Shown: one piece after another, positions 1 through 64,000 of the stretch
How positions within the stretch are numbered: the first letter of the stretch is position 1
Layout: each line of letters starts with the position of its first letter
From: Candidatus Sulfotelmatobacter sp.
GTDB lineage: Bacteria; Vulcanimicrobiota; Vulcanimicrobiia; Vulcanimicrobiales; Vulcanimicrobiaceae
DNA length: 64,000 nt
Reading direction: 5' to 3'
NCBI GenBank assembly: GCA_035504415.1
Contig: DATJRY010000012.1
Location: 62,001 to 126,000 of the forward strand
The notes under the pieces: model-generated
What the model saw: the letters and a program-made list of their open reading frames with translations, nothing else
Told to the model about the DNA's origin: nothing
The model's database searches: none
Position numbers and translations under genes: made by a program

Positions 1-1
1 G

Positions 2-97
2 ATCCAGCACGTCGCCGACGTGCCGCTCGAGGACATCGGTGAGTTCCCGGTCGAGGACGGCTTCGGCTCGCTCGGCGTGGAGCTCGGCCAGGTTTGA
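2..97 (+). CDS. C-terminal tail of an unidentified protein (partial)
   Basis: Only the last 31 codons and a TGA stop lie inside the window; the frame enters from the left edge. The tail is acidic and ends Leu-Gly-Val-Glu-Leu-Gly-Gln-Val; I do not recognise it. A strong terminator begins 26 bases after the stop and the next gene converges on it, so this is the end of a rightward transcription unit. The assignment rests on the open frame and the terminator placement. Confidence 0.55.
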   Translation: MQHVADVPLEDIGEFPVEDGFGSLGVELGQV

Positions 98-123
98 TCG
101 CCTGACCGCTCGCGCGGACGAAA

Positions 124-163
124 AGAACGGGGAGGCAGCGATGCCTCCCCGTTCTCGTTTTTC
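124..163. terminator. Bidirectional rho-independent terminator
   Basis: A perfect 14-bp inverted repeat (124-137 with 142-155, four-base loop, core GGGGAGGCA) is followed on the plus strand by CGTTTTT and preceded by GAAAAG, so it has a U-tract in both directions. It sits between two converging genes, the partial gene ending at 97 and the S1-domain gene ending at 196, and can stop transcription from either side. Confidence 0.9.
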
Positions 164-195
164 GACCGGGCGGATCGGGCGAAGCCCGAAGCCAC

Positions 196-1440
196 TCAGC
201 GGCGGTTGCCGCGCGTGCTCAGCTCGACGCCCAGCGGCGCGAAGCCGCTCGAGGTCGCGTAGGTCTGCTGCTGCTGGACGTTCTCGCGCTGCAGATGCGG
301 CATCGTCAGGCTGATGCGGCGCGTGCGGCGGTCGACGAAGCGCACCGCGACCTCGATCTTCTCGCCGAGCTCGTAGTCCTCGGGATTGGCGTCGCTCTCG
401 CGCACGCCGCCGACCACGCCGGGCGCGATCTCGACGCGCAGGCCCGGCTCCTTCGCGACCACGGTCCCTTCGATGACGTTGCCCGGCTTGAGCAGCGCCG
501 CGTGGTCGCGCAGCGGATCGGGCAGCGCGTTCTTGCGCGAGAGCGAGATCTTCTTGCCGTTCTCTTCGATGCGCAGGACCTCGACCTGAATCGTCTCGCC
601 GATCTGCACGACGTCCGACGGTTTGTCGACGCGCTCGAAGGCCAGCTCGCGCACCGGCACCAGGCCGTCGATGCCGCCCAGATCGATGAACGCGCCGAAG
701 TCGGCGATGCGGGCGACGATGCCTTCGCGCACCTGGCCGACGGCCAGCGACTTGAGCACCTCGGCGCGCTTGGCGCGGCGCTCGTCCTCCACGGCGCGGC
801 GGTGCGAGACGACGATGCGGCGCCGGTCGTTGTCGACGTCGATGACGCGCAGCGGCACCTTGGTCCGCACCAGCGTCTCGATCGCCGCGCCCGGCACGAC
901 GCGTACTTGCGAGGCCGGCAAGAAGCCGCGGATGCCGCCGACGTCGACCAGCAGGCCGCCCTTGACGGCGACGGTCACCGTGCCGGTCAGCACGTCGTTG
1001 TTCGCCTTGGCCGCCACCACGCGATCCCACGCCTGTTGGGCCCGCAACCGCCGCTGCTCGTCGCCGGGCTTCTTCGCGGGCGCCGCGGGCGCGGCACCGT
1101 CGGCCGGCGCCGGCGCGGCACCCTCGACCGCCGGTTCGGCGGCTTCGGCCGGCGCGGCCTCGACCGGCGCGGCCTCGGCCGGCGCGACCGGGACGGTGAC
1201 CTCGAGCTCGGCGACCGGCGCGACGTCGCTCAGTGCGGGCTCGGGCGGAGCGTCCGCCGCGACGTCGGTCAGCGCCGGTTCGGCCGCCGCGAGCGGCGTC
1301 GCGACGTCGGTCACCGCGAGCACCTCGCTCGGCTCGGGCTCGACGTCCGTCACCGCGGCGACGTCCGAGGCGATCGGGTCCCGCCCGACCGGTTCAGGGA
1401 CGGGCGGTTCGGCGGCGGCGATGGGGGTCGACTGATCCAT
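196..1440 (-). CDS. rpsA: S1-domain RNA-binding protein, ribosomal protein S1-like
   Basis: The product has 414 residues with three S1 (OB-fold) domains at about 148-214, 234-303 and 318-390. The middle one carries the classic GxVxxIxxFGAFIDLGG pattern and ends KKISLSRK. S1 proteins bind mRNA and help load it on the 30S subunit. The first 125 residues are unusual: a low-complexity Ala/Pro/Glu stretch with five spaced (T/S)DV units (near residues 25, 31, 44, 58 and 71). With only three S1 domains it is shorter than the six-domain proteobacterial S1 and closer to short S1/Tex-like forms. The ATG at 1440 is the start that gives an acidic extension; frames upstream of it belong to the divergent coaE region. 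It is divergent from coaE, with 121 bp between them. Confidence 0.8.
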   Translation of the reverse strand: MDQSTPIAAAEPPVPEPVGRDPIASDVAAVTDVEPEPSEVLAVTDVATPLAAAEPALTDVAADAPPEPALSDVAPVAELEVTVPVAPAEAAPVEAAPAEAAEPAVEGAAPAPADGAAPAAPAKKPGDEQRRLRAQQAWDRVVAAKANNDVLTGTVTVAVKGGLLVDVGGIRGFLPASQVRVVPGAAIETLVRTKVPLRVIDVDNDRRRIVVSHRRAVEDERRAKRAEVLKSLAVGQVREGIVARIADFGAFIDLGGIDGLVPVRELAFERVDKPSDVVQIGETIQVEVLRIEENGKKISLSRKNALPDPLRDHAALLKPGNVIEGTVVAKEPGLRVEIAPGVVGGVRESDANPEDYELGEKIEVAVRFVDRRTRRISLTMPHLQRENVQQQQTYATSSGFAPLGVELSTRGNRR

Positions 1441-1561
1441 GATGTTCGGACGCCCTTCGGCACGCACCGTGTCACTACTCTCGGGACGAGCGAGCCGGCC
1501 TAAAATCTTCGTTTTTACGAGCCGAGGAGCGAACGGACGGTCGTCCGTCAAACGTTGGCCC

Positions 1562-2185
1562 GTGCGGGCGAGGAAGCTGCGCGTCGGCCTGACCGGTGGA
1601 ATCGGCTCCGGAAAGAGCGCCGTCGCGACCGCGTTCGGCGAGCTCGGCGCGACGATCGTCGACGCCGACGTGTTGGCGCGCGACGTCGTCGCGCCCGGCA
1701 GCCCCGGTTTGCGGGCGATCGCGGCGCGCTGGCCGCAGGTCGTTCGTGCCGACGGCGCGCTCGACCGCCCGGCCCTCGCCGCGATCGTGTTCGCCGACGA
1801 GTCCGCGCGCGCCGCGCTCAACGCGATCACCCACCCGCTGGTGCGCGCGCTCGGCGACCTGCGCGAGCGCGAAGCGCCCCCCGGCGTCGTCGTGCACGTC
1901 GTCCCGCTCTTGTTCGAAGGCGACTTCTGGCGCGCGTGCGATCGCACCGTGCTGGTCGTCGCGCCGCACGACGTGCGCATCGCGCGCGTCATCGCGCGCG
2001 ATGCGACCGAGCGCGAGGCGGTCGAGCGCCGGATGGCGGCCCAGATCGATCCGGAGCGTGCGCGCGTCATGGCCGACTACGTCATCGAGAACGACGGCGA
2101 CCTCGCGCAGCTGCAAGCCCGCAGCGCGAGCGTCTACGGCGCGCTCCTGCACGATCTCGACGAAGAAGAGGACGCTCTGCGATGA
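1562..2185 (+). CDS. coaE: Dephospho-CoA kinase
   Basis: This 207-residue protein phosphorylates dephospho-CoA in the last step of coenzyme A synthesis. The P-loop GGIGSGKS is at residues 12-19, followed by the Asp-Ala-Asp of the substrate site, the conserved NAITHP segment, the VVPLLFE segment and the R(M)xxQ motif near the C-terminus. The GTG at 1562 puts the P-loop at the usual distance from the N-terminus; an ATG further upstream (1439) would add 41 untypical residues running into the S1 gene. The stop overlaps the next start in an ATGA, so the two genes are probably co-translated. Confidence 0.9.
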   Translation: MRARKLRVGLTGGIGSGKSAVATAFGELGATIVDADVLARDVVAPGSPGLRAIAARWPQVVRADGALDRPALAAIVFADESARAALNAITHPLVRALGDLREREAPPGVVVHVVPLLFEGDFWRACDRTVLVVAPHDVRIARVIARDATEREAVERRMAAQIDPERARVMADYVIENDGDLAQLQARSASVYGALLHDLDEEEDALR

Positions 2186-3048
2186 ACCCCACCGCGCCGC
2201 AACCGCTCTCGATCGACGCGCTGCTGGGCGGCTCGTGGCGCCTGTTTCGCGCGAACCCGACGATCCTCGTCCCGATCGCCGTGCCGTTCTTGCTCGTCAT
2301 CCCGCTGATGGTGCCGTTCGCGTTGCTCCTGACCTGGGCCGTGGCGCACCCGAAGGCGCAATTGGACGACTACGCCGCCGGGTTGGTGCTGGCGTGCGTG
2401 CTCGGCGCAGCCGTCACGGTGCTCCTGTGCTGCTTGGGGACGGCGGCGGCGTTCGCGATGGCGAACGCGCTCTGGACGCGCGGCGCGGCGTCGGTCGGCG
2501 CGGGCGTCTCGACGACGCTGCGGCGCATCGGTCACCTCATCGTCGCGAGCGTCTGTTTCGTCGTGCTCGAGATCCTCGCGCTCGTGCTCGCCATTCCGAC
2601 CCTGACGGCGTCGGTGTGGGCGCTCTTGCTCTTCTCGATCTACGTCATCCCCGCGGTGACGGCGGATCGCAACGGCATCGAGGCGTTCAGAGAGTCGTTC
2701 GCGCTGGTTCGTCGCTGGCCGGGACAGTCCGCGCTCACGATCCTCATCCTGGTCGCGCTGCAATACGCGATCTCGCTGGTGTTCGCGCCGTTCTCGCTCG
2801 CGTTCGGCCTCTTCGGATACGGGCCCAGCTCGGGCGTGCCGCCACAGATGCCCCCCGTGACGCTGCTCGTGGTCGGCGGCGCGTGCATCGCGCTCGCGTT
2901 CCTGCTGAACATCGCCTATTACGGGTTCTTCGCGATCGGTCTGACCGGCATGTACCGGTCGCTGCGCGGACTCGCCGAGCATGCGGACCCTGGGCAACCG
3001 GGCGTGGCCCTGCCGACAGAGGTTGCGCCCGGGCGCGCCGAAGGCTGA
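2182..3048 (+). CDS. Polytopic membrane protein of unknown function
   Basis: The 288-residue product has about six hydrophobic segments (residues near 28-58, 68-98, 120-150, 155-170, 190-215 and 235-265). It starts with a soluble helix, then a Gly-Ser-Trp-Arg-Leu-Phe-Arg-Ala-Asn motif that resembles the start of glycerophosphodiester-phosphodiesterase membrane-domain or DUF975-like proteins. The second half contains a charged FRESFALVRRWPGQSAL loop. Its start overlaps the coaE stop by four bases and fabH starts three bases after its stop, so it lies in a coaE-X-fabH operon. Nothing in the sequence shows a catalytic function. Confidence 0.75.
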   Translation: MNPTAPQPLSIDALLGGSWRLFRANPTILVPIAVPFLLVIPLMVPFALLLTWAVAHPKAQLDDYAAGLVLACVLGAAVTVLLCCLGTAAAFAMANALWTRGAASVGAGVSTTLRRIGHLIVASVCFVVLEILALVLAIPTLTASVWALLLFSIYVIPAVTADRNGIEAFRESFALVRRWPGQSALTILILVALQYAISLVFAPFSLAFGLFGYGPSSGVPPQMPPVTLLVVGGACIALAFLLNIAYYGFFAIGLTGMYRSLRGLAEHADPGQPGVALPTEVAPGRAEG

Positions 3049-3051
3049 ACG

Positions 3052-4065
3052 ATGGAGCAAGCACTGGCGTCCCCCGTTGCGCTACGGACCGTGCGGTCCT
3101 CGCTGCGCATCGCGGCGCTGGGCACGTATCTGCCCGAGCGGCGCCTGACCAACGCCGACTTCGCGAAGATGGTCGATACGAGCGAGGAGTGGATCGTCTC
3201 GCGGACCGGGATGCGCGAGCGGCGCATCTCGCGTGAAGACGAGTACACCAGCGACCTGTGCGTGGCCGCGGTGGAGGATCTCCGCCGGCGCGGCGGCTCG
3301 CTCGACGAGGTCGACTACGTGATCGCGTGCACGATCACGCCGGACTACTATTTTCCCAGCGTCGCGACGCAGGTGCAGCGCCGGCTGGGCTTGCACGGCG
3401 TCGGCGCGATCGACGTCGGCGCGGCCTGCGCGGGATTCGTCTACGCGCTCGACCTCGCCGACGCGCTGATCGGTTCGGGTCGCGCGCGCACCGTGCTGGT
3501 GGTGGCCGGTGAGACGCTGACCAAGATCACGGACTACACCGATCGCACGACCTGCGTGCTGTTCGGCGACGGCGCGGCCGCGGCGCTGGTGACGCAGAGC
3601 GACGCCGCGAGCTCGACGCTCTTGGCGCGCCGCGTCGACGCCGACGGCGAGGCCGGCAAAGAGCTGTACTGCACGGGGCTGCGTCCGGAGATTAGCGGGA
3701 TCGTCGATCCGGCCCGCAGGCTGCGCCAGAACGGACGCGCCGTCTACGAATGGGCGGTCACGCACGTGAGCGGCGGCATCGCCGAGCTGCTGACCCAAGC
3801 CGGACTGCGCGCCGACGACGTCGACTGGTTCGTGCCGCACAGCGCCAACGGACGCATGATCGAGTCGATCTGCAAGCGCAGCGGGATCCCGCTCGAGCGG
3901 ACGCTGACCAGCTACGAGCTGTGCGGCAACACCTCGTCGGCGTCGATCCCGCTGGCGCTCGCGCCGGCCCTGGCCGACGGTCGCGTGCGCGCGGGCGACC
4001 GCGTGCTGCTGTACGGCTTCGGCGGCGGTCTGGTCGAGTGCGGGCTCCTATTGCGCTGGAGCTAG
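3052..4065 (+). CDS. fabH: 3-oxoacyl-ACP synthase III (KAS III)
   Basis: FabH condenses acetyl-CoA with malonyl-ACP to start type II fatty acid synthesis. The product has 337 residues, as expected. The Cys-His-Asn triad is intact: Cys126 in DVGAACAGF, His263 in VPHSANGRM and Asn293 in CGNTSSASIP. The N-terminal ISRTGMRERR-like segment (WIVSRTGMRERR, 47-58) is the family signature. An extra 18 residues precede the usual start; an internal start is possible but none is better supported. The last 18 bases overlap the convergent BsuPI-like gene. It sits alone, without fabD/fabG/acpP next to it. Confidence 0.93.
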   Translation: MEQALASPVALRTVRSSLRIAALGTYLPERRLTNADFAKMVDTSEEWIVSRTGMRERRISREDEYTSDLCVAAVEDLRRRGGSLDEVDYVIACTITPDYYFPSVATQVQRRLGLHGVGAIDVGAACAGFVYALDLADALIGSGRARTVLVVAGETLTKITDYTDRTTCVLFGDGAAAALVTQSDAASSTLLARRVDADGEAGKELYCTGLRPEISGIVDPARRLRQNGRAVYEWAVTHVSGGIAELLTQAGLRADDVDWFVPHSANGRMIESICKRSGIPLERTLTSYELCGNTSSASIPLALAPALADGRVRAGDRVLLYGFGGGLVECGLLLRWS

Positions 4066-4740
4066 GGGCGGGTTGTCGAAGGCCGGCGCGCTGCGCCCGA
4101 CGTCGAAGACGCGCTCGTCACCGATCGCGTCGAGGAAACCGCGCACGACGTAGACACCGCTCGGGCGCAACGCCAGCGGGTGTGAGAGCCGGATCGAGCC
4201 GGTGTCGTCGCGCAGCCGCGGAATGCTGCCGTCCTCGTACGGCACGCCGGCGATCGTGATCACCGAGCCCGCTTTGGCGGCCAGTGCTTGCGCGACGGTC
4301 GCCGGCGGATCGAACACGATCGGTTTGTCGACGACGGTCCCGAAGTCGGTGCCGAGCATCGAGACGCGCACGACGTAGCGGCCGGGCTCGAACGCGCGGC
4401 GGTCGATCGTCGTCGAGTCGACGATCATCGCCGCGAGCCGCAGCGTGCCCGGCGCGACGTCGATCTGGCGCGTGATCGGGATCGGTTTGTGGCCGTTGAC
4501 CGACGACCAGACCGGCAAATCGTCGCGCAGCACGTCGACGCGGAACAGATCGGCGGTCGGGAAGACCAGCTGCACGACGTGGCCGGTCGGATTGTGCAGC
4601 ACGATCGTGACCGTGAAGGGCGTCAGCAGCGCCGTCCCCTCGCGGGTGAGGGTGACCTCGGCGGTGACGCCGCGCGTGGCGGAGGGCCGCGGGGCGACGA
4701 ACGCCAACGCGCCCCCGGCCAGGAAGCCCGCCCGCGTCAT
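4048..4740 (-). CDS. Secreted BsuPI-domain-like protein
   Basis: The 230-residue product begins with a short Arg-containing, Ala/Gly-rich segment (residues 3-20) that looks like an export signal, possibly twin-arginine-like but with only one Arg. Residues about 28-85 match the intracellular proteinase inhibitor (BsuPI) fold pattern: a beta-sandwich with TVTIVLHNPTG, VQLVFPTADLF, a VWSS element and a closing VAPG. A second beta-rich part (about 150-220) reads like a small OB-type domain (GSVITIAGVPYEDG). Its ATG overlaps the D-aminoacylase stop in an ATGA, so the two genes are one leftward unit. The role is unknown; BsuPI domains in secreted proteins are usually of unproven function. Confidence 0.65.
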   Translation of the reverse strand: MTRAGFLAGGALAFVAPRPSATRGVTAEVTLTREGTALLTPFTVTIVLHNPTGHVVQLVFPTADLFRVDVLRDDLPVWSSVNGHKPIPITRQIDVAPGTLRLAAMIVDSTTIDRRAFEPGRYVVRVSMLGTDFGTVVDKPIVFDPPATVAQALAAKAGSVITIAGVPYEDGSIPRLRDDTGSIRLSHPLALRPSGVYVVRGFLDAIGDERVFDVGRSAPAFDNPPLAPAQ

Positions 4741-6332
4741 CGGCCGCCCCGCAGGACGCGCCCGGGTCGCGCGCCCGTGCGCTCGCCGTTTCGTACCACG
4801 GCGCGCCCGTTGACGAACACGTCGCGGATTCCCTCCGGCGGGACGCACGGATGCTCGTAGGTGGCGCGATCGACGACGCGCTCCGGATCGAACACGACCA
4901 GGTCGGCGTGCATCCCCGGCGCGACGACGCCACGCTCGCGCAGGCCGAAACGCTCGGCCGGCAGCGCGGTCATGCGCCGGATCGCCTCGCCCAGATCGAA
5001 GACGCGCAGCCCGCGCGCATAGCGGCCGAAGACGCGCGGAAAGGTGCCGTAAGTGCGCGGATGCGGGACGCCTTGCACGGTGATCCCCTCGTATGCGCGC
5101 GCCGACGCGTCGCTGCCAACGCAGCAGAAGCCGGCGCCGAAGACGGTGGCGACGTCGTCCTCGCGCATCGAGAAGAACGCGCACTCGACGCGCAGCGCTT
5201 CGTCGACCAGCAAGCGGATCGCGGCGTGCGCGGGATTCATCCCCCAACGGCGTGCCAGCGCGTCCATGCGCACGCCGGCCAGCTCGGCGTTGCGTTCGCT
5301 GCCGACGCCGGTGATGAGGATCGTGTCCCAGCCGTCGCCGCCGTAGGCGGGATCGCGCGCCAGCTCGAGCGCCAGCGCGGTCGCGGTCGCCTGCGCGGGC
5401 TCGCGCAGCCGCTCGAGCGTCGCGGCGGCGCCGCCGTCGCGCAGCGCGTCGGGCAGCAGCGTGTCGAGCTGCGTCCACGACGCGACGTACGGATACGCGT
5501 CGCACGCGGCGTCGATCCCACGGCCGCGCGCGCGATCGATCATCTCGAGCGTGCGGTGCACCTTGCCCCAGTTGCGCCGTCCGGCGGCCTTGTGGTGCGA
5601 GAACTGCACCGCCGCGCCGGCGCGCTCGCCGACGGTCAGCGCCTCGATCACCGCGTCTTCGAGCGCATCGCCTTCGCTGCGCAGGTGCGTCGCGTAGCGC
5701 GGCGCGCCGGCGGCGGCGGCGGCGCTCGCGCACGCGACCAGCTCGTCCAGGCCCGCGTGGCGGCCCGGCTCGTAGATCAGCCCGCTCGAGACGCCGAGCG
5801 CGCCTTCTTCGATCGCGCCGCGGATCAGGCGCTCTTGCGCCGTCAGCTGCTCGCGCGTGAGCGGACGCACATCGTCGCCGGCGACGCAACGGCGCGTCGT
5901 CCCCAAGCCGACCAGCGAGGCGACGTTGAGCGCCACGCCTTCGCGCTCGACCAGCGTGAAGAACGCGTCGAAGGTCGTCCATTGGACGTCGAAGCGGTAC
6001 GCGCGCGCGTCGGCGCGCTTCGCCGCCAGGGCTTCCCCCAGCAGCGGTGATACAGATGTACCGCAATTCCCGCCGATCTCGGTCGTCACACCTTGACGAA
6101 TCTTTCCTTCGCAACGTCCGTCGATGAGCCAGAGTTCATCGGAATGGGAATGGACATCGATGAAGCCCGGCGCAAGTACATGACCGGCGCACGGAATACG
6201 CTCGAAGGCGTCGCGGTCGGAGAGATCTCCAACGGCAGCGACCCGGCCCTCGGCGACCGCGACGTCCGTGGTAAATGGTGCTCCACCGCGTCCGTCGTGG
6301 ACCAGCGGGCTCTCGAAGATCGACCAGAACAG
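4737..6332 (-). CDS. N-acyl-D-amino-acid deacylase (D-aminoacylase), non-canonical start
   Basis: This amidohydrolase-superfamily enzyme removes the acyl group from N-acyl-D-amino acids. Counting from a CTG at 6332 the product has 531 residues, a normal family length. His61 and His63 (DVHSHSD), Cys90 (GGNCG), the two later His residues (THLRSEG and FSHHKAAG) and the Asp of GSDAS supply the metal and catalytic ligands. No ATG, GTG or TTG exists in frame between the upstream TAA (6336-6338) and the GTG at 6089, and starting at 6089 would delete the His-x-His metal site. From the CTG, the strand-turn ending VHDG (residues 11-14) aligns with the family VVDG position exactly. A weak AGG lies seven bases upstream. 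Confidence 0.8.
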   Translation of the reverse strand: MFWSIFESPLVHDGRGGAPFTTDVAVAEGRVAAVGDLSDRDAFERIPCAGHVLAPGFIDVHSHSDELWLIDGRCEGKIRQGVTTEIGGNCGTSVSPLLGEALAAKRADARAYRFDVQWTTFDAFFTLVEREGVALNVASLVGLGTTRRCVAGDDVRPLTREQLTAQERLIRGAIEEGALGVSSGLIYEPGRHAGLDELVACASAAAAAGAPRYATHLRSEGDALEDAVIEALTVGERAGAAVQFSHHKAAGRRNWGKVHRTLEMIDRARGRGIDAACDAYPYVASWTQLDTLLPDALRDGGAAATLERLREPAQATATALALELARDPAYGGDGWDTILITGVGSERNAELAGVRMDALARRWGMNPAHAAIRLLVDEALRVECAFFSMREDDVATVFGAGFCCVGSDASARAYEGITVQGVPHPRTYGTFPRVFGRYARGLRVFDLGEAIRRMTALPAERFGLRERGVVAPGMHADLVVFDPERVVDRATYEHPCVPPEGIRDVFVNGRAVVRNGERTGARPGRVLRGGR

Positions 6333-6333
6333 C

Positions 6334-6358
6334 GTTTAACCTAGCTTTCGCTGGGTAC
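6334..6358 (+). promoter_or_regulatory. Sigma-B-type stress promoter for the KGG genes
   Basis: GTTTAA (6334-6339), a 13-base spacer and GGGTAC (6353-6358) match the sigma-B consensus GTTTAA-N12-15-GGGTAT at 11 of 12 positions. The predicted start of transcription lies near 6365, about 36 bases before the first KGG-repeat gene, whose Bacillus relative GsiB is a classic sigma-B target. The element almost abuts the divergent D-aminoacylase start (6332). Confidence 0.65.
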
Positions 6359-6401
6359 AGGGCGAACGGTGGGCTGACAGCTCAGGGGGACTATTTCCAA
6401 C

Positions 6402-6632
6402 ATGGCGACCAACGACAACGTGACGACGACGAACGGCGGGGGCATGAGCGTCCGCGAGGCCGGGAAGCGCGGCGGAGACCGTGTGAAGGCGAAGTACGGG
6501 TCGGAGTTCTACGAGGCGATCGGCCGCAAAGGCGGCGAGGCCACGAAGAGCAAGTACGGCCCTTCGTTCTACGAGGAAATCGGAGCCAAAGGCGGCCAGA
6601 AGCTGAAACGCTCGACCAAGACGGCCGGCTAG
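6402..6632 (+). CDS. KGG-repeat stress protein (GsiB-like), short copy
   Basis: The product is a 76-residue, very hydrophilic protein with three Gly-Gly repeats of the type x-GKRGG / GRKGG / GAKGG separated by KYGxxFYExI units of about 20 residues. This is the KGG (stress-induced hydrophilic repeat) family, whose members are made under general stress or desiccation and are thought to protect proteins like LEA-type hydrophilins. A GGGGGA ribosome-binding stretch precedes the ATG. The next gene, three bases downstream, is a longer copy, indicating tandem duplication. A sigma-B-like promoter lies upstream. Confidence 0.85.
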   Translation: MATNDNVTTTNGGGMSVREAGKRGGDRVKAKYGSEFYEAIGRKGGEATKSKYGPSFYEEIGAKGGQKLKRSTKTAG

Positions 6633-6635
6633 AGC

Positions 6636-6974
6636 ATGGCCGACCCGAAAAAGCCCGCGGCGAAGCCGCGGGTGGAGAAGGTCGACGGCGAAATGTCGGT
6701 TCGTGAGGCCGGGAAAAAGGGCGGCGACACCGTCCGAGATCGGTACGGCTCCGGGTTCTACGAAGAGATCGGCCGCAAAGGTGGACAGGCCACGCGTGAA
6801 CGTCACGGGGCCGAGTTCTACGAGTCCATCGGGCAAAAAGGCGGCAAGGTCGTCAAAGACAAGTACGGCCCGGAGTTCTACGAACAGATCGGTCACAAGG
6901 GCGGACAAAAAGTCAAAAAGCTGATCGCTGACGCGAAACGCAACGCCCAAGAAGAGACGAAGCCGGAGACCTAA
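6636..6974 (+). CDS. KGG-repeat stress protein (GsiB-like), long copy
   Basis: The product is a 112-residue hydrophilic protein with four Gly-Gly repeats (GKKGG, GRKGG, GQKGG, GHKGG) alternating with YGxxFYExI blocks, flanked by Lys/Pro-rich and Lys/Glu-rich ends. Its MSVREAGK core start is identical to the copy upstream, and it differs mainly by one additional repeat unit. The three-base gap between the two genes suggests one mRNA. Its last bases overlap the convergent gene ending at 6971. The function is inferred from the family: a stress-induced protective protein with no catalytic residues. Confidence 0.85.
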   Translation: MADPKKPAAKPRVEKVDGEMSVREAGKKGGDTVRDRYGSGFYEEIGRKGGQATRERHGAEFYESIGQKGGKVVKDKYGPEFYEQIGHKGGQKVKKLIADAKRNAQEETKPET

Positions 6975-7444
6975 CGGCACGCGCCGAGGTTCACCAGGCG
7001 GCGAAACTCCGCCGCGATGGTGCCCGGCGACGCGCTGCCGTCCGGAGTGAGTGAGAGGACCAGCCCGTGCGGCGTCGACCAGACGACGCCCCGCGGTTGG
7101 TTCCGTCCGCCCACGGCGTGAACGTCCGCACAGGACGCCATGCCCGGCCAGGGCTGAAAGGCCGCCAGGGTCCCGCCGTTGCGCGGCCACTCCGAGAGGA
7201 TCCAGGCCCGCCCGTCGCGCTCGTACTCGAGCCCGACGCCCTCGTTCTGCGAGATGGACTCGCCGTGGAACGGGGTCAGCAGCGCCACGTCCGTCAGCGG
7301 GCGGTCCGGCATGAACGGGCGGAAGCGGATCGCGCGCACGGCGACCGGGAAGGTCGTCTGGAAGCCGCGGCGCGCCAGCGTGGTCGGCGGCGGGCTGGCG
7401 TCCGCCAGGACGACGACGGCGGTCAGCAGCAACGGAGCGAGCAT
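6971..7444 (-). CDS. Exported protein of unknown function
   Basis: This 157-residue protein has a cleavable-looking signal peptide at residues 1-16 (MLAPLLLTAVVVLADA). The mature part is beta-rich with a GVGLEYERDGRAWILSEW stretch, a Cys pair (near 103 and at the penultimate residue) and a GVVWSTPHGLVLSL strand near the C-terminus, somewhat like the DUF4367/outer-membrane sensor type. I do not recognise it firmly. It starts two bases after the LptC-like gene and is the last gene of the lnt-lptC leftward unit, so an envelope role is plausible. Confidence 0.6.
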   Translation of the reverse strand: MLAPLLLTAVVVLADASPPPTTLARRGFQTTFPVAVRAIRFRPFMPDRPLTDVALLTPFHGESISQNEGVGLEYERDGRAWILSEWPRNGGTLAAFQPWPGMASCADVHAVGGRNQPRGVVWSTPHGLVLSLTPDGSASPGTIAAEFRRLVNLGACR

Positions 7445-7446
7445 CG

Positions 7447-7998
7447 CTAGGACGTTCCCGGTTTGATCCCGGTGATCCGTCCGAAGTTGGTCTGCCCGGT
7501 CGAGAAGTTGATCTCGATCCGCGAGACGTGGATCACCGCGCCGCCGTCGGTGATCGTCGAGGGCTTGGCCAGCACCAGCGTCTTCGACGCGCCCAGGTAC
7601 TCCGCGCCGGTGCTGCGGAAGGTTCGCACGTGCCCGTGTCCGTCGTCTTGGCGGAAACGCACGGGCCCGGTCACCGACAGATCGTTGGTCGAGAGGTTGT
7701 ACGTGACGCCGTCGGCCTGCATCGTCACGTCGGGCTTCCCGCGCTGGTGCAGCCGGCCGTCGCGCACGTGCGCGATCGAGACGAAGCTGCCGTCCGGACT
7801 CATCGTCACCGTGTCGTAGTCGAGCGACCAGTCCTTGCCGTCGATGCGCCGCCCCGAGATGACGCCTTTGTCGAGCGTCGCCGGTCCGGTGAAGCGCGGC
7901 GGCGTGACGTCGGTGCCGGCGATGCCGATCTCGAAACCGATCCAGGCCAGCACGCCCAGGCCCGCGAGCGCGAGCAGGGTGCGCCACGGGAACGTCAC
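7447..7998 (-). CDS. lptC: LptC-like lipopolysaccharide export protein
   Basis: The 183-residue product has one N-terminal membrane anchor (about 5-25) followed by a beta-jellyroll of the OstA/LptC type. Repeated short strands such as VTMQADGVTYNLSTNDLSVTG and GAEYLGASKTLVLAKPSTI show the alternating hydrophobic pattern of the Lpt bridge. LptC anchors the periplasmic bridge that carries LPS from the LptBFG pump to LptA/LptD. Its GTG start overlaps the lnt stop in a GTGA. Together with LptD and an LptF/G permease 3-6 kb away it supports a diderm envelope. LptA is the alternative assignment. Confidence 0.65.
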   Translation of the reverse strand: MTFPWRTLLALAGLGVLAWIGFEIGIAGTDVTPPRFTGPATLDKGVISGRRIDGKDWSLDYDTVTMSPDGSFVSIAHVRDGRLHQRGKPDVTMQADGVTYNLSTNDLSVTGPVRFRQDDGHGHVRTFRSTGAEYLGASKTLVLAKPSTITDGGAVIHVSRIEINFSTGQTNFGRITGIKPGTS

Positions 7999-9455
7999 CG
8001 GCGCCGCCGCCAGAACGGGAGCGCGATCAACGCGGCGAGCGCGATGCCGACCGGCGCCGGTCCGATGCGCGCGTACGGGCCGGGCGCGGGCGCGCCGACC
8101 TCGCCGACGACGACCGCGCTCGTGCCGAGCGTCGTGCGCCGCGTCCACGTCCCGTCCGGCGCGATGATGCCGCTGATCCCCGTCGCGCCCGCGCGCAGCA
8201 CCCAGCGCCCCGTCTCGACCGCGCGCAGCGTCGCCGCTTGCGCGTGCTCGTACGGGCCTTGCGTGTCGCCGAACCACGCATCGTCGGTCGCGATCATCAG
8301 CAAGCTCGGATCGTCGGCGAGCCGCGCGTGCGCGATGTCGCCGAACAGCGACTCCCAACAGATCAACGGCGTCGCGCCGTCGAACGTCGTACGCGCGTTC
8401 ACGCCCGGCGCGAAGTGTCCGATCTGGTCCGCGAAGGGCAGCGCGCGCAGCCAGCGCGGTCCGGGCAGGTACTCGGCGAACGGCACCAAGTGCGCCTTGG
8501 CGTACATCGCGCTCGGCACACCGCCCGGCACGCCGGGGCGGAACAGGTACAACGCGTTCGTCCACGAGCGCGGCTGGTCGTCGGGCCACTGCTCGCGGTC
8601 GTCGCCCCACGCGCCGACCCACAGCGGCGCGCCGACCTGGTTCGCCAGCTGCGCGAACTGCGAGCGCAGTCCGGGCGCGTCGAGGAGGTCGGTCGGGATC
8701 ACCGTCTCGGGCCAGAGCACCAGCGTTACGTGCGCGCCGCGCAGCGTGCGCGTCAGCGCCGTGTAGCGGTCGACGGCGAGCGCGACGCCGTTCGCGCTCA
8801 TCTTGAGCGATTGCGAGATGCCGCCTTGCACCGCCGCGACGCGTCGCGTCGGCGGCGCATGGTGGCGCGCCGGCCACGCCGCCCAAGCGCCCAGCGCGAG
8901 CAACGCGACCGCGGCCCACGCCGTCAGCGCGGTCAGGGCACGCGTACGATCGCGCGTCGCGAGCAGCCACCAGCCCAGCGACGCGCCCAGCAGCGCGGTC
9001 GCGAACGTGATCGCGTAGCCGCCGCCGTACGCGGCCAGCGCGCGCAGCGGTGAGTCGATTTCGGCAACACCGAGCTGCGAGAACGGGTTCCCCATCACGC
9101 CGACCGAGCGCAGCTCTTCGGCCAGCGCGAACGCCGCCGCCGCGACCAGCGGGACCGCGCGCGCATCGCAGCGCCGCGCGGCCAACGACGTCAGCACCGC
9201 CGCGAGCGGGAACGCGAAACCTACCAAAATTGCTGGGCCCACGCTGAGCACCCACGCGAACGGTCCCAGCAGCGTCCCAGCAGTTTGACCGAACCATGAG
9301 AAACCCCAGGTGAAGAACACGAGCCCGCTCACGAACCCGACGAGGACGGCCGGCCATGGTTCGACGATGCACCACGACGCGAACAGCCCCGCGAGCGCGA
9401 ACGGCGCGATCCACCACCAATCCGTCAACGGGAACGCCAAATGCAACGCCAGCAC
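7995..9455 (-). CDS. lnt: Apolipoprotein N-acyltransferase
   Basis: Lnt adds the third acyl chain to the N-terminal Cys of outer-membrane lipoproteins. The 486-residue product has an N-terminal set of about six membrane segments and a nitrilase domain with the expected triad: Glu in LWPETVIP, Lys in YAKAHLVPFAEYLP and Cys in ICWESLFGD. A final hydrophobic segment precedes the Arg-rich end. The GTG at 9455 starts inside the first hydrophobic stretch; the open frame continues upstream about 90 bases without ATG, GTG or TTG, so the real N-terminus may be somewhat longer (an ATC triplet run with AGGG upstream is seen at about 9540). Confidence 0.88.
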   Translation of the reverse strand: MLALHLAFPLTDWWWIAPFALAGLFASWCIVEPWPAVLVGFVSGLVFFTWGFSWFGQTAGTLLGPFAWVLSVGPAILVGFAFPLAAVLTSLAARRCDARAVPLVAAAAFALAEELRSVGVMGNPFSQLGVAEIDSPLRALAAYGGGYAITFATALLGASLGWWLLATRDRTRALTALTAWAAVALLALGAWAAWPARHHAPPTRRVAAVQGGISQSLKMSANGVALAVDRYTALTRTLRGAHVTLVLWPETVIPTDLLDAPGLRSQFAQLANQVGAPLWVGAWGDDREQWPDDQPRSWTNALYLFRPGVPGGVPSAMYAKAHLVPFAEYLPGPRWLRALPFADQIGHFAPGVNARTTFDGATPLICWESLFGDIAHARLADDPSLLMIATDDAWFGDTQGPYEHAQAATLRAVETGRWVLRAGATGISGIIAPDGTWTRRTTLGTSAVVVGEVGAPAPGPYARIGPAPVGIALAALIALPFWRRRR

Positions 9456-9622
9456 GGCGAGGATCGAAAGCGCCGTGGCCCGGGCGGTGACGGACGAGAG
9501 CGGGGTGCGGCGCGTGCTGGCCGCCGTCGTTGCGGCGATGATGATGGTAACCCTAGCGAACGCCGGACAGCGTAGTGCCGGCGTCCAGGTGGAGCATGTA
9601 TCCTAGCGAGAAGAACTTTGCG

Positions 9623-10402
9623 ATGACGAAGGCGACCAACCTGCTGCGCGCGCTGACGGTCGTCGGCGCGGCCTTGGCGATCACGACGATCTCTCTAGCG
9701 GCGTGCGGCCGCCAGGTCACCGGGCTCGGCAAGAGCGGCGGGCTGGTCCCCAGCGGGGAGACCGAGATCATCTTCGGGACCGAGGCGCAGATCAACCCGC
9801 AGCTTTTCAGTTACTTGATCGTCCTCAACACGCAGGGCAATCAGAACGAGCCCTACGCGCTCGGCTCGAACTCCAACTACACGAACTGGTCGTACGTGAT
9901 CCAGGTCGGCGGATCGAACCCCGGCTTCACCGGCGGTTCCGCGTTCGTCAGCTCGCCGCTGCTCTATCAGTTCTATACGGATCCGTCGGTATCGGTCGGT
10001 TACGCGACGCGGGCGGTGGTGTACCCGACCAACTCGCTGGTCCTGCGCTCGCTCAGCGGCGGCTTGTTCCAGAACGGCTTCGCGGTGGAGTTCAACCGCT
10101 GCCTGCTCGATCTCCCGAATCCGACGACGAGCCCGCAGCCTTCGCCGAACCCCGCCTCGATCTGCCCGCCCTTCGTGTTCATCAACCAGGCGTGGGCGAT
10201 CAACATCTTCACCGTCGACAACACCGGCACGGTCGTCGACTCGCTGGGCAACAACGGGCCCAGCGATACCTCGGTGACGTTCACGATCAATACCGGGCAG
10301 CTGATCACCAGCGGGTCGTATCAAGAGAAAGCGAACATCACGCCGGTGCAGCAAGGCGCCGCGGGCGAGATCGCCGGCATCCAGGTCTACAGCACGCCCT
10401 GA
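9623..10402 (+). CDS. Putative lipoprotein of unknown function
   Basis: The 259-residue product has a lipoprotein signal peptide: Lys/Arg near the N-terminus, a hydrophobic core at 10-24 and the lipobox Leu25-Ala-Ala-Cys28. The mature part is rich in Asn, Ser, Thr, Gly and Pro, looks beta-stranded, and contains a Pro-rich linker (NPTTSPQPSPNP). No domain is recognised. It is divergent from lnt and convergent with the metallothionein gene. A hairpin just after its stop (10425-10452) may end its transcript. Confidence 0.65.
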   Translation: MTKATNLLRALTVVGAALAITTISLAACGRQVTGLGKSGGLVPSGETEIIFGTEAQINPQLFSYLIVLNTQGNQNEPYALGSNSNYTNWSYVIQVGGSNPGFTGGSAFVSSPLLYQFYTDPSVSVGYATRAVVYPTNSLVLRSLSGGLFQNGFAVEFNRCLLDLPNPTTSPQPSPNPASICPPFVFINQAWAINIFTVDNTGTVVDSLGNNGPSDTSVTFTINTGQLITSGSYQEKANITPVQQGAAGEIAGIQVYSTP

Positions 10403-10407
10403 TCGGC

Positions 10408-10578
10408 TCAGGGCGAATCGCACGGAGGATGCCCGCACTCGCAGGCATCCTCGTACTCTTCGTCGCTCGAGTCGCGTGACTCGCAGACGTCGCTGCAGTA
10501 CGCCGCGCCTTCCAGGCCACCGGTGACCTGGCACTTGCACAGTTCGTACTCGCAGGGCTGGGTGTACCTTTCTTCCAT
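10408..10578 (-). CDS. Bacterial metallothionein (SmtA/BmtA-like)
   Basis: A 56-residue Cys-rich protein with eight Cys (9, 14, 16, 28, 32, 46, 48, 53) and His50. The order PCEYELCKC, then YCSDVC, then CECGHPPC follows that of cyanobacterial/pseudomonad SmtA (CxxCxC, YYCSxxC, CGHxxC), where four zinc ions are held by Cys and His. Compared with SmtA the first CxC pair has lost one Cys, while an additional Cys46 precedes CGH. AGGAG eight bases before the ATG is a strong ribosome-binding site. It begins 21 bases after the lptD stop on the same strand, so it is probably the last gene of the lytic transglycosylase-lptF/G-lptD unit. Likely role: zinc or cadmium binding. Confidence 0.8.
   Translation of the reverse strand: MEERYTQPCEYELCKCQVTGGLEGAAYCSDVCESRDSSDEEYEDACECGHPPCDSP
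10425..10452 (+). terminator. Hairpin after the lipoprotein gene
   Basis: A 9-bp perfect inverted repeat (GAGGATGCC with GGCATCCTC, ten-base loop) starts 22 bases after the lipoprotein stop. It lacks a run of T, so it is at best a weak terminator. It overlaps the C-terminal codons of the opposite-strand metallothionein gene, and the repeat may simply reflect its Cys/Glu codons. Confidence 0.3.
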
Positions 10579-10599
10579 CGTGCCGCTCCTGATTTGCGG

Positions 10600-13239
10600 T
10601 TAGATGCCGGCGCCGGCGGCGCCGCCGGTGAAGCCGGTGGAGGAGCTGAAGCTCTGCGGGATGATGCCGTTGAGCGAAGGTGCCTGACCGATCCCGAAGT
10701 TCGCTCCCTCGGTCGGGAAGGCCAACAGCGAGATGCTCAGGCTGACTTGTTTGAGGTCCTGATTGTAGTCGATCTGGATCTCGTAGCAGTTCCCGACGAT
10801 GTGGCGATAGTAGATGTCCTTGTCCTCGAGCCGCATGTGGTTGCGCCAGTCGATGAAGGTCGAGATCTGCAGCTCGCTGTCGCGCCCGAACGGCGTCGCC
10901 ATCTGCACGCTGGTGCGGTCGAAGCCCTCGCCCGGCCCGGGTTCGAAATCGCCGCCCAGCAGCAGCACCGAACGCGGTGAGGGCTGCATGGTGACCTGAT
11001 ACCCGACCGACTGCGCTTGCCGGTTGAAGTAGGTCGAACCGGTCAGCGAGACGGTGTAGACGCTGTCGTTGAAGATGCGCAGCACGTCGCTGGCCTGCTT
11101 GAGGCCCTGCGCGAAGACGTCCAGCTCTTGGAACGGCTCGGCCAACGGGCCGTTGACGTGCGACTCGGTGTACTGGATCTCGTTGACGATGTGACCCCAA
11201 ATCGGCGTCGTCAGCGAGAACTGCTGCTGGATGTTCGCCTTTTCGTCGCCGGTCGCGTAGAGGTCTTGCTCGACGGTGACCTCGCCGGAGAAGTCGCTGT
11301 CGAAGAAGTGGGCCAGTACCGGACCGGCCTGGAACTTGCCGTCCATGCGCCCGGTGGCCAGATCCGCTTCGGTGTCGTAGTAGTACCCGGCCGTGTACTG
11401 GCCGGTCACGGGAAGCCAGTTGATGTGCGGGAAGAGGTCGGCGATCGGCCGCACCAGCAGCTCCGGCTCCTTGTCGATGCTGCCCGCGCCGGCGCCGTCG
11501 TACTTGTCGAAGGTCAGGCTGTAGTCGGCGTACGGGGTGCGGTCGTCGAGCAGGTCTTCGAAGTGCAGCGTGTCGCTGGTCGTGCCGCCGAACAGGCCGC
11601 TCGAGGAGCTGGTCGTGTACGAGAGCGTCAGGTCGTTGGTGAAGTTCTGCGAGAACTGGCGATGGTCGGTGAACCCGTAGTCGTCGTTGACGTCGACCGA
11701 CCCGTTCGAGGTGCGGTTGAAGCTGTAGTCCTCGCGGTCGCCCTTGGCGTCGCCGTGATCGACGGCCGCGGTGATCTGCTCTTCGGCCGGCAGCGTCACC
11801 AGCGGACCGTAGTTGCCTTGATAGTTGAGCTGGACTTGCGCACGCGTCGTGCGCGAGAACGCTTCCTGGTCCTGCAGCTGGAAGTTGGTTTGGTTCCCGC
11901 CCTGCAACCGGTTCTGCTGGTTGAAGAAGTTGATGTCGGTCTGTCGCCGGCCGTCTTTCTTGCGGATGGTGGCGACGTACCCGAGGCCCAGCCCGACTTT
12001 CGTATAGTATTCGACGCGGTAGTAGCCGAAGTAGTTCTGGCTGGGCGCGAAGCCGATCTGCGCCTTGATCCAGAAGCCTTCGGTCGCGTCGTAGCCGATC
12101 AGCGGAATGAAGCGCGCTTGGTGGCGGCGGTCGCCGCGGTCGGGCGCTAGCGAGATGACGACGATCGGCAGCCACAGCACCGCCAGCGCACCCAGATACA
12201 GGACGTCGGACTTCGCGACGGCCTTGTTGCCGGGATAGATGTCGAGCGTCTTCGACTCCATGTGATACCCGCCGCGCGGGTTCTCACACGTGGTGAAGTT
12301 GGCGCGCTCGACGTGGGTGACGCCGTCGCTGGTCGTCACCATGTTCGAGCCGGTGAAGTGGAGCTTGCCGCTCTGCACGCCTTGCGTGGACTCGCCGCGG
12401 CCGTGGATCAGCGTCGTGCGCTCGGTCAGGGTGTCGAAGCGGATCGCGTCGGCATACAGGACCGTGTCGCTCTCGCGGTTGCGCACGAACGTGTTGCCGG
12501 TGATGTCGATGTAGCGCACGCCGTCGTAGTGCGCGTGATCGCCGCCGACGACGCCGTCCTGGTAGACCAGGGTGACGTGGCCGTCGAGGTCGTACGGTTT
12601 GCCGGGCTTGTCGGTGCCGGTCAGCTTGTCGCCCAGGATCGCGTAGTCGCTGGGACCCAGTGTCTCCTCGGGGACCGGCGTGGGCGAGGCGGTCGGGGTC
12701 GGCCTGACCGGCCCGCTGCTGGGGTTCGCGAACGGGATCGGCGACATCGACGGCGGCGCGGTGTACTGCTGGACCGCGGCCGGCGGCGGCGAGCCCGGCG
12801 AGGGCGTCGGGGTCGGAACCGGCGGGACGGTCGGCACGGCCGGGGTCGGCAGCGGCGGCGGCAGCAGCTGCTGCGGACCCGACGGCGCGAACGGGCGTCC
12901 GACCAGCGGCGTCGGCGTCGCGGTCGGGGTCGCGGTCGGACCGGCCGCGGCGGACTCGGTCGGCTCGGGGCTGGGGCTCTCGTCCTGCGCGACGACGGCC
13001 GGACCGGGATCGGCGGCGTACTCGGCGGTCGCGGCCTGCGCGGCGGCCGAGGCGGCGCGTGCGGCGCCGGTCCGCGAGACGGCGACGTCGGGGCTGGCGC
13101 CACAGCCGTTGTTCAGCAGCGCGAGCGCGTGCGCGCCGTCGGCCTGCGGGGGGGCGGCCTGGGCGGCACCGGGCAACTCGACCAAAACCAGCGCGAGCGC
13201 GATGCACGTCACGCCGATCCGGCGGCAGAGCTCCCTCAC
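10600..13239 (-). CDS. lptD: LptD/OstA-like outer-membrane LPS assembly protein
   Basis: The product is an 879-residue protein with a signal peptide (1-28), then an unusual Ala-rich and Pro/Thr/Ser-rich linker to about residue 190. An OstA-type jellyroll follows (about 190-330; YDLDGHVTLVYQDG, GDHAHYDGVRYIDITGN) and then a long beta-barrel-like region with YDATEGFWIKAQ and FGYYRVEYYTK motifs of LptD. LptD inserts LPS into the outer leaflet. A hydrophobic segment near 340-355 (LYLGALAVLWLPIVVISL) corresponds to the hairpin seen in other LptD proteins. The GTG start overlaps the LptF/G stop in a GTGA, and the metallothionein gene follows. Family identity is good; whether it moves true LPS is not shown. 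Confidence 0.78.
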   Translation of the reverse strand: MRELCRRIGVTCIALALVLVELPGAAQAAPPQADGAHALALLNNGCGASPDVAVSRTGAARAASAAAQAATAEYAADPGPAVVAQDESPSPEPTESAAAGPTATPTATPTPLVGRPFAPSGPQQLLPPPLPTPAVPTVPPVPTPTPSPGSPPPAAVQQYTAPPSMSPIPFANPSSGPVRPTPTASPTPVPEETLGPSDYAILGDKLTGTDKPGKPYDLDGHVTLVYQDGVVGGDHAHYDGVRYIDITGNTFVRNRESDTVLYADAIRFDTLTERTTLIHGRGESTQGVQSGKLHFTGSNMVTTSDGVTHVERANFTTCENPRGGYHMESKTLDIYPGNKAVAKSDVLYLGALAVLWLPIVVISLAPDRGDRRHQARFIPLIGYDATEGFWIKAQIGFAPSQNYFGYYRVEYYTKVGLGLGYVATIRKKDGRRQTDINFFNQQNRLQGGNQTNFQLQDQEAFSRTTRAQVQLNYQGNYGPLVTLPAEEQITAAVDHGDAKGDREDYSFNRTSNGSVDVNDDYGFTDHRQFSQNFTNDLTLSYTTSSSSGLFGGTTSDTLHFEDLLDDRTPYADYSLTFDKYDGAGAGSIDKEPELLVRPIADLFPHINWLPVTGQYTAGYYYDTEADLATGRMDGKFQAGPVLAHFFDSDFSGEVTVEQDLYATGDEKANIQQQFSLTTPIWGHIVNEIQYTESHVNGPLAEPFQELDVFAQGLKQASDVLRIFNDSVYTVSLTGSTYFNRQAQSVGYQVTMQPSPRSVLLLGGDFEPGPGEGFDRTSVQMATPFGRDSELQISTFIDWRNHMRLEDKDIYYRHIVGNCYEIQIDYNQDLKQVSLSISLLAFPTEGANFGIGQAPSLNGIIPQSFSSSTGFTGGAAGAGI

Positions 13240-14399
13240 CGATCGACGCGCCAGATCATCCAGCTGCCGGCGACGGCGGCCAAGATGTTGGCCAGCCAGG
13301 CGGCGAGGTACGGGTCCAGCGTGCCGGCGCGGCCGAGGGCACCGGCCAGCGCGCTGATCGCGTAGTAGACGAACAGCAGCATCACCGAGAGCACGATGCC
13401 CAGCGTGCGGCCGCGCTTGCCGAAACGCACGGCCATCGGCAACGCGATGATGACCGCGATGAACGAGGCGAACGGGTAGGCGTACTTGCTGCCCAGCGTG
13501 AGCTCACGCGAGGCCAGATCGGCACCGCCTTGTCCGGTCTCCTTGCGGAACTTGATGTCTTGCGCCAGCCGCTTCGTATTCATCGTGTAGGTGTCGTTGA
13601 AGGAGCTGCTCAGGAAGTTCTGACCATTGTCGCCCATCGGCAGCGAGAGCTTGAGCTCCTGTGCCAGGACCACCACGCTGCCGACGGTCCCGTCGGCGTT
13701 GACCTGTGTGCGGACGGCGTGCTCCAAGACGATGTCGGTCCCCTCGATGCGCGCGGTCTTTGCCGTGAGCAACGTTTGGAAGGGGCTGTTGTGTTGCGGC
13801 TGCCAGATCTCGATGTTCTGCATCGTCTTGCCGTCCGGAGAGACCGAGCTGATGTAGAACGTGTCGCCGGTGGTGGGATCGGAGCGGAAGATGTTGGGCT
13901 CGATCGGCAGCGTCTGCGACTTGTAGAGGATCTGGTAGAAGCTGCGGGTCGAGAGATCGGTGGTGACCGGCGCGATGTTCTCGTTGATCTCGAACGACGC
14001 GATGGCGACCAGGATGCCGGCGATCAGCGGCAGCCGCACGATCCGCCAGAACGAGATGCCCGACGTGCGCAGCGCGGAGATCTCGTTGTCGGCGGCCAGT
14101 CGGCCGAAGCCGAGCAGCGTGCCGAACAGGCAGGCGAAGGGGAACGCGAACGGCGTGGCCTGTGGCACGCGGAACACCAGGAAGCGCAGCACGAGAAAGA
14201 CCGGCGCGCCCTTGTTGACGAGGTAGTCGGCCGCGAGCACGAAGATGTTCGCGAACCAGAACAGGAAGAACGCCGCCAGTCCGAACGTGAACGGTCCGGC
14301 GACTTCGCGCATGAGATAGGCGTCGAGGATCGGCAGGCCGATCTTCGGCCACGGCGAGCGCGCGATCACCGCGGGACGCGCGCCGGGGTACGTCGCCAC
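13236..14399 (-). CDS. LptF/LptG-family permease (YjgP/YjgQ)
   Basis: The 387-residue product has the LptF/G layout: three membrane segments in the first 120 residues (starting LPILDAYLMREVAGPFTFGLAAFF), a periplasmic beta-jellyroll of about 160 residues, then three C-terminal membrane segments (from about 300). The motif after the second segment (LRTSGISFWRIVRLPL) is the coupling helix that contacts LptB. It extracts LPS from the inner membrane. Only one such permease is in the window; its partner and LptB must be elsewhere or it acts as a homodimer. The GTG at 14399, four bases after the lytic transglycosylase stop, is preferred over an upstream GTG inside that gene. Confidence 0.85.
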   Translation of the reverse strand: MATYPGARPAVIARSPWPKIGLPILDAYLMREVAGPFTFGLAAFFLFWFANIFVLAADYLVNKGAPVFLVLRFLVFRVPQATPFAFPFACLFGTLLGFGRLAADNEISALRTSGISFWRIVRLPLIAGILVAIASFEINENIAPVTTDLSTRSFYQILYKSQTLPIEPNIFRSDPTTGDTFYISSVSPDGKTMQNIEIWQPQHNSPFQTLLTAKTARIEGTDIVLEHAVRTQVNADGTVGSVVVLAQELKLSLPMGDNGQNFLSSSFNDTYTMNTKRLAQDIKFRKETGQGGADLASRELTLGSKYAYPFASFIAVIIALPMAVRFGKRGRTLGIVLSVMLLFVYYAISALAGALGRAGTLDPYLAAWLANILAAVAGSWMIWRVDR

Positions 14400-14403
14400 G
14401 TGG

Positions 14404-14880
14404 CTACCGAAGAGCGGCGACGACGCGCTCGACGTAGGCGCGGGTCTCGGCGAAGCGCGGGATGCCGTGCGCCGCGTCGACCGCTCCCGGACCGGCATTG
14501 TACGCCGCGACCGCGAGCTTGACGTTCCCCCGGTACCGATGCAGGAGGTCGTGCAGGTACCGTGTCCCGCCGTCGATGTTGGCGACGGGATCGAAGGGGT
14601 TTCCTACGCCGTATTGCGTCCACGTGTCCGGCATCAGCTGCATCAACCCTTGCGCTCCAACGCGGGAGACGGCGCTGGGATCGCCCCCAGACTCCGCATC
14701 GATTACCGCGGCAACGAGTTTCGGGTCGACCGAGTTCGCCGAGGAGGCGTTGCGAATCAACGCCTGCAGCTGGTCGGACGCCATCTGGTGCGCGCCGCCG
14801 GGCACAAAGCTGTTGCCGCTGCAGCCGGAGAGGCCAGCGACGACGAAACACAACGTCAACCAAGCGGCGCGGGGAGACAC
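14404..14880 (-). CDS. Lipoprotein lytic transglycosylase (SLT domain)
   Basis: A 158-residue protein with a lipobox (Leu-Ser-Gly-Cys20) and an SLT goose-lysozyme-like domain at about 38-150. The catalytic Glu is in VIDAESGGDP, followed by AVSRVGAQGLMQLMP and the AAYNAGPGAV motif that closes the active site. Such enzymes cut the MurNAc-GlcNAc bond of peptidoglycan with formation of 1,6-anhydro ends. It is the first gene of the lptF/G-lptD leftward unit, which suggests coordination of wall opening with envelope growth. GTG is the start. Confidence 0.88.
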   Translation of the reverse strand: MSPRAAWLTLCFVVAGLSGCSGNSFVPGGAHQMASDQLQALIRNASSANSVDPKLVAAVIDAESGGDPSAVSRVGAQGLMQLMPDTWTQYGVGNPFDPVANIDGGTRYLHDLLHRYRGNVKLAVAAYNAGPGAVDAAHGIPRFAETRAYVERVVAALR

Positions 14881-14978
14881 GTCTCCTCACGGTTCGCCGC
14901 GGTACCCGGGGGGCCATGCCCGGGTCCGGGTCCTACCTGGACGGCAGCGTGCAGTCCCGAACCGACCCAACCGGGCGG

Positions 14979-16463
14979 TCAGTCCGCGAACGGATCGGGC
15001 GGCGGCGCCTCCGAGAGGTCGACGACGACCGTCTTCGTCTCGAGGTACGCGTCGATCGCTTCCAGGCCGTTCTCGCGGCCGATGCCGCTCATCTTGAAGC
15101 CGCCGTACGGCAGCATCCAGTGCACGGGACGATAGGTGTTGACCGACACCAGCCCCGCTTCGAGCTGCGCGGCGACGCGGTGCGCGCGCGCGACGTCGCG
15201 CGTCCACAGCCCGGCGACCAGGCCGTACTGCACGTCGTTGGCGATCGCGATCGCTTCGGCTTCGTCGTCGAACGGGATCAGCGCCAGCACCGGACCGAAG
15301 ATCTCTTCCTGCGCCAGCCGCGAGCGGTTGTCGACCTCGCCGAAGATCGTCGGCTCGACGAAGTAGCCGCGCTCGAAGCCGGCCGGTCGCGAGCCGCCGT
15401 AGAGCAGCCGGTAGCCTTCGTCGCGGCCGAGCTGGATATAACGATTCGTCTTCGCGAGTTGCTCGGCCGAGGTGTGCGGTCCGATGTGCGTGCGGTCGTC
15501 GAGCGGCAGGCCGACGCGGATGCGCGCCGTGCGCTCGAGCAATATCTCGACGACCCGCGCGTAGATCGAGCGCTGCACGAGCAGCCGCGAGCCGAGCGAG
15601 CACGATTGTCCGGTGGAACGAAACGCGCTGTGGGTCGCGACCGTCGCGGCCCGCTCGACGTCGGCGTCGGCGAAGATGATGTGCGGCGACTTGCCGCCGC
15701 ATTCGAACGCGATGCGCTTGAGGTTGACGGCGGCGGCGCGCATGATCTCCTGCGCGGTGCGGTGCTCGCCCGTGAACGTGATCTTGTCGACGTCCGGGTG
15801 CGCGGCGAGTGCCGCGCCGGCGAGGTGGCCGTAGCCGGGGACGACGTTGACGACGCCGGCCGGGAAGCCCGCTTCGGCGACCAGCTTCGCGAGCTCGATC
15901 GCGCTGACGGGCGTCAGCTCCGCCGGCTTGAGCACGACGGTGCAGCCGGCCGCCAGCGCGGGCCCGAGCTTCCACGCGTAGAGGCTGATCGGCGAGTTCC
16001 ACGGCAGGATCGCGCCGACGACGCCGACCGGCTCGCGCCGCGTGAACGCGTGCGCGTCGGGCCGATAGGGAATCACGTCGCCGTAGACCTTGTCGGCGGC
16101 GCCGGCGAAGAAGATCAGCCAGTCGGCGGCGCGCTGCATCTCGCCGAGCGTGTCGCGCAACGGCTTGCCGTTGTCGCGGCTCTCGACGGTCGCCAGCCGC
16201 TGCGCGTCACGGCGGATCAGCGTGCCGAGCTGGTGGATGAGCGCCCCGCGCGCGCTCGGCGTGAGCTTCGCCCAGGGTCCCTTGAGCGCCGCACGCGCGG
16301 CCGCGACCGCGCGATCGACGTCGACCTCGTCGGCCTCGGCGACCTGCGCCCAAACCTCTTCCGTCGCGGGATCGATCGAGTCGATCGCGCGGCCGGAGTG
16401 GGGCTCGACCCACGCGCCGCCCACGAACAGGTGCGGGAAGGAAATCTCCATTTTGTCCGACAT
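14979..16463 (-). CDS. NAD(P)-dependent aldehyde dehydrogenase
   Basis: A 494-residue member of the classic ALDH family: catalytic Cys in STGQSCSLGSR, general-base Glu in FECGGKSP, NAD-binding LPWNSPI and the KPAELTP motif, and C-terminal EEIFGPVL. One oddity is FTGEHRTAQEI, where most homologues have FTGSxxxG, which may alter the cofactor pocket. An internal ATG (16451) would give 490 residues and is equally likely because no clear ribosome-binding site supports either. It is divergent, across 33 bp holding a palindrome, from a catabolic operon that includes a split TPP-dependent decarboxylase, so its substrate may be the aldehyde made by that enzyme. Confidence 0.88.
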   Translation of the reverse strand: MSDKMEISFPHLFVGGAWVEPHSGRAIDSIDPATEEVWAQVAEADEVDVDRAVAAARAALKGPWAKLTPSARGALIHQLGTLIRRDAQRLATVESRDNGKPLRDTLGEMQRAADWLIFFAGAADKVYGDVIPYRPDAHAFTRREPVGVVGAILPWNSPISLYAWKLGPALAAGCTVVLKPAELTPVSAIELAKLVAEAGFPAGVVNVVPGYGHLAGAALAAHPDVDKITFTGEHRTAQEIMRAAAVNLKRIAFECGGKSPHIIFADADVERAATVATHSAFRSTGQSCSLGSRLLVQRSIYARVVEILLERTARIRVGLPLDDRTHIGPHTSAEQLAKTNRYIQLGRDEGYRLLYGGSRPAGFERGYFVEPTIFGEVDNRSRLAQEEIFGPVLALIPFDDEAEAIAIANDVQYGLVAGLWTRDVARAHRVAAQLEAGLVSVNTYRPVHWMLPYGGFKMSGIGRENGLEAIDAYLETKTVVVDLSEAPPPDPFAD

Positions 16464-16476
16464 TATTGTCGTACAA
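16453..16476. promoter_or_regulatory. Candidate operator, 24-bp palindrome between divergent genes
   Basis: The half-sites TTGTCCGACA and TGTCGTACAA are inverted repeats with one internal mismatch and a four-base centre. The element overlaps the proposed ATG of the aldehyde dehydrogenase and a TACAAT (16472-16477), a possible -10 box for the rightward operon. The size and symmetry fit a dimeric repressor site. No regulator gene is adjacent. Confidence 0.5.
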
Positions 16477-16496
16477 TTTTCGTGACCGTGTCAAAC

Positions 16497-17273
16497 ATGA
16501 GAATCGCCGTACTTGGTTTGGGTGAAGCCGGTTCCTTGATCGCGACGGACCTCGTGCGCGCCGGTGCGGACGTCGTCGGCTGGGATCCGAACCCGCACGG
16601 CGCGATCGACGAGATCCCGTTGGCCGCCGGCTTCGCCGCCGCGATCGACGGCGCCGACGTGATCGTGAGCGTCAACTGGGCCAGCGTCGCGGAAGACGTC
16701 GCGCGGGAGGCCCTGCCCCGGATCAAACGCGGCGCCCTGTACGCGGACCACAACACCTCCGGTCCGACGCTCAAGGCGCGCTTGGCCGCCATCGTCGAGC
16801 CGGCCGGCTGCGCGTTCGCCGACGTCGCGATGATGTCGCCGGTCCCGCCGCTGGGCGTGCGGGTCCCGGTCTTCGTCGCCGGCAGCGGCGCGCGGCGCTT
16901 CGCCGACGTCTTTCGTCCGTACGGGATGCCGATCGAGATCGTCGGCGAGCAGCCCGGGGCGGCCGCCGCACGGAAGCTGGTGCGCAGCGTCTTCTTCAAA
17001 GGAATGGCCGCGGCGGTGTGCGAGAGCCTGGAGGCGGCACGCGCCGGAGGAATCTACGACTGGATGTACGCCGACATCGCCAAAACGTTCGAAGCGGCCA
17101 ATGCCGCGCTGGTCGACCGCCTCGTCGAAGGGAGTCGCACCCATGCGGTGCGCCGCGCGCACGAGATGCACGAGGTCGTCGCGCTCTTGCACGAGTACGG
17201 CTTGCCGGGGCCGGTCTCACAGGCTGCCGCGCAGACGCTCGAGCAGTTGGCACGTGACGGGGTGAACGCCTGA
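16497..17273 (+). CDS. 6-phosphogluconate dehydrogenase-like (DUF1932) oxidoreductase
   Basis: A 258-residue protein with an N-terminal Rossmann motif (VLGLGEAGSLIATDL, residues 4-18) followed by Asp-Pro (30-31), suggesting NAD preference. The middle part has DHNTSGP and ADVAMMSPVPPLG, like the substrate loop of beta-hydroxyacid dehydrogenases, and a C-terminal helical DUF1932 domain with KLVRSVFFKGMAAAV carrying the conserved Lys. The family oxidises or reduces beta-hydroxyacids. It is the first gene of a rightward operon and its stop overlaps the next start (TGATG). GTG codons at 16482 and 16488 are alternative starts. Confidence 0.8.
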   Translation: MRIAVLGLGEAGSLIATDLVRAGADVVGWDPNPHGAIDEIPLAAGFAAAIDGADVIVSVNWASVAEDVAREALPRIKRGALYADHNTSGPTLKARLAAIVEPAGCAFADVAMMSPVPPLGVRVPVFVAGSGARRFADVFRPYGMPIEIVGEQPGAAAARKLVRSVFFKGMAAAVCESLEAARAGGIYDWMYADIAKTFEAANAALVDRLVEGSRTHAVRRAHEMHEVVALLHEYGLPGPVSQAAAQTLEQLARDGVNA

Positions 17274-18214
17274 TGTGCGCGCCTGCGGCGCCCAGCGGCC
17301 TGGCCGGGCCGGAGCCGCGACCCTCGGCGCAGGCGGCCGAGATCGTGCGCGGCGCCTACGACCTGCACGTGCACATCAACCCCGACGTCATCGAACGCCG
17401 CATCGACGACATGGCGCTGGCGCAAGGACACCGCGAGCGCGCGCTGAGCGGCTTCGCGCTCAAGTCGCACTACACGCCGACCGCCGAGCGGGCGACGCTG
17501 GTCAGCCAGCTCACGGGTCTGGACGTCATCGGCGCGATCACGCTCAACGCGCCGGTCGGCGGGATGAACGCGCTGGCGGTCGAGATCGCGGCGCGCGAGC
17601 ACGCCCGCATCGTGTGGTTCCCGACCTTCGACGCCGAGAACGAGCCGCTCGGGCGCACGGCGGCGAAGCCGGGCGTTCCGGTCCCGGTATGGGCGAAGAT
17701 GCAGCACGAGCTGCGCGATCAAGGCTTCCGCCCCGAGCCGGTGCGCGTCGTCGACGAGCACGGCGCGCTGCTGCCGGAGGTCCATGACGTGCTGCGCGTC
17801 ATCGCGCGCCACGATCTGGTGCTGGCGACCGGCCACCTCTCGCGCGACGAGATCTTCACCCTCGTGCGCGGCGCCAAGGAAGCCGGCGTCAAGCGCATCG
17901 CGATCACGCACCCCGAGTTTCCCTCGCAGAACATCGGGCTTGCCGACCAGCGCGCCCTAGCGGCCGACGGCGTGCTGCTCGAACGCTGCTTCACGACCGC
18001 CCACACCGGCAAGGTCTCGTGGGAGACGATGTTCGAGAACATCCGCGGCGTCGGCGTCGAGCACTCCTACGTCTCGACCGATCTGGGCCAGCTCGGAAAC
18101 CCGCCGTGTGAGGACGGGATGGCGCTGATGGCCGACAAGATGCTGGCGGCCGGGTTCACGCCGCAAGAGATCCACACGATGACGGTCGTCAACACGCGCA
18201 AGCTGGTGCGTTGA
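17273..18214 (+). CDS. DUF6282 metal-dependent hydrolase-like protein
   Basis: The 313-residue product starts its core with GAYDLHVHINPD (28-39), the His-x-His metal motif of amidohydrolase-type barrels. Further likely ligands are in KSHYTPTAE, ATGHLSRDE, ITHPEFPSQ and VSTDLGQLGN. This spacing is that of DUF6282 proteins, whose reaction is not established. The operon (dehydrogenase, ABC importer, TPP decarboxylase) suggests that it hydrolyses a small amide, ester or lactone intermediate of an imported substrate. One base overlaps the upstream gene. Confidence 0.72.
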   Translation: MCAPAAPSGLAGPEPRPSAQAAEIVRGAYDLHVHINPDVIERRIDDMALAQGHRERALSGFALKSHYTPTAERATLVSQLTGLDVIGAITLNAPVGGMNALAVEIAAREHARIVWFPTFDAENEPLGRTAAKPGVPVPVWAKMQHELRDQGFRPEPVRVVDEHGALLPEVHDVLRVIARHDLVLATGHLSRDEIFTLVRGAKEAGVKRIAITHPEFPSQNIGLADQRALAADGVLLERCFTTAHTGKVSWETMFENIRGVGVEHSYVSTDLGQLGNPPCEDGMALMADKMLAAGFTPQEIHTMTVVNTRKLVR

Positions 18215-18227
18215 GCTCCGGGCGCCG

Positions 18228-19007
18228 ATGAGCACGCTGGTCGCGGTCGAGGACGTGACGCGTACGTTCACGCGCGGAGGTGGCACCCAGCGCGCGCTCG
18301 ACGGTGTCTCGCTGACGATCGAGGGCGGCAGCTTCGTCTCGCTGGTCGGGCCGAGCGGCTGCGGCAAGTCGACCTTGCTCAACCTGATCGCCGGGCTGAT
18401 CGCGCCGAACAGCGGGCGCGTCGTGCACGCCGGCGCGGTCGTGGCGGGCCCGCGGATGAACGTCGGCTATCTGACCCAGAAGGACACGCTCTTGCCGTGG
18501 CGCGACGTGCTGCAGAACATCGCGCTGCCGCTGGAGATTCGCGGGGTCGAGCGCGCGGAGCGCGAGCGCCGGGCCGCGGAGCTGATCGAGCGCGTCGGGT
18601 TGGGCGGGCGCGAGCGCGCGTATCCGCGCGAGCTCTCGGGCGGGATGGCGCGCCGCGCCTCGCTGGCGCGCATGCTGATCGCGCAGCCGGACTTGCTGCT
18701 GCTCGACGAACCGTTCTCCGCGCTCGACGCGCAGCTGCGGCTGGAGATGCAGAACGAGCTGGGGCGCCTGTGGTACGGAACGGGCCGCACCGTCGTCTTC
18801 GTCACGCACGACCTCGACGAAGCGATCGTGCTCGGCGACCGGGTCGTCGTGCTGGGGCCGGGCGGCAGCGTGCGGCGCGACGAGACGATCGCGCTCGCGC
18901 GTCCGCGCGACGCGGTCGCGGTCCGGCGCACCCCGGAGTACCGCGCCATCGAAGAGCACCTCTGGGAGGCGCTGATGACGGCGCGCGCGCCGGAGTCCGT
19001 CGCTTGA
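18228..19007 (+). CDS. ABC transporter ATP-binding protein, NitT/TauT type
   Basis: A 259-residue ATPase with Walker A GPSGCGKST (41-49), Q-loop in YLTQKD (81-86), signature LSGGM (136-140), Walker B LLLLDEP (156-162) and the H-loop THDLDEA. The VxxDPxxALDA-type region and YLTQKDTLLPW are typical of importers for nitrate, taurine, sulfonates or thiamine precursors. It energises the permease that overlaps its stop (TTGA) and the twin-arginine binding protein that follows. Located between a DUF6282 protein and a split decarboxylase, it most likely brings in the substrate of this operon. Confidence 0.92.
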   Translation: MSTLVAVEDVTRTFTRGGGTQRALDGVSLTIEGGSFVSLVGPSGCGKSTLLNLIAGLIAPNSGRVVHAGAVVAGPRMNVGYLTQKDTLLPWRDVLQNIALPLEIRGVERAERERRAAELIERVGLGGRERAYPRELSGGMARRASLARMLIAQPDLLLLDEPFSALDAQLRLEMQNELGRLWYGTGRTVVFVTHDLDEAIVLGDRVVVLGPGGSVRRDETIALARPRDAVAVRRTPEYRAIEEHLWEALMTARAPESVA

Positions 19008-19774
19008 CACGGATCACGCTCTGGCGCCTGGTGCTGCTGGTCGTGACGCTCGCGGTCTGGCAGCTCGTCGGCACCTCGAAGGCGGTCAGCTTTTACGTCA
19101 GCAGCCCGAGCGCGATCGGCGCGCGCGAGTGGCAGTGGGCGGTCGACGGCTCGCTCTGGTTCCACACCTCGATCACCGTCGAGGAGACCGTCGCCGGCTT
19201 TCTGTGCGGCGCGATCAGCGGGATCGTGCTCGGCTTCTTGATCGGACCGCGCCGCGAGCTGGGTGCGGTGCTCGACCCGTTCATCATCGCCGTCTACTCG
19301 ATCCCCAAGGTCGCGCTGGCGCCGCTCTTCATCGTCTGGTTCGGCGTCGGCCTGAGCATGAAGATCATCTTGGCGACGGTGACCGTCTTCTTCATCGTGT
19401 TCTTCAACACGGTCGCCGGCGTGCGCAACGTCGACGCGGACCTGGTCAACGCGGTCTGGCTGATGGGCGGGTCGTCGCGCACGATCTTGTTCAAGGTCAT
19501 CGTCCCGCACGCGATGAGCTCGGCGCTGACCGGCGCGCGCATCGCGATCCCCTACGCGCTGATCGGCGCGGTGATCGGGGAGCTGATCGCCAGCAACCGC
19601 GGCATCGGCTACCTGATCTCCTCGGCCGCCAGCGGATTCGACACCGCCGGCGTCTTCGCCGCGCTGATCACGCTGACGATCCTGGCGACGCTGCTCAACG
19701 CGCTGGTCGACGTCATCGACCGCTACACGTCCCGCTGGAAGACCGAAGCCAACCTTACGCTGCGCCCGAACTGA
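19004..19774 (+). CDS. ABC transporter permease, NitT/TauT type
   Basis: A 256-residue protein with about six membrane segments and the BPD_transp_1 EAA loop (near 165-185; VNAVWLMGGSSRTILFKVIV) that docks on the ATPase. TTG at 19004 overlaps the ATPase stop as TTGA and gives a normal N-terminus ahead of the first hydrophobic segment. SsuC/TauC-like features include YSIPKVALAPLFIVWFG. It transports whatever the adjacent binding protein captures. The substrate cannot be read from the sequence. Confidence 0.9.
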   Translation: MTRITLWRLVLLVVTLAVWQLVGTSKAVSFYVSSPSAIGAREWQWAVDGSLWFHTSITVEETVAGFLCGAISGIVLGFLIGPRRELGAVLDPFIIAVYSIPKVALAPLFIVWFGVGLSMKIILATVTVFFIVFFNTVAGVRNVDADLVNAVWLMGGSSRTILFKVIVPHAMSSALTGARIAIPYALIGAVIGELIASNRGIGYLISSAASGFDTAGVFAALITLTILATLLNALVDVIDRYTSRWKTEANLTLRPN

Positions 19775-19785
19775 GGTTCATCACG

Positions 19786-20832
19786 ATGCCATTCGTTTCG
19801 CGCCGGGATTTCGTTCGCTCCGCGACCGCGGCGTCGCTGCTCGCCGGTGCCGGCGGCGTGCCTGCCTTGGCGGCCACCACGCGCTTGAACGTCGGCACCA
19901 TCGGCCACTCGATGGCGCACTTCGCGCTCTATCTGGCCCAGCAGGAGGGCTATTTCGGCCAGAACGGCGTCGACATCGGCAAGCCGACGGAGCTTTCGAC
20001 CGGCGCACTGGTCGGCACCGCGGTCACCTCGGGCAGTATCGACGTCGGGTCCTCACCGATCACCGACGTGTTCTCGCTCGCGAAGGCGGGCCGTTCGGCG
20101 AAGATCATCGCGGTCTCGATGGCGGCTTTCTACGTCGACCTGATCGCGTCGACCAAGCTCATGCAGAGCGCGAACCTGCGCACCGACAGCCCGCTCGAGG
20201 ACAAAGTGCGCGCGCTGCGCGGCAAGAACATCGGCATCACCGGGCCCGGCAGCGGGACCGAGGCGCTGGTGAAGTACTTGCTCGAGACGCAGAAGATCGA
20301 CCCGACCCGCGACGTCCAGCTGATCAACGTCGGCGCCAACATCGCCTCGGTGCTGGCGGCGCTGCGCACCAACCGCATCGACGCCGTCTCGTTCGCCTGG
20401 CCGCTGGGCCAACAGGCGCAAGTCGAAGGCATCGGTGAGACGCTGATCAGCCCGGCGCGCGGCGACGTGCCGGCGATGGACCACCAGATGCACGGCGTCA
20501 TCTACGCGACGCAAGACGTCATCGACCACAAGCGCGAGGCGATCGAAGGCTTCATCCGCGGCTACGCGCGCGCGTGCTCGACGATCATCAACGAGCCGGT
20601 CAAGGCGCGCGAGGTGCTCACGAGCTTCTACCCGGGGATGGAGCCGCGCGCGCTCGAGCTGACGTTCCAGGTCTTCCGCTTGCGCGCCGTGCCGAGCTCG
20701 CCGATTCCCGACCGCCAAGGCTACGAGAAGGCGATCAAGTTCCACCTGGCCGAGGGCCTCATCACGCAAGAGTACCCCTACGACAGCCTGGTCGCCAAGA
20801 GCGTGATCGAAGATGCCCTCCGCAAGCACTGA
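19786..20832 (+). CDS. ABC transporter substrate-binding protein, NitT/TauT type, Tat-exported
   Basis: The 348-residue product has a twin-arginine signal (SRRDFVRS, residues 5-12) with an Ala-rich core ending near Ala30, then an SsuA/TauA/NMT1-like two-lobe fold. The pattern NVGTIGHSMAHFALYLAQQEGYF, DVGSSPITDVF, GKNIGITGPGSGTE and AVSFAWPL is that of aliphatic sulfonate/taurine-type binding proteins. Tat export is common for this group. Its last 20 bases overlap the next gene, which tightly couples uptake with the decarboxylase. Confidence 0.88.
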   Translation: MPFVSRRDFVRSATAASLLAGAGGVPALAATTRLNVGTIGHSMAHFALYLAQQEGYFGQNGVDIGKPTELSTGALVGTAVTSGSIDVGSSPITDVFSLAKAGRSAKIIAVSMAAFYVDLIASTKLMQSANLRTDSPLEDKVRALRGKNIGITGPGSGTEALVKYLLETQKIDPTRDVQLINVGANIASVLAALRTNRIDAVSFAWPLGQQAQVEGIGETLISPARGDVPAMDHQMHGVIYATQDVIDHKREAIEGFIRGYARACSTIINEPVKAREVLTSFYPGMEPRALELTFQVFRLRAVPSSPIPDRQGYEKAIKFHLAEGLITQEYPYDSLVAKSVIEDALRKH

Positions 20833-21343
20833 GCGCTGGTCCGACGTCGTCCTGGCGACGCTCAAGGCCAACGACGTGCGGCTGGTCACCTACGTGCCCG
20901 ACAAGATCCTCATTCCGCTGATCGAGGGCGCGCACGCCGACCCGTTCTTCACCGCCTTCTCCGCCACGCGCGAGGAAGAAGCGCTCGGGATCTGCGCGGG
21001 CGCGTGGCTGGGCGGGATGCGCAGCGTGCTGATGATGCAGACCAGCGGCTTCGGCAACGTGCCCAACGCCCTCGCGTCGCTGGCGGTCGCGTATCAGATC
21101 CCGGTCGTGCTGCTGATCTCCGAGCGCGGTTCGCTGGGCGAGTTCAACGTCGGCCAGGTCTGGTCGAGCCGCGTCGTCGAGCCGGTCTGCTACGCGCTGG
21201 GCGTGCCGCACCACGTGATCGAGCGCGCCGCGGACGTCGGCTTCATCCTCGACCGCACCATCAAACAGGCCTGGGCGACGCAGCAGCCGGCGGCGCTGGT
21301 GCTCTCGCCGCTGCTGACCGGCGGCAAGGTGTTCGCGGCGTGA
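20813..21343 (+). CDS. TPP-dependent decarboxylase, alpha subunit (ComD-like)
   Basis: A 176-residue protein covering only the pyrimidine-binding half of a thiamine-diphosphate enzyme. The REEEALGICAGAWLGG segment (53-68) holds the Glu that activates TPP, followed by LMMQTSGFGNVPNALASL and LLISERGSLGEFN as in the sulfopyruvate decarboxylase alpha subunit and phosphonopyruvate decarboxylase. The beta subunit follows with a GTGA overlap, so the enzyme is a split alpha/beta type. It probably decarboxylates a 3-substituted pyruvate (sulfo- or phosphono-) to the corresponding acetaldehyde. The exact substrate is inferred. Confidence 0.85.
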   Translation: MPSASTERWSDVVLATLKANDVRLVTYVPDKILIPLIEGAHADPFFTAFSATREEEALGICAGAWLGGMRSVLMMQTSGFGNVPNALASLAVAYQIPVVLLISERGSLGEFNVGQVWSSRVVEPVCYALGVPHHVIERAADVGFILDRTIKQAWATQQPAALVLSPLLTGGKVFAA

Positions 21344-21930
21344 GCGCGCGGCTGCGCCGCATCGACCTGATGCGCCGGCTCGTCGCGACGCTCGGCGACG
21401 AGGCGGTGATCGGCGGGATCGGCAACACGAACTTCGACCTGTTCGCGGCCGGCCACCGCAAGCAGAACTTCTACATGTTGGGCAGCATGGGGCTGGCGTT
21501 CCCGATCGCGCTCGGCGTCGCCCTGGCGCAGCCGCAGCGCCGCGTCATCGGGATCGACGGCGACGGCTCGCTGCTGATGAACCTCGGCTGCCTGGCGACG
21601 ATCGGGATGGTGGCGCCCGCGAACCTCACGCTGCTGGTGATGGACAACAGCTCCTACCAGATCACTGGCGGCCAGCCCAGCGCGAGCGCGAGCGGCGCCG
21701 ACTTCGTCGCGCTGGCGCGCGGTGCCGGCATCGCGCGCAGCAGCTGGGCCGACGACGAGGACGCCTTCGCGCGCCTGGTCCGCGAGGCGCTCGACGCCGA
21801 CGGACCCGCGCTGATCGCCGCCAAAATCGACGGCAGCGCCGCGGTCGGTCAACCCGACCGCGACCCGCCGCAGATCCGCGACCGCTTCATGCAAGCGATG
21901 GGCGTCCGCCAGGAGTTTGGCTCGCGATGA
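21340..21930 (+). CDS. TPP-dependent decarboxylase, beta subunit (ComE-like)
   Basis: A 196-residue protein with the TPP/magnesium motif: GDG at 74-76 and Asn103, 27 residues later (NLTLLVMDNSSYQITGGQP). This is the pyrophosphate-binding half that pairs with the alpha subunit upstream. The GGxGNTNFDL and FYMLGSMGLAFPIALGVA segments are those of sulfopyruvate and phosphonopyruvate decarboxylases rather than acetolactate synthase. GTG at 21340 overlaps the alpha stop. It is the last gene of the operon; the mraZ promoter region follows. Confidence 0.86.
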   Translation: MSARLRRIDLMRRLVATLGDEAVIGGIGNTNFDLFAAGHRKQNFYMLGSMGLAFPIALGVALAQPQRRVIGIDGDGSLLMNLGCLATIGMVAPANLTLLVMDNSSYQITGGQPSASASGADFVALARGAGIARSSWADDEDAFARLVREALDADGPALIAAKIDGSAAVGQPDRDPPQIRDRFMQAMGVRQEFGSR

Positions 21931-22015
21931 GCGTCAGCCGGCGGCCGACTTCCTAGCGCAGCGCTCCCTCACCAGCTTCGCACGTGACCGAACAGATGTT
22001 CGTATCCCATGACGG

Positions 22016-22044
22016 TTGCCGCATGGCATGTGGTGGGATATAGT
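22016..22044 (+). promoter_or_regulatory. Sigma-70-type promoter of the dcw cluster
   Basis: TTGCCG (22016-22021), a 17-base spacer and TATAGT (22039-22044) form a good housekeeping promoter. The -10 box is embedded in the TGGG repeat array, so MraZ bound there would block RNA polymerase. Confidence 0.7.
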
Positions 22045-22090
22045 GGGTGACAGTGGATGAGTGTGGGGTCTAGTGGGATTCCCTGTGGGG
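22031..22090 (+). promoter_or_regulatory. MraZ-binding repeat array (MRB)
   Basis: TGGG/TGGA cores start at 22034, 22044, 22054, 22064 and 22074, an exact 10-base period, with a further TGGG at 22087 inside the proposed first codons of mraZ. MraZ of other bacteria binds TGGGN repeats spaced by five bases upstream of its own gene and represses the dcw operon. Five in-phase copies exceed the three found in E. coli. Confidence 0.85.
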
Positions 22091-22525
22091 GATCGTCCGC
22101 TGTTCACCGGTTCGGTCGACCACAGCCTTGACGACAAGGGTCGCCTCGTCGTGCCCGCCCGCTTCCGCGAACGGTTGGGCGCCGGGTTCTTCCTGACCAT
22201 CGCCGAGCCCGATCCGTGCCTGGCGCTCTATCCCGCCGGCGCCTGGGCCGAGGTCTGCGCCCGGCTGGAAGCGGCGCCGGTGAAGGATGCGCGCTACCGC
22301 AGCTACGTGCGCCACCTGTTCGCGCACACCGAAGAGTTGAGCTGCGACGCGCAGGGCCGCCTGGTCATCCCGGCCGCGCTGCGGAGCTACGCCGGCATCG
22401 AGAAGGACGTCGTCTCGATCGGGTCGCTGACCCGGGTCGAGGTCTGGGCCAAGGATCAGCACGCCAAGCACGTGCGCGACCGCGGCGACCTCCCCGACTT
22501 CGCCACCGAGCTGGGGCTATTTTGA
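22085..22525 (+). CDS. mraZ: MraZ transcriptional regulator
   Basis: The 146-residue product contains two AbrB-like SpoVT half-domains, each with the DxKGR(L/V)xxPAxxR signature (SLDDKGRLVVPARFR, about 20-34, and CDAQGRLVIPAALRSYAG, about 92-109). MraZ forms a ring that binds DNA repeats and represses division and wall genes. Of the in-frame GTG codons at 22061, 22073 and 22085 the last gives the normal N-terminus (GDRPLFTGSVDHSLD). It is the first gene of the dcw cluster; a 174-bp gap separates it from rsmH. Confidence 0.9.
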   Translation: MGDRPLFTGSVDHSLDDKGRLVVPARFRERLGAGFFLTIAEPDPCLALYPAGAWAEVCARLEAAPVKDARYRSYVRHLFAHTEELSCDAQGRLVIPAALRSYAGIEKDVVSIGSLTRVEVWAKDQHAKHVRDRGDLPDFATELGLF

Positions 22526-22699
22526 CGTTCCGTTTGATCGATCGCGGAGCGATCGCCATCGTGCCAGGCGAGGTTGTGTTCGCGGCGCGGCCCACGGGGG
22601 ACCGCGCCCCGTTCCCTTTCGTTCTGCCGCGCCTCGTCGGGGGGACCCGCGCGCGAAGCGCGTGGGGGGCGCGCAGCCGTGGGCGGAGCGCCGTTAGAC
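22526..22699 (+). other. Hairpin-rich gap between mraZ and rsmH
   Basis: This is the only sizeable gap in the dcw cluster. It holds three inverted repeats: CGATCGC-GGA-GCGATCG (22539-22555), ACGGGG/CCCCGT (22594-22612) followed by a pyrimidine-rich stretch, and CGCGC-GAA-GCGCG (22649-22661). No convincing ORF is seen. It could be an attenuator or a processing site lowering readthrough from mraZ into rsmH. Confidence 0.4.
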
Positions 22700-23568
<869 letters not shown>

Positions 23569-23572
<4 letters not shown>

Positions 23573-23988
23573 TCGCCCCGCAACGCATCCTCGAGGAAGG
23601 CCCGCGGCGTTCCGAGCGCATTCGCGAGGCGACTCAGCGGCGCACGCGGCGCAAACGGCGCCGTTTCCACGCGCCGGCCCTCGCCGTCGTCGGGCTGGCC
23701 GTCGCCGTCCTGCTTCCGTTGATGGGCTACGTCGCGCTGTGCGCGAACGTCACCTCGCTGAGCTTTTCGCTGGCGCGCGTCGAGCACGACCGCAGCGCGC
23801 TGGCCGACGAGACGCAGCGGCTCGACGACCGCATCGCGCGGCTCGAGTCGCCCGACCGGCTGGCGGCAATGGCCGCCAAACTGCACCTGCACGATCCGCA
23901 CGTCTACGCGGTCGTGCGCCTCCCCGAGCCGAAGGTGCAGCCCTCCCCGTCGGGGCTCGCGTTCTTCGGGTGGATTAGCGGTCACTGA
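23569..23988 (+). CDS. ftsL: FtsL-like cell division protein
   Basis: A 139-residue bitopic protein: a strongly basic cytoplasmic tail (15-33, RSERIREATQRRTRRKRRR), one membrane segment (about 35-58) and an extracellular leucine-zipper-like coiled coil (about 65-95, ARVEHDRSALADETQRLDDR). This layout, together with the position between rsmH and ftsI, identifies FtsL, which with FtsB and FtsQ activates the FtsWI septal synthase. The sequence is weakly conserved, so context carries much of the evidence. Confidence 0.78.
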
Positions 23989-25750
23989 TGGCGGCGCGTG
24001 CGTTTGCGCGCGTCGCCCCCGTGCGCGCGAAGGTGTCGCTGGCGATCGTGCTGCTGCTCGCGCTCGGCCTGGTCGCGCGGCTCGCCGACGTGCAGATCCG
24101 CGAAGGGCCGGCGCTGGCGCGCAAGGCGCTCGCGCAGCACGACGAGACGCACGAGACGTTCGCCCGGCGCGGTGCGATCCTCGACCGCGACGGCGGCGTG
24201 CTGGTGCGCTCGCTGCCGTCCGAATCGATCTACGCCGTCCCCGACGCCGTCACGAACAAGCACGAGAGCGCGGTCGCGCTGGCGCCGTTGCTGCATCGTC
24301 CGGTCGCCGCGGTCGAAGCGGACCTGCAGGGTGACGGGCAATTTCGCTGGCTGGCGCGCAAGGTGCCGCACGAGGTCGCCGAGCAGGTGCGCGCGCTGGG
24401 GCTGACCGGCATCGCGACGGAGCCCGAAGAGACGGGGATCCGGTTCGTCGCCGCCGGCCGCCTCGCCTCGACCGTCATCGGGTTCACCGGCACCGACGAG
24501 AACGGCTTGGACGGCCTGGAGTACTCGCTCGACAAAGTCTTGCGCGGGACGCCCGGACGCGAGCGGATCGAAGCCGACGAGTTCGGCCACGCCATCCCGT
24601 TCGGCGAGACGCAGGTCATCGAGCGCGCCGTCCCGGGGACGACGGTCGTCACCACGCTCGATCCCTACCTTCAATACGAAGCGGAACGGCTGCTGGCCGC
24701 CGACGTCAAGCAGTGGCACGCCGCCAGCGGCTCCGTCGTCGTCATGGACCCGTGGACCGGCGAGCTCCTGGCGATGGCGAACGTCCCCGACTTCGACCCC
24801 TCCCACTTCGCCCGGTCCTCGTCGGACACGTGGCGCGACCGGGCGATCAGCGACGCCTACGAGCCGGGCTCGACGTTCAAGCTGATCACGGCCGCCGCGG
24901 CGCTCGAGAGCGGGAAGGTCACCACCGCGTCGCGCTTCCCCACGCACGACCAGATCACGGTCGGCGGCCATACCATTCACAACGCCGAGGACGGCTTCTT
25001 GGCGGGTACGTCGTCGAACGAGTCGATGGAAGACGTCATCGCGTACTCGCACAACGTCGGCGCGGCCGAGATCGCGCTCAAGATCGGCGCGCACGCAATG
25101 GCCGACGAGATCGCGCGCTTCGGCTTCGGCGACCCGACGCAGGTCGAGCTGCCCGGCGAGAACCCCGGCATCGTGCCGCCGCTGGCCGATTGGAGCGGTT
25201 CGTCGCTGGCGACGATCGCGTTCGGCCAGGGGATCTCGGTCGAGCCGCTGGCGCTGATCCGCGCGTACTGCGCGATCGCGAACGGCGGGCTGCTGCTGCG
25301 GCCGCGCATCGTGCACGCGTTCGAGAACGCGAAGGGCGATACCATCTATACGTACGGTCCGGAGATCGAGCGGCGCGTCATCAGCGAACACACCGCGGCG
25401 ATCCTGCGCGGTTTTCTGCGCGCGGTCGTCGTGCGCGGCACCGGCAATCCGACCGCTCGCGTGCCTGGCTGGACGACGGCCGGCAAGACCGGAACCGCGC
25501 AGATCGAGGAACACGGCGTGTACGAGCCGGGCGCCTACGTCGCGTCGTTCATCGGCATGATCCCGGCCGAGTCGCCGCGCTACGTCATCCTGGTCAAAAT
25601 CGACCGGCCGCGCGGCGCGTACTACGGCGGCACCGTCGCCGCGCCGGTGTTCGCGCAACTGGCGCGCGACGCGATGTTCCATGCCGGGATCATGCCGGCC
25701 GCGCCTCCTCGCTTGGTCCGCCACGCGGCGGCGTCGAAAGCGAAGCGCTG

Positions 25751-25751
<1 letters not shown>
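23988..25751 (+). CDS. ftsI: Septal peptidoglycan transpeptidase (class B PBP)
   Basis: The 587-residue product has one N-terminal membrane anchor (about 14-32), a pedestal domain and a transpeptidase domain with all three active-site motifs: Ser295-x-x-Lys298 (EPGSTFKL), Ser354-His-Asn356 and Lys500-Thr-Gly. Partnered by FtsW, it cross-links septal peptidoglycan. Its ATG overlaps the ftsL stop by one base and its TGA overlaps murE by one base. There is no C-terminal PASTA domain. Confidence 0.93.
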
Positions 25752-27180
<1,429 letters not shown>

Positions 27181-27181
<1 letters not shown>

Positions 27182-28548
27182 TGCTGCTCGATACGGCGGC
27201 GGCCATCGAGGCGACCAACGCGCAGGCGCTCGTGCCCGATGCGTTGCCACCCACGCTGCTGGTGGAAACCGATACGCGCGCGCTCTCGTTGGGCAGCACG
27301 TTCCTCGCCTTGCGCGGCGAGCGCTTCGACGGTCATCAGTACGTCGCGCAGGCGTTCCGAGGCGGCGCGGTCTGCGCGATCGTCGACGACGCCGCCGTGG
27401 TGCCCGTCGGCCGGCCGGCGCTGGTCGTCGCCGACACGCTGCAAGCCTATCTCGATCTCGCCGGCTTGGCGCGCACGGCACTGCGCGGGCCGGTCGTCGC
27501 GATCACCGGCAGCACCGGCAAGACGACCACCAAGCAGTTCTTGCTCGGCCTGTTGCGCGGCGCGGGCGTCGACGCGGCGGCGACGCCCGAGAACGAGAAC
27601 AACGAGGTCGGCGTCGCCAAGTTCCTGTGCGGCCTGGAGGCCGGAGATCTCCGCGTCGCGGTCGTCGAGATGGGCGCGCGCAAGTATCGCGACCTCGACG
27701 TCTTGGTCGCGGCGGCGCGCCCCGACGTCGGCGTGCTCACCAACGTCGGCGAAGCGCACCTGGAGATCATGGGGACGCGCGAACGGATCGCCGAGACGAA
27801 GTGGGCGCTGCCGGCCGGCGCGCGGCACGCGGTCCTCAACCTGGGCGACGAGGCGTCGCGCGCCCGCGCCGACACGCTGGCGGCGCCGCCGCTGTGGTAC
27901 GGCATCGACGGCGAACGGCCGCCGCGAGGCCAACGCGCGATCGTCGTCGAGACCGAGGCCGTGTGGTGCGTCGCCGCGGACGGCACGACCGAGACGCACC
28001 GCATCCGGATCGGCTTCCCCGGCGACCACAACCGCCGCAACCTGGCCGGCGCGTTCGCCGCCGCGGTGCTGTGCGGCGCGCAGCCGGCCGCGCTGGCGAC
28101 GGCCGTCGCGCAGTTGGCCCTGCCGCACGGGCGCTACGAGGTGGTCGAGCTGCCGGGCGCGATCACCTTGGTGTTCGACGCGTACAACGCCTCGCTGTCG
28201 GGGACGCTGGCCACGCTGGCGACCTTCGGCCGGCAGCCGGCACGGCGCCGCATCGCGGTGCTCGGCTCGATGGCCGAGCTGGGCGACGACGCGCCGGCGA
28301 TGCACGAACGCATCGGCGCGCTGGCGGCGCGGCTCGATCTCGTGTTGGCCGGCGGGCGATTCCGCGACGACGTCGCGCGCGGCGTCGAAGCCGAAGGCGG
28401 GACCGTCGTGCGCTACGCCGACAACGACGAGGCGACGCGCTGGCTGCGCGCCAACGTGCGCGCCGGCGACGCGGTCCTGCTCAAGGGCTCGCGCATGTAC
28501 AAGATGGAGGAGATCGCCCGCGGCCTGGGTGCCGAGGTGTTTGCGTGA
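27181..28548 (+). CDS. murF: UDP-MurNAc-tripeptide-D-Ala-D-Ala ligase
   Basis: The 455-residue product belongs to the Mur ligases. It has the ATP loop ITGSTGKTTTKQF, then ATPENENNEVGVAK, VVEMGARKYRDL and LTNVGEAHLE, which separate MurF from MurC/D/E. It adds D-Ala-D-Ala made by Ddl (end of the same cluster) to the tripeptide precursor. The C-terminal domain carries FDAYNASLSG and LGSMAELGD. Its stop overlaps the next start in GTGA. Confidence 0.95.
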
Positions 28549-29240
28549 TTCCGGTTGCGATTCGCGAGGCCGGCGTCCCCGACGGGCTGGTCGCGATTCC
28601 GGTGCGCACGCGGCTGATCGTTCCGGGCGACGATCTCGTCGCGCTGATCGGCGAGGCGATCCAGGGGATCGCGCGTCCCGGCGACGTCGTCGCCGTCGCC
28701 GAGACCGCCGTCGCGATCGCGCAGTCGCGCTTCATCCCGGCCGAGTACATCCGGCCTTCGTGGCTGGCGCGCACGCTCTGCCGCCACGCCGGCGCGCTCG
28801 CGACCGTCAACCAGCCCGAGTCGCTGCAGCTGGTCATCGATCAGGCCGGCGTCGCCAAAGTCATCTGGGCCGGGATCGCGCACGTGCTGGGCGTGCTGCG
28901 CGGCAAACGCGGCGCGTTCTACGAGATCCTCGGCGAGGAGATCGCCACCATCGACGGCTACACCGGCACGCTGCCGCCCTACGAGCGCGCGATCGTGCTC
29001 GGGCCGGCCGAGCCCGACCGCGTGGCCTGCGCCGTGGCCGAGGCGCTGGGCGTCCACATCGCGATCGTCGACGCCAACGACCTGCGTCGCGCCAAGACGC
29101 TGGGCGCTTCGCCCGCCCTCGAGCGCGAGCGCGTCGAGCGCGCGCTGCTCGGCAACCCGCACGGCAACGGCGACGAGCAGACGCCGCTGGTCGTGCTGAC
29201 CTGGCGCGGCGCGGGCCCGCATCCGCTGGTGCGCGCATGA
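28545..29240 (+). CDS. CofE-like gamma-glutamyl ligase domain protein
   Basis: A 231-residue protein resembling coenzyme F420-0:L-glutamate ligase (CofE/FbiB N-terminal domain). The N-terminal IPVRTRLIVPGDDLVALI, the GDVVAVAETAVAIAQSR strand-helix and RGAFYEILG correspond to the PGDDLxxxI, GDVLVVTSKVVSKAEG and RYAFYE-like elements of the family. It lies between murF and mraY with four-base overlaps on both sides, so it must be made with wall enzymes. The family joins glutamate through a gamma-carboxylate to an acidic acceptor. A wall-precursor amide or peptide ligase is a possibility, but an F420 role cannot be excluded. Confidence 0.7.
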   Translation: MIPVAIREAGVPDGLVAIPVRTRLIVPGDDLVALIGEAIQGIARPGDVVAVAETAVAIAQSRFIPAEYIRPSWLARTLCRHAGALATVNQPESLQLVIDQAGVAKVIWAGIAHVLGVLRGKRGAFYEILGEEIATIDGYTGTLPPYERAIVLGPAEPDRVACAVAEALGVHIAIVDANDLRRAKTLGASPALERERVERALLGNPHGNGDEQTPLVVLTWRGAGPHPLVRA

Positions 29241-30172
29241 TCCGGCTGCTCGAAGCGTTCCTGGTCGCGCTGATCGTCGTCGCGCTGGTCGCGCCGACGC
29301 TGATCGCCCGGCTGCGCGGGCTTGCGTTCGGACAGACGGTCTACGAGCTGGCGCCGCAAACGCACCGCGCGAAGGCCGGCACGCCGACGATGGGCGGCGT
29401 CCTGTTCCTGGCCGCGCCGCTGGCGGCGCTGCTGTTCGCGCCCGACCGGCGCGTGTTGGCGCTCACCGTGCTGGTCGTCGCCTGCATGGCGATCGGCGCC
29501 GTCGACGACGTCGCGTCGATCCGCAAGCAGAAAAACCGCGGCTTGCGCGCGCTGCCGAAGTTCGCGCTAACCGCGCTGGCCGCGGTCGTCTTCCTCGCCG
29601 TCGCCGGACCGCAGCCGCCGGTACTGTTGGGTATCGGCGTCGTGCCGGTCTGGCTGTGGTACGTGCTCTCGGTGTGCGTCGTGCTGGCGACCACCCACGC
29701 CGTCAACCTGACCGACGGGCTCGACGGGCTGGCCAGCGGCACGATCGTGCCGCCGCTGATCGTGCTGGCGGTCTTGGCCTGGCGCCTGCAGATCGGCGAC
29801 GTCGCCGCGTTCGATCTGGCCACGCTCGGCGCGGTGCTCGGCTTCTTGCTCTACAACCGTCACCCGGCGCGCGTTTTCATGGGCGACACCGGTTCGCTGG
29901 CCCTCGGCGGCGCGCTCGCCGGCGGTGCGATTCTGTGCGGCGCACACTTGTTGCTGCTCGTCATCGGCGGCGTCTTCGCAGCCGAAACCTTGAGCGTCAT
30001 CGTGCAAGTCGCATCGTACAAGACGACGCGCCGCCGCGTCTTCCGCAAGAGCCCGCTGCACCACCACTTCGAAGAGGGCGGCTGGCCGGAGACGCGCGTG
30101 ACGACCTCGTTCTGGCTGGCTTCGCTCGTCCTCTCGCTGCTGGGCTTCGCCCTGATCGCGCGCACCGCATGA
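29237..30172 (+). CDS. mraY: Phospho-MurNAc-pentapeptide translocase
   Basis: MraY makes lipid I by transferring phospho-MurNAc-pentapeptide to undecaprenyl phosphate. The 311-residue product has about ten membrane segments, the Asp-Asp pair in IGAVDDVASI, NLTDGLDGLASG with the catalytic Asp, FMGDTGSLALGG and the HHHFEEGGWPE loop. Length and motifs are typical. Four-base overlaps on both sides keep it inside the continuous cluster. Confidence 0.95.
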   Translation: MIRLLEAFLVALIVVALVAPTLIARLRGLAFGQTVYELAPQTHRAKAGTPTMGGVLFLAAPLAALLFAPDRRVLALTVLVVACMAIGAVDDVASIRKQKNRGLRALPKFALTALAAVVFLAVAGPQPPVLLGIGVVPVWLWYVLSVCVVLATTHAVNLTDGLDGLASGTIVPPLIVLAVLAWRLQIGDVAAFDLATLGAVLGFLLYNRHPARVFMGDTGSLALGGALAGGAILCGAHLLLLVIGGVFAAETLSVIVQVASYKTTRRRVFRKSPLHHHFEEGGWPETRVTTSFWLASLVLSLLGFALIARTA

Positions 30173-31581
30173 ACGCTATGGGAACCAGCGGTCACTTCGA
30201 CCGCACCGATCACGTCCTGGTCATCGGCCTCGGTCGCAGCGGGCGGGCGAGCGTCGAGGTGCTGCGCGGCCGCGTCGGCTCGATCGTCGCCACCGACGAA
30301 GCGCCGCCCGAGCGGTTGGGCGAAGCGCTGGCGGAGCTCGACGCGGCGCACGTCCCGTTCGTCGCGCCCGAGCAGCTGGCCGAGGTGCTGCCGAAGACGA
30401 CCGTCGCCGTCCTCTCGCCGGGCATCCCGCTCAACGGCGCGCTGGTGCGCCGGGTGCAGGCCGCCGGCGTGCCGGTGTTCAGCGAGGTCGAGGTGGCGTA
30501 CCGCATCGGCAAGGCGCCGCTGATCGCCGTCACCGGGACCAAAGGCAAGACGACCACGACCGCGCTGATCGGCGCGCTGCTGACGGCGGGCGGCAAGACC
30601 GCGCACGTCGGCGGCAACATCGGCAACGCGCTGATCCGCGAAACGGCCTTCGCCGCGCCCGGAGATTGGGTCGTCGCCGAGGTCAGCTCGTTCCAGCTCG
30701 AGTCGATCCGCTCGTTCAAACCGCGCATCTCGCTGATCACCAACATCACGCCGGATCATCTCGACCGCTACCACTCGATGGACGAGTACGCCGAAGCGAA
30801 GTTCCGCATCTTCGCCAACCAAGGACCGCAGGACTGGTTCGTCGGCAACCTCGACGACCCGCTCGTCACGCAGGCGCCCGGCGAGGACAACAACCGCATC
30901 AAAGCGCGCCAACTGTGGTTCGCCGGCGAGCCGCACCGCAACACCGCGCTCTACCTGCGCGGCGGCAAGACGATCGTCTACGCCCCGCCGACCGGCGACC
31001 CGCGGCCGGTCGACATCATGCCGGTCAGCGAGATCCCGCTGTTCGGCCGCCACAACGTCGAGAACGTGATGGGCGCGATCCTGGTGGCGCTGGCGGCCGG
31101 GATCGACGTCGCGGCGATCCGCGAGGGCGTGCGCGCGTTCCGTCCGCTCGGCCATCGGCTCGAGCCGGTCGCCGAGATCAACGGCGTGCAGTTCGTCGAC
31201 GACTCGAAGGCGACCAATCCCGGCGCGGTCATCGCGGCGCTGCGCTCGTTCGAGAAGCCGATCGTGCTGATCGCCGGCGGCAAGGCGAAGGGCACCGACT
31301 TCGCCGAGATGGGCAAGGTCATCAGCTCGCGCGCCAAGGCCGTCGTGCTGATCGGCGAGGCCGCGGACACGATCGCCGCGGTCGTCAAGCGCGCGCAGAT
31401 CGAGCGTGCCGACTCGATGGACGAAGCGGTCGAACGTGCGCGCGCGCTGGCCGACTCGGGCGACGTCGTGCTGCTCTCGCCGGGCTGCGCCTCGTTCGAC
31501 ATGTTCCGTTCGGCCGAGCACCGCGGCGACGCGTTCGCCGACGCCGTGCGCGGCACCGACCCGGTCGCCCGTGCACGTTAG
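30169..31581 (+). CDS. murD: UDP-MurNAc-L-Ala-D-Glu ligase
   Basis: MurD adds D-Glu to UDP-MurNAc-L-Ala. The 470-residue product begins with an additional eight to ten residues, then the Rossmann-like VLVIGLGRSGRAS, the ATP loop VTGTKGKTTTTAL, EVSSFQLES, NITPDHLDRYHSMDEYAEAK and DDSKATNPGA in the C-terminal domain. The second ATG, three codons in, is an alternative start. Its last 11 bases overlap the ftsW start. Confidence 0.94.
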   Translation: MNAMGTSGHFDRTDHVLVIGLGRSGRASVEVLRGRVGSIVATDEAPPERLGEALAELDAAHVPFVAPEQLAEVLPKTTVAVLSPGIPLNGALVRRVQAAGVPVFSEVEVAYRIGKAPLIAVTGTKGKTTTTALIGALLTAGGKTAHVGGNIGNALIRETAFAAPGDWVVAEVSSFQLESIRSFKPRISLITNITPDHLDRYHSMDEYAEAKFRIFANQGPQDWFVGNLDDPLVTQAPGEDNNRIKARQLWFAGEPHRNTALYLRGGKTIVYAPPTGDPRPVDIMPVSEIPLFGRHNVENVMGAILVALAAGIDVAAIREGVRAFRPLGHRLEPVAEINGVQFVDDSKATNPGAVIAALRSFEKPIVLIAGGKAKGTDFAEMGKVISSRAKAVVLIGEAADTIAAVVKRAQIERADSMDEAVERARALADSGDVVLLSPGCASFDMFRSAEHRGDAFADAVRGTDPVARAR

Positions 31582-32740
31582 GAGCATCGCGGCCGGCGCG
31601 CCCGCGCGCCGCGCGCGGGCGCCGCGCGAGCAGGTGCTGCCGCGTGCGACGCACCCGGCCGACGCGCTGCTGCTCGGCTCGGTCGCGTTCCTGGTCGCGC
31701 TGGGTTTGGTCATGGTGTTCAGCGCCTCGAGCGCGACGGCGTACGCGATCTATCACGACACCGCCTATTACCTCAAGCGCCAGTTCGTCTATCTGATCGT
31801 CGGGCTCGCGCTGGCGTACGCGGCGTACCGCGTCGACTACCGGAAGCTCAAGGGGATCGCGCCGGGCCTGGTCATGGCGACCTGCGTGCTGCTGGTGCTC
31901 ACGCTGATCCCGCACGTCGGCTTCGCCTCGGGCGGCGCGCGCCGCTGGCTCGGCTTGCGCGCGCTTTCCTTCCAGCCCTCGGAGCTGGCGAAGCTGGCGC
32001 TGGTGCTGTTCCTGGCCGCCAAGCTCTCGTCGTTGGGCGAGAACGTGCGCTCGCTCTCGAAGGGCGTCGTCCCGGCGCTGCTGGTCGCGGTGCTGCTGCT
32101 GGGCGTCCCGATCCTCGCCGAGCCCGACATGGGGACGGCCTCGCTGCTGATCTTCACCGCCTTCGCGATGCTGTTCACGGCCGGTGCGCGGATCGAGCAC
32201 CTGCTGTTGGCGGCGTTCGTGATGATTCCGCCGGCGATTCTCGCCGTCGGCTCGTCGGCCTACAAGCGCGCGCGCGTGTTCGCGTTTCTCGACCCGTGGA
32301 AGGACGCGCAGAACACCGGCTTCCACATCGTGCAGTCGCTGCTGGCGCTGGGCAGCGGCGGGATCTTCGGCTTGGGGCTCGGGCACTCGCGCCAAAAGTA
32401 CTTCTATCTCCCCGAAGCGCACACCGACTTCATCTTCGCCGTGCTCGGCGAGGAGCTGGGAATGCTCGGCGCGATCGTCGTGCTGGCCCTGTTCGTCGTC
32501 TTCGCGGTCCGCGCGACCGTTCTCGCGCTGCGCGCGCCCGATCGTTTCGGGATGCTGCTGGCGATGGGCTGCACGTTCCTGATCGTCCTCCAGGCCTTCA
32601 TCAACATCGGCGTGGTGACGTCGTCGTGGCCGGTCACCGGCGTCCCGCTCCCGTTCATCTCCTTCGGCGGCACCTCGCTGATCGTCTCGCTGATCGCCGT
32701 CGGCTTGATCGCGAACGTCGGCCGGTACCGCACCCGCTGA
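31571..32740 (+). CDS. ftsW: SEDS-family lipid II polymerase FtsW
   Basis: A 389-residue SEDS protein with ten membrane segments. The signature loop LGLGHSRQKYFYLPEAHTDFIFAVLGEELG and PFISFGGTSLIVSLIAVG are present, as is the catalytic Asp in ILAEPDMGT. With FtsI it polymerises glycan strands at the septum. GTG at 31571 overlaps murD; a GTG at about 31634, just ahead of the first membrane segment, is an alternative start. Position between murD and murG supports FtsW over RodA. Confidence 0.9.
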   Translation: MHVRSIAAGAPARRARAPREQVLPRATHPADALLLGSVAFLVALGLVMVFSASSATAYAIYHDTAYYLKRQFVYLIVGLALAYAAYRVDYRKLKGIAPGLVMATCVLLVLTLIPHVGFASGGARRWLGLRALSFQPSELAKLALVLFLAAKLSSLGENVRSLSKGVVPALLVAVLLLGVPILAEPDMGTASLLIFTAFAMLFTAGARIEHLLLAAFVMIPPAILAVGSSAYKRARVFAFLDPWKDAQNTGFHIVQSLLALGSGGIFGLGLGHSRQKYFYLPEAHTDFIFAVLGEELGMLGAIVVLALFVVFAVRATVLALRAPDRFGMLLAMGCTFLIVLQAFINIGVVTSSWPVTGVPLPFISFGGTSLIVSLIAVGLIANVGRYRTR

Positions 32741-32742
32741 CG

Positions 32743-33915
32743 ATGGGACGCGTCGGGCCGGCGCTGCGGGTCGCATTCGCCGGCGGCGGCACGGGCGGGC
32801 ATGTCTATCCGGCGCTGGCGATCGACGACGTGCTGCGCGCGCAGTACCGGCCCGACGCGTACCAGGCGCACTTCTTCGGCAACCGCGACCGCATCGAGGC
32901 GCAGCTGGTGACGGCGATGCCGATCACCTTCGTCCCGAGCGCGCCGCTGCAGCGCCGCTTCTCGCTGGGGATGCTGCGCACGCTCGCGCTCAACGTCGCC
33001 GGGATCGTCGTCGCGCTCGGTGCGCTGGCGCGCTTCCGGCCGCTGATGGTGGTCGCCACCGGCGGCTTCGTCTGCTTTCCGGTCGTCGTCGCGGCGCGCA
33101 TCCTGCGCACGCTGCGCGTGCTGCGCTGCGGGATCGCGCTGCTCGAGATCAACGTCACGCCCGGCTTGACCAACCGGCTGTTGGCGCCGCTGGTCGACGA
33201 GGTGTGGACCACCTACGCCGCCTCGGAGGCGTGGTTCGGACGCAAGGCGATCCAGACCGGCGCGCCGGTGCGCGCGTCGCTGCAGCAGGTCAAGGACGCG
33301 CCCAGCGCGCGCGACCGGCTCGGACTCGATCCCGACGGCACGACGATCGTCGTGATGGGCGGCAGCCTAGGCGCGCGCTCGATCAACGAGGCGGTCGCGG
33401 CGCTGGTGACGAGGCGCACCCTGGGCGATCGCTGGCAGGTGCTGCACGTCAGCGGCGAACGCGACTACGAATACATGCAGGCCGAAGAGCGTGAACCGGC
33501 GCCGGGCAACCGGGTCGTGCTCGTGCCCTATCTGGCCGATCCCGCCGATGCGTATGCCGCCGCCGACGTCGCGATCACCCGTTCGGGCGCCTCGACGCTG
33601 GCGGAGCTGGCCGTGACCGGGACGCCGGCGATCTTGATCCCGTATCCGCACGCCGCCGACGGGCACCAGGCGCACAACGCCGCGCTGTTCGCCGAACAGG
33701 GCGCGGCGATCGTCATCCCCGACGCCGAGCTCGACGGCGACCGGCTGTGGTGGGCGCTGCGGGACATCCTCGAGACCGACCGGCTGCGCACCATGCGGAC
33801 GGCCGCGCGCTCGCTGGCACCGCGCAACGCGGCCGATGCGATCGTGGCCCGCATCGAGCGAGCGATTCCCGCGCGGGTGGCCGGCACGGCCGCCGCGAAC
33901 GAGGCCGAGTCGTGA
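32743..33915 (+). CDS. murG: UDP-GlcNAc:lipid I GlcNAc transferase
   Basis: MurG forms lipid II on the inner face of the membrane. The 390-residue GT-B protein has the N-terminal loop FAGGGTGGHVYPALAI, ATGGFVCFPV, the GGSLGAR nucleotide-sugar loop and C-terminal SGASTLAEL plus PYPHAADGHQAHNA. Two bases separate it from ftsW, the only true gap between ftsL and ddl. Its stop overlaps murC (GTGA). Confidence 0.94.
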   Translation: MGRVGPALRVAFAGGGTGGHVYPALAIDDVLRAQYRPDAYQAHFFGNRDRIEAQLVTAMPITFVPSAPLQRRFSLGMLRTLALNVAGIVVALGALARFRPLMVVATGGFVCFPVVVAARILRTLRVLRCGIALLEINVTPGLTNRLLAPLVDEVWTTYAASEAWFGRKAIQTGAPVRASLQQVKDAPSARDRLGLDPDGTTIVVMGGSLGARSINEAVAALVTRRTLGDRWQVLHVSGERDYEYMQAEEREPAPGNRVVLVPYLADPADAYAAADVAITRSGASTLAELAVTGTPAILIPYPHAADGHQAHNAALFAEQGAAIVIPDAELDGDRLWWALRDILETDRLRTMRTAARSLAPRNAADAIVARIERAIPARVAGTAAANEAES

Positions 33916-35285
33916 AGGAAGCCGCGTACCATCTCGTCGGCGTCGGCGGGATCGGAATGAGCGCGATCGCGCGGCTGTTGCGCGCGCGCGGCGCGCACGT
34001 GAGCGGTTCCGACGTTCGTCGCACGCCGCTGATCGAAGCGCTCGAAAGCGAAGGCGTGCAGATCGCCATCGGCCATCGCGAAGAGAACCTCGGCGACGCG
34101 CCGACGGTCGTCGTCTCGTCGGCGATCGCGCGCGACAATCCCGAGTTCGTCGCCGCCGTCGACCGCCGGCTGCGGATCGTGACCCGCGGTGCGATGCTGG
34201 CCGAGCTGGCGCAAGGACAGAAGCTCGTCGCCGTCGGCGGCACGCACGGCAAGACGACGACGACCGCGATGCTGGCGTCGATCTTCGAGCAGGCCGGCTA
34301 CGACCCGACCGTCGTGGTCGGCGGGATTCGCGTCGACACCGGCGACAACGCGCGCGCCGGCGCCGGACAATGGTTCGTCACCGAGAGCGACGAGTCCGAC
34401 GGCTCGTTCCTGCACCTGAGCCCGACCATCGCGATCGTCACCAACGTCGAGAACGATCACATCGCCTCGGACGCCGAGCTGCCCAAGCTGCTCGAGCAAT
34501 TCGTGCTGTTCGCCAACAAAGTGCCCGCGCACGGCCGCGTGCTGGTCGGCAACGACAACCGCGGCAGCGTCGTGGTCGGCAAACAGGCGCGCGCGCCGGT
34601 GACGACGTTCGCCACGCGCGCCGAGGCCGATTTGACGGTCACCGACGTGCGGTACGTCGACCTGGGCTCGCGCTTCACCGTCTGCGAGCTGGGCGCGCCG
34701 CTGGGCGAGCTGGAGCTGCTCGTGCCCGGCGAGATCAACGTCCAGAACGCGCTGGCGGCGATGGGCGCGGCGCGTGCGGCCGGGATCCCGTTCGACGCGG
34801 TCGCGCGCGCGCTGGCCGGTTTCCACGGCGTGCAGCGGCGCTTCGAGATCGTCGGCCGCGGCGCGCTGACCGTCGTCGACGACTACGCGCACCATCCGAC
34901 GGCGATTCGCGAGACGATCGCGGCGGCGCGCCGCTTCGCGCACAACAAACCGATCATCGTCGCCTTTCAACCGCATCGCTACAGCCGCACGACCTACCTC
35001 AAGGACGATTTCGCGGCGGCGCTCGCGACCGCCGACCGCGTCGTGCTGGCGCCCATCTACGCCGCCTCCGAAGCGCCGATCGCCGGCGTGAGCGCGCGCT
35101 CGATCGGCGAACCGCTGGCGGCGGGCGGCACGCCGGTCGCGTACGTCGACGAGGTCGACGCGCTGCTGGACGCGATTCCCCGCGAGGCGCCCGACGGTGC
35201 GCTCGTGCTGATGCTCGGCGCCGGTTCGATCTCCGCGGTCGCGCACCGGTTGGGCGAGCGGGTCGACGCCGCGTTCGCGCGGTGA
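33912..35285 (+). CDS. murC: UDP-MurNAc-L-alanine ligase
   Basis: MurC attaches the first stem-peptide residue, L-Ala. The 457-residue product carries VGVGGIGMSAIARLL, VGGTHGKTTTTAM (ATP loop), ESDESDGSF, TNVENDHI and the C-terminal DDYAHHPTAI and FQPHRYSRT motifs, all diagnostic. GTG starts overlap both at its own start (with murG) and at its end (with murB). Confidence 0.96.
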   Translation: MKEAAYHLVGVGGIGMSAIARLLRARGAHVSGSDVRRTPLIEALESEGVQIAIGHREENLGDAPTVVVSSAIARDNPEFVAAVDRRLRIVTRGAMLAELAQGQKLVAVGGTHGKTTTTAMLASIFEQAGYDPTVVVGGIRVDTGDNARAGAGQWFVTESDESDGSFLHLSPTIAIVTNVENDHIASDAELPKLLEQFVLFANKVPAHGRVLVGNDNRGSVVVGKQARAPVTTFATRAEADLTVTDVRYVDLGSRFTVCELGAPLGELELLVPGEINVQNALAAMGAARAAGIPFDAVARALAGFHGVQRRFEIVGRGALTVVDDYAHHPTAIRETIAAARRFAHNKPIIVAFQPHRYSRTTYLKDDFAAALATADRVVLAPIYAASEAPIAGVSARSIGEPLAAGGTPVAYVDEVDALLDAIPREAPDGALVLMLGAGSISAVAHRLGERVDAAFAR

Positions 35286-36217
35286 AGACGGTCCCGCTGC
35301 TCGACGAGGCCGATCGCGACGCGTTGCGCGCGACGTTCGGTGAGCGCGCGCGGTTCGACGCGTCGCTGGCCGACTACACGTGGTGGAAGATCGGGGGTCC
35401 CGCCGACGCGCTGCTCGACGTCGAGACCAGCGACGAGCTGGCGGTCGTGCTCGCGCACGTGCGGCGGCGCCGGCTGCCGATGTTCGTGCTCGGCGCAGGG
35501 TCGAATCTGCTGATCGGTGACGGCGGGATTCGCGGGGTCGTGCTGCGGCTCGGTGGCGCCTTCGCCGCGCTCGACGTTCGCGCCGACGGCGACGGCGTCA
35601 CGGTCGCCGCCGGCGGAAGCGCCTCGCTCCCGGCGCTGTGCGCCCAGGTCGCCGGCCTCGGCGGCGTCGGCGTCGACGGCCTGGCGGGGATCCCGGCCAG
35701 CGTCGGCGGCGCGATCCGGATGAACGCCGGGACCGACCGCGAGATCGGCGAGTTCGCCCGCGAGGTCGTGGTGCAGACGCCGGCGCAGCCGCAGCCGCAC
35801 GCGATTCCGGTCGGCTGGAAGTACCGCGAGACCTCGATTCCGCTCGACGCGATCGTCGCCCGAGCCACGCTGCGCTTCGAGCGCGGCGACCCGGCGGCGG
35901 TGCGGGAGCGGCTGCAGTCCCGGCTCGTCCGCCGCAAGGCGACCCAGCCGGTCGCGATCCCCAACTCGGGCTCGTGCTTCCGCAACCCGCCCGGCGATCA
36001 CGCCGGCCGGCTGATCGAAGCAGTCGGGGCCAAGGGCTGGCGCGAAGGCGGGGCCGAAGTGTCCCCCTTGCACGCCAACTTCATCGTCAACACCGGCGGC
36101 GCGTCGGCATGCGACGTCGCCACGCTGCTGGCCCGGGTCCGCCGGGCCGTCGACGAACGGTTCGGCGTCGCCCTCCACCTCGAAGTCCACCTCGTCGGAG
36201 AGTTCACGGCCAACTGA
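35282..36217 (+). CDS. murB: UDP-N-acetylenolpyruvoylglucosamine reductase
   Basis: MurB reduces enolpyruvyl-UDP-GlcNAc to UDP-MurNAc with FAD and NADPH. The 311-residue product has the FAD-binding TWWKIGGPADALL, VLGAGSNLLIGDGG, GIPASVGGAIRMNAG, KYRET, and NSGSCFRNPPGDHAGRLIE with the catalytic Ser and the late Glu within SPLHANFIVN context. It lacks the long insert of E. coli type I MurB, so it is type II-like. It overlaps murC by four bases and ddl by one. Confidence 0.94.
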   Translation: MKTVPLLDEADRDALRATFGERARFDASLADYTWWKIGGPADALLDVETSDELAVVLAHVRRRRLPMFVLGAGSNLLIGDGGIRGVVLRLGGAFAALDVRADGDGVTVAAGGSASLPALCAQVAGLGGVGVDGLAGIPASVGGAIRMNAGTDREIGEFAREVVVQTPAQPQPHAIPVGWKYRETSIPLDAIVARATLRFERGDPAAVRERLQSRLVRRKATQPVAIPNSGSCFRNPPGDHAGRLIEAVGAKGWREGGAEVSPLHANFIVNTGGASACDVATLLARVRRAVDERFGVALHLEVHLVGEFTAN

Positions 36218-37146
36218 TGCCACTGCGAGTCGCTGTCGTCATGGGCGGTCCCAGCGCGGAGCGCGACGTCTCGATCCAATCCGGGACCGGCGTGATGCGC
36301 GCGCTGGCGTCGCTCGGCTACGACGCGCGTTCGCTCGACTTCGACGCGCGCTTCGTCGACGCGATCCGCGAGATCGAGCCCGACGTCGTCTTCAACGCGC
36401 TGCACGGCACCGGCGGCGAGGACGGCCAGATCCAAGGCATCCTCGATTGGCTGCGCATCCCGTACACGGGCAGCGGCCTGTGTGCGTGCGCGCTGGCGAT
36501 GGACAAGCACCTGACCAAGAAGCTGTTGGCGGCCGAAGGGCTGCCGACGCCGGCCTGGGACGTGTTCGATCTCACCGGCGGAACGCTGCCGCTGCTGCCC
36601 GGTTCGCTGAACTTGCCGCTGGTCGTGAAGCCGCGATCGAGCGGCTCGAGCGCCGGCGTCTCGATCGTGCGCACGCACGAAGCGTGGTCGAAGGCGATGG
36701 TCGATGCGGCGGAGCGGATGCCCGAGGTCATCGCCGAGGAATACGTCGCCGGCCGCGAGTTCTCGTGCGGCGTCCTGGGCGAGGAGGCGCTGCCGGTCGT
36801 CGAGATCGTCTCGACGGACGAGTTCTACAGCTACGACGCGAAGTACAAGCCCGGCGGTTCGCGCCATCTGGTCCCCGCGCCGATCGACCACGACTTGACC
36901 GCGCGGTTGCAGAACCTCGCGCTCACCGTCCACCGTCTGCTGGGCTTGCGCGACATCTCGCGCACGGATTTCATCGTCACCAAAGAAGGCCGTCCGACGA
37001 TCCTGGAGATCAACGCGCTGCCGGGGATGACGCCGACCAGCCTCGTCCCCGACGAAGCCGCGCAGATCGGCGTTTCGTACGAAGCGCTGGTCGATCGCCT
37101 CGTCCACTACGCGTTGGGCCGTCAGCTCGAGTCCGCGACCCCCTAG
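36217..37146 (+). CDS. ddl: D-alanine-D-alanine ligase
   Basis: Ddl makes the D-Ala-D-Ala used by MurF. The 309-residue ATP-grasp protein has VVMGGPSAERDVSI, HGTGGEDGQIQGIL, YTGSG, the KPRSSGSSAGVSIV loop, EEYVAGREF and the C-terminal RTDFIVTKEG, LEINALPGMTPTSL. It closes the dcw cluster here: the next gene is on the opposite strand and ftsQ, ftsA and ftsZ do not follow. The TAG stop overlaps the convergent stop in a shared CTAG. Confidence 0.96.
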   Translation: MPLRVAVVMGGPSAERDVSIQSGTGVMRALASLGYDARSLDFDARFVDAIREIEPDVVFNALHGTGGEDGQIQGILDWLRIPYTGSGLCACALAMDKHLTKKLLAAEGLPTPAWDVFDLTGGTLPLLPGSLNLPLVVKPRSSGSSAGVSIVRTHEAWSKAMVDAAERMPEVIAEEYVAGREFSCGVLGEEALPVVEIVSTDEFYSYDAKYKPGGSRHLVPAPIDHDLTARLQNLALTVHRLLGLRDISRTDFIVTKEGRPTILEINALPGMTPTSLVPDEAAQIGVSYEALVDRLVHYALGRQLESATP

Positions 37147-38003
37147 CGCGCGCGGCCGTTGCGGCGTTGCGAGCCGTATTCGCGGGCGTAGACGTACGTG
37201 AACTCGGCACCGAGCAAGAACAGGTACGACGAGTAGTACAGCCACAGCAGGATCAGGATCACGGAGGCGGCGCTGCCGTAGGTCCACGGCAGGTTGACGC
37301 GGTGCAGGTACTCGCCGATCGCGAACTGGGCCAGCGAGAAGCCGATCGTCGTCGCCGCGGCGCCGATGGCAACGTCACCCCAGGTCAGTGAGGTGCCCGG
37401 CAGCCAGCGGAAGAGCGCGGCGACGATCGGGAAGAGGATCAGCGCGCCGATGACGACGATCGCCGCGCGCACGCCGAGCGCGGCCAGCTCGCCGTGCGCG
37501 CCGATCGCGTGCACGGCGGCGGCCGCGGCCGCGCTGCCGAACACCAGCACTGTCAGGCCGCCGATGACGACCACCGAGAGCGCGCCGGCGGCGATGAACG
37601 CCACGATCGTCGCCGGCAGCGACGGGCTGCGGCGCAGGGGTGTTTCCCACATCGCGTGCAGCGCGCGCTGCACCGCGTAGAACAGGCGCGTTCCGCCGAA
37701 CAGCGCGATCACCGCCGCGACGACCGTCGGCACGACGCGTTGCGCCATGCCGTGGCTGCTGATGTCGAGGTCGAGCGCGCGCACGCCGCCGTGGCCGACG
37801 ATCGGATCGATCACCAGCGCCAAGCCGTGCAGGACCACCCGTTCCGTCCCCAACGCCTCGGCGATGCGCAACGTGATCAGCAACAGCGGCGCCAGTGCCA
37901 ACGCGCCGAACGCGGCCATCGCCGCCGCATAGAGCCAGCCGTCGTCGGCGCTCCACTTCGCGTACGTCTCGCGGCCGAGGCGGGCCAGCGTGCGGCCGTC
38001 CAT
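37143..38003 (-). CDS. YihY/BrkB-family membrane protein
   Basis: The 286-residue product has about six membrane segments and the BrkB pattern: an N-terminal WSADDGWLYAAAMAAFGALALAPL, FGGTRLFYAVQRALHAMW in the middle and LPWTYGSAASVILILLWLYYSSYLFLLGAEFTYVYA at the end (quoted in parts). The family was once called RNase BN in error; its function is unknown. It converges with ddl (four-base overlap) and faces away from an S9 peptidase gene, with 96 bases between the starts. Confidence 0.88.
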   Translation of the reverse strand: MDGRTLARLGRETYAKWSADDGWLYAAAMAAFGALALAPLLLITLRIAEALGTERVVLHGLALVIDPIVGHGGVRALDLDISSHGMAQRVVPTVVAAVIALFGGTRLFYAVQRALHAMWETPLRRSPSLPATIVAFIAAGALSVVVIGGLTVLVFGSAAAAAAVHAIGAHGELAALGVRAAIVVIGALILFPIVAALFRWLPGTSLTWGDVAIGAAATTIGFSLAQFAIGEYLHRVNLPWTYGSAASVILILLWLYYSSYLFLLGAEFTYVYAREYGSQRRNGRAR

Positions 38004-38099
38004 GCGTCGCCACCTTTGTCGCCGCGAACCGTCCGGCACCTGCTCGGCCAGGGCCGGCGCGTCGCAGGGACGCAAGCGGCCGGCACGAAGCGCGGGCCC

Positions 38100-40091
38100 A
38101 TGCCGCGCTTCGCGTTTTCGTTGCTCGCCGCGTTCGTCGCGATTCCGCTCGCCGCGTCGGCGCGGCCGCTGCAGCCGGACGACCTCTATAAGCTGGTCTC
38201 CGTCAGCGACGTCGTCTTCTCGCCGAACGGAACGACGATCGCGTCGGTGCGGCGGCACGTCGCGGTCGCGAAGGATCGCCGCGAGGGGACCATCGTGCTC
38301 ACCGACCTCGCCACCGGCGCGCAGCGGTCGCTGACGGTCGACCGCGCCGGGGTGGCGGCGCCGCAGTTCGCGCCCGACGGTACGTCGCTGGCGTTCCTCG
38401 CGCAGGACGAGAAGCACCACGGCCAGGTCTACGTGCTGCCGCTCGACGGCGGCGATGCGAAGGCGGTGACGGCGACGGCCCAGGGCGTGCAGCAGTTCGC
38501 GTGGCGTCCGAACGGGGCGACGATCGCCTACGTCACGCAGGATCCCGACCCGCGCAAGAAGGCCATCGACGCGCACCACGACGAGGTCGACCTCGCCGAC
38601 GACGACTACCTGACGACCTCGTACACGCCGGCCTCGCACCTGTGGCTGGTCGATCGCGACGGGTCGCACGCGCATCGGCTCACCGCGGGCGGCTGGAGCT
38701 TCGCCACCGCGTACCCGCCCTCGCCGCCGGCATCGCCGCTCTCGTGGTCGCCGGACGGCAAGGAGATCCTGTTCACGCGCGTGCCCAACACGCGCGACGG
38801 CGACGCGTACCGCTCGCAGATCGAGCGCCTGGACGTCGCGAGCGGCAAGATCGTCCCGGTGACCGGTCACGACCGCTTCGAAGGGTTCGCGCAGTACTCG
38901 CCGGACGGCGCGAAGATCGCGTATCTCTACTCGCGCGACGGCGACCCGAACAACGAGAACGACGTCTTCGTCACCGATGCGGCGGGCGGCGCGGGCGTCG
39001 ACGTCAGCCGGAAGCTCGACCGCGCGATCTATCGCGTGCAGTGGTATCCCGACGGCAAGTCGCTGCTGGTGGGCTCGCACGAGGGCACGCGCACGGTGCT
39101 CTACCGGTTGGCGCTCGACGGCAGCTTCACGCGCCTGGAGACCGGCGACGTGAACCCTGCGTGGTCGTTCTGGATCGACGCCGCGATCGCGAAGAACGGT
39201 ACGATCGCGTTTCCTGGCTCGCAGATCGAACGGCCGACGGAGCTGTGGGTGCTCGCGCCGGGTGCCGCCGCCCCGCGCCGTCTGAGCGACGTGAACGGTG
39301 CGACGGCGAGCCTGCAGCTCGGCAAGATGGAGACGGTGACCTGGACGAACGAAGGCTACGACGAGGACGGCGTGCTCACGTATCCGGTCGGCTATACGGC
39401 CGGCAAGAAGTATCCGTTGGTGGTGCTGCCGCACGGCGGCCCGCAGGCCGCGTCGGTTGCGCAGTTCAACCTGCTCGACCAGCTGCTGGCGGCGCACGGC
39501 TACCTCGTCTTCGAGCCGAACTACCGCGGCAGCGACAACGGCGGCAACGCCTACGAGCGGGCGATCTACATGGACGCCGGCGCCGGCCCCGGGCGCGACG
39601 TGATGGCGGGCCTGGCGAAGGTCGAGGGTATGGGGATCGTCGACACCGCGCGCATCGGCGTGAGCGGCTGGAGCTACGGCGGCTACATGACCTCGTGGCT
39701 GATGTCGCACTATCACGTCTGGAAGACCGCCATCTCCGGCGCCGCCGTCAACGACTTCGTGGCGATGTACGACCTGGGCGACGCCAACTACCAGATCGGC
39801 TTCTCGTTCAAAGGCTCACCCTACGTGGGCGGCAACATGCGCGACTACGTCGCGCAGAGCCCGATCACGTACGCCGCGCAGACGCGCTGCCCGGTGCTCA
39901 TCATCTCCGACACCGGCGACGTGCGGGTGCCGATCGCGCAGAGCTACGCGATGTACCACGCGCTGGCCGACAACCACATCCCGGTCCGTTTCGTCGGCAT
40001 CCCGGTCAGCGGTCATTTCCCGGGCGACCCGGTCCGGCAAGCCGACGTCTACACGCTGTGGGTAAGCTGGATGGACCAGCATCTGAAGTAG
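38100..40091 (+). CDS. Secreted S9-family prolyl oligopeptidase-like peptidase
   Basis: A 663-residue protein with a signal peptide (1-21), a beta-propeller made of WD40/TolB-like repeats (YSPDG, WSPDG, FAPDG motifs through about residue 400) and a C-terminal alpha/beta hydrolase. The triad is Ser525 in GWSYGGYM, Asp607 in SDTGDVRVP and His639 in SGHFPG. Such enzymes cut short peptides after Pro or Ala (acylaminoacyl peptidase or dipeptidyl peptidase type) in the periplasm. It appears to be monocistronic, with a convergent peroxidase gene three bases past its end. Confidence 0.9.
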   Translation: MPRFAFSLLAAFVAIPLAASARPLQPDDLYKLVSVSDVVFSPNGTTIASVRRHVAVAKDRREGTIVLTDLATGAQRSLTVDRAGVAAPQFAPDGTSLAFLAQDEKHHGQVYVLPLDGGDAKAVTATAQGVQQFAWRPNGATIAYVTQDPDPRKKAIDAHHDEVDLADDDYLTTSYTPASHLWLVDRDGSHAHRLTAGGWSFATAYPPSPPASPLSWSPDGKEILFTRVPNTRDGDAYRSQIERLDVASGKIVPVTGHDRFEGFAQYSPDGAKIAYLYSRDGDPNNENDVFVTDAAGGAGVDVSRKLDRAIYRVQWYPDGKSLLVGSHEGTRTVLYRLALDGSFTRLETGDVNPAWSFWIDAAIAKNGTIAFPGSQIERPTELWVLAPGAAAPRRLSDVNGATASLQLGKMETVTWTNEGYDEDGVLTYPVGYTAGKKYPLVVLPHGGPQAASVAQFNLLDQLLAAHGYLVFEPNYRGSDNGGNAYERAIYMDAGAGPGRDVMAGLAKVEGMGIVDTARIGVSGWSYGGYMTSWLMSHYHVWKTAISGAAVNDFVAMYDLGDANYQIGFSFKGSPYVGGNMRDYVAQSPITYAAQTRCPVLIISDTGDVRVPIAQSYAMYHALADNHIPVRFVGIPVSGHFPGDPVRQADVYTLWVSWMDQHLK

Positions 40092-40094
40092 CGG

Positions 40095-41012
40095 TCAGTC
40101 GTCGTCTTCGGGCGTGGCGAAGCGGCGTAGGCCGTCGAGCGAGGGGACGAAGTAGTACGCGCCGGTGAGCGGCGTCGTGTAGCGGGTGAGGGCGTCGCGA
40201 ATGCCGTCGTCGCTGCCGGCCATCTGGCGCAGCATCTTGTCGAGCCGGAGCTGGTCCTGCGAGAAGCCGATGAACACCGTGCCGTGGTCGACGACGGTGC
40301 CGTACGGGACGTTGCGGCGGAAGATGTCCAGCTCTTTGCCGTCGACGTCGACCGTGGTGCGCGGGACGTGCGCGTCCTTGGGCATCGTGGCTTCGGGCAG
40401 CTCGACGCTGTCGAGCTTGGTGCGGCCGATGACCTTCTCTTGCTCGGGGACCGGCAAGTCGACGAAGAGGTGTCCGTCGTGACGCCACTTCTGGAACAGC
40501 AGCACGCTGCCGCCCGCGCCCGGCGAACCGTCGGGAACGCAGGCGACCAGCGGCGCCTGCATCAACGACGGGTTCTCGGTGCCGTCCTCGAAGCCGGTCA
40601 GATCGCGGCTGTGACGATACGACCAGCCGCTCTGCTCGCGCTCGATCGTGAGCACGCCCGTCAAGTCGTGCAAAGCGTCCGTCGCCGCGTCGAAGACGAC
40701 GTCGTACGAGGCCCCGGCGAACCATAGCCACACGTCGGTCTGGGTTGCCGGCATCGAATACGACCCGGTGCCCTGCAGCGGCGCGTTGAATCCGGTCAGC
40801 GCGGCGGGCGTGTCGTCGGGCGCGATCGCACGCCACAGCTCGGGACGGAAGCCGGCGACGAAGTTGATGCCGCCGACCGTCGTGCGCGGCTCGTGCACGT
40901 CGGCGACCGCCTTCGCCACCGCCGCGGCATCGACGCCGGGCGCGACGGCGAGCTCGAGGAAGATGTGCGCGGGTTCGCCGATCGCGAAGATACCGGCTTG
41001 CGGAATCGCCAT
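40095..41012 (-). CDS. Dyp-type haem peroxidase
   Basis: A 305-residue protein with the Dyp signature GFEDGTENP (the GxxDG motif with the catalytic Asp), a conserved Arg in DIFRRNVPYG, and HGTVFIGFSQD near the C-terminus, as in YfeX-type class B enzymes. It uses haem and hydrogen peroxide to oxidise dyes, Mn(II) or other substrates. It lacks a signal peptide, so it is cytosolic or packaged. It starts 16 bases after the secreted glycosidase-like gene and is the last of a ppc-X-dyp leftward unit. Confidence 0.88.
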   Translation of the reverse strand: MAIPQAGIFAIGEPAHIFLELAVAPGVDAAAVAKAVADVHEPRTTVGGINFVAGFRPELWRAIAPDDTPAALTGFNAPLQGTGSYSMPATQTDVWLWFAGASYDVVFDAATDALHDLTGVLTIEREQSGWSYRHSRDLTGFEDGTENPSLMQAPLVACVPDGSPGAGGSVLLFQKWRHDGHLFVDLPVPEQEKVIGRTKLDSVELPEATMPKDAHVPRTTVDVDGKELDIFRRNVPYGTVVDHGTVFIGFSQDQLRLDKMLRQMAGSDDGIRDALTRYTTPLTGAYYFVPSLDGLRRFATPEDDD

Positions 41013-41028
41013 GCGGCCGGGAGTTGGC

Positions 41029-42510
41029 TCAGGGCACGATCCACGCCTCCGTGACGTGCAGGAACGCGCCGCCCTCCTTCGCGTTCGGCGTCCCCGGTTC
41101 GAAGCGCAGCACGTGTTGCCCGGCACGCGGCCAGCGCCATGCGAACAAGACGCTGTGCGGCAGCGTGCGGCCCGCGCTCGATTTGTTCTGCCAGATGCCC
41201 GTCGCGTCGAACGTCGGCCGGCCGTCGATCGCCACCCGTGCACGGCCGGCTTCGCAGCAGCGTTCGCCGATCGCGCCGAGCAGCGCGATCCCCGAGCCGG
41301 AAAAGCGCAACGTGGCTGGGACGTGGTCGATCGCGACCGGGTGCGGCCGCGCTCGTCGCCAGGCGGAGTCGGGCGTGACGCGCACGGCCGGCGCGAGCGC
41401 GCCCGCGGCGACGGCGAGCGCGAGGCCGCCGCTGGTCTGCCACGCGGTGACCGGGCCGGCCGGCGGCGGACCATCGAAGAACCGATCGTACTCGCCGTCG
41501 GCGCCGCGCGCGTGCGCGGCGGCGAGCGCGTTGCGAATCAGCCACCGGCGCGACCACCCGTCGCCGGCGTCGGCCAGACCGGCCAGCGCGCGCACGAGCG
41601 GCTCGACGACGTCGTTGCCGGCCTGCAGGTCGACGAAGATCCCGCGCGCGTCGTCGAGCTGCGCCGTCGCGCGCGCGGTGTCCCGAGCGTCGCGCGCGTA
41701 GCCGAGATCACCGGTCAGGTGCGCGAGCGCGCGGCCCGCGTCGATCATGATGCCGTTGACCGAAGCGAAAAAGCGATGCCGCAACGGGCGGCACGCGTGA
41801 CCGTCGTCGAACACGTACACCGTGTAGAGGCCGGCGCGCCGGTCGAAGAACCAGTGGCGGATCGCCGCATAGTGGCGGCGCGCGTCGGCGAGGTACGCGG
41901 CGTCGCCCGTCCGGCGCGCCAGCAGCGCGGCGGCGAGGACGCGGTTGGCGTCCGTCTCGAGGGTCTTGAGCCCGCCGCCGCCGCCGAACGGCCGCTGATA
42001 GTCGATCTCCGGACACGCGCCGCGTGCGTAGAGGTCGGTCCGCGCGACGCTCGCGTAGGCGGCGCGCGCGTGGGCGAGCGCGAGCGGCTCGTCGGTCACG
42101 CCGTAGCGTCGCATCGCCGAGACCGCGTCCCACAGCGGGACGTCGCTCCATCCGGTACAGCCGCGGCCGCGGCACACGCGATAGGCCGGCGCACCTCGTT
42201 CGAGCGCGCGCGCATACGCGCGCAGTGCCGGCGCGTGCGTCGCGTGCCAGCGCAGCGCCAGCACCGCGGTCAGGCTGTCGGCGCCCCAGTCGCTGTCGCT
42301 CGCGCCGCACGGGAGGCGCGCGCATAGCTGCCAGCGGCCCTGCGGCACCACGAGGCGGGCGCGTAGCGTCGTCATCGCCGCGTCGCCGAGCGCGCCCAAC
42401 GTCCGTGCGGCGGGCGGCGACGGCGTCGCCGAGGCGAACGACGCGTCGGCGAGAACGGTCGCCAGCCACAGAACGGCGCCCCAGAAAGGTGCTACACGTG
42501 AGCGGAGAAT
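41029..42510 (-). CDS. Secreted six-hairpin glycosidase-like protein, ATT start
   Basis: From an ATT at 42510 the product has 493 residues and begins with a typical signal peptide (basic residues 3-5, hydrophobic 8-19, small residues to about 28). CGGAGG seven bases upstream is an excellent ribosome-binding site, while no ATG, GTG or TTG lies in frame before a TTG at 42399 that would delete the signal. The body shows helical-hairpin repeats (ETDANRVLAAALLARRTGD, YLADARRHYAAIRHWFFD) like GH76/GH88-type alpha/alpha barrels, then a beta-rich end. Family assignment is weak and no catalytic pair is certain. It follows ppc by 19 bases. Confidence 0.6.
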   Translation of the reverse strand: MLRSRVAPFWGAVLWLATVLADASFASATPSPPAARTLGALGDAAMTTLRARLVVPQGRWQLCARLPCGASDSDWGADSLTAVLALRWHATHAPALRAYARALERGAPAYRVCRGRGCTGWSDVPLWDAVSAMRRYGVTDEPLALAHARAAYASVARTDLYARGACPEIDYQRPFGGGGGLKTLETDANRVLAAALLARRTGDAAYLADARRHYAAIRHWFFDRRAGLYTVYVFDDGHACRPLRHRFFASVNGIMIDAGRALAHLTGDLGYARDARDTARATAQLDDARGIFVDLQAGNDVVEPLVRALAGLADAGDGWSRRWLIRNALAAAHARGADGEYDRFFDGPPPAGPVTAWQTSGGLALAVAAGALAPAVRVTPDSAWRRARPHPVAIDHVPATLRFSGSGIALLGAIGERCCEAGRARVAIDGRPTFDATGIWQNKSSAGRTLPHSVLFAWRWPRAGQHVLRFEPGTPNAKEGGAFLHVTEAWIVP

Positions 42511-42529
42511 CGAGCACCCTCCGGCAAGC

Positions 42530-45190
42530 TCAGCCCGTCACCCGTAGCCCGGCCGCGATCCCGTTGACGCTGAGACGGATCGCATCGCGCAGCGCGGGGT
42601 CGGGGTCCTCGCGGTACGCCCGCAACAGACGGATCTGCAGGAACGACATCGGGTCGACGTAGGGATTGCGCAGCGCGATGCTGCGCGCCAGCGTCGGGTC
42701 GTCGGCCAAGAGTGCGTCGGCCCCCAGGATGCGCAGCAGCGCCGCGACCGACGCGTCGTACTCGGCGCGGATGCGCGAGGTGAACTGCGCGCGCAGCGCG
42801 GCGTCGTCGACCAGCGCTTCGGCGTAGCGCTCGCAGATCGTCAGGTCGGCCACCGCCAGCGCGCGCTCGATCGCGCGCAGCAGCGTGGTGAAGAACGGGA
42901 ACTCGCGCGCCATCGTTTGCAGCGTCGGCAGCGCGTCGCCGGCGGCCGCGATCGCGGTGCCGAAACCGTACCAGCCCGGCAGCATCCCGCGCGTCTGCGT
43001 CCAGGCGAACGCCCATGGAATCGCGCGCAGGTCCTCGATCGAGCGGCGGGCGCCGCGGCGGCCGGGGCGCGAGCTGATCTGCAGGTCGCCGATCTCGTCG
43101 ACCGGCGTCGCGGCCGCGAAGTAGACCAGGAACGCCGGGTCGTCGATCAGCGCGAGATACGCCGCGCGCGCGTCGCGCGCGAGCCGGTCGAGCAGCGCGA
43201 ACCAGTCCGGCGGCGTCGCGACGGCCGGCGCCACCAGCGACGCCGCGACGGAGGTGACGGCCAGCTCGAGGTTGCGCCGCGCCAGCGATGGCAGGCCGTA
43301 ACGCGCGCCGATGACCTCGCCCTGCTCGGTCACCTTCAGCTCGCCGGTGTGCGCCTGCGGCGGTTGCGCGTCGACGGCTTCGCGCGCCGTCGCGGCACCG
43401 CGCCCGACCGAACCGCCGCGGCCGTGGAAGAAGCGCGGCGTGACGCCGTACCGCGCGGCGACCGCAGCGATGGTGAGCTGGGCGCGGTACAGCGCCCACA
43501 TGCTCGCGACGACGCCGGCGACCTTGGTCGTGTCGGAGTACCCGAGCATGATCTCCCAGCGCTCGCCGTTCGAGCCGACGAGCGCGCGGAACGGCGCGAA
43601 GGCGAGCAGCTCGTCGCACAGCGCCTCGGCGTTCGCCAGCGCGCTCGCGCTCTCGAGCAGCGGGACGATCTGCGCCGGCCCAGCGGCCAGCCCGCCGCAG
43701 GCGCGCACGAACGCGTGCAGGCTGAGCACGTCGTCGACCGATTCCGTTCCCGCCAAGATGAAGCTCACCACCGCGCTCGCACCGCGTCGCGCGCGCAGCG
43801 CGGCGACCGCGCGCACCGAGGCGATGACGTCCTGCGCGTCCGTCGAGAACGTCGCGTCGGTGGGGACCAGCGGCCGCGCGGTCACGAGCTCGCGCGCGAA
43901 CCACGCCCGGCGCGCGTCCGGGTCGCGCTGCGAGAGCGGCGGCAGCTCGGGCTCGACGGCCAGCACGATCTCGTCGAGCGCGCGCACGACGCGGTCGCGG
44001 TGCTGCCGCCACTCGAGCGCGCACAGGTGGAAGCCGAACAGCGCGACCGCGCGGCGCAGCCGCGCCGCCGGCCGCGCGACGTCGGCACCGCTGTGCGCTT
44101 GCACGCTCTCGAGCACGAGATCGAGGTCGGCCAGCAGCGCGGCCGGGTCGGGATAGCCGCCCTCGGCGTCGGCCAGCGTCAGCCGCAGCCGGCGGTGCAT
44201 GAACGCGAGCTTGCGGCGGTACGGCTCGGCGTCTTGCCGCGGTCCGATCGCGTAGCGCACGTCGGGCAACAGGTGCAGCTCGCGATCGACCGAGTCCAGC
44301 AGCGCGGCCGAGGCGCCGCCGCGCGCGACGTCCTGCGAGAAGCGCGCCTGCAGCTCCTCGACGCCCTCCACGTAGCGTTCGAGCACGAAGCGCCGCGCTT
44401 GCTCGTGCGCTTCGGCGATCGCGTCGGGCGCCACGTTGGGGTTGCCGTCACGGTCGCCGCCGATCCAGCTGCCGAACGCCAGCACCGTGCGCACCGGTGC
44501 ACCGACGCGTTCCTCGAGCCGCTCGAACAGCAGCGTCGCCTCGTCGAACAGCGACTCGCGGAAGCGCGCGACCAGGTTGCGCACCTCGTCGTGCACCGTC
44601 GGCGCGGTGCGATACAGCTCGTTGCTCTGCCAGAGCAGCACGATCTGCGCGTGCAGCTCGGCTTCGATCGCGCGCGTCTCCTCGTCGGTCAGCACGCGCT
44701 CGTCGAGGTCGCGCAAGAGGTGCGCGATCGTGGCCAGCTTCTCGCTGGTCGTGCGCCGCAGCACTTCGGTCGGGTGCGCGGTGAAGACCAGCGTGACCGC
44801 GACCCGGTCGAGCTGCGCCGCGGCGGCCGGGGTGAGCGTCTCGAGCGAACCCGCCAGCGGCGGCTGACCGCTGCGCGCGCGCTCGCGCCGGCGGCGCTCG
44901 CGGTGCAGCTGCTCGGCCAGGTTCACCATCTGGAAGTACAGCCCGAAGGCGCGCAGCACGTCGATCGCGTCGTCGAGCGCGAGCGCGCTCAGAACGGCGT
45001 CGATCTCGGCGTCGAACCGCGGATCGGGCGTCGCGCGCCGCGCCCGGGTGGCCGCACGCAAGCGTTCGACCAACGCGTACGTGGTGGGCCGAGCGTGCGA
45101 ACGCAGCACGTCGCCGACCACGCGCCCGAGCATCGTGACCCGCGCCCGCAGTGGCGCGGTGGTGTCGACCTCGAGACTTTGCGTCACCAT
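42530..45190 (-). CDS. ppc: Phosphoenolpyruvate carboxylase
   Basis: Ppc carboxylates PEP to oxaloacetate, feeding the citrate cycle. The 886-residue product has His139 in VFTAHPTE, GGDRDGNP, GYSDTTKV, the mobile FHGRGGSVGRG loop and LQIRLLRAYRE near the end. The extreme C-terminus reads Leu-Arg-Val-Thr-Gly where most PEP carboxylases end Gln-Asn-Thr-Gly, a tetrapeptide tied to activity. It is the first gene of a leftward unit with the glycosidase-like and peroxidase genes. Citrate synthase lies 1 kb upstream on the other strand. Confidence 0.95.
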   Translation of the reverse strand: MVTQSLEVDTTAPLRARVTMLGRVVGDVLRSHARPTTYALVERLRAATRARRATPDPRFDAEIDAVLSALALDDAIDVLRAFGLYFQMVNLAEQLHRERRRRERARSGQPPLAGSLETLTPAAAAQLDRVAVTLVFTAHPTEVLRRTTSEKLATIAHLLRDLDERVLTDEETRAIEAELHAQIVLLWQSNELYRTAPTVHDEVRNLVARFRESLFDEATLLFERLEERVGAPVRTVLAFGSWIGGDRDGNPNVAPDAIAEAHEQARRFVLERYVEGVEELQARFSQDVARGGASAALLDSVDRELHLLPDVRYAIGPRQDAEPYRRKLAFMHRRLRLTLADAEGGYPDPAALLADLDLVLESVQAHSGADVARPAARLRRAVALFGFHLCALEWRQHRDRVVRALDEIVLAVEPELPPLSQRDPDARRAWFARELVTARPLVPTDATFSTDAQDVIASVRAVAALRARRGASAVVSFILAGTESVDDVLSLHAFVRACGGLAAGPAQIVPLLESASALANAEALCDELLAFAPFRALVGSNGERWEIMLGYSDTTKVAGVVASMWALYRAQLTIAAVAARYGVTPRFFHGRGGSVGRGAATAREAVDAQPPQAHTGELKVTEQGEVIGARYGLPSLARRNLELAVTSVAASLVAPAVATPPDWFALLDRLARDARAAYLALIDDPAFLVYFAAATPVDEIGDLQISSRPGRRGARRSIEDLRAIPWAFAWTQTRGMLPGWYGFGTAIAAAGDALPTLQTMAREFPFFTTLLRAIERALAVADLTICERYAEALVDDAALRAQFTSRIRAEYDASVAALLRILGADALLADDPTLARSIALRNPYVDPMSFLQIRLLRAYREDPDPALRDAIRLSVNGIAAGLRVTG

Positions 45191-45243
45191 CGCGATTGCT
45201 TCGGCTCGGCGCGAGCCGGCCCCTCAGGCCAACTGTCCCGTGA

Positions 45244-46125
45244 CTAGAGCGCGGCCGCTTCTCGGACCGGGAGATCGAGCGTCGTGACGCGGCGCAGATC
45301 GCGGGTTTGGGTTTCGTCGAAGGCCAGGCCGCGGTGCATCGTGCAGCGGTTGTCCCAGATCACCACATCGTGCCGGCGCCAGGCGTGGCGATACACGAAC
45401 TGGGGCTGCGTCGCCAGCGCCATCAGCTCGCGCAACAGGATGCGCCCTTCGGCCACCGGCCAGCCGACGACGTGCGAGGCGTGCGAGGCCAGGTAGAGCG
45501 AGCTGCGCCCGGAGCCGGGATGGACGCGCACCAGCGGCTGCTCCGCGCCGGGGAACTGCGCGCGCTCGGCGTCGGAGAAGTCGGTGAAGCCGATCGTCTC
45601 GCGCGAGTAGAGGATCGAGTGGAACGCGCGCAGCCCGGCGATCTGCGCGCGCAGCGCGTCCGGCAGGGCGTCGTAGGCGGCGCGCATGTCGGCGTATTCG
45701 GTCTCGCCGCCGCTGCCGGGGACGCTGCGCGCCGAGAGCATCGAGTAGCGCGCCGACGGGTTCTGGAACGAGGCGTCGGTGTGCCAGAGGCGGTTGCCCA
45801 GCGAGTACATCCGCCGCCGGTCCTCGCGCGCGAACGGCTGGCCGTTCTCGTCGAGGTTCGAGATATCGGTCATCGCCGCGTGCGGGAGCCGCCGCGTCCC
45901 TTCGACCATGCTGCGGGCGACCAGCGTCACCAACTCGCCGTCGAGCCGCTGGGCGAACGCGATCTGCTCCTCGTCCGCGAACGGCTGGTCGCGTACCACC
46001 AGGACGGCAAAGCGGTCGAGCTGGGCGCGGATCTCGGCGAGCGCCGGGCCGTCCAGCTCGCGCAGGTCGACGCCGCGGAGCTCGCCGACGAAGTGCTGGT
46101 GGAGCGGGGTAGCGGTGAGCGCCAT
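45244..46125 (-). CDS. TauD/TfdA-family 2-oxoglutarate-dependent dioxygenase
   Basis: A 293-residue Fe(II) enzyme. The facial triad is His115-x-Asp117 (RLWHTDASF) and His264 (CTMHRGLAFD), with an Arg ten residues or so later (RDLRRV) for 2-oxoglutarate. The family hydroxylates taurine, 2,4-D, sulfonates, or similar substrates at a C-H bond next to a leaving group. AAGGAGG a few bases before the ATG (46125) fixes the start; the reading frame upstream of it is not needed. It lies 53 bases after ppc on the same strand and diverges from citrate synthase. The substrate is unknown. Confidence 0.88.
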   Translation of the reverse strand: MALTATPLHQHFVGELRGVDLRELDGPALAEIRAQLDRFAVLVVRDQPFADEEQIAFAQRLDGELVTLVARSMVEGTRRLPHAAMTDISNLDENGQPFAREDRRRMYSLGNRLWHTDASFQNPSARYSMLSARSVPGSGGETEYADMRAAYDALPDALRAQIAGLRAFHSILYSRETIGFTDFSDAERAQFPGAEQPLVRVHPGSGRSSLYLASHASHVVGWPVAEGRILLRELMALATQPQFVYRHAWRRHDVVIWDNRCTMHRGLAFDETQTRDLRRVTTLDLPVREAAAL

Positions 46126-46222
46126 GGTGCCTCCTTCGACAAAAGTCGGACGTTCCTCGATCGGTCGATCAGCCATGCCTATCGTGGGGAGAACCGCCCC
46201 CCAGCGAGAAGTCTCGGATGTC

Positions 46223-47418
<1,196 letters not shown>

Positions 47419-47422
<4 letters not shown>

Positions 47423-48009
47423 CCGAGCGCGTCGCGCACCGCAAACGCGAAACGAAGGAGACGCGGATCGACCTGCGTCTCGCGCTCGACGGCGGGCCGG
47501 TCTCGGTCGCGACGGACGTCGACTTCTTCGACCACATGCTCAACGCGTTCGCGACGCACGCGGGCGTCGGCTTGCAGCTCGAAGCGCGCGGCGACGGGAT
47601 GGATCATCATCATCTCGTCGAGGACGTCGGCATCGCGTTGGGCGCCGCCATCGACGAAGCGCTGGGCGACAAACGCGGGATCGCGCGCTTCGGTTCGATC
47701 GCGATTCCGCTCGACGACGCGCTGGTGCAGTGCGCGGTCGATCTGAGCGGCCGGCCGTACCTGAACTACGACGTCCCGCTCTCGGTCCCGGTGCTCGGCG
47801 CGCTGCCGACCGAGCTGGTGCCGCACTTCTTCCGCAGCGTGGTCGACCACGGCAAGTTCAACTTGCACCTGCTGCGCTGGGCCGGCACCAACAACCATCA
47901 CCTCTGCGAAGCCGCCTTCAAGTCCTTCGCCCGCGCCTTCGCCCAAGCGAAACAGCAGACCGGCTCGCGCGAGATCCCCTCGACCAAGGGTTCGCTGACC
48001 GAAGTCTAA
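47419..48009 (+). CDS. hisB: Imidazoleglycerol-phosphate dehydratase, CTG start
   Basis: HisB performs the sixth step of histidine synthesis. From CTG at 47419 the 196-residue product has the normal length and start (TERVAHRKRETKETRI), followed by FFDHMLNAFATHAG, DHHHLVEDVGIALG, VPHFFRSVVDHGKFNLH and NNHHLCEAAFKSFARA, which hold the two manganese sites. The CTG overlaps the citrate synthase TGA as CTGA and GGAG sits seven bases upstream; no ATG, GTG or TTG gives a sensible N-terminus. It is the monofunctional form, without the HisN phosphatase. hisH and hisA are 4 kb away. Confidence 0.93.
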
Positions 48010-49178
48010 CCGGCGGCGTCGTGCACGACGTGGTCGTGCACGGCATGCTCGTCGTGCGCGTCGTCGTGGTGGTGGCAGCCGTGCTCCATCGGGTGCCGCT
48101 TCGAGACGACGAGCAGCCAGACGGCGAGCGCGCCGAAGACGAGGTTCAACCAGAACGTCGCGTCGAGCGAGAAGGTCGTCAGCGCGACGCGCAGGTGGGG
48201 GTTCGGGCGCGGCACCAGGTGCAGCGCGTGGAACGCCCCGTCGATCGCCAGCGCGGCGAGCACCATCGTCACGAAGAACACGCCGGCGATGTAGAGCATC
48301 ATCCGCCAGCCGTAGTACTTGCGGTAGACGTCGAGCAGCGGCAGCACGATCAGATCGGCGTACAGGAAGGCCAGCACGCCGCCGAACGAGATCCCGCTGG
48401 TCCACAAGATCGCGGCCATCGGCACGTTGCCGATCGAGCAGACGAACGTCACCACCGCGACCAGGGGGCCGAGCACGGCGTCGCCGAGCGTGCGCACCAC
48501 CGGGTTCGCGCCGTTGAAGAACACCGCGCGCCAGACGCCGTCGGACACGAAGGCAGCCAGCGCGCCCGCGATCAGGAACCCGCCGAGCAGGTCGACCCAC
48601 AGCATCGAGAGATCCATCGCGAAGTTCTGCGCGATCGCGACGCGGGTGGCGGGTTCGCGCAGCCGCGCCCAGACCGTCGCGCCCGCGCCTTCCATCGAGC
48701 CGTGGTCGTGACCGCCCCCCGCGTCCAGTCGCCGCCGGGCTTCCTCGACCAGCGCGCGCGGATAGGTGAATTTCACCAGCACGGCCATGATCGCGATGAG
48801 CACCAGACCGCCGATCCATTCGGCGGCGGTGAACTGCCAGCCCAGCAGCAACCACAGCACCAGGCCCAATTCGACGACGAGGTTGGTCGAGCTGAACAGA
48901 AAGGCCAGGCTCGGGATCAGCGCGGCGCCCTGCTTGAAGAGCGTCTTGCTCATGGCGGCGGCCGCGTACGAGCAGCTCGAGGACGCGGCGCCGAAGCCGG
49001 TCGCGAGGGCGATCTCGCGGATTCCGTCGCGGCCCAGCAGCGCTTGCATCCGCTCCTTGGAGACGACGGCTTGGATCACCGCCGAGGCCGCGAAGCCGAG
49101 GATCAGGCTCCAGCCGACCTGCCACGCCATCCCCGCCGCCAACAGCAGCGCCTCACCGAGTTTCGACCACAGCGTCAT
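48006..49178 (-). CDS. ArsP/YraQ-like permease (DUF318) with His-rich tail
   Basis: The 390-residue product has about eight to ten membrane segments. The motifs GFGAASSSCSYAAAAMSKTLF and SIGNVPMAAILWTSG are the paired repeats of the COG0701 permease family, which includes ArsP (organoarsenical efflux). A His/Asp cluster in the cytoplasmic loop (HDHGS) and a tail with eleven His in the last 27 residues (EHGCHHHDDAHDEHAVHDHV) suggest metal binding or sensing. The end overlaps hisB convergently by four bases. Substrate unknown. Confidence 0.82.
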   Translation of the reverse strand: MTLWSKLGEALLLAAGMAWQVGWSLILGFAASAVIQAVVSKERMQALLGRDGIREIALATGFGAASSSCSYAAAAMSKTLFKQGAALIPSLAFLFSSTNLVVELGLVLWLLLGWQFTAAEWIGGLVLIAIMAVLVKFTYPRALVEEARRRLDAGGGHDHGSMEGAGATVWARLREPATRVAIAQNFAMDLSMLWVDLLGGFLIAGALAAFVSDGVWRAVFFNGANPVVRTLGDAVLGPLVAVVTFVCSIGNVPMAAILWTSGISFGGVLAFLYADLIVLPLLDVYRKYYGWRMMLYIAGVFFVTMVLAALAIDGAFHALHLVPRPNPHLRVALTTFSLDATFWLNLVFGALAVWLLVVSKRHPMEHGCHHHDDAHDEHAVHDHVVHDAAG

Positions 49179-49266
49179 CCGAGTGGCCTAACACTGCCAC
49201 GGTTGCGAGCAGCTTCAGCAGAAGAGCGATTGAAGTGCTCGATCGGGGAATAGGGCCCCCAGCAGC

Positions 49267-49734
49267 GTGCGCGACAACGACCGAATGGGTGATGACCCGG
49301 CGGTGACGAGTGGCGCGTGGTCCCTCCGTGCGGACCACCGCGGCTTTTCCTTTCGCATCGTCGACGCCGCGCTGGCGCACAACGCCCGGCGCATCTTCGG
49401 GGCGTATCTCGCCGCCCAGGTCGAGCCCGGCTCGGACCTCTACGCCGCCGAACTGATTTTCGGGGAGCTGCTGGGCAACGTCGCGCGCCACGCGCCGGGG
49501 CCGGTCGACGTGCGGCTGCGCTGGAACGGGCCGCGCGCCATCCTCGAAGTGATCGATCACGGTCCGGGGTACCAGATCGAAGAGGTCCGCTTGCCCGAGA
49601 ACCTGTCCGAGACGCGCCGCGGGCTGTTCCTGATCGCTACCTTCGGTAACGACCTGCAGGTCCGCCGCGAGGCCGGGAACACGACCACCTCGGTCGTGCT
49701 GCCGGTGGCGCGCCGGGTGATGCGCGGCGCTTAA
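49267..49734 (+). CDS. RsbW/anti-sigma-type serine kinase-like ATPase
   Basis: The 155-residue product carries the GHKL ATPase core: the N box ELIFGELLGNVARHA (Glu and Asn positions), the G1 box DHGPGYQ, a GLFLIATF G2-like segment and TTTSVVLPV at the end. These small proteins (HATPase_c_2) bind sigma-B-type factors and phosphorylate an antagonist. No antagonist or sigma gene is next to it. GTG at 49267 is used; an ATG six codons later is possible. It overlaps the convergent sorbosone dehydrogenase-like gene by four bases. Confidence 0.78.
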   Translation: MRDNDRMGDDPAVTSGAWSLRADHRGFSFRIVDAALAHNARRIFGAYLAAQVEPGSDLYAAELIFGELLGNVARHAPGPVDVRLRWNGPRAILEVIDHGPGYQIEEVRLPENLSETRRGLFLIATFGNDLQVRREAGNTTTSVVLPVARRVMRGA

Positions 49735-50837
49735 CGCCCGCTGGGGCGGATGCGCCAGACCGTTCCGCCCGCGTCCTCGCTGACGAACAGCGAGCCGTCG
49801 GTCCCGACCGCGACCCCGGTCGGGCGGCAGCTGCGGCTCCCGTCGGCGGCCTGGCAGCCGCTCAGGAACTCGTGCCACTGGGCGCCCGGGTCGTTCCAGT
49901 CCACCGCCTTGGCCGGCTTGCGGCCGGCGAAGGGAACGAAGGCGACCCGGGGCGGGACCGGCGGCTGGTGCCACGAGCCGTGCAGCGCCACGAAGGCGCC
50001 GCCGCGGTACGGGGCCGGGAAGGCATAGCGCCCGCCGGGCGCGGTCGGGTAGAACGCGGCGCCGATCGGGGTGTCGTAGGCCGGGAAGACGACCAGGGGG
50101 ATCACGACGCCCGCACAGCCGGCGTTGCCGATCGGGCGATGGTCGTCGTAACAGCGCCGCCAGCCGTAGTCGGGGACGCCCGGGTGCGCGCTGACGTCGT
50201 CGAAGATCTCGTAGGGCTGGCCGTGCTCGAGGTCGTCGCGGCCGGCGACGCCGGCCCACAGGTCCTCGCTGTCCGGCTGGACCGCCAGCGCGATCGCGTT
50301 GCGGATATCGGTCGCGCGCGGCTTCATCCCCGCGCCGTCGGGCGCCATCTGCTGGATCGTCGCGCGGGTCGCGTCGAGCTCGGGGTCGCAGACGTTGCAC
50401 GACGATCCGACCGACGCGAACAGCATGCCCTTCGTCAGCGCGACGGTCGTGGTGACGTGATCGCGCGAGATGCCGCTGGTGCGGACCGACGCGATCTTCT
50501 CCGGCTTGCCGCGCGCGGTGCGATCGCCGCTGCGGTACGGGATGCGGTAGACCCCGAACTGCGCGCCGACGTAGAGCCAATCGCCGGCCAGCGCGACCCC
50601 CGCGACCGGGTGATCGGGAAGCGTCGCGAACACCTGCGGCGCGCCGGCGTGACCTTGCGCGTCGGGCACGACGTAGACGTCGCTGCCGGACGTGCCGACG
50701 AACAGGTCGCCGTTCGGTGCGACGGTCAGCTCGCGCGCGCCGGCGACGTGCGCGATCGGTTCGAGCGTGAAGCCGGGCGGGACGCTCGCGCCGAGCAGCG
50801 CGAGCGCCAAAGCGGGGACGAGGGCGGTGAAGCGCAT
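49731..50837 (-). CDS. Exported PQQ-type sorbosone dehydrogenase-like beta-propeller, copy 1
   Basis: A 368-residue protein with a short signal peptide (1-18) and six-bladed propeller elements (ELTVAPNGDLFVGTSG, GVALAGDWLYVGA, GVPDYGWRRCYDDH, ALHGSWHQPPV, GVAVGTDGSLFVSEDAGGTVWRIRP). These are typical of PQQ-dependent glucose/sorbosone dehydrogenases (GDH-B or L-sorbosone types). Cys pairs near CNVC and CYDDH...CAG may form disulfides. It starts five bases after its paralogue, the lipoprotein copy. PQQ synthesis genes are not in the window. Confidence 0.78.
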   Translation of the reverse strand: MRFTALVPALALALLGASVPPGFTLEPIAHVAGARELTVAPNGDLFVGTSGSDVYVVPDAQGHAGAPQVFATLPDHPVAGVALAGDWLYVGAQFGVYRIPYRSGDRTARGKPEKIASVRTSGISRDHVTTTVALTKGMLFASVGSSCNVCDPELDATRATIQQMAPDGAGMKPRATDIRNAIALAVQPDSEDLWAGVAGRDDLEHGQPYEIFDDVSAHPGVPDYGWRRCYDDHRPIGNAGCAGVVIPLVVFPAYDTPIGAAFYPTAPGGRYAFPAPYRGGAFVALHGSWHQPPVPPRVAFVPFAGRKPAKAVDWNDPGAQWHEFLSGCQAADGSRSCRPTGVAVGTDGSLFVSEDAGGTVWRIRPSGR

Positions 50838-50842
50838 GGCGC

Positions 50843-52168
50843 TCAGCGGATTCGCCGCTTCGCCTGCGTCCCCGTGCCGACCGGCCGGATGCGGTACACG
50901 ACGCCGTCTTGGTCGTCGGCGACGAACAAGCTGCCGTTCGGGCCGACCGCGACGCCGGCCGTCCGGCCGACGCGCGCACCGCCGGCGTTCTGGAAGCCGG
51001 TGAAGAAGTCGTGCCACTGCACGGTCGGATCGTTCCAATTGACCGCCGTCGTCGGCAGCGCGCCGGTGAACGGCACGAACGCGACGTGCGGCGGATCGAT
51101 TGGCACGTTGTTGCTGTCGGCGTGCCACGAGCCGTGCGCGCTCACGAACAAGCCGCCGTTCCACGGGCTCGGGAACGCGTACGGCCCGCTCTGCGAGGCG
51201 GGGTAGAACGCGGCGCCGATCAGCGTCGAGTAGGCCGGGAACTCGAGCGCCGGCACGACCTCGTTGGCGCAGTTCGCGCCGCTGGTGTAGGCGACGTGAT
51301 CTTCCTCGCATGCGGGCCAGCCGTAGTTGGCCGGCGCCGCATGCGTCGAGACCGGATCCATGTACTCGTACGGATGATACTCGGGCAGATCGTCTTGCCC
51401 GGCGCCGCCGGCCCACACGTTGCCGGTGCTCGGATCGGTGGTGATCGCGATCGCGTTGCGGATCTGCGTCGCCTGCGTCGTCATCCCGCTGCCGTCGAGC
51501 CCCATCTTCTGCACCGTCGCGCGCGTGGGGTCGATCTCGGTGCAGGCGTTGCACGACGAGCCGACGCTCACGTAGAGCGTCGTCCCGCTGACGGTGACGG
51601 AGGTCGTGACGTGCACGTCGCCGTCGCTGCCCGGCGGCGGCGAGCCCTGTCGAATCGACGCGATCTGCTGCGCGACGCCGGTCTGCGCGCCGGTCGTGTA
51701 CGGCATGCGGTAGACGCCGTGCTGCGCGCCGGCGAAGACGTAGCCGTCGCCGAACGCGACGCCGGCCACCGGCGTATCCGGAACGTCCACGAAATGCGCC
51801 GGCGTGCCGGCCGCGCCGGGACCGTCGGCGTCGGGGACGATCCACACCGTCGTCCCCTGCGAGCCGGCGATCAGATCGCCGTTGGGCAGCACGACCAGCT
51901 CGCGCACCTCGGGGACGCTGGCGATCTGGCTGACCGTGAAACCGCTGGGCACCGTCAGCGCCGCGTTGGCCGGCGGTGCGGTCGGCCCGGTGTACGGCGT
52001 TCCGCTCGCGACCGGCGTCGGGGTCGCGCCGACCGGCGTCGCGGTCGGGGCGGCCGTCGGCGCGGTCGTGGCCGGCGCGCCGCCGCCGGGCGCCGGGCTC
52101 GAGCCTCCGCCGCCGCTGCACGCGGCCGCGAGGGCAAGCAATGCGCAACCCGCGAGCGAAGCCGTCAC
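50843..52168 (-). CDS. Lipid-anchored PQQ-type sorbosone dehydrogenase-like beta-propeller, copy 2
   Basis: The 441-residue product has a lipoprotein signal ending Ala-Ala-Ala-Cys17, then a 50-residue Ala/Pro/Thr/Gly linker, then the same propeller as the gene downstream (ELVVLPNGDLIAGSQG, GVAFGDGYVFAGAQHGVYRMPY, NYGWPACEEDH, SAHGSWHADS, GVAVGPNGSLFVADDQDGVVYRI). It is about 55 percent similar to copy 1 by eye over the propeller. GTG at 52168 is three bases from the hisH ATG on the other strand. The pair shows duplication with different membrane attachment. Confidence 0.76.
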   Translation of the reverse strand: MTASLAGCALLALAAACSGGGGSSPAPGGGAPATTAPTAAPTATPVGATPTPVASGTPYTGPTAPPANAALTVPSGFTVSQIASVPEVRELVVLPNGDLIAGSQGTTVWIVPDADGPGAAGTPAHFVDVPDTPVAGVAFGDGYVFAGAQHGVYRMPYTTGAQTGVAQQIASIRQGSPPPGSDGDVHVTTSVTVSGTTLYVSVGSSCNACTEIDPTRATVQKMGLDGSGMTTQATQIRNAIAITTDPSTGNVWAGGAGQDDLPEYHPYEYMDPVSTHAAPANYGWPACEEDHVAYTSGANCANEVVPALEFPAYSTLIGAAFYPASQSGPYAFPSPWNGGLFVSAHGSWHADSNNVPIDPPHVAFVPFTGALPTTAVNWNDPTVQWHDFFTGFQNAGGARVGRTAGVAVGPNGSLFVADDQDGVVYRIRPVGTGTQAKRRIR

Positions 52169-52171
52169 ACG

Positions 52172-52786
52172 ATGGCGACTCCTCGGCTGGCGGTGATCGA
52201 CTACGGCGGCGGCAACGTCGGCTCGCTGCTGGCCGCGCTCGAGCGACGCGGCGCCAGCTTCGAGCTGACCGGCGATCCGGACGCGGTCGTGCGCGCCGAC
52301 GCCGCGCTGCTCCCCGGCGACGGCGCCTTCGGCGCGACCATGGACGCCCTGCGCGAACGCGGGCTCGACCAAGCCGTGCACGCGACGATCGCGCGCGGCC
52401 GGCCGTTTCTCGGGATCTGCGTCGGTATGCAAGTGCTTTTCGACTCCAGCGACGAGTACGGTGGTGCGGCGGGACTGGGCGTCCTGCCCGGTGACGTACG
52501 CCGCTTCGCGCGCGCGCCCCGCGTGCCGCACATGGGTTGGAACGAACTCGTGATCGAGCGCACGCACCCGTTCGTCGCGGGCGTGACGAGCGGCTCGTGG
52601 GCGTATTTCCTGCACTCGTACCGGGTCGAAGACGGCGCGTCGGTGCTGGCGTCGTGCGAGTACGGCGAACGGTTCGCCGCGATCGTCGCGCGCGATCATG
52701 TCATGGCCACCCAATTCCACCCGGAGAAGAGCCGAGCGACGGGCGCCCGGCTGCTGGATAACTTCTTGCGAATCGCCGCAGCGTGA
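52172..52786 (+). CDS. hisH: Imidazole glycerol phosphate synthase, glutaminase subunit
   Basis: HisH feeds ammonia to HisF in histidine synthesis. The 204-residue product has VIDYGGGNVGSL (8-19), the nucleophile Cys83 in GICVGMQVLF, and His183/Glu185 in QFHPEKS. Only three bases separate its ATG from the divergent lipoprotein GTG, so its promoter must lie within that gene or the mRNA is leaderless; a GTG at about residue 8 would free a few bases. hisA overlaps its stop (GTGA); hisF is not in the window. Confidence 0.94.
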   Translation: MATPRLAVIDYGGGNVGSLLAALERRGASFELTGDPDAVVRADAALLPGDGAFGATMDALRERGLDQAVHATIARGRPFLGICVGMQVLFDSSDEYGGAAGLGVLPGDVRRFARAPRVPHMGWNELVIERTHPFVAGVTSGSWAYFLHSYRVEDGASVLASCEYGERFAAIVARDHVMATQFHPEKSRATGARLLDNFLRIAAA

Positions 52787-53514
52787 GCGATTCGCTGGTC
52801 TTGTACCCCGCCATCGACTTGCGCGGCGGTCACGCGGTGCGGTTGGAGCGCGGCGACCCCGCCCGCGAGACGCGTTACGACGCCGACCCCGTCGCGCGCG
52901 CGCGAGCGTTCGTGGCGGCGGGGGCGCGCGCGCTGCATGTCGTCGACCTCGACGGCGCCTTCGGCACCGGCGAGAACCACCGGGCGCTGCGCGCGATCTG
53001 TGCGGCGGTCGACGTGCCGGTGCAAACCGGCGGCGGAATTCGCACCGCCGCCGACGTCGCCGCGCGGCTCGACGCCGGCGCGCACGCGGTCGTCATCGGC
53101 ACGCTGCTGGTCGAAGCACCCGGCGAAGCGCGCGCGATCGTCGCGCGCTACGGCGCAGCGATCGTGGCCGGCATCGATGCGCGCGGCGACCGCGTCGCGA
53201 CGCGCGGCTGGCTGGCCGAGAGCGGCGCCTCACGCGACGAACTGGTGCGCACGGTCGCGAGCTGGGGCGTGCAGCGCGTCGTCTACACCGAGATCGCGCG
53301 CGACGGGATGGGCTCGGGGTACGACGTCGCCGCGCTGGCGCACGTCGCGGCGCTGGCGCCGGTGCACGTCACCGCCAGCGGCGGGGCGCGCACGCTCGAC
53401 GATCTGCGCGCGCTGCGCGCGGGGACGCCGGCCAACGTCGACGCCGCCATCGTCGGCCGCGCGCTCTACGAGGGGACGCTCGACTTGGCGGAGGCGCTGG
53501 CGGCGCTGGCGTGA
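52783..53514 (+). CDS. hisA: ProFAR isomerase (phosphoribosylformimino-AICAR-P isomerase)
   Basis: HisA catalyses the fourth step of histidine synthesis. The 243-residue (beta-alpha)8 protein has the acid/base pair Asp12 (YPAIDLRGG) and Asp132 (AGIDARGDRV), and the phosphate motifs QTGGGIR and VTASGGARTLDD. TrpF-like dual function (PriA) cannot be excluded in high-GC organisms but the loop residues do not speak for it. The GTG overlaps the hisH stop. Confidence 0.93.
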   Translation: MSDSLVLYPAIDLRGGHAVRLERGDPARETRYDADPVARARAFVAAGARALHVVDLDGAFGTGENHRALRAICAAVDVPVQTGGGIRTAADVAARLDAGAHAVVIGTLLVEAPGEARAIVARYGAAIVAGIDARGDRVATRGWLAESGASRDELVRTVASWGVQRVVYTEIARDGMGSGYDVAALAHVAALAPVHVTASGGARTLDDLRALRAGTPANVDAAIVGRALYEGTLDLAEALAALA

Positions 53515-53561
53515 GCGGGCCGCGAAACCCGGGCGGCGCCGATCCCGTAGCTGGAGGCGCC

Positions 53562-54215
53562 ATGGAGAACTCGGCTCCGCCCTTCTCGGCCCGCGCGGCG
53601 ATCATCGACGCCGTCTTGAACGCCGCCGTGCCGACGGTCGTCTACCAGATCGCCCACCACCGCGGCATCGACGACGTGCACGCGCTGCTGCTGGCCGCGA
53701 TCTACCCGGCCGTGGTCGCCGTGTTCGGCCTCGCACGTCGCCGCACGCTCGACCCGGTGGCCGGGATCGTGCTGTTCGGCATCGTCGTCAGCCTGGTCGC
53801 GTTCTTCGTCGGCGGTAGTCCGCAGGTGCTGTTGATTCGCGAGTCGTTCGTCACCGGCGCGCTGGGCGTGCTGTGCTTCGTCTCGCTGCTCTTCCCCAAA
53901 CCGCTGATGTACTGGTTCGGCCGCTGGTTCGCGACCCACGGCGACGCCGCCGCGGCGCGGGTCTACGACGCGCTGTGGGAACGGCCGCAGGTGCGAACGG
54001 CGAACCGTCTGCTCACGGTCGTGTGGGGCGTCGCGTTCTGCGGCGAGTTCGTACTGCGGGTCGTGTTCGTGGTGACGCTGCCGATCCCGGTAGTGCTGGC
54101 GGTCAGCCCGATCGTGCTGGCGGCGATCACGATCGCGACGCTGACCTGGACCTTCGCCTACGTGCGCGTCTTGCGCGCGCGTGCCGCCGCCGCCGGCGTC
54201 GTCGTCCCCGGTTAA
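53562..54215 (+). CDS. VC0807-family membrane protein
   Basis: A 217-residue protein with six membrane segments. The FGLARRRTLDPVAGIVLFGIVVSLV and GALGVLCFVSLLFPKPLMYW segments match the VC0807 family of intracellular-membrane proteins of unknown function. GGAGG five bases before the ATG (53562) is a clear ribosome-binding site; a GTG overlapping the hisA stop at 53511 would add 17 unstructured residues. It converges with alr by four bases. Confidence 0.78.
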   Translation: MENSAPPFSARAAIIDAVLNAAVPTVVYQIAHHRGIDDVHALLLAAIYPAVVAVFGLARRRTLDPVAGIVLFGIVVSLVAFFVGGSPQVLLIRESFVTGALGVLCFVSLLFPKPLMYWFGRWFATHGDAAAARVYDALWERPQVRTANRLLTVVWGVAFCGEFVLRVVFVVTLPIPVVLAVSPIVLAAITIATLTWTFAYVRVLRARAAAAGVVVPG

Positions 54216-55330
54216 GCCGCGCCGCTGCTGTAGACGCGCGGCGCGTGCGCGGGCAAACGCGCGACGATCTCGTAGCCGATCGTGTCGCACGCCGCGCCCA
54301 GCTCGTCGGCGGTGATCGTCTCCGCGCCGTCGCTGCCGATCAGGGTGAGGGCGTCGCCGGGCACCGCGCCGGGGACGTCGGTCACGTCGGCGAAGGCCAT
54401 GTCCATGCAGACGCGGCCGATCAGCGGCACGCGCACGCCGCGCACCAGCGCCTGCGCACGCTCACCGGCGTTGCGCGGTAAGCCTTCGGCGTAGCCGATC
54501 GGCAGCGTCGCGATCCGTGAGGGACGCCGCGCCGTCCAGGTGCGTCCGTAGCCGACCGTTTCCCCGGCGGCGAGCTCGTGCAGCGCGACGATGCGCGTGC
54601 GCCAGGCCAGCACCGGTTCGAGCATCAAGCCGCGCGGGCGCATGACCGCTTCGGTTTCGGCGCTCGGCCATATGCCGTACAGCCCGATGCCGCAACGGAC
54701 GCTGTCCAAACGGGTCTCGGGCCACAGCATCGCCGCGGCGGTGGCGGCGATGTGGCGCTCGACCGGCGGCGGCAGCGCACGCGTCGCGGTGAGGAAGCGG
54801 TGCAGCTGATCGTGGGTGAAGTTGGAGTCCAACTCCTCGGCCGCGGCGAGGTGGCTGAACGCGCCGGCGACGACGAATTCCGGCGTCGCCGTGTAGCGTT
54901 CGAGGACGGCCGGAGCGTTCGCGTACGGCATGCCCAGCCGCGCGACGCCGGTGTCGATCTTCGCGTGCACGGTGAACGGACGGTGGCGCCGGCGCGCGAC
55001 GCTCGCGACTTGCCGCGCGTAGAGGTGCTCGTCCCACAGCGTGATCGCGACCTCGGCCGCGTGCGCGACCTCGAGGTCGGCGGCGACGATCGGACCGAGC
55101 ACGAGGATCGGCGCGCGCACGCCGGCGTCGCGCAGCGTCACCGCTTCGTCGAGCTCGTAGACGCACAGGCGCGCGGCGTGCGGCGCCAGCGCGCGCGCCG
55201 CCGGCACCAGGCCGTGGCCGTAGCCGTTCGCTTTCACGACGGCGGACAGGCGCGCGGGCGAGGCCAGCCGCGCCAGAGCCTGCGCGTTGCGCGCCAGCGC
55301 GTCGAGGTCGACGCCGATCTCCGCGATCAC
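54212..55330 (-). CDS. alr: Alanine racemase
   Basis: Alr interconverts L- and D-Ala with PLP and supplies D-Ala to Ddl. The 372-residue product has Lys33 in VVKANGYGHG (PLP Schiff base), HAKIDTGVARLGM, RCGIGLYG and the opposite-face Tyr in VGYGRTW, followed by CMDM. GTG overlaps the upstream membrane protein stop. It is 17 kb from the dcw cluster. Confidence 0.94.
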   Translation of the reverse strand: MIAEIGVDLDALARNAQALARLASPARLSAVVKANGYGHGLVPAARALAPHAARLCVYELDEAVTLRDAGVRAPILVLGPIVAADLEVAHAAEVAITLWDEHLYARQVASVARRRHRPFTVHAKIDTGVARLGMPYANAPAVLERYTATPEFVVAGAFSHLAAAEELDSNFTHDQLHRFLTATRALPPPVERHIAATAAAMLWPETRLDSVRCGIGLYGIWPSAETEAVMRPRGLMLEPVLAWRTRIVALHELAAGETVGYGRTWTARRPSRIATLPIGYAEGLPRNAGERAQALVRGVRVPLIGRVCMDMAFADVTDVPGAVPGDALTLIGSDGAETITADELGAACDTIGYEIVARLPAHAPRVYSSGAA

Positions 55331-55803
55331 GCGCGGCGCAGGAAGCGCGAAACCAGCAGCCCGACCGGAATCCCGTAGAAGACGATGTGCGAGAGCAGAC
55401 CCGCGCCGAGCGCGGCCGGACCCGACGGCCGGTGCCAGTCGGCGTCGACGATCAGCGCGATCTGCATGAACACGTAGACGACCAGGCCGAAGCCGGCGCC
55501 GGAGATCCAGGGATGCGAGAGCAGCTGCGGCTGCGAGCGCACCAGGTAGACGTAGCCCAGCGCCCACAGGATCGACACCGCGAAGTGCAGCCCGAGCGCG
55601 ATCCACGGCGCGGCGGGGTTGGTGGCGGCGCCGCTGCCGAGCACGGTGCCGGCGACCCACTGCATGAGGTCGAGCATCGAGCCGAAGCGTCCGCCGCCCA
55701 GGCTGATCGCCACCAGGAAGAAGAGGGCCACCAAGATGCCCCCGACGACGCCCGCGATGAGCCCCGCCGAGAGCTGAGCGCGCAGCGTCACGGTTCCGTT
55801 CAC
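55327..55803 (-). CDS. Four-helix membrane protein of unknown function
   Basis: The 158-residue product has about four membrane segments (around 12-34, 68-88, 100-120 and 132-152). The polar face carries Asp/His in IALIVDADWHRPSGPAAL and the C-terminus ends in a short Arg-rich tail. It resembles YagU-like DUF1440 inner-membrane proteins in size and spacing, but I do not claim that family. Its stop overlaps alr (GTGA) and it starts 15 bases after the SRPBCC-like gene, so the three are one leftward unit. Confidence 0.6.
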   Translation of the reverse strand: MNGTVTLRAQLSAGLIAGVVGGILVALFFLVAISLGGGRFGSMLDLMQWVAGTVLGSGAATNPAAPWIALGLHFAVSILWALGYVYLVRSQPQLLSHPWISGAGFGLVVYVFMQIALIVDADWHRPSGPAALGAGLLSHIVFYGIPVGLLVSRFLRRA

Positions 55804-55818
55804 AACGGGCGGCTCTTC

Positions 55819-56325
55819 TCAGGTGCCGGTGCCCGACCCCTGGGCGGTCAGCAGCCCTTGCCGGTACTCTTCTTCGCGCCGCTCGAGCGCCCGGGCGATC
55901 CGGTCGAGCAGCTCGGCCATCGTCGATTTCGCGATCCGGCGCCCGAGCAGCGCGTCGAACACCAGGCCGAGGGCCCCCGCCGGCGGCCGGTAGGCGCCCT
56001 CGAAGGTCAGCCGGGTGTGCTCGACGTCGGCGATGCGCAGCCGCAGGGTGCCGTGAAAGTGCGGGAACAGCCGGGTCCCGGCCCGCCACTCGATCAGCAA
56101 GGCGTCGTGGAGCCGCCCGCCCTCCGTCTCGTCGGGATGGAGGGCGAAGAGCAGCTTGACGGGCCGGGCGACGTGCCCTCGCAGCCCATAGAAGAAGTTC
56201 CGCAAGGGAATGCGGACCTCGACGGCACGCTCTGCGTCCTGGAGGAACTCTTCGGCGTAGTCGTGCGCCACCGAGAACGGGCAGTCGGCGACTCGCTCGA
56301 CGACGACGTGCGTCACCCGGGCCAT
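55819..56325 (-). CDS. SRPBCC/START-like protein
   Basis: The 168-residue product reads as a helix-grip fold: strand [21 protein letters not shown], the beta strands [49 protein letters not shown] and [14 protein letters not shown], and a long C-terminal helix with the small-molecule cavity signature ([22 protein letters not shown]). Members bind or transform lipids, polyketides or aromatic compounds. There is no specific substrate evidence. It is divergent from groES. Confidence 0.65.
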
Positions 56326-56368
56326 ACGCTCTCCATCTACCCGCCCAGCGACCCCCCGACCTCGGCAC

Positions 56369-56397
56369 TTGCACTCGCGTAATGAGTCTGCTAACCT
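56369..56397 (+). promoter_or_regulatory. groESL promoter
   Basis: TTGCAC (56369-56374), 17 bases and TAACCT (56392-56397) give a sigma-70-like promoter with a weak -10. The predicted transcription start (about 56404) is just ahead of the CIRCE operator. Confidence 0.55.
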
Positions 56398-56407
56398 GGA
56401 ATTCCGG

Positions 56408-56434
56408 CTGGCACTCTCGTGCTAGTAGTGCCAG
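56408..56434. promoter_or_regulatory. CIRCE-like operator (HrcA site)
   Basis: CTGGCACTC, nine bases, TAGTGCCAG: an inverted repeat with the exact 9-N9-9 CIRCE spacing (consensus TTAGCACTC-N9-GAGTGCTAA). Eight of nine arm positions pair. It lies 60 bases before groES, the standard HrcA heat-shock position. No hrcA gene is in the window. Confidence 0.85.
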
Positions 56435-56495
56435 CGCGTGTCACCCTACTAACTCAGACACCGGTAGCAAGCAAGCTCTCGGAGGAATGGTTTTC

Positions 56496-56807
56496 GTGAA
56501 TCTCAAGCCACTTGGCGATCGCGTGGTCGTCGAGCACGTGGAACAGGCCGAGAAGAGCGCCGGCGGCGTCTTCCTGCCCGACACTGCGAAAGAAAAGCCG
56601 CAGGAAGGCCGCGTTCTGGCGGTCGGCACCGGCCGCACGCTCGACAATGGCACCAAGTTGCCGATCGACGTGAAGCCCGGCGACCGCATCATCTACTCGA
56701 AGTACTCGGGCTCCGAGATCAAGCTCGAAGGCAAAGAGTACCTCATCATCTCGGAAAAGGACGTTCTCGCGGTCATCACCGACGAGCGCGTCGCCGCCGG
56801 AGTATAA
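56496..56807 (+). CDS. groES: Co-chaperonin GroES
   Basis: GroES caps the GroEL chamber. The 103-residue product has [16 protein letters not shown], the mobile loop [19 protein letters not shown] and the beta-hairpin roof [17 protein letters not shown] at 56496 is chosen: GGAGG is nine bases upstream of it, whereas the ATG at 56487 would be only one base from that site. Regulated by the CIRCE element and the promoter upstream; groEL follows nine bases after the stop. Confidence 0.93.
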
Positions 56808-58457
<1,650 letters not shown>

Positions 58458-58490
58458 TCTTCGCCCCGCGCGAAGACCGTCTGGTCAGCG

Positions 58491-58529
58491 AAACGGCCCG
58501 CGGAGCGATCCGCGGGCCGTTTTGCTTTT
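58491..58529 (+). terminator. Rho-independent terminator after groEL
   Basis: A 13-bp perfect stem (AAACGGCCCGCGG with CCGCGGGCCGTTT, six-base loop) is followed by TTTGCTTTTG. It lies 33 bases after the groEL stop and three bases before the end of the convergent trefoil-like gene. Confidence 0.88.
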
Positions 58530-58532
58530 GCG

Positions 58533-59159
58533 TCAGATGTGCGGTTGACCATCGGGTGGGTCGATCGGCGGCGCCGAGGGGTCGTACGGAAGCAGCATCC
58601 ACACCTCGTTGTCCGCGCCGCCGCTCCAGCCGTCCCAGGCTTCGACCGCGCTGCCGGCCACGTACGGCCCGTCGCCCAAGATGTTGAGATTGCGATCGTA
58701 GTCGAAGTTGGGCCGAATCGCCGCACCGCCGGGAAACGATTCGTACGCCTGCGGAACGATCGCCTTGAGGATCGCTCCCCCAGGCGTGTACTGGGTCCAG
58801 TTCCACGACGAGGGCGCCGGCCCGCGGGCGATGGTGAGGTTCCACAGCTGCACCGTCGCGCCGTCGCCGGAAGCGGCGAAGGGATGGAGGAGCAGCGAGC
58901 CGCTGTCGGTGCCAAGCGTGCTCAAGTACCCGTCGAACTGGAGGTTACGGAAACGAACGGTGCCCCCGAAATCGGCGGCGTTGGGATTGAAGTCGTCGCT
59001 GGTCATCTCCCACACCATGTCCAGCGGAATCTGCCAGTTCGTCCTGATCGAGACGCTACCCGCGAGCGGCGTGACGTCGATGCGCAGGCGGTTGACCGCC
59101 CGTAAGACGAGCCCGGTCTTCGAGGCGATGAGAAACGTACGATCGATCGGATTGCCCAT
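58533..59159 (-). CDS. Trefoil-like protein of an uncharacterised family, member A
   Basis: The 208-residue product lacks a signal peptide. It shares blocks with the gene at 62567: SKTGLVL near the start, VQLWNLTIARG in the middle and IRPNFDYDRNLNIL...AWDGWSGGADNEVWMLLP at the end. Three Trp-centred strands (WEMTSDD, LWNLTIARG, EVWMLLP) at regular intervals suggest a ricin-B/beta-trefoil fold, which often binds sugars. ATG at 59159 is used because the shared upstream element is then 20 bases away, as for member B; an in-frame ATG at 59168 exists. Function unknown. Confidence 0.6.
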   Translation of the reverse strand: MGNPIDRTFLIASKTGLVLRAVNRLRIDVTPLAGSVSIRTNWQIPLDMVWEMTSDDFNPNAADFGGTVRFRNLQFDGYLSTLGTDSGSLLLHPFAASGDGATVQLWNLTIARGPAPSSWNWTQYTPGGAILKAIVPQAYESFPGGAAIRPNFDYDRNLNILGDGPYVAGSAVEAWDGWSGGADNEVWMLLPYDPSAPPIDPPDGQPHI

Positions 59160-59179
59160 ACTCGCCATGGTACGGCACG

Positions 59180-59198
59180 ACCGTCGCGATATCGTCGC
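59180..59198 (-). promoter_or_regulatory. Upstream element of trefoil-like gene A
   Basis: On the minus strand GCGACGATATCGCGACGGT matches the element 20 bases upstream of gene B (62528-62546) at 18 of 19 positions. It ends 20 bases before the ATG at 59159, the same distance. It contains the partial palindrome CGATATCG and may be a promoter or operator. Confidence 0.55.
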
Positions 59199-59319
59199 CG
59201 CACGCGAATCCGGGTCAAGGGGCATGTTCGAGATACTCGTTGTTCGAGGCGATGCCCGGACGAGCAAGCGCCGTGCTCAGCGGAGTTCGCGCGCGCGTTG
59301 AGACGGATGCAAGCGCGTA

Positions 59320-59348
59320 TTGCTCGATCACCGGGGGCGTGCTATTTT
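59320..59348 (+). promoter_or_regulatory. fumC promoter candidate
   Basis: TTGCTC (59320-59325), 17 bases and TATTTT (59343-59348) form a sigma-70-type box. GGAGG (59401-59405) and ATG (59415) follow. Apart from this and the trefoil element the 250-bp divergent gap shows nothing else. Confidence 0.55.
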
Positions 59349-59414
59349 CTTCACCCGCGACGGCACACGGCGTCGACGGCGGTAATACCACGCATCACGA
59401 GGAGGCACGAGTTC

Positions 59415-60884
59415 ATGATCACCGCGAACGAACCGGCGCCGAAGATTCTCGATGTCCCGATCGGCTTACACGCGAGCGGCATGCGTGAGGAGTTCGACAG
59501 TCTCGGAACGGTCATGGTGCCGGCGGATCACTATTGGGGAGCGCAGACGCAGCGCAGCCTGCAGCACTTCGACATCGGTCACGACCGGATGCCGAAGGAA
59601 GTCTATCACGCCTACGGCTACGTCAAGAAAGCAGCGGCGATCGTCAACACCGCCGCCGGGCGGCTGCCGGCGTGGAAGGGCGAGCTGATCGAAAAGGTGA
59701 GCGACGAGGTCATCAGCGGCGCGCTCGACAGTGAGTTTCCGCTTTACGTTTGGCAGACCGGATCGGGCACGCAGTCGAACATGAACGTCAACGAAGTCAT
59801 CTCGAACCGCTGCATCCAATTGGTCGGCGGCAAGCTCGGCTCGCAGGAGCCCATCCATCCCAACGACCACGTCAACATGGGACAGTCGAGCAACGATACC
59901 TTCCCGACCGCGATGCACGTCGCCGCGTATGCGATGGCGACGCGGCAGACGCTGCCGGCGCTGCGGCGCCTGCGGGACGCGATCGCGAAGAAGGCGCAGG
60001 GCTGGACCGACGTCGTCAAGATCGGCCGCACCCACCTCGAAGATGCGACGCCGCTGACGGTCGCACAAGAGTGGTCGGGCTACGTCGGTGCGCTCGATGA
60101 CGCGATCGACGAGCTCGCGCGGGTCACCGAAGGGCTGCTTCAAGTCGCGATGGGTGGCACCGCGGTCGGGACCGGTCTCAACGCGCCGGCCGGCTTTGGT
60201 GACGCGGTCGCCGAGCAGCTCACGACGTTGACCGGCTTCGCGATCAAGACGGCCGAGAACAAGTTCACCGCCCAAGGGACGCTCGACCGCATGGTGCGCG
60301 CGCACGCTGCGCTCAAGACCGCCGCCGTCACCCTCTTCAAGATCGCCAACGATCTGCGCTGGCTCGGCTCGGGGCCGCGGACAGGGCTGATGGAGTTGAT
60401 ACTTCCCGCTAACGAGCCCGGCTCGTCGATCATGCCCGGCAAGGTCAATCCGACCCAGGCAGAGGCGATGCTGATGGTCTGCATCGAGATCATGGGATCC
60501 GACGTCGCGGTCCAGATGGGCGGATCGGAGGGCAACTTCGAGCTCAATGCGTTCCGGCCGATCGTCATCTCCAACTATCTGCACTCGGCGCTGATCATGG
60601 CCGACATGTGCGATCACTTCCGCATGTACCTCGTCGAGGGGGCGAAACTCAACCCGGCGCAGCTCAGCGCGAACGTCGACCGCTCGGTCATGATGGTCAC
60701 GGCGCTCTCGCCGATCATCGGGTACGATCGGTCCGCGAAGATCTCGTACTACGCCATCGACCACAACCTGACGCTCAAGCAGGCTGCGCTGGCCAACGGC
60801 GTCGACGAAGCGCTTTACGACCGCGTCGTGGTGCCGCTCGCGCTCACGCGCCCCGGAACGGCCGACGTCGCGGCGAAGCAATGA
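59415..60884 (+). CDS. fumC: Class II fumarate hydratase
   Basis: FumC hydrates fumarate to malate. The 489-residue product has TGSGTQSNMNVNEVI, MGQSSNDTFPTAMH, His208 (RTHLEDATPL) and the superfamily loop GSSIMPGKVN (336-345) with catalytic Ser338. GGAGG nine bases upstream supports the ATG at 59415, not an earlier in-frame ATG. Some 25 residues before the usual start look unstructured. Its stop overlaps the aquaporin gene (ATGA). Confidence 0.94.
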   Translation: MITANEPAPKILDVPIGLHASGMREEFDSLGTVMVPADHYWGAQTQRSLQHFDIGHDRMPKEVYHAYGYVKKAAAIVNTAAGRLPAWKGELIEKVSDEVISGALDSEFPLYVWQTGSGTQSNMNVNEVISNRCIQLVGGKLGSQEPIHPNDHVNMGQSSNDTFPTAMHVAAYAMATRQTLPALRRLRDAIAKKAQGWTDVVKIGRTHLEDATPLTVAQEWSGYVGALDDAIDELARVTEGLLQVAMGGTAVGTGLNAPAGFGDAVAEQLTTLTGFAIKTAENKFTAQGTLDRMVRAHAALKTAAVTLFKIANDLRWLGSGPRTGLMELILPANEPGSSIMPGKVNPTQAEAMLMVCIEIMGSDVAVQMGGSEGNFELNAFRPIVISNYLHSALIMADMCDHFRMYLVEGAKLNPAQLSANVDRSVMMVTALSPIIGYDRSAKISYYAIDHNLTLKQAALANGVDEALYDRVVVPLALTRPGTADVAAKQ

Positions 60885-61687
60885 CCCCATCCGGCGAAGC
60901 GGCGCTGCGCGCGGCGGTCGGTCCGCGCTTCAGCGCCAACTGGCACAGCCCGCGACACCGCATGCGGCGGTTGCTCTCGGAGTTCATCGGTACCGCCGGC
61001 TTCATGTTTCTGTTGTCCGGCGGCGCCGCGGTGCTCGCGCGCTATGGAGGAGCGGAACTGCCGCCGTTCGCCTACGCCGCGATCCTCTCGGGCATCTCGG
61101 CCCTCTGGCTGATCGTCGCGGTGTACTTTCTGGGCGACATCTCGGCCCATTTCAATCCGGCGATGACGTTCGCGTTCGCGTTGCGCCGGGACATGGGGTG
61201 GCCGATGGCGTGTGCTTACGTCATCGTGCAGTTCATCGCGGCGATTTGCGGAACGTTCCTCGCCAAGGCCCTCTTCGGGACGGGTGCGAACCTCGCGGCG
61301 ACGATTCCGAAGCCGGGGCTCGAATGGCCCTCCGTGCTGTTCGAGGCGATCCTGGTGTTCGGCCTCGTGCTGATGGTTCTCGGCATGGCGAACGGCCCGA
61401 AGCTCGACGGTGCCTATATCCCGCTCGCGGTCGGCGCGTACGTCATGTCGGTCGGGACGATGGGCGGACCCTACGACGGTGCCGCCTTCAATCCGGCGCG
61501 CGCGTTCTCACCGGACCTCGCGATCGGTGATCTCTCGACCTACTGGGTGTATCCGCTCGGCGCGCTGATCGGTGCATGCGTCGCGGTGCTCGCTGCCCAT
61601 GTCCTCCGGGGCGCGCCGACAATCCAAGAAGCGCAGGCGGCGATGGGGACACCGCTCGATCTGTCGGAGGCGACGAAGGCGAGCTAG
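60881..61687 (+). CDS. Aquaporin/MIP-family channel
   Basis: The 268-residue product has six membrane segments and two half-helix loops, HFNPAMTFAFAL and AFNPARAFSPDL, the two NPA boxes of MIP channels. A 30-residue hydrophilic N-terminal tail precedes the first segment. The ATG overlaps the fumC TGA, which is an unusual operon partner and suggests transport of small organic acids or water. Residues decisive for glycerol versus water selectivity were not assigned. Confidence 0.88.
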   Translation: MTPSGEAALRAAVGPRFSANWHSPRHRMRRLLSEFIGTAGFMFLLSGGAAVLARYGGAELPPFAYAAILSGISALWLIVAVYFLGDISAHFNPAMTFAFALRRDMGWPMACAYVIVQFIAAICGTFLAKALFGTGANLAATIPKPGLEWPSVLFEAILVFGLVLMVLGMANGPKLDGAYIPLAVGAYVMSVGTMGGPYDGAAFNPARAFSPDLAIGDLSTYWVYPLGALIGACVAVLAAHVLRGAPTIQEAQAAMGTPLDLSEATKAS

Positions 61688-61953
61688 GCCGTGCGGCGGG
61701 CGGCGGCGCGGGCGCGGGCGCGCGCCGCGTACTCTTCACGGTCGTGCGGCTCGGCGTTGGTCACCAGCGAGTCCACTAACGTGCGCGCGGCGACGGCGAC
61801 CTCCTCGACCGCGCGGTCGAAAGCGACTTGATTCGCCCTCGAGGGGCGGGTGAAGCCGGACAGCTTGCGGACGAACTGCAGCGAGGCGGCGCGGACCTCG
61901 TCGTCGGTGGCCGGCGGCTCGAAGTTGAACAGCGTGCGAATGCTGCGACACAT
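61684..61953 (-). CDS. DUF2277 protein
   Basis: An 89-residue protein matching DUF2277: the start CRSIRTLFNFEPPATDDEV, then AASLQFVRKLSGFTRPSRANQVAF and a helix pair ending DSLVTNAEPHDREEYAARARARA. Function unknown; a metal or nucleic-acid role has been suggested only by context elsewhere. It overlaps the aquaporin stop by four bases (shared CTAG) and is divergent from the GNAT gene. Confidence 0.88.
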   Translation of the reverse strand: MCRSIRTLFNFEPPATDDEVRAASLQFVRKLSGFTRPSRANQVAFDRAVEEVAVAARTLVDSLVTNAEPHDREEYAARARARAAARRTA

Positions 61954-62025
61954 GGCCGTATTCTAGCCGAATCGGTCGGTCGTGGGTACATAGGGGGCGC
62001 TCCCGGCTGCGCGTAGGGATTCGAG

Positions 62026-62508
62026 GTGACGGACGAGGGAGCGATCGTCGTCGAGCGTGCGGTGGCGCCGACCGACGACGTGCGGGCGCTGATCGGCGAG
62101 CTGGACGCCGAGCTGGCGGCGGGGTACGAGCCCGAGCAGCGCCACGGGCTCGCGCTCGACGCCATCTTTCAGCCGCGGGTACGCTTCTTCGTCGCCCGCC
62201 TCGACGGCGCGGCCGTCGGCTGCGGCGGGGTCGCGCTGCTCGACGGCTTCGCCGAGTTCAAGCGCATGTACGTGCGGCCGGCCGCGCGCGGCCGCGGCGT
62301 CGCCGACGCGCTGGCCGCCCGCCTCGAGGCGGAAGCACGCGCGGTCGGCTACACCGTGCTGCGGCTCGAGACCGGCATCGACCAGCGTGCCGCGATGCGG
62401 TTCTACGAGCGCTCCGGCTTTCGCGCGTGCGAGGCGTTCGAGCCCTACGCGTCGATGCCGCCGGCTTCGATCGTGACCAGCCTCTTCTACGAGAAGCGGC
62501 TGCCGTGA
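62026..62508 (+). CDS. GNAT-family acetyltransferase
   Basis: A 160-residue protein with the GNAT acetyl-CoA loop in VRPAARGRGVADALAARLEAEA (R-G-R-G-V-A), the strand VLRLETGIDQRAAMRFYERSGF and a likely acceptor-side loop. It would acetylate an amine, peptide or antibiotic; the substrate is not visible. GTG start; 72 bases separate it from the divergent DUF2277 gene. Confidence 0.85.
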   Translation: MTDEGAIVVERAVAPTDDVRALIGELDAELAAGYEPEQRHGLALDAIFQPRVRFFVARLDGAAVGCGGVALLDGFAEFKRMYVRPAARGRGVADALAARLEAEARAVGYTVLRLETGIDQRAAMRFYERSGFRACEAFEPYASMPPASIVTSLFYEKRLP

Positions 62509-62527
62509 CCTGAACCGTCGCGCCGAT

Positions 62528-62546
62528 GCGACGGTATCGCGACGGT
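62528..62546 (+). promoter_or_regulatory. Upstream element of trefoil-like gene B
   Basis: GCGACGGTATCGCGACGGT contains two direct copies of GCGACGGTA-type units with an 11-base period, and CCGTCGC at 62515-62521 is an inverted partner of its first part. It matches the element of gene A at 18 of 19 positions and ends 20 bases before the ATG at 62567. Confidence 0.55.
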
Positions 62547-62566
62547 AGCGGGACTACGATTCGGCC

Positions 62567-63130
62567 ATGACCGCTCACGACCCGGTGGTCGTCCTGGTCT
62601 CCCGCACCGGTCTCGCCCTGGCAGCTAGCGGCGGCGCGCTGGTCGCCCGTCCGCTGACGCCCCACGCGCGACACGGTTGGGAACGCGCGTTCCAATGGCG
62701 GGTCAGCGGACTGGGCACCACCTTCGACCCTGTCTTGCAATTCGAGCACCTCGACGGCGGCTTGTTGACCGTGATCGACCGGCGCCGCGGCACGCTGGGG
62801 CTGCGCAATCCGGTGGCCGCCGCCGACGATGCCGTCTGGAACGTCCGCGTGATCGGGCGCGGCGCGCTAAGCTGGCACTGGTGGTTGAACGCGCTCCCGC
62901 CCGAGACGCTGGCGCGTCCCTTCGACCAGGACGCGCTCTTCGAAGGCGCCGGCGGCGGCTTCGCGATCCGGCTCAACGCCGACCCCGACCGCACGCTGAC
63001 GATCCTCAACGGCAACCTGGCCGGCGGCGGCTGCCCGGTCGTCGCGCGCGACGGCTGGCACGGCGGCGCGGAGCACGAGCTGTGGGTTCCCCTCTGGGTC
63101 CCCCGCAGCGCCGCCGCGGCCGCGTCATGA
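62567..63130 (+). CDS. Trefoil-like protein of an uncharacterised family, member B
   Basis: A 187-residue protein without a signal peptide, homologous to the product at 58533-59159. Shared blocks: SRTGLAL, DDAVWNVRVIGRG and IRLNADPDRTLTIL...DGWHGGAEHELWVPLW, with three Trp-centred strands (FQWRVSG, VWNVRVIG, ELWVPLW), which suggest a beta-trefoil. Tandem Gly-Gly and Ala-rich C-terminus. No catalytic residues are recognised; carbohydrate or lipid binding is possible. It converges on the thioredoxin-like gene with a seven-base gap. Confidence 0.65.
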   Translation: MTAHDPVVVLVSRTGLALAASGGALVARPLTPHARHGWERAFQWRVSGLGTTFDPVLQFEHLDGGLLTVIDRRRGTLGLRNPVAAADDAVWNVRVIGRGALSWHWWLNALPPETLARPFDQDALFEGAGGGFAIRLNADPDRTLTILNGNLAGGGCPVVARDGWHGGAEHELWVPLWVPRSAAAAAS

Positions 63131-63137
63131 GCGGCAA

Positions 63138-64000
63138 CTAACCGAAGGTGAACACGACGGCGTGCACGCCGGGGTCGAGAAACTCGACCTCGAACAGCCG
63201 CTCCCCGATCGGACCGTGCTGCCGCACGAGCTGGTAGAGCCGCGGCGCGAGAACCGTGCCCGCGCCGTCGGGCGCGATGTCGGTGCCGTGATCGGCGCCC
63301 GGCGGCTGACCGTCGACGCGCACGACGAAGCGCACCGGTTTTCCCGGCTGCGCCGGCGTGAGCACGAGGTGCAGGTCGCGGCTGCGGAAGCGGAACGCGA
63401 TCGCGCCCGGCGCCGCGTCCAAGGCCGCGTTCTCGGCGCCGATGGTCCACCGCCCGCGCAGCGCCCAGCCGTTCAACGGGACGTGCGCGGGCAGCGTGTA
63501 GTTCGCGGGGGCATCGCGCTCGACGCGTTCCGGCGAGGCGAACTCGCTTCCGTGCTGCAGGCCGAGATAGGTTTCGTCGCTGCGCTCGTCGTTGAAGTCC
63601 GGCGGCGCCTCGATGCCGGTGCCCGTCGCGCCGACGGTCGTCGCCGGGACGTCGGTGGCGCCGTTCTCGCGCAGCAGCTGTTGGATGACCCGCTCGGTGC
63701 GTGCGTACTCGCCCTCGCCGAACATGTGATAGCGGATCCGGCCGCGGCCGTCGACCAGATAGTCGGCCGGCCAGTAGGCGTTGTCGAACGAGTTCCAGAT
63801 CGCGTAGTCGCTGTCGATCGCGACCGGGTAGCTGACCCCGAGCGCGCGCACCGCCGCGGTCACGTTCGGCGGCTGGTGCTCGAACGAGAATTCGGGCGTG
63901 TGGACGCCGATCACGACCAGGCCGCTGGCCGCGTACTTCGCCGCCCACGCTTTGACGTACGGCAGGTTGCGCAAGCTGTTGATGCAGGTGTAGGTCCAGA
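63138..64000 (-). CDS. Thioredoxin-like DipZ/TlpA-family protein (5' end outside window)
   Basis: The frame runs off the right edge. The visible part begins WTYTCINSLRNLPYVKAW, corresponding to the WTYTCINC/W-LRTLP active-site region of DipZ-like thiol-disulfide proteins, but with a single Cys (Cys-Ile-Asn-Ser). Then VIGVHTPEFSFEH, YPVAIDSDYAIWNSFDNAYWPA and YLVDGRGRIRYHMFGEG complete the thioredoxin fold. A C-terminal beta-rich domain of about 130 residues (GGWALRGRW-like, LHLVLTPAQPGKPVRF) follows. A one-Cys active site is found in some family members and would restrict it to monothiol chemistry. Confidence 0.82.
   Translation of the reverse strand, partial: WTYTCINSLRNLPYVKAWAAKYAASGLVVIGVHTPEFSFEHQPPNVTAAVRALGVSYPVAIDSDYAIWNSFDNAYWPADYLVDGRGRIRYHMFGEGEYARTERVIQQLLRENGATDVPATTVGATGTGIEAPPDFNDERSDETYLGLQHGSEFASPERVERDAPANYTLPAHVPLNGWALRGRWTIGAENAALDAAPGAIAFRFRSRDLHLVLTPAQPGKPVRFVVRVDGQPPGADHGTDIAPDGAGTVLAPRLYQLVRQHGPIGERLFEVEFLDPGVHAVVFTFG

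Follow-up and report, generated by a model that had tools for sequence, protein, structure and literature searches.

Does the 56-codon frame between lptD and a lipoprotein gene encode a metallothionein? We analysed the whole 64,000-nucleotide stretch around it (the window), and features at the locus are listed in Table 1. The original prediction was an SmtA-type metallothionein with eight Cys and one His. The frame is present, but it lies on the minus strand, which the prediction did not state. Its translation is MEERYTQPCEYELCKCQVTGGLEGAAYCSDVCESRDSSDEEYEDACECGHPPCDSP (56 aa, 8 Cys, 1 His), with candidate ligands C9, C14, C16, C28, C32, C46, C48, H50, and C53. The predicted AGGAG is there as well, and the 21-nt gap from the lptD stop codon (10602-10600) to the gene is as claimed. 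The predicted motif order was right for YCSxxC and CGHxxC, but the first motif is Cx4CxC instead of CxxCxC; the full series is C-x4-C-x-C / YCSxxC / C-x-CGHxxC. A six-frame translation of the window contains this Cys pattern a single time, 50 shuffled windows do not contain it at all, and the genome has one copy of the gene. SmtA-type proteins are small (<10 kDa) and Cys-rich; similarly, the window protein has 56 aa, 14% Cys, and conserved Cys spacing.

Table 1. Features at the metallothionein-like locus (window coordinates).
Feature	Coordinates	Strand	Basis or remark
Metallothionein-like gene	10408..10578	minus	ORF reading, homologues, invariant ligands, distant SmtA homology
Shine-Dalgarno AGGAG	10586..10590	minus	7 nt 5' of ATG; direct reading
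lptD (LPS-assembly protein LptD)	10600..13239	minus	upstream, same strand; orthologue profile
Convergent lipoprotein gene	9575..10402	plus	second fixed neighbour; ACGRQVT lipobox is conserved

The gene is genuine and belongs to a family that is widely conserved in Candidatus Eremiobacterota. A translated search found homologues in 64 of 99 genomes from the same taxonomic family, and a profile built from the alignment of 59 homologues (A1) had matches in 85 of the 149 genomes from the phylum. Two things had been named beforehand as refuting the prediction: lack of a profile match and lack of Cys-pattern conservation in relatives. The Cys pattern proved to be completely conserved. All 59 aligned homologues have exactly eight Cys, and Cys 9, 14, 16, 28, 32, 46, 48, and 53 are invariant, as are His50 and Asp54. 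The mean column identity of A1 is only 41%; the non-ligand sequence varies and is acidic, without a conserved basic or hydrophobic partner surface. Across 78 genus-level pairs (from its own genus and the nearest neighbouring one), the median pN/pS was 0.31, which indicates purifying selection. We also found a second, more divergent type (A2, for instance CEHLACLC...CECGHPxC), which is related to A1 (hhalign P = 5e-15). Another family of the class has up to six related copies per genome: we noticed five to six metallothionein-like copies in each of G115, G122, and G126 (loci L127 and L128).

The proposed check was a profile search with Metallothio_Pro (Pfam PF02069), and it came back empty: the window protein was not matched even at E = 10. 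The curated cut-off for PF02069 is 33 bits (SmtA, our positive control, scored 75.2 bits), and none of the 149 genomes searched from the phylum exceeded it, so by Pfam's definition these proteins are not members. In NCBIfam, there was no match to the window protein, even with loose thresholds, and the homologues gave only chance-level matches. PF02069 was weakly matched by 32 of the 59 homologues (best E = 3.6e-6), far ahead of other families. When A1 was compared to the PDB, the top match was SmtA (1JJD; E = 0.058, positions 3–52). We also aligned A1 to five SmtA-type proteins (SmtA itself and four from plasmid records, of which two adjoin an ArsR/SmtB gene), and hhalign reported P = 7.9e-6 and a probability of 84%. 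In a rerun, A1 scored 27.7, whereas the highest score was 21.9 among 200 column-shuffled controls and 25.1 among 100 controls with the Cys columns fixed. Because A1 scored above all 300 controls, its likeness to SmtA-type proteins exceeds what Cys spacing would give, by a modest margin. These three results (the weak PF02069 matches, 1JJD as the top match, and hhalign scores above the controls) uphold part of the original claim, namely a metallothionein-like protein that is a distant homologue of SmtA; membership in Metallothio_Pro does not stand. The profile comparisons suggest homology in the wider sense, with a significant but modest signal of common ancestry across the whole small domain.

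Searches beyond the phylum covered plasmids and viral contigs. A search of plasmids with SmtA as the query recovered cyanobacterial and alphaproteobacterial metallothioneins, and no relative of the Eremiobacterota type was found on plasmids. Viral contigs gave 18 matches to the pattern, none of which were relatives. A scan of a genome collection, which reaches close relatives only, returned three loci, all from Eremiobacterota metagenome-assembled genomes. Single-sequence phmmer matches in the PDB to RNF168 and to seed peptides (E = 0.09–0.2) were set aside as matches of Cys composition. Within the literature library searched, no paper combines metallothionein with Eremiobacter.

Like SmtA and BmtA (PF02069; 1JJD), the window protein has 56 aa, and C9, C14, C16, (Y)CSxxC, and CGHxxC are in register. 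In the hhalign alignment, Cys9, 14, 16, 28, 32, 48, His50, and Cys53 fall on SmtA Cys9, 14, 16, 32, 36, 47, His49, and Cys52; that is, 8 of SmtA's 11 metal ligands align. The original prediction mentioned an altered Cys set. Relative to SmtA, Cys46 is added ahead of CGH (CxCGH), while SmtA Cys11 (Tyr here), His40, and Cys54 are absent from the Eremiobacterota family. The family therefore has 8 Cys and 1 invariant His instead of SmtA's 9 Cys and 2 His. It also differs from SmtA in its invariant Asp54, in lacking an adjacent SmtB, in scoring below the Pfam cut-off, and in its net charge, which is -12 for the window protein and -1 for SmtA (-6 to -14 across the family; the SmtA-type set spans 0 to -4). 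The Pseudomonas metallothioneins (PmtA and PflQ2 MT; Zn3Cys9His) also have a smaller ligand set than SmtA. Going by their published description, they have a different set, with 9 Cys instead of 8, and a disordered C-terminal tail, which the Eremiobacterota protein does not have.

We propose that this is a small cytosolic metal-thiolate protein and a putative Zn(II) buffer, from a divergent SmtA/BmtA subfamily found across Ca. Eremiobacterota, and we consider this likely. C9, C14, C28, and C32 occupy the positions of SmtA Cys9, Cys14, Cys32, and Cys36, which make up the zinc-finger-like site A of SmtA. C16, C48, H50, and C53 occupy those of SmtA Cys16, Cys47, His49, and Cys52, and the additional C46 brings the total to nine ligands. 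With three bridging thiolates, nine ligands could hold three Zn(II) at tetrahedral sites (Zn3Cys8His: 8+1+3=12 bonds); without bridging thiolates, there would be two Zn(II) sites. For comparison, the core of SmtA is Zn4Cys9His2 (PMC10119931), the core of PflQ2 MT is Zn3Cys9His, containing a single His and three Zn(II) (PMC7387436), and the characterised bacterial metallothioneins of the SmtA type bind 3–4 Zn(II) (PMC10612145, PMC7387436, PMC10119931). SmtA-type proteins act as high-affinity zinc buffers (PMC10612145). SmtA counters zinc toxicity, and in Synechococcus, BmtA is induced by Zur at high zinc (PMC9337993). By analogy, the Eremiobacterota protein would act as a buffer or store for Zn(II) and, as a side effect, for Cd(II), a role of the same class as zinc handling by SmtA and BmtA. 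We infer the metal, the stoichiometry, and this role by comparison to these proteins. The protein is probably a metal-buffering one from a divergent SmtA-type subfamily, rather than a member as Pfam defines it.

The main alternative is that this is a small zinc-finger protein, treble-clef-like and similar to YacG, which binds protein or nucleic acid and does not buffer metal. Structural zinc at two sites, such as C9/C14/C28/C32 and C16/C46/C48/C53 with H50, would stabilise its fold. A fixed set of eight Cys (in 59 of 59 members) and the loss of three SmtA ligands would also suit a structural zinc finger, and the E value of 0.058 for 1JJD is modest; we count these against the metallothionein reading. 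In AlphaFold models without metal, a beta-hairpin leads into a helix starting at YCSxxC, both for the window protein (pLDDT 72) and for the homologue from G079 (pLDDT 78), the genome whose PF02069 match is strongest. This predicted hairpin-helix finger would suit a treble-clef-like zinc site and is in keeping with the metallothionein reading. Foldseek with these two mediocre models (pLDDT 72–78) gave no significant match, and SmtA was not among the matches; the models speak neither for nor against the SmtA fold. The best match was YacG, a zinc finger protein (prob 0.35). Treble-clef zinc fingers, YacG included, share a Cys pair and (F/Y)CSxxC at the start of the helix, and the structural resemblance is weak. 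Furthermore, the weak viral matches were mostly to HNH or zinc-finger treble clefs, DUF2116 ("probable treble clef") is marginally matched by a few members (0.0034), and, as the title of Blindauer 2002 (cited in PMC10119931) has it, an SmtA-like zinc finger occurs outside metallothioneins.

However, treble clefs of the YacG type have no significant sequence match to the Eremiobacterota protein, which has two extra conserved Cys-rich segments, CxC and CxCGHxxC. The C-terminal CxCGHxxC aligns to the cluster half of SmtA, not to the finger alone. Also, a zinc finger that binds a partner seems inconsistent with the variable and acidic non-ligand positions (net charge -6 to -14), which form no conserved partner surface, and with PF02069 being by far the strongest family signal. 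We think that a zinc finger without a buffering role is unlikely, although it is the main rival.

A metallothionein-like protein could instead handle Cu(I) or act as a redox buffer. Copper metallothioneins of the MymT type exist in bacteria and provide a precedent. By eye, the homologue in G027 is near a multicopper-oxidase-like gene, and a single member had a weak match to MymT (E = 0.67). But a conserved His combined with zinc-finger spacing like that of SmtA is what Zn-thiolate metallothioneins typically show, and we did not recognise copper genes (by eye) beside the other loci, so a role with copper or in redox seems very improbable. A chance open frame between lptD and the lipoprotein gene has next to no probability: the ORF is short and this GC-rich stretch has further overlapping open ORFs, but the frame is conserved across genera with invariant ligands under purifying selection (pN/pS 0.31) and has homologues at unlinked loci too, and conservation likewise led us to drop an antisense ORF reading.

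The original prediction also placed the small gene in an outer-membrane operon with lptD. A profile of orthologues matches LptD (7omm_A, E = 6.9e-9), and only this profile recognises LptD from this phylum, which is below Pfam detection (no significant match to LptD/OstA families). Both neighbours, lptD and the lipoprotein gene, were found at 48 of 66 loci; of the rest, 1 has the lipoprotein gene only and 17 are unlinked within the fetched flank. Among the 48 linked loci, the small gene is on the strand of lptD at 20, as in the window, and on the strand of the lipoprotein gene at 28. Explaining the strand on an LptF/G tree (24 genomes) takes two changes. In other words, the small gene keeps its slot (9575-10602 in the window; L089-L123) while its strand flips at least twice. 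Since the neighbourhood is kept and the strand varies, conservation extends to the slot and not to the operon: the operon holds for the window species and some relatives and not elsewhere, and we dropped a function tied to an lptD operon. The lipoprotein itself is fast-evolving (28–37% identity to the relatives aligned) and matches no Pfam family above chance.

We recognised no SmtB/ArsR gene and no metal-resistance or metal-transport gene next to the small gene; six ArsR-type HTH matches lie elsewhere in its genome. A linked SmtB/ArsR is not essential: in Anabaena, too, nmtA and its regulator lie apart (PMC8790569).

How is the gene transcribed? Of the 66 homologues at loci L001-L069, 20 have a GG[GT]TA beginning 14–19 nt ahead of the start codon, mostly at exactly -15. 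Among 731 other long ORFs at the same loci, whose starts are uncurated, 7 have this element (0.7 expected from shuffles). The spacing suggests a -10 box of a leaderless transcript, and many relatives appear to have their own leaderless promoter; given the uncurated starts of the background ORFs, we treat leaderless transcription as a lead only. The window copy has a Shine-Dalgarno sequence instead of GG[GT]TA, which makes readthrough from lptD plausible. In this species, the gene is probably expressed by readthrough and uses its own ribosome site. A sigma-70 promoter scan near the gene found none.

Standard profile libraries miss this family, although over half of the Eremiobacterota genomes searched carry it, so a metallothionein-like protein goes unlabelled there. 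On this distant homology, the range of SmtA-type metallothioneins would widen to include an uncultured soil phylum. Furthermore, it is a natural variant of the ligand set, with three ligands lost and one gained, and so offers a way to separate the SmtA ligands required by the cluster from those required by the zinc finger. A more ambitious reading is a phylum-wide housekeeping zinc buffer, kept by LPS-export genes for its function, with a new Zn3Cys8His core and a leaderless promoter, whose gene has undergone at least two rounds of turnover at the same site. All of this together is quite improbable; if true, the buffer may, for instance, supply or buffer zinc for envelope assembly.

We also noticed two adjacent small KGG-repeat proteins (stress-induced acidophilic repeat, LEA_5-like) at 6402-6974 on the plus strand. 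The second was tested with PF10685, and the first was identified by eye. In relatives, the KGG gene is conserved near the lpt/lnt block.
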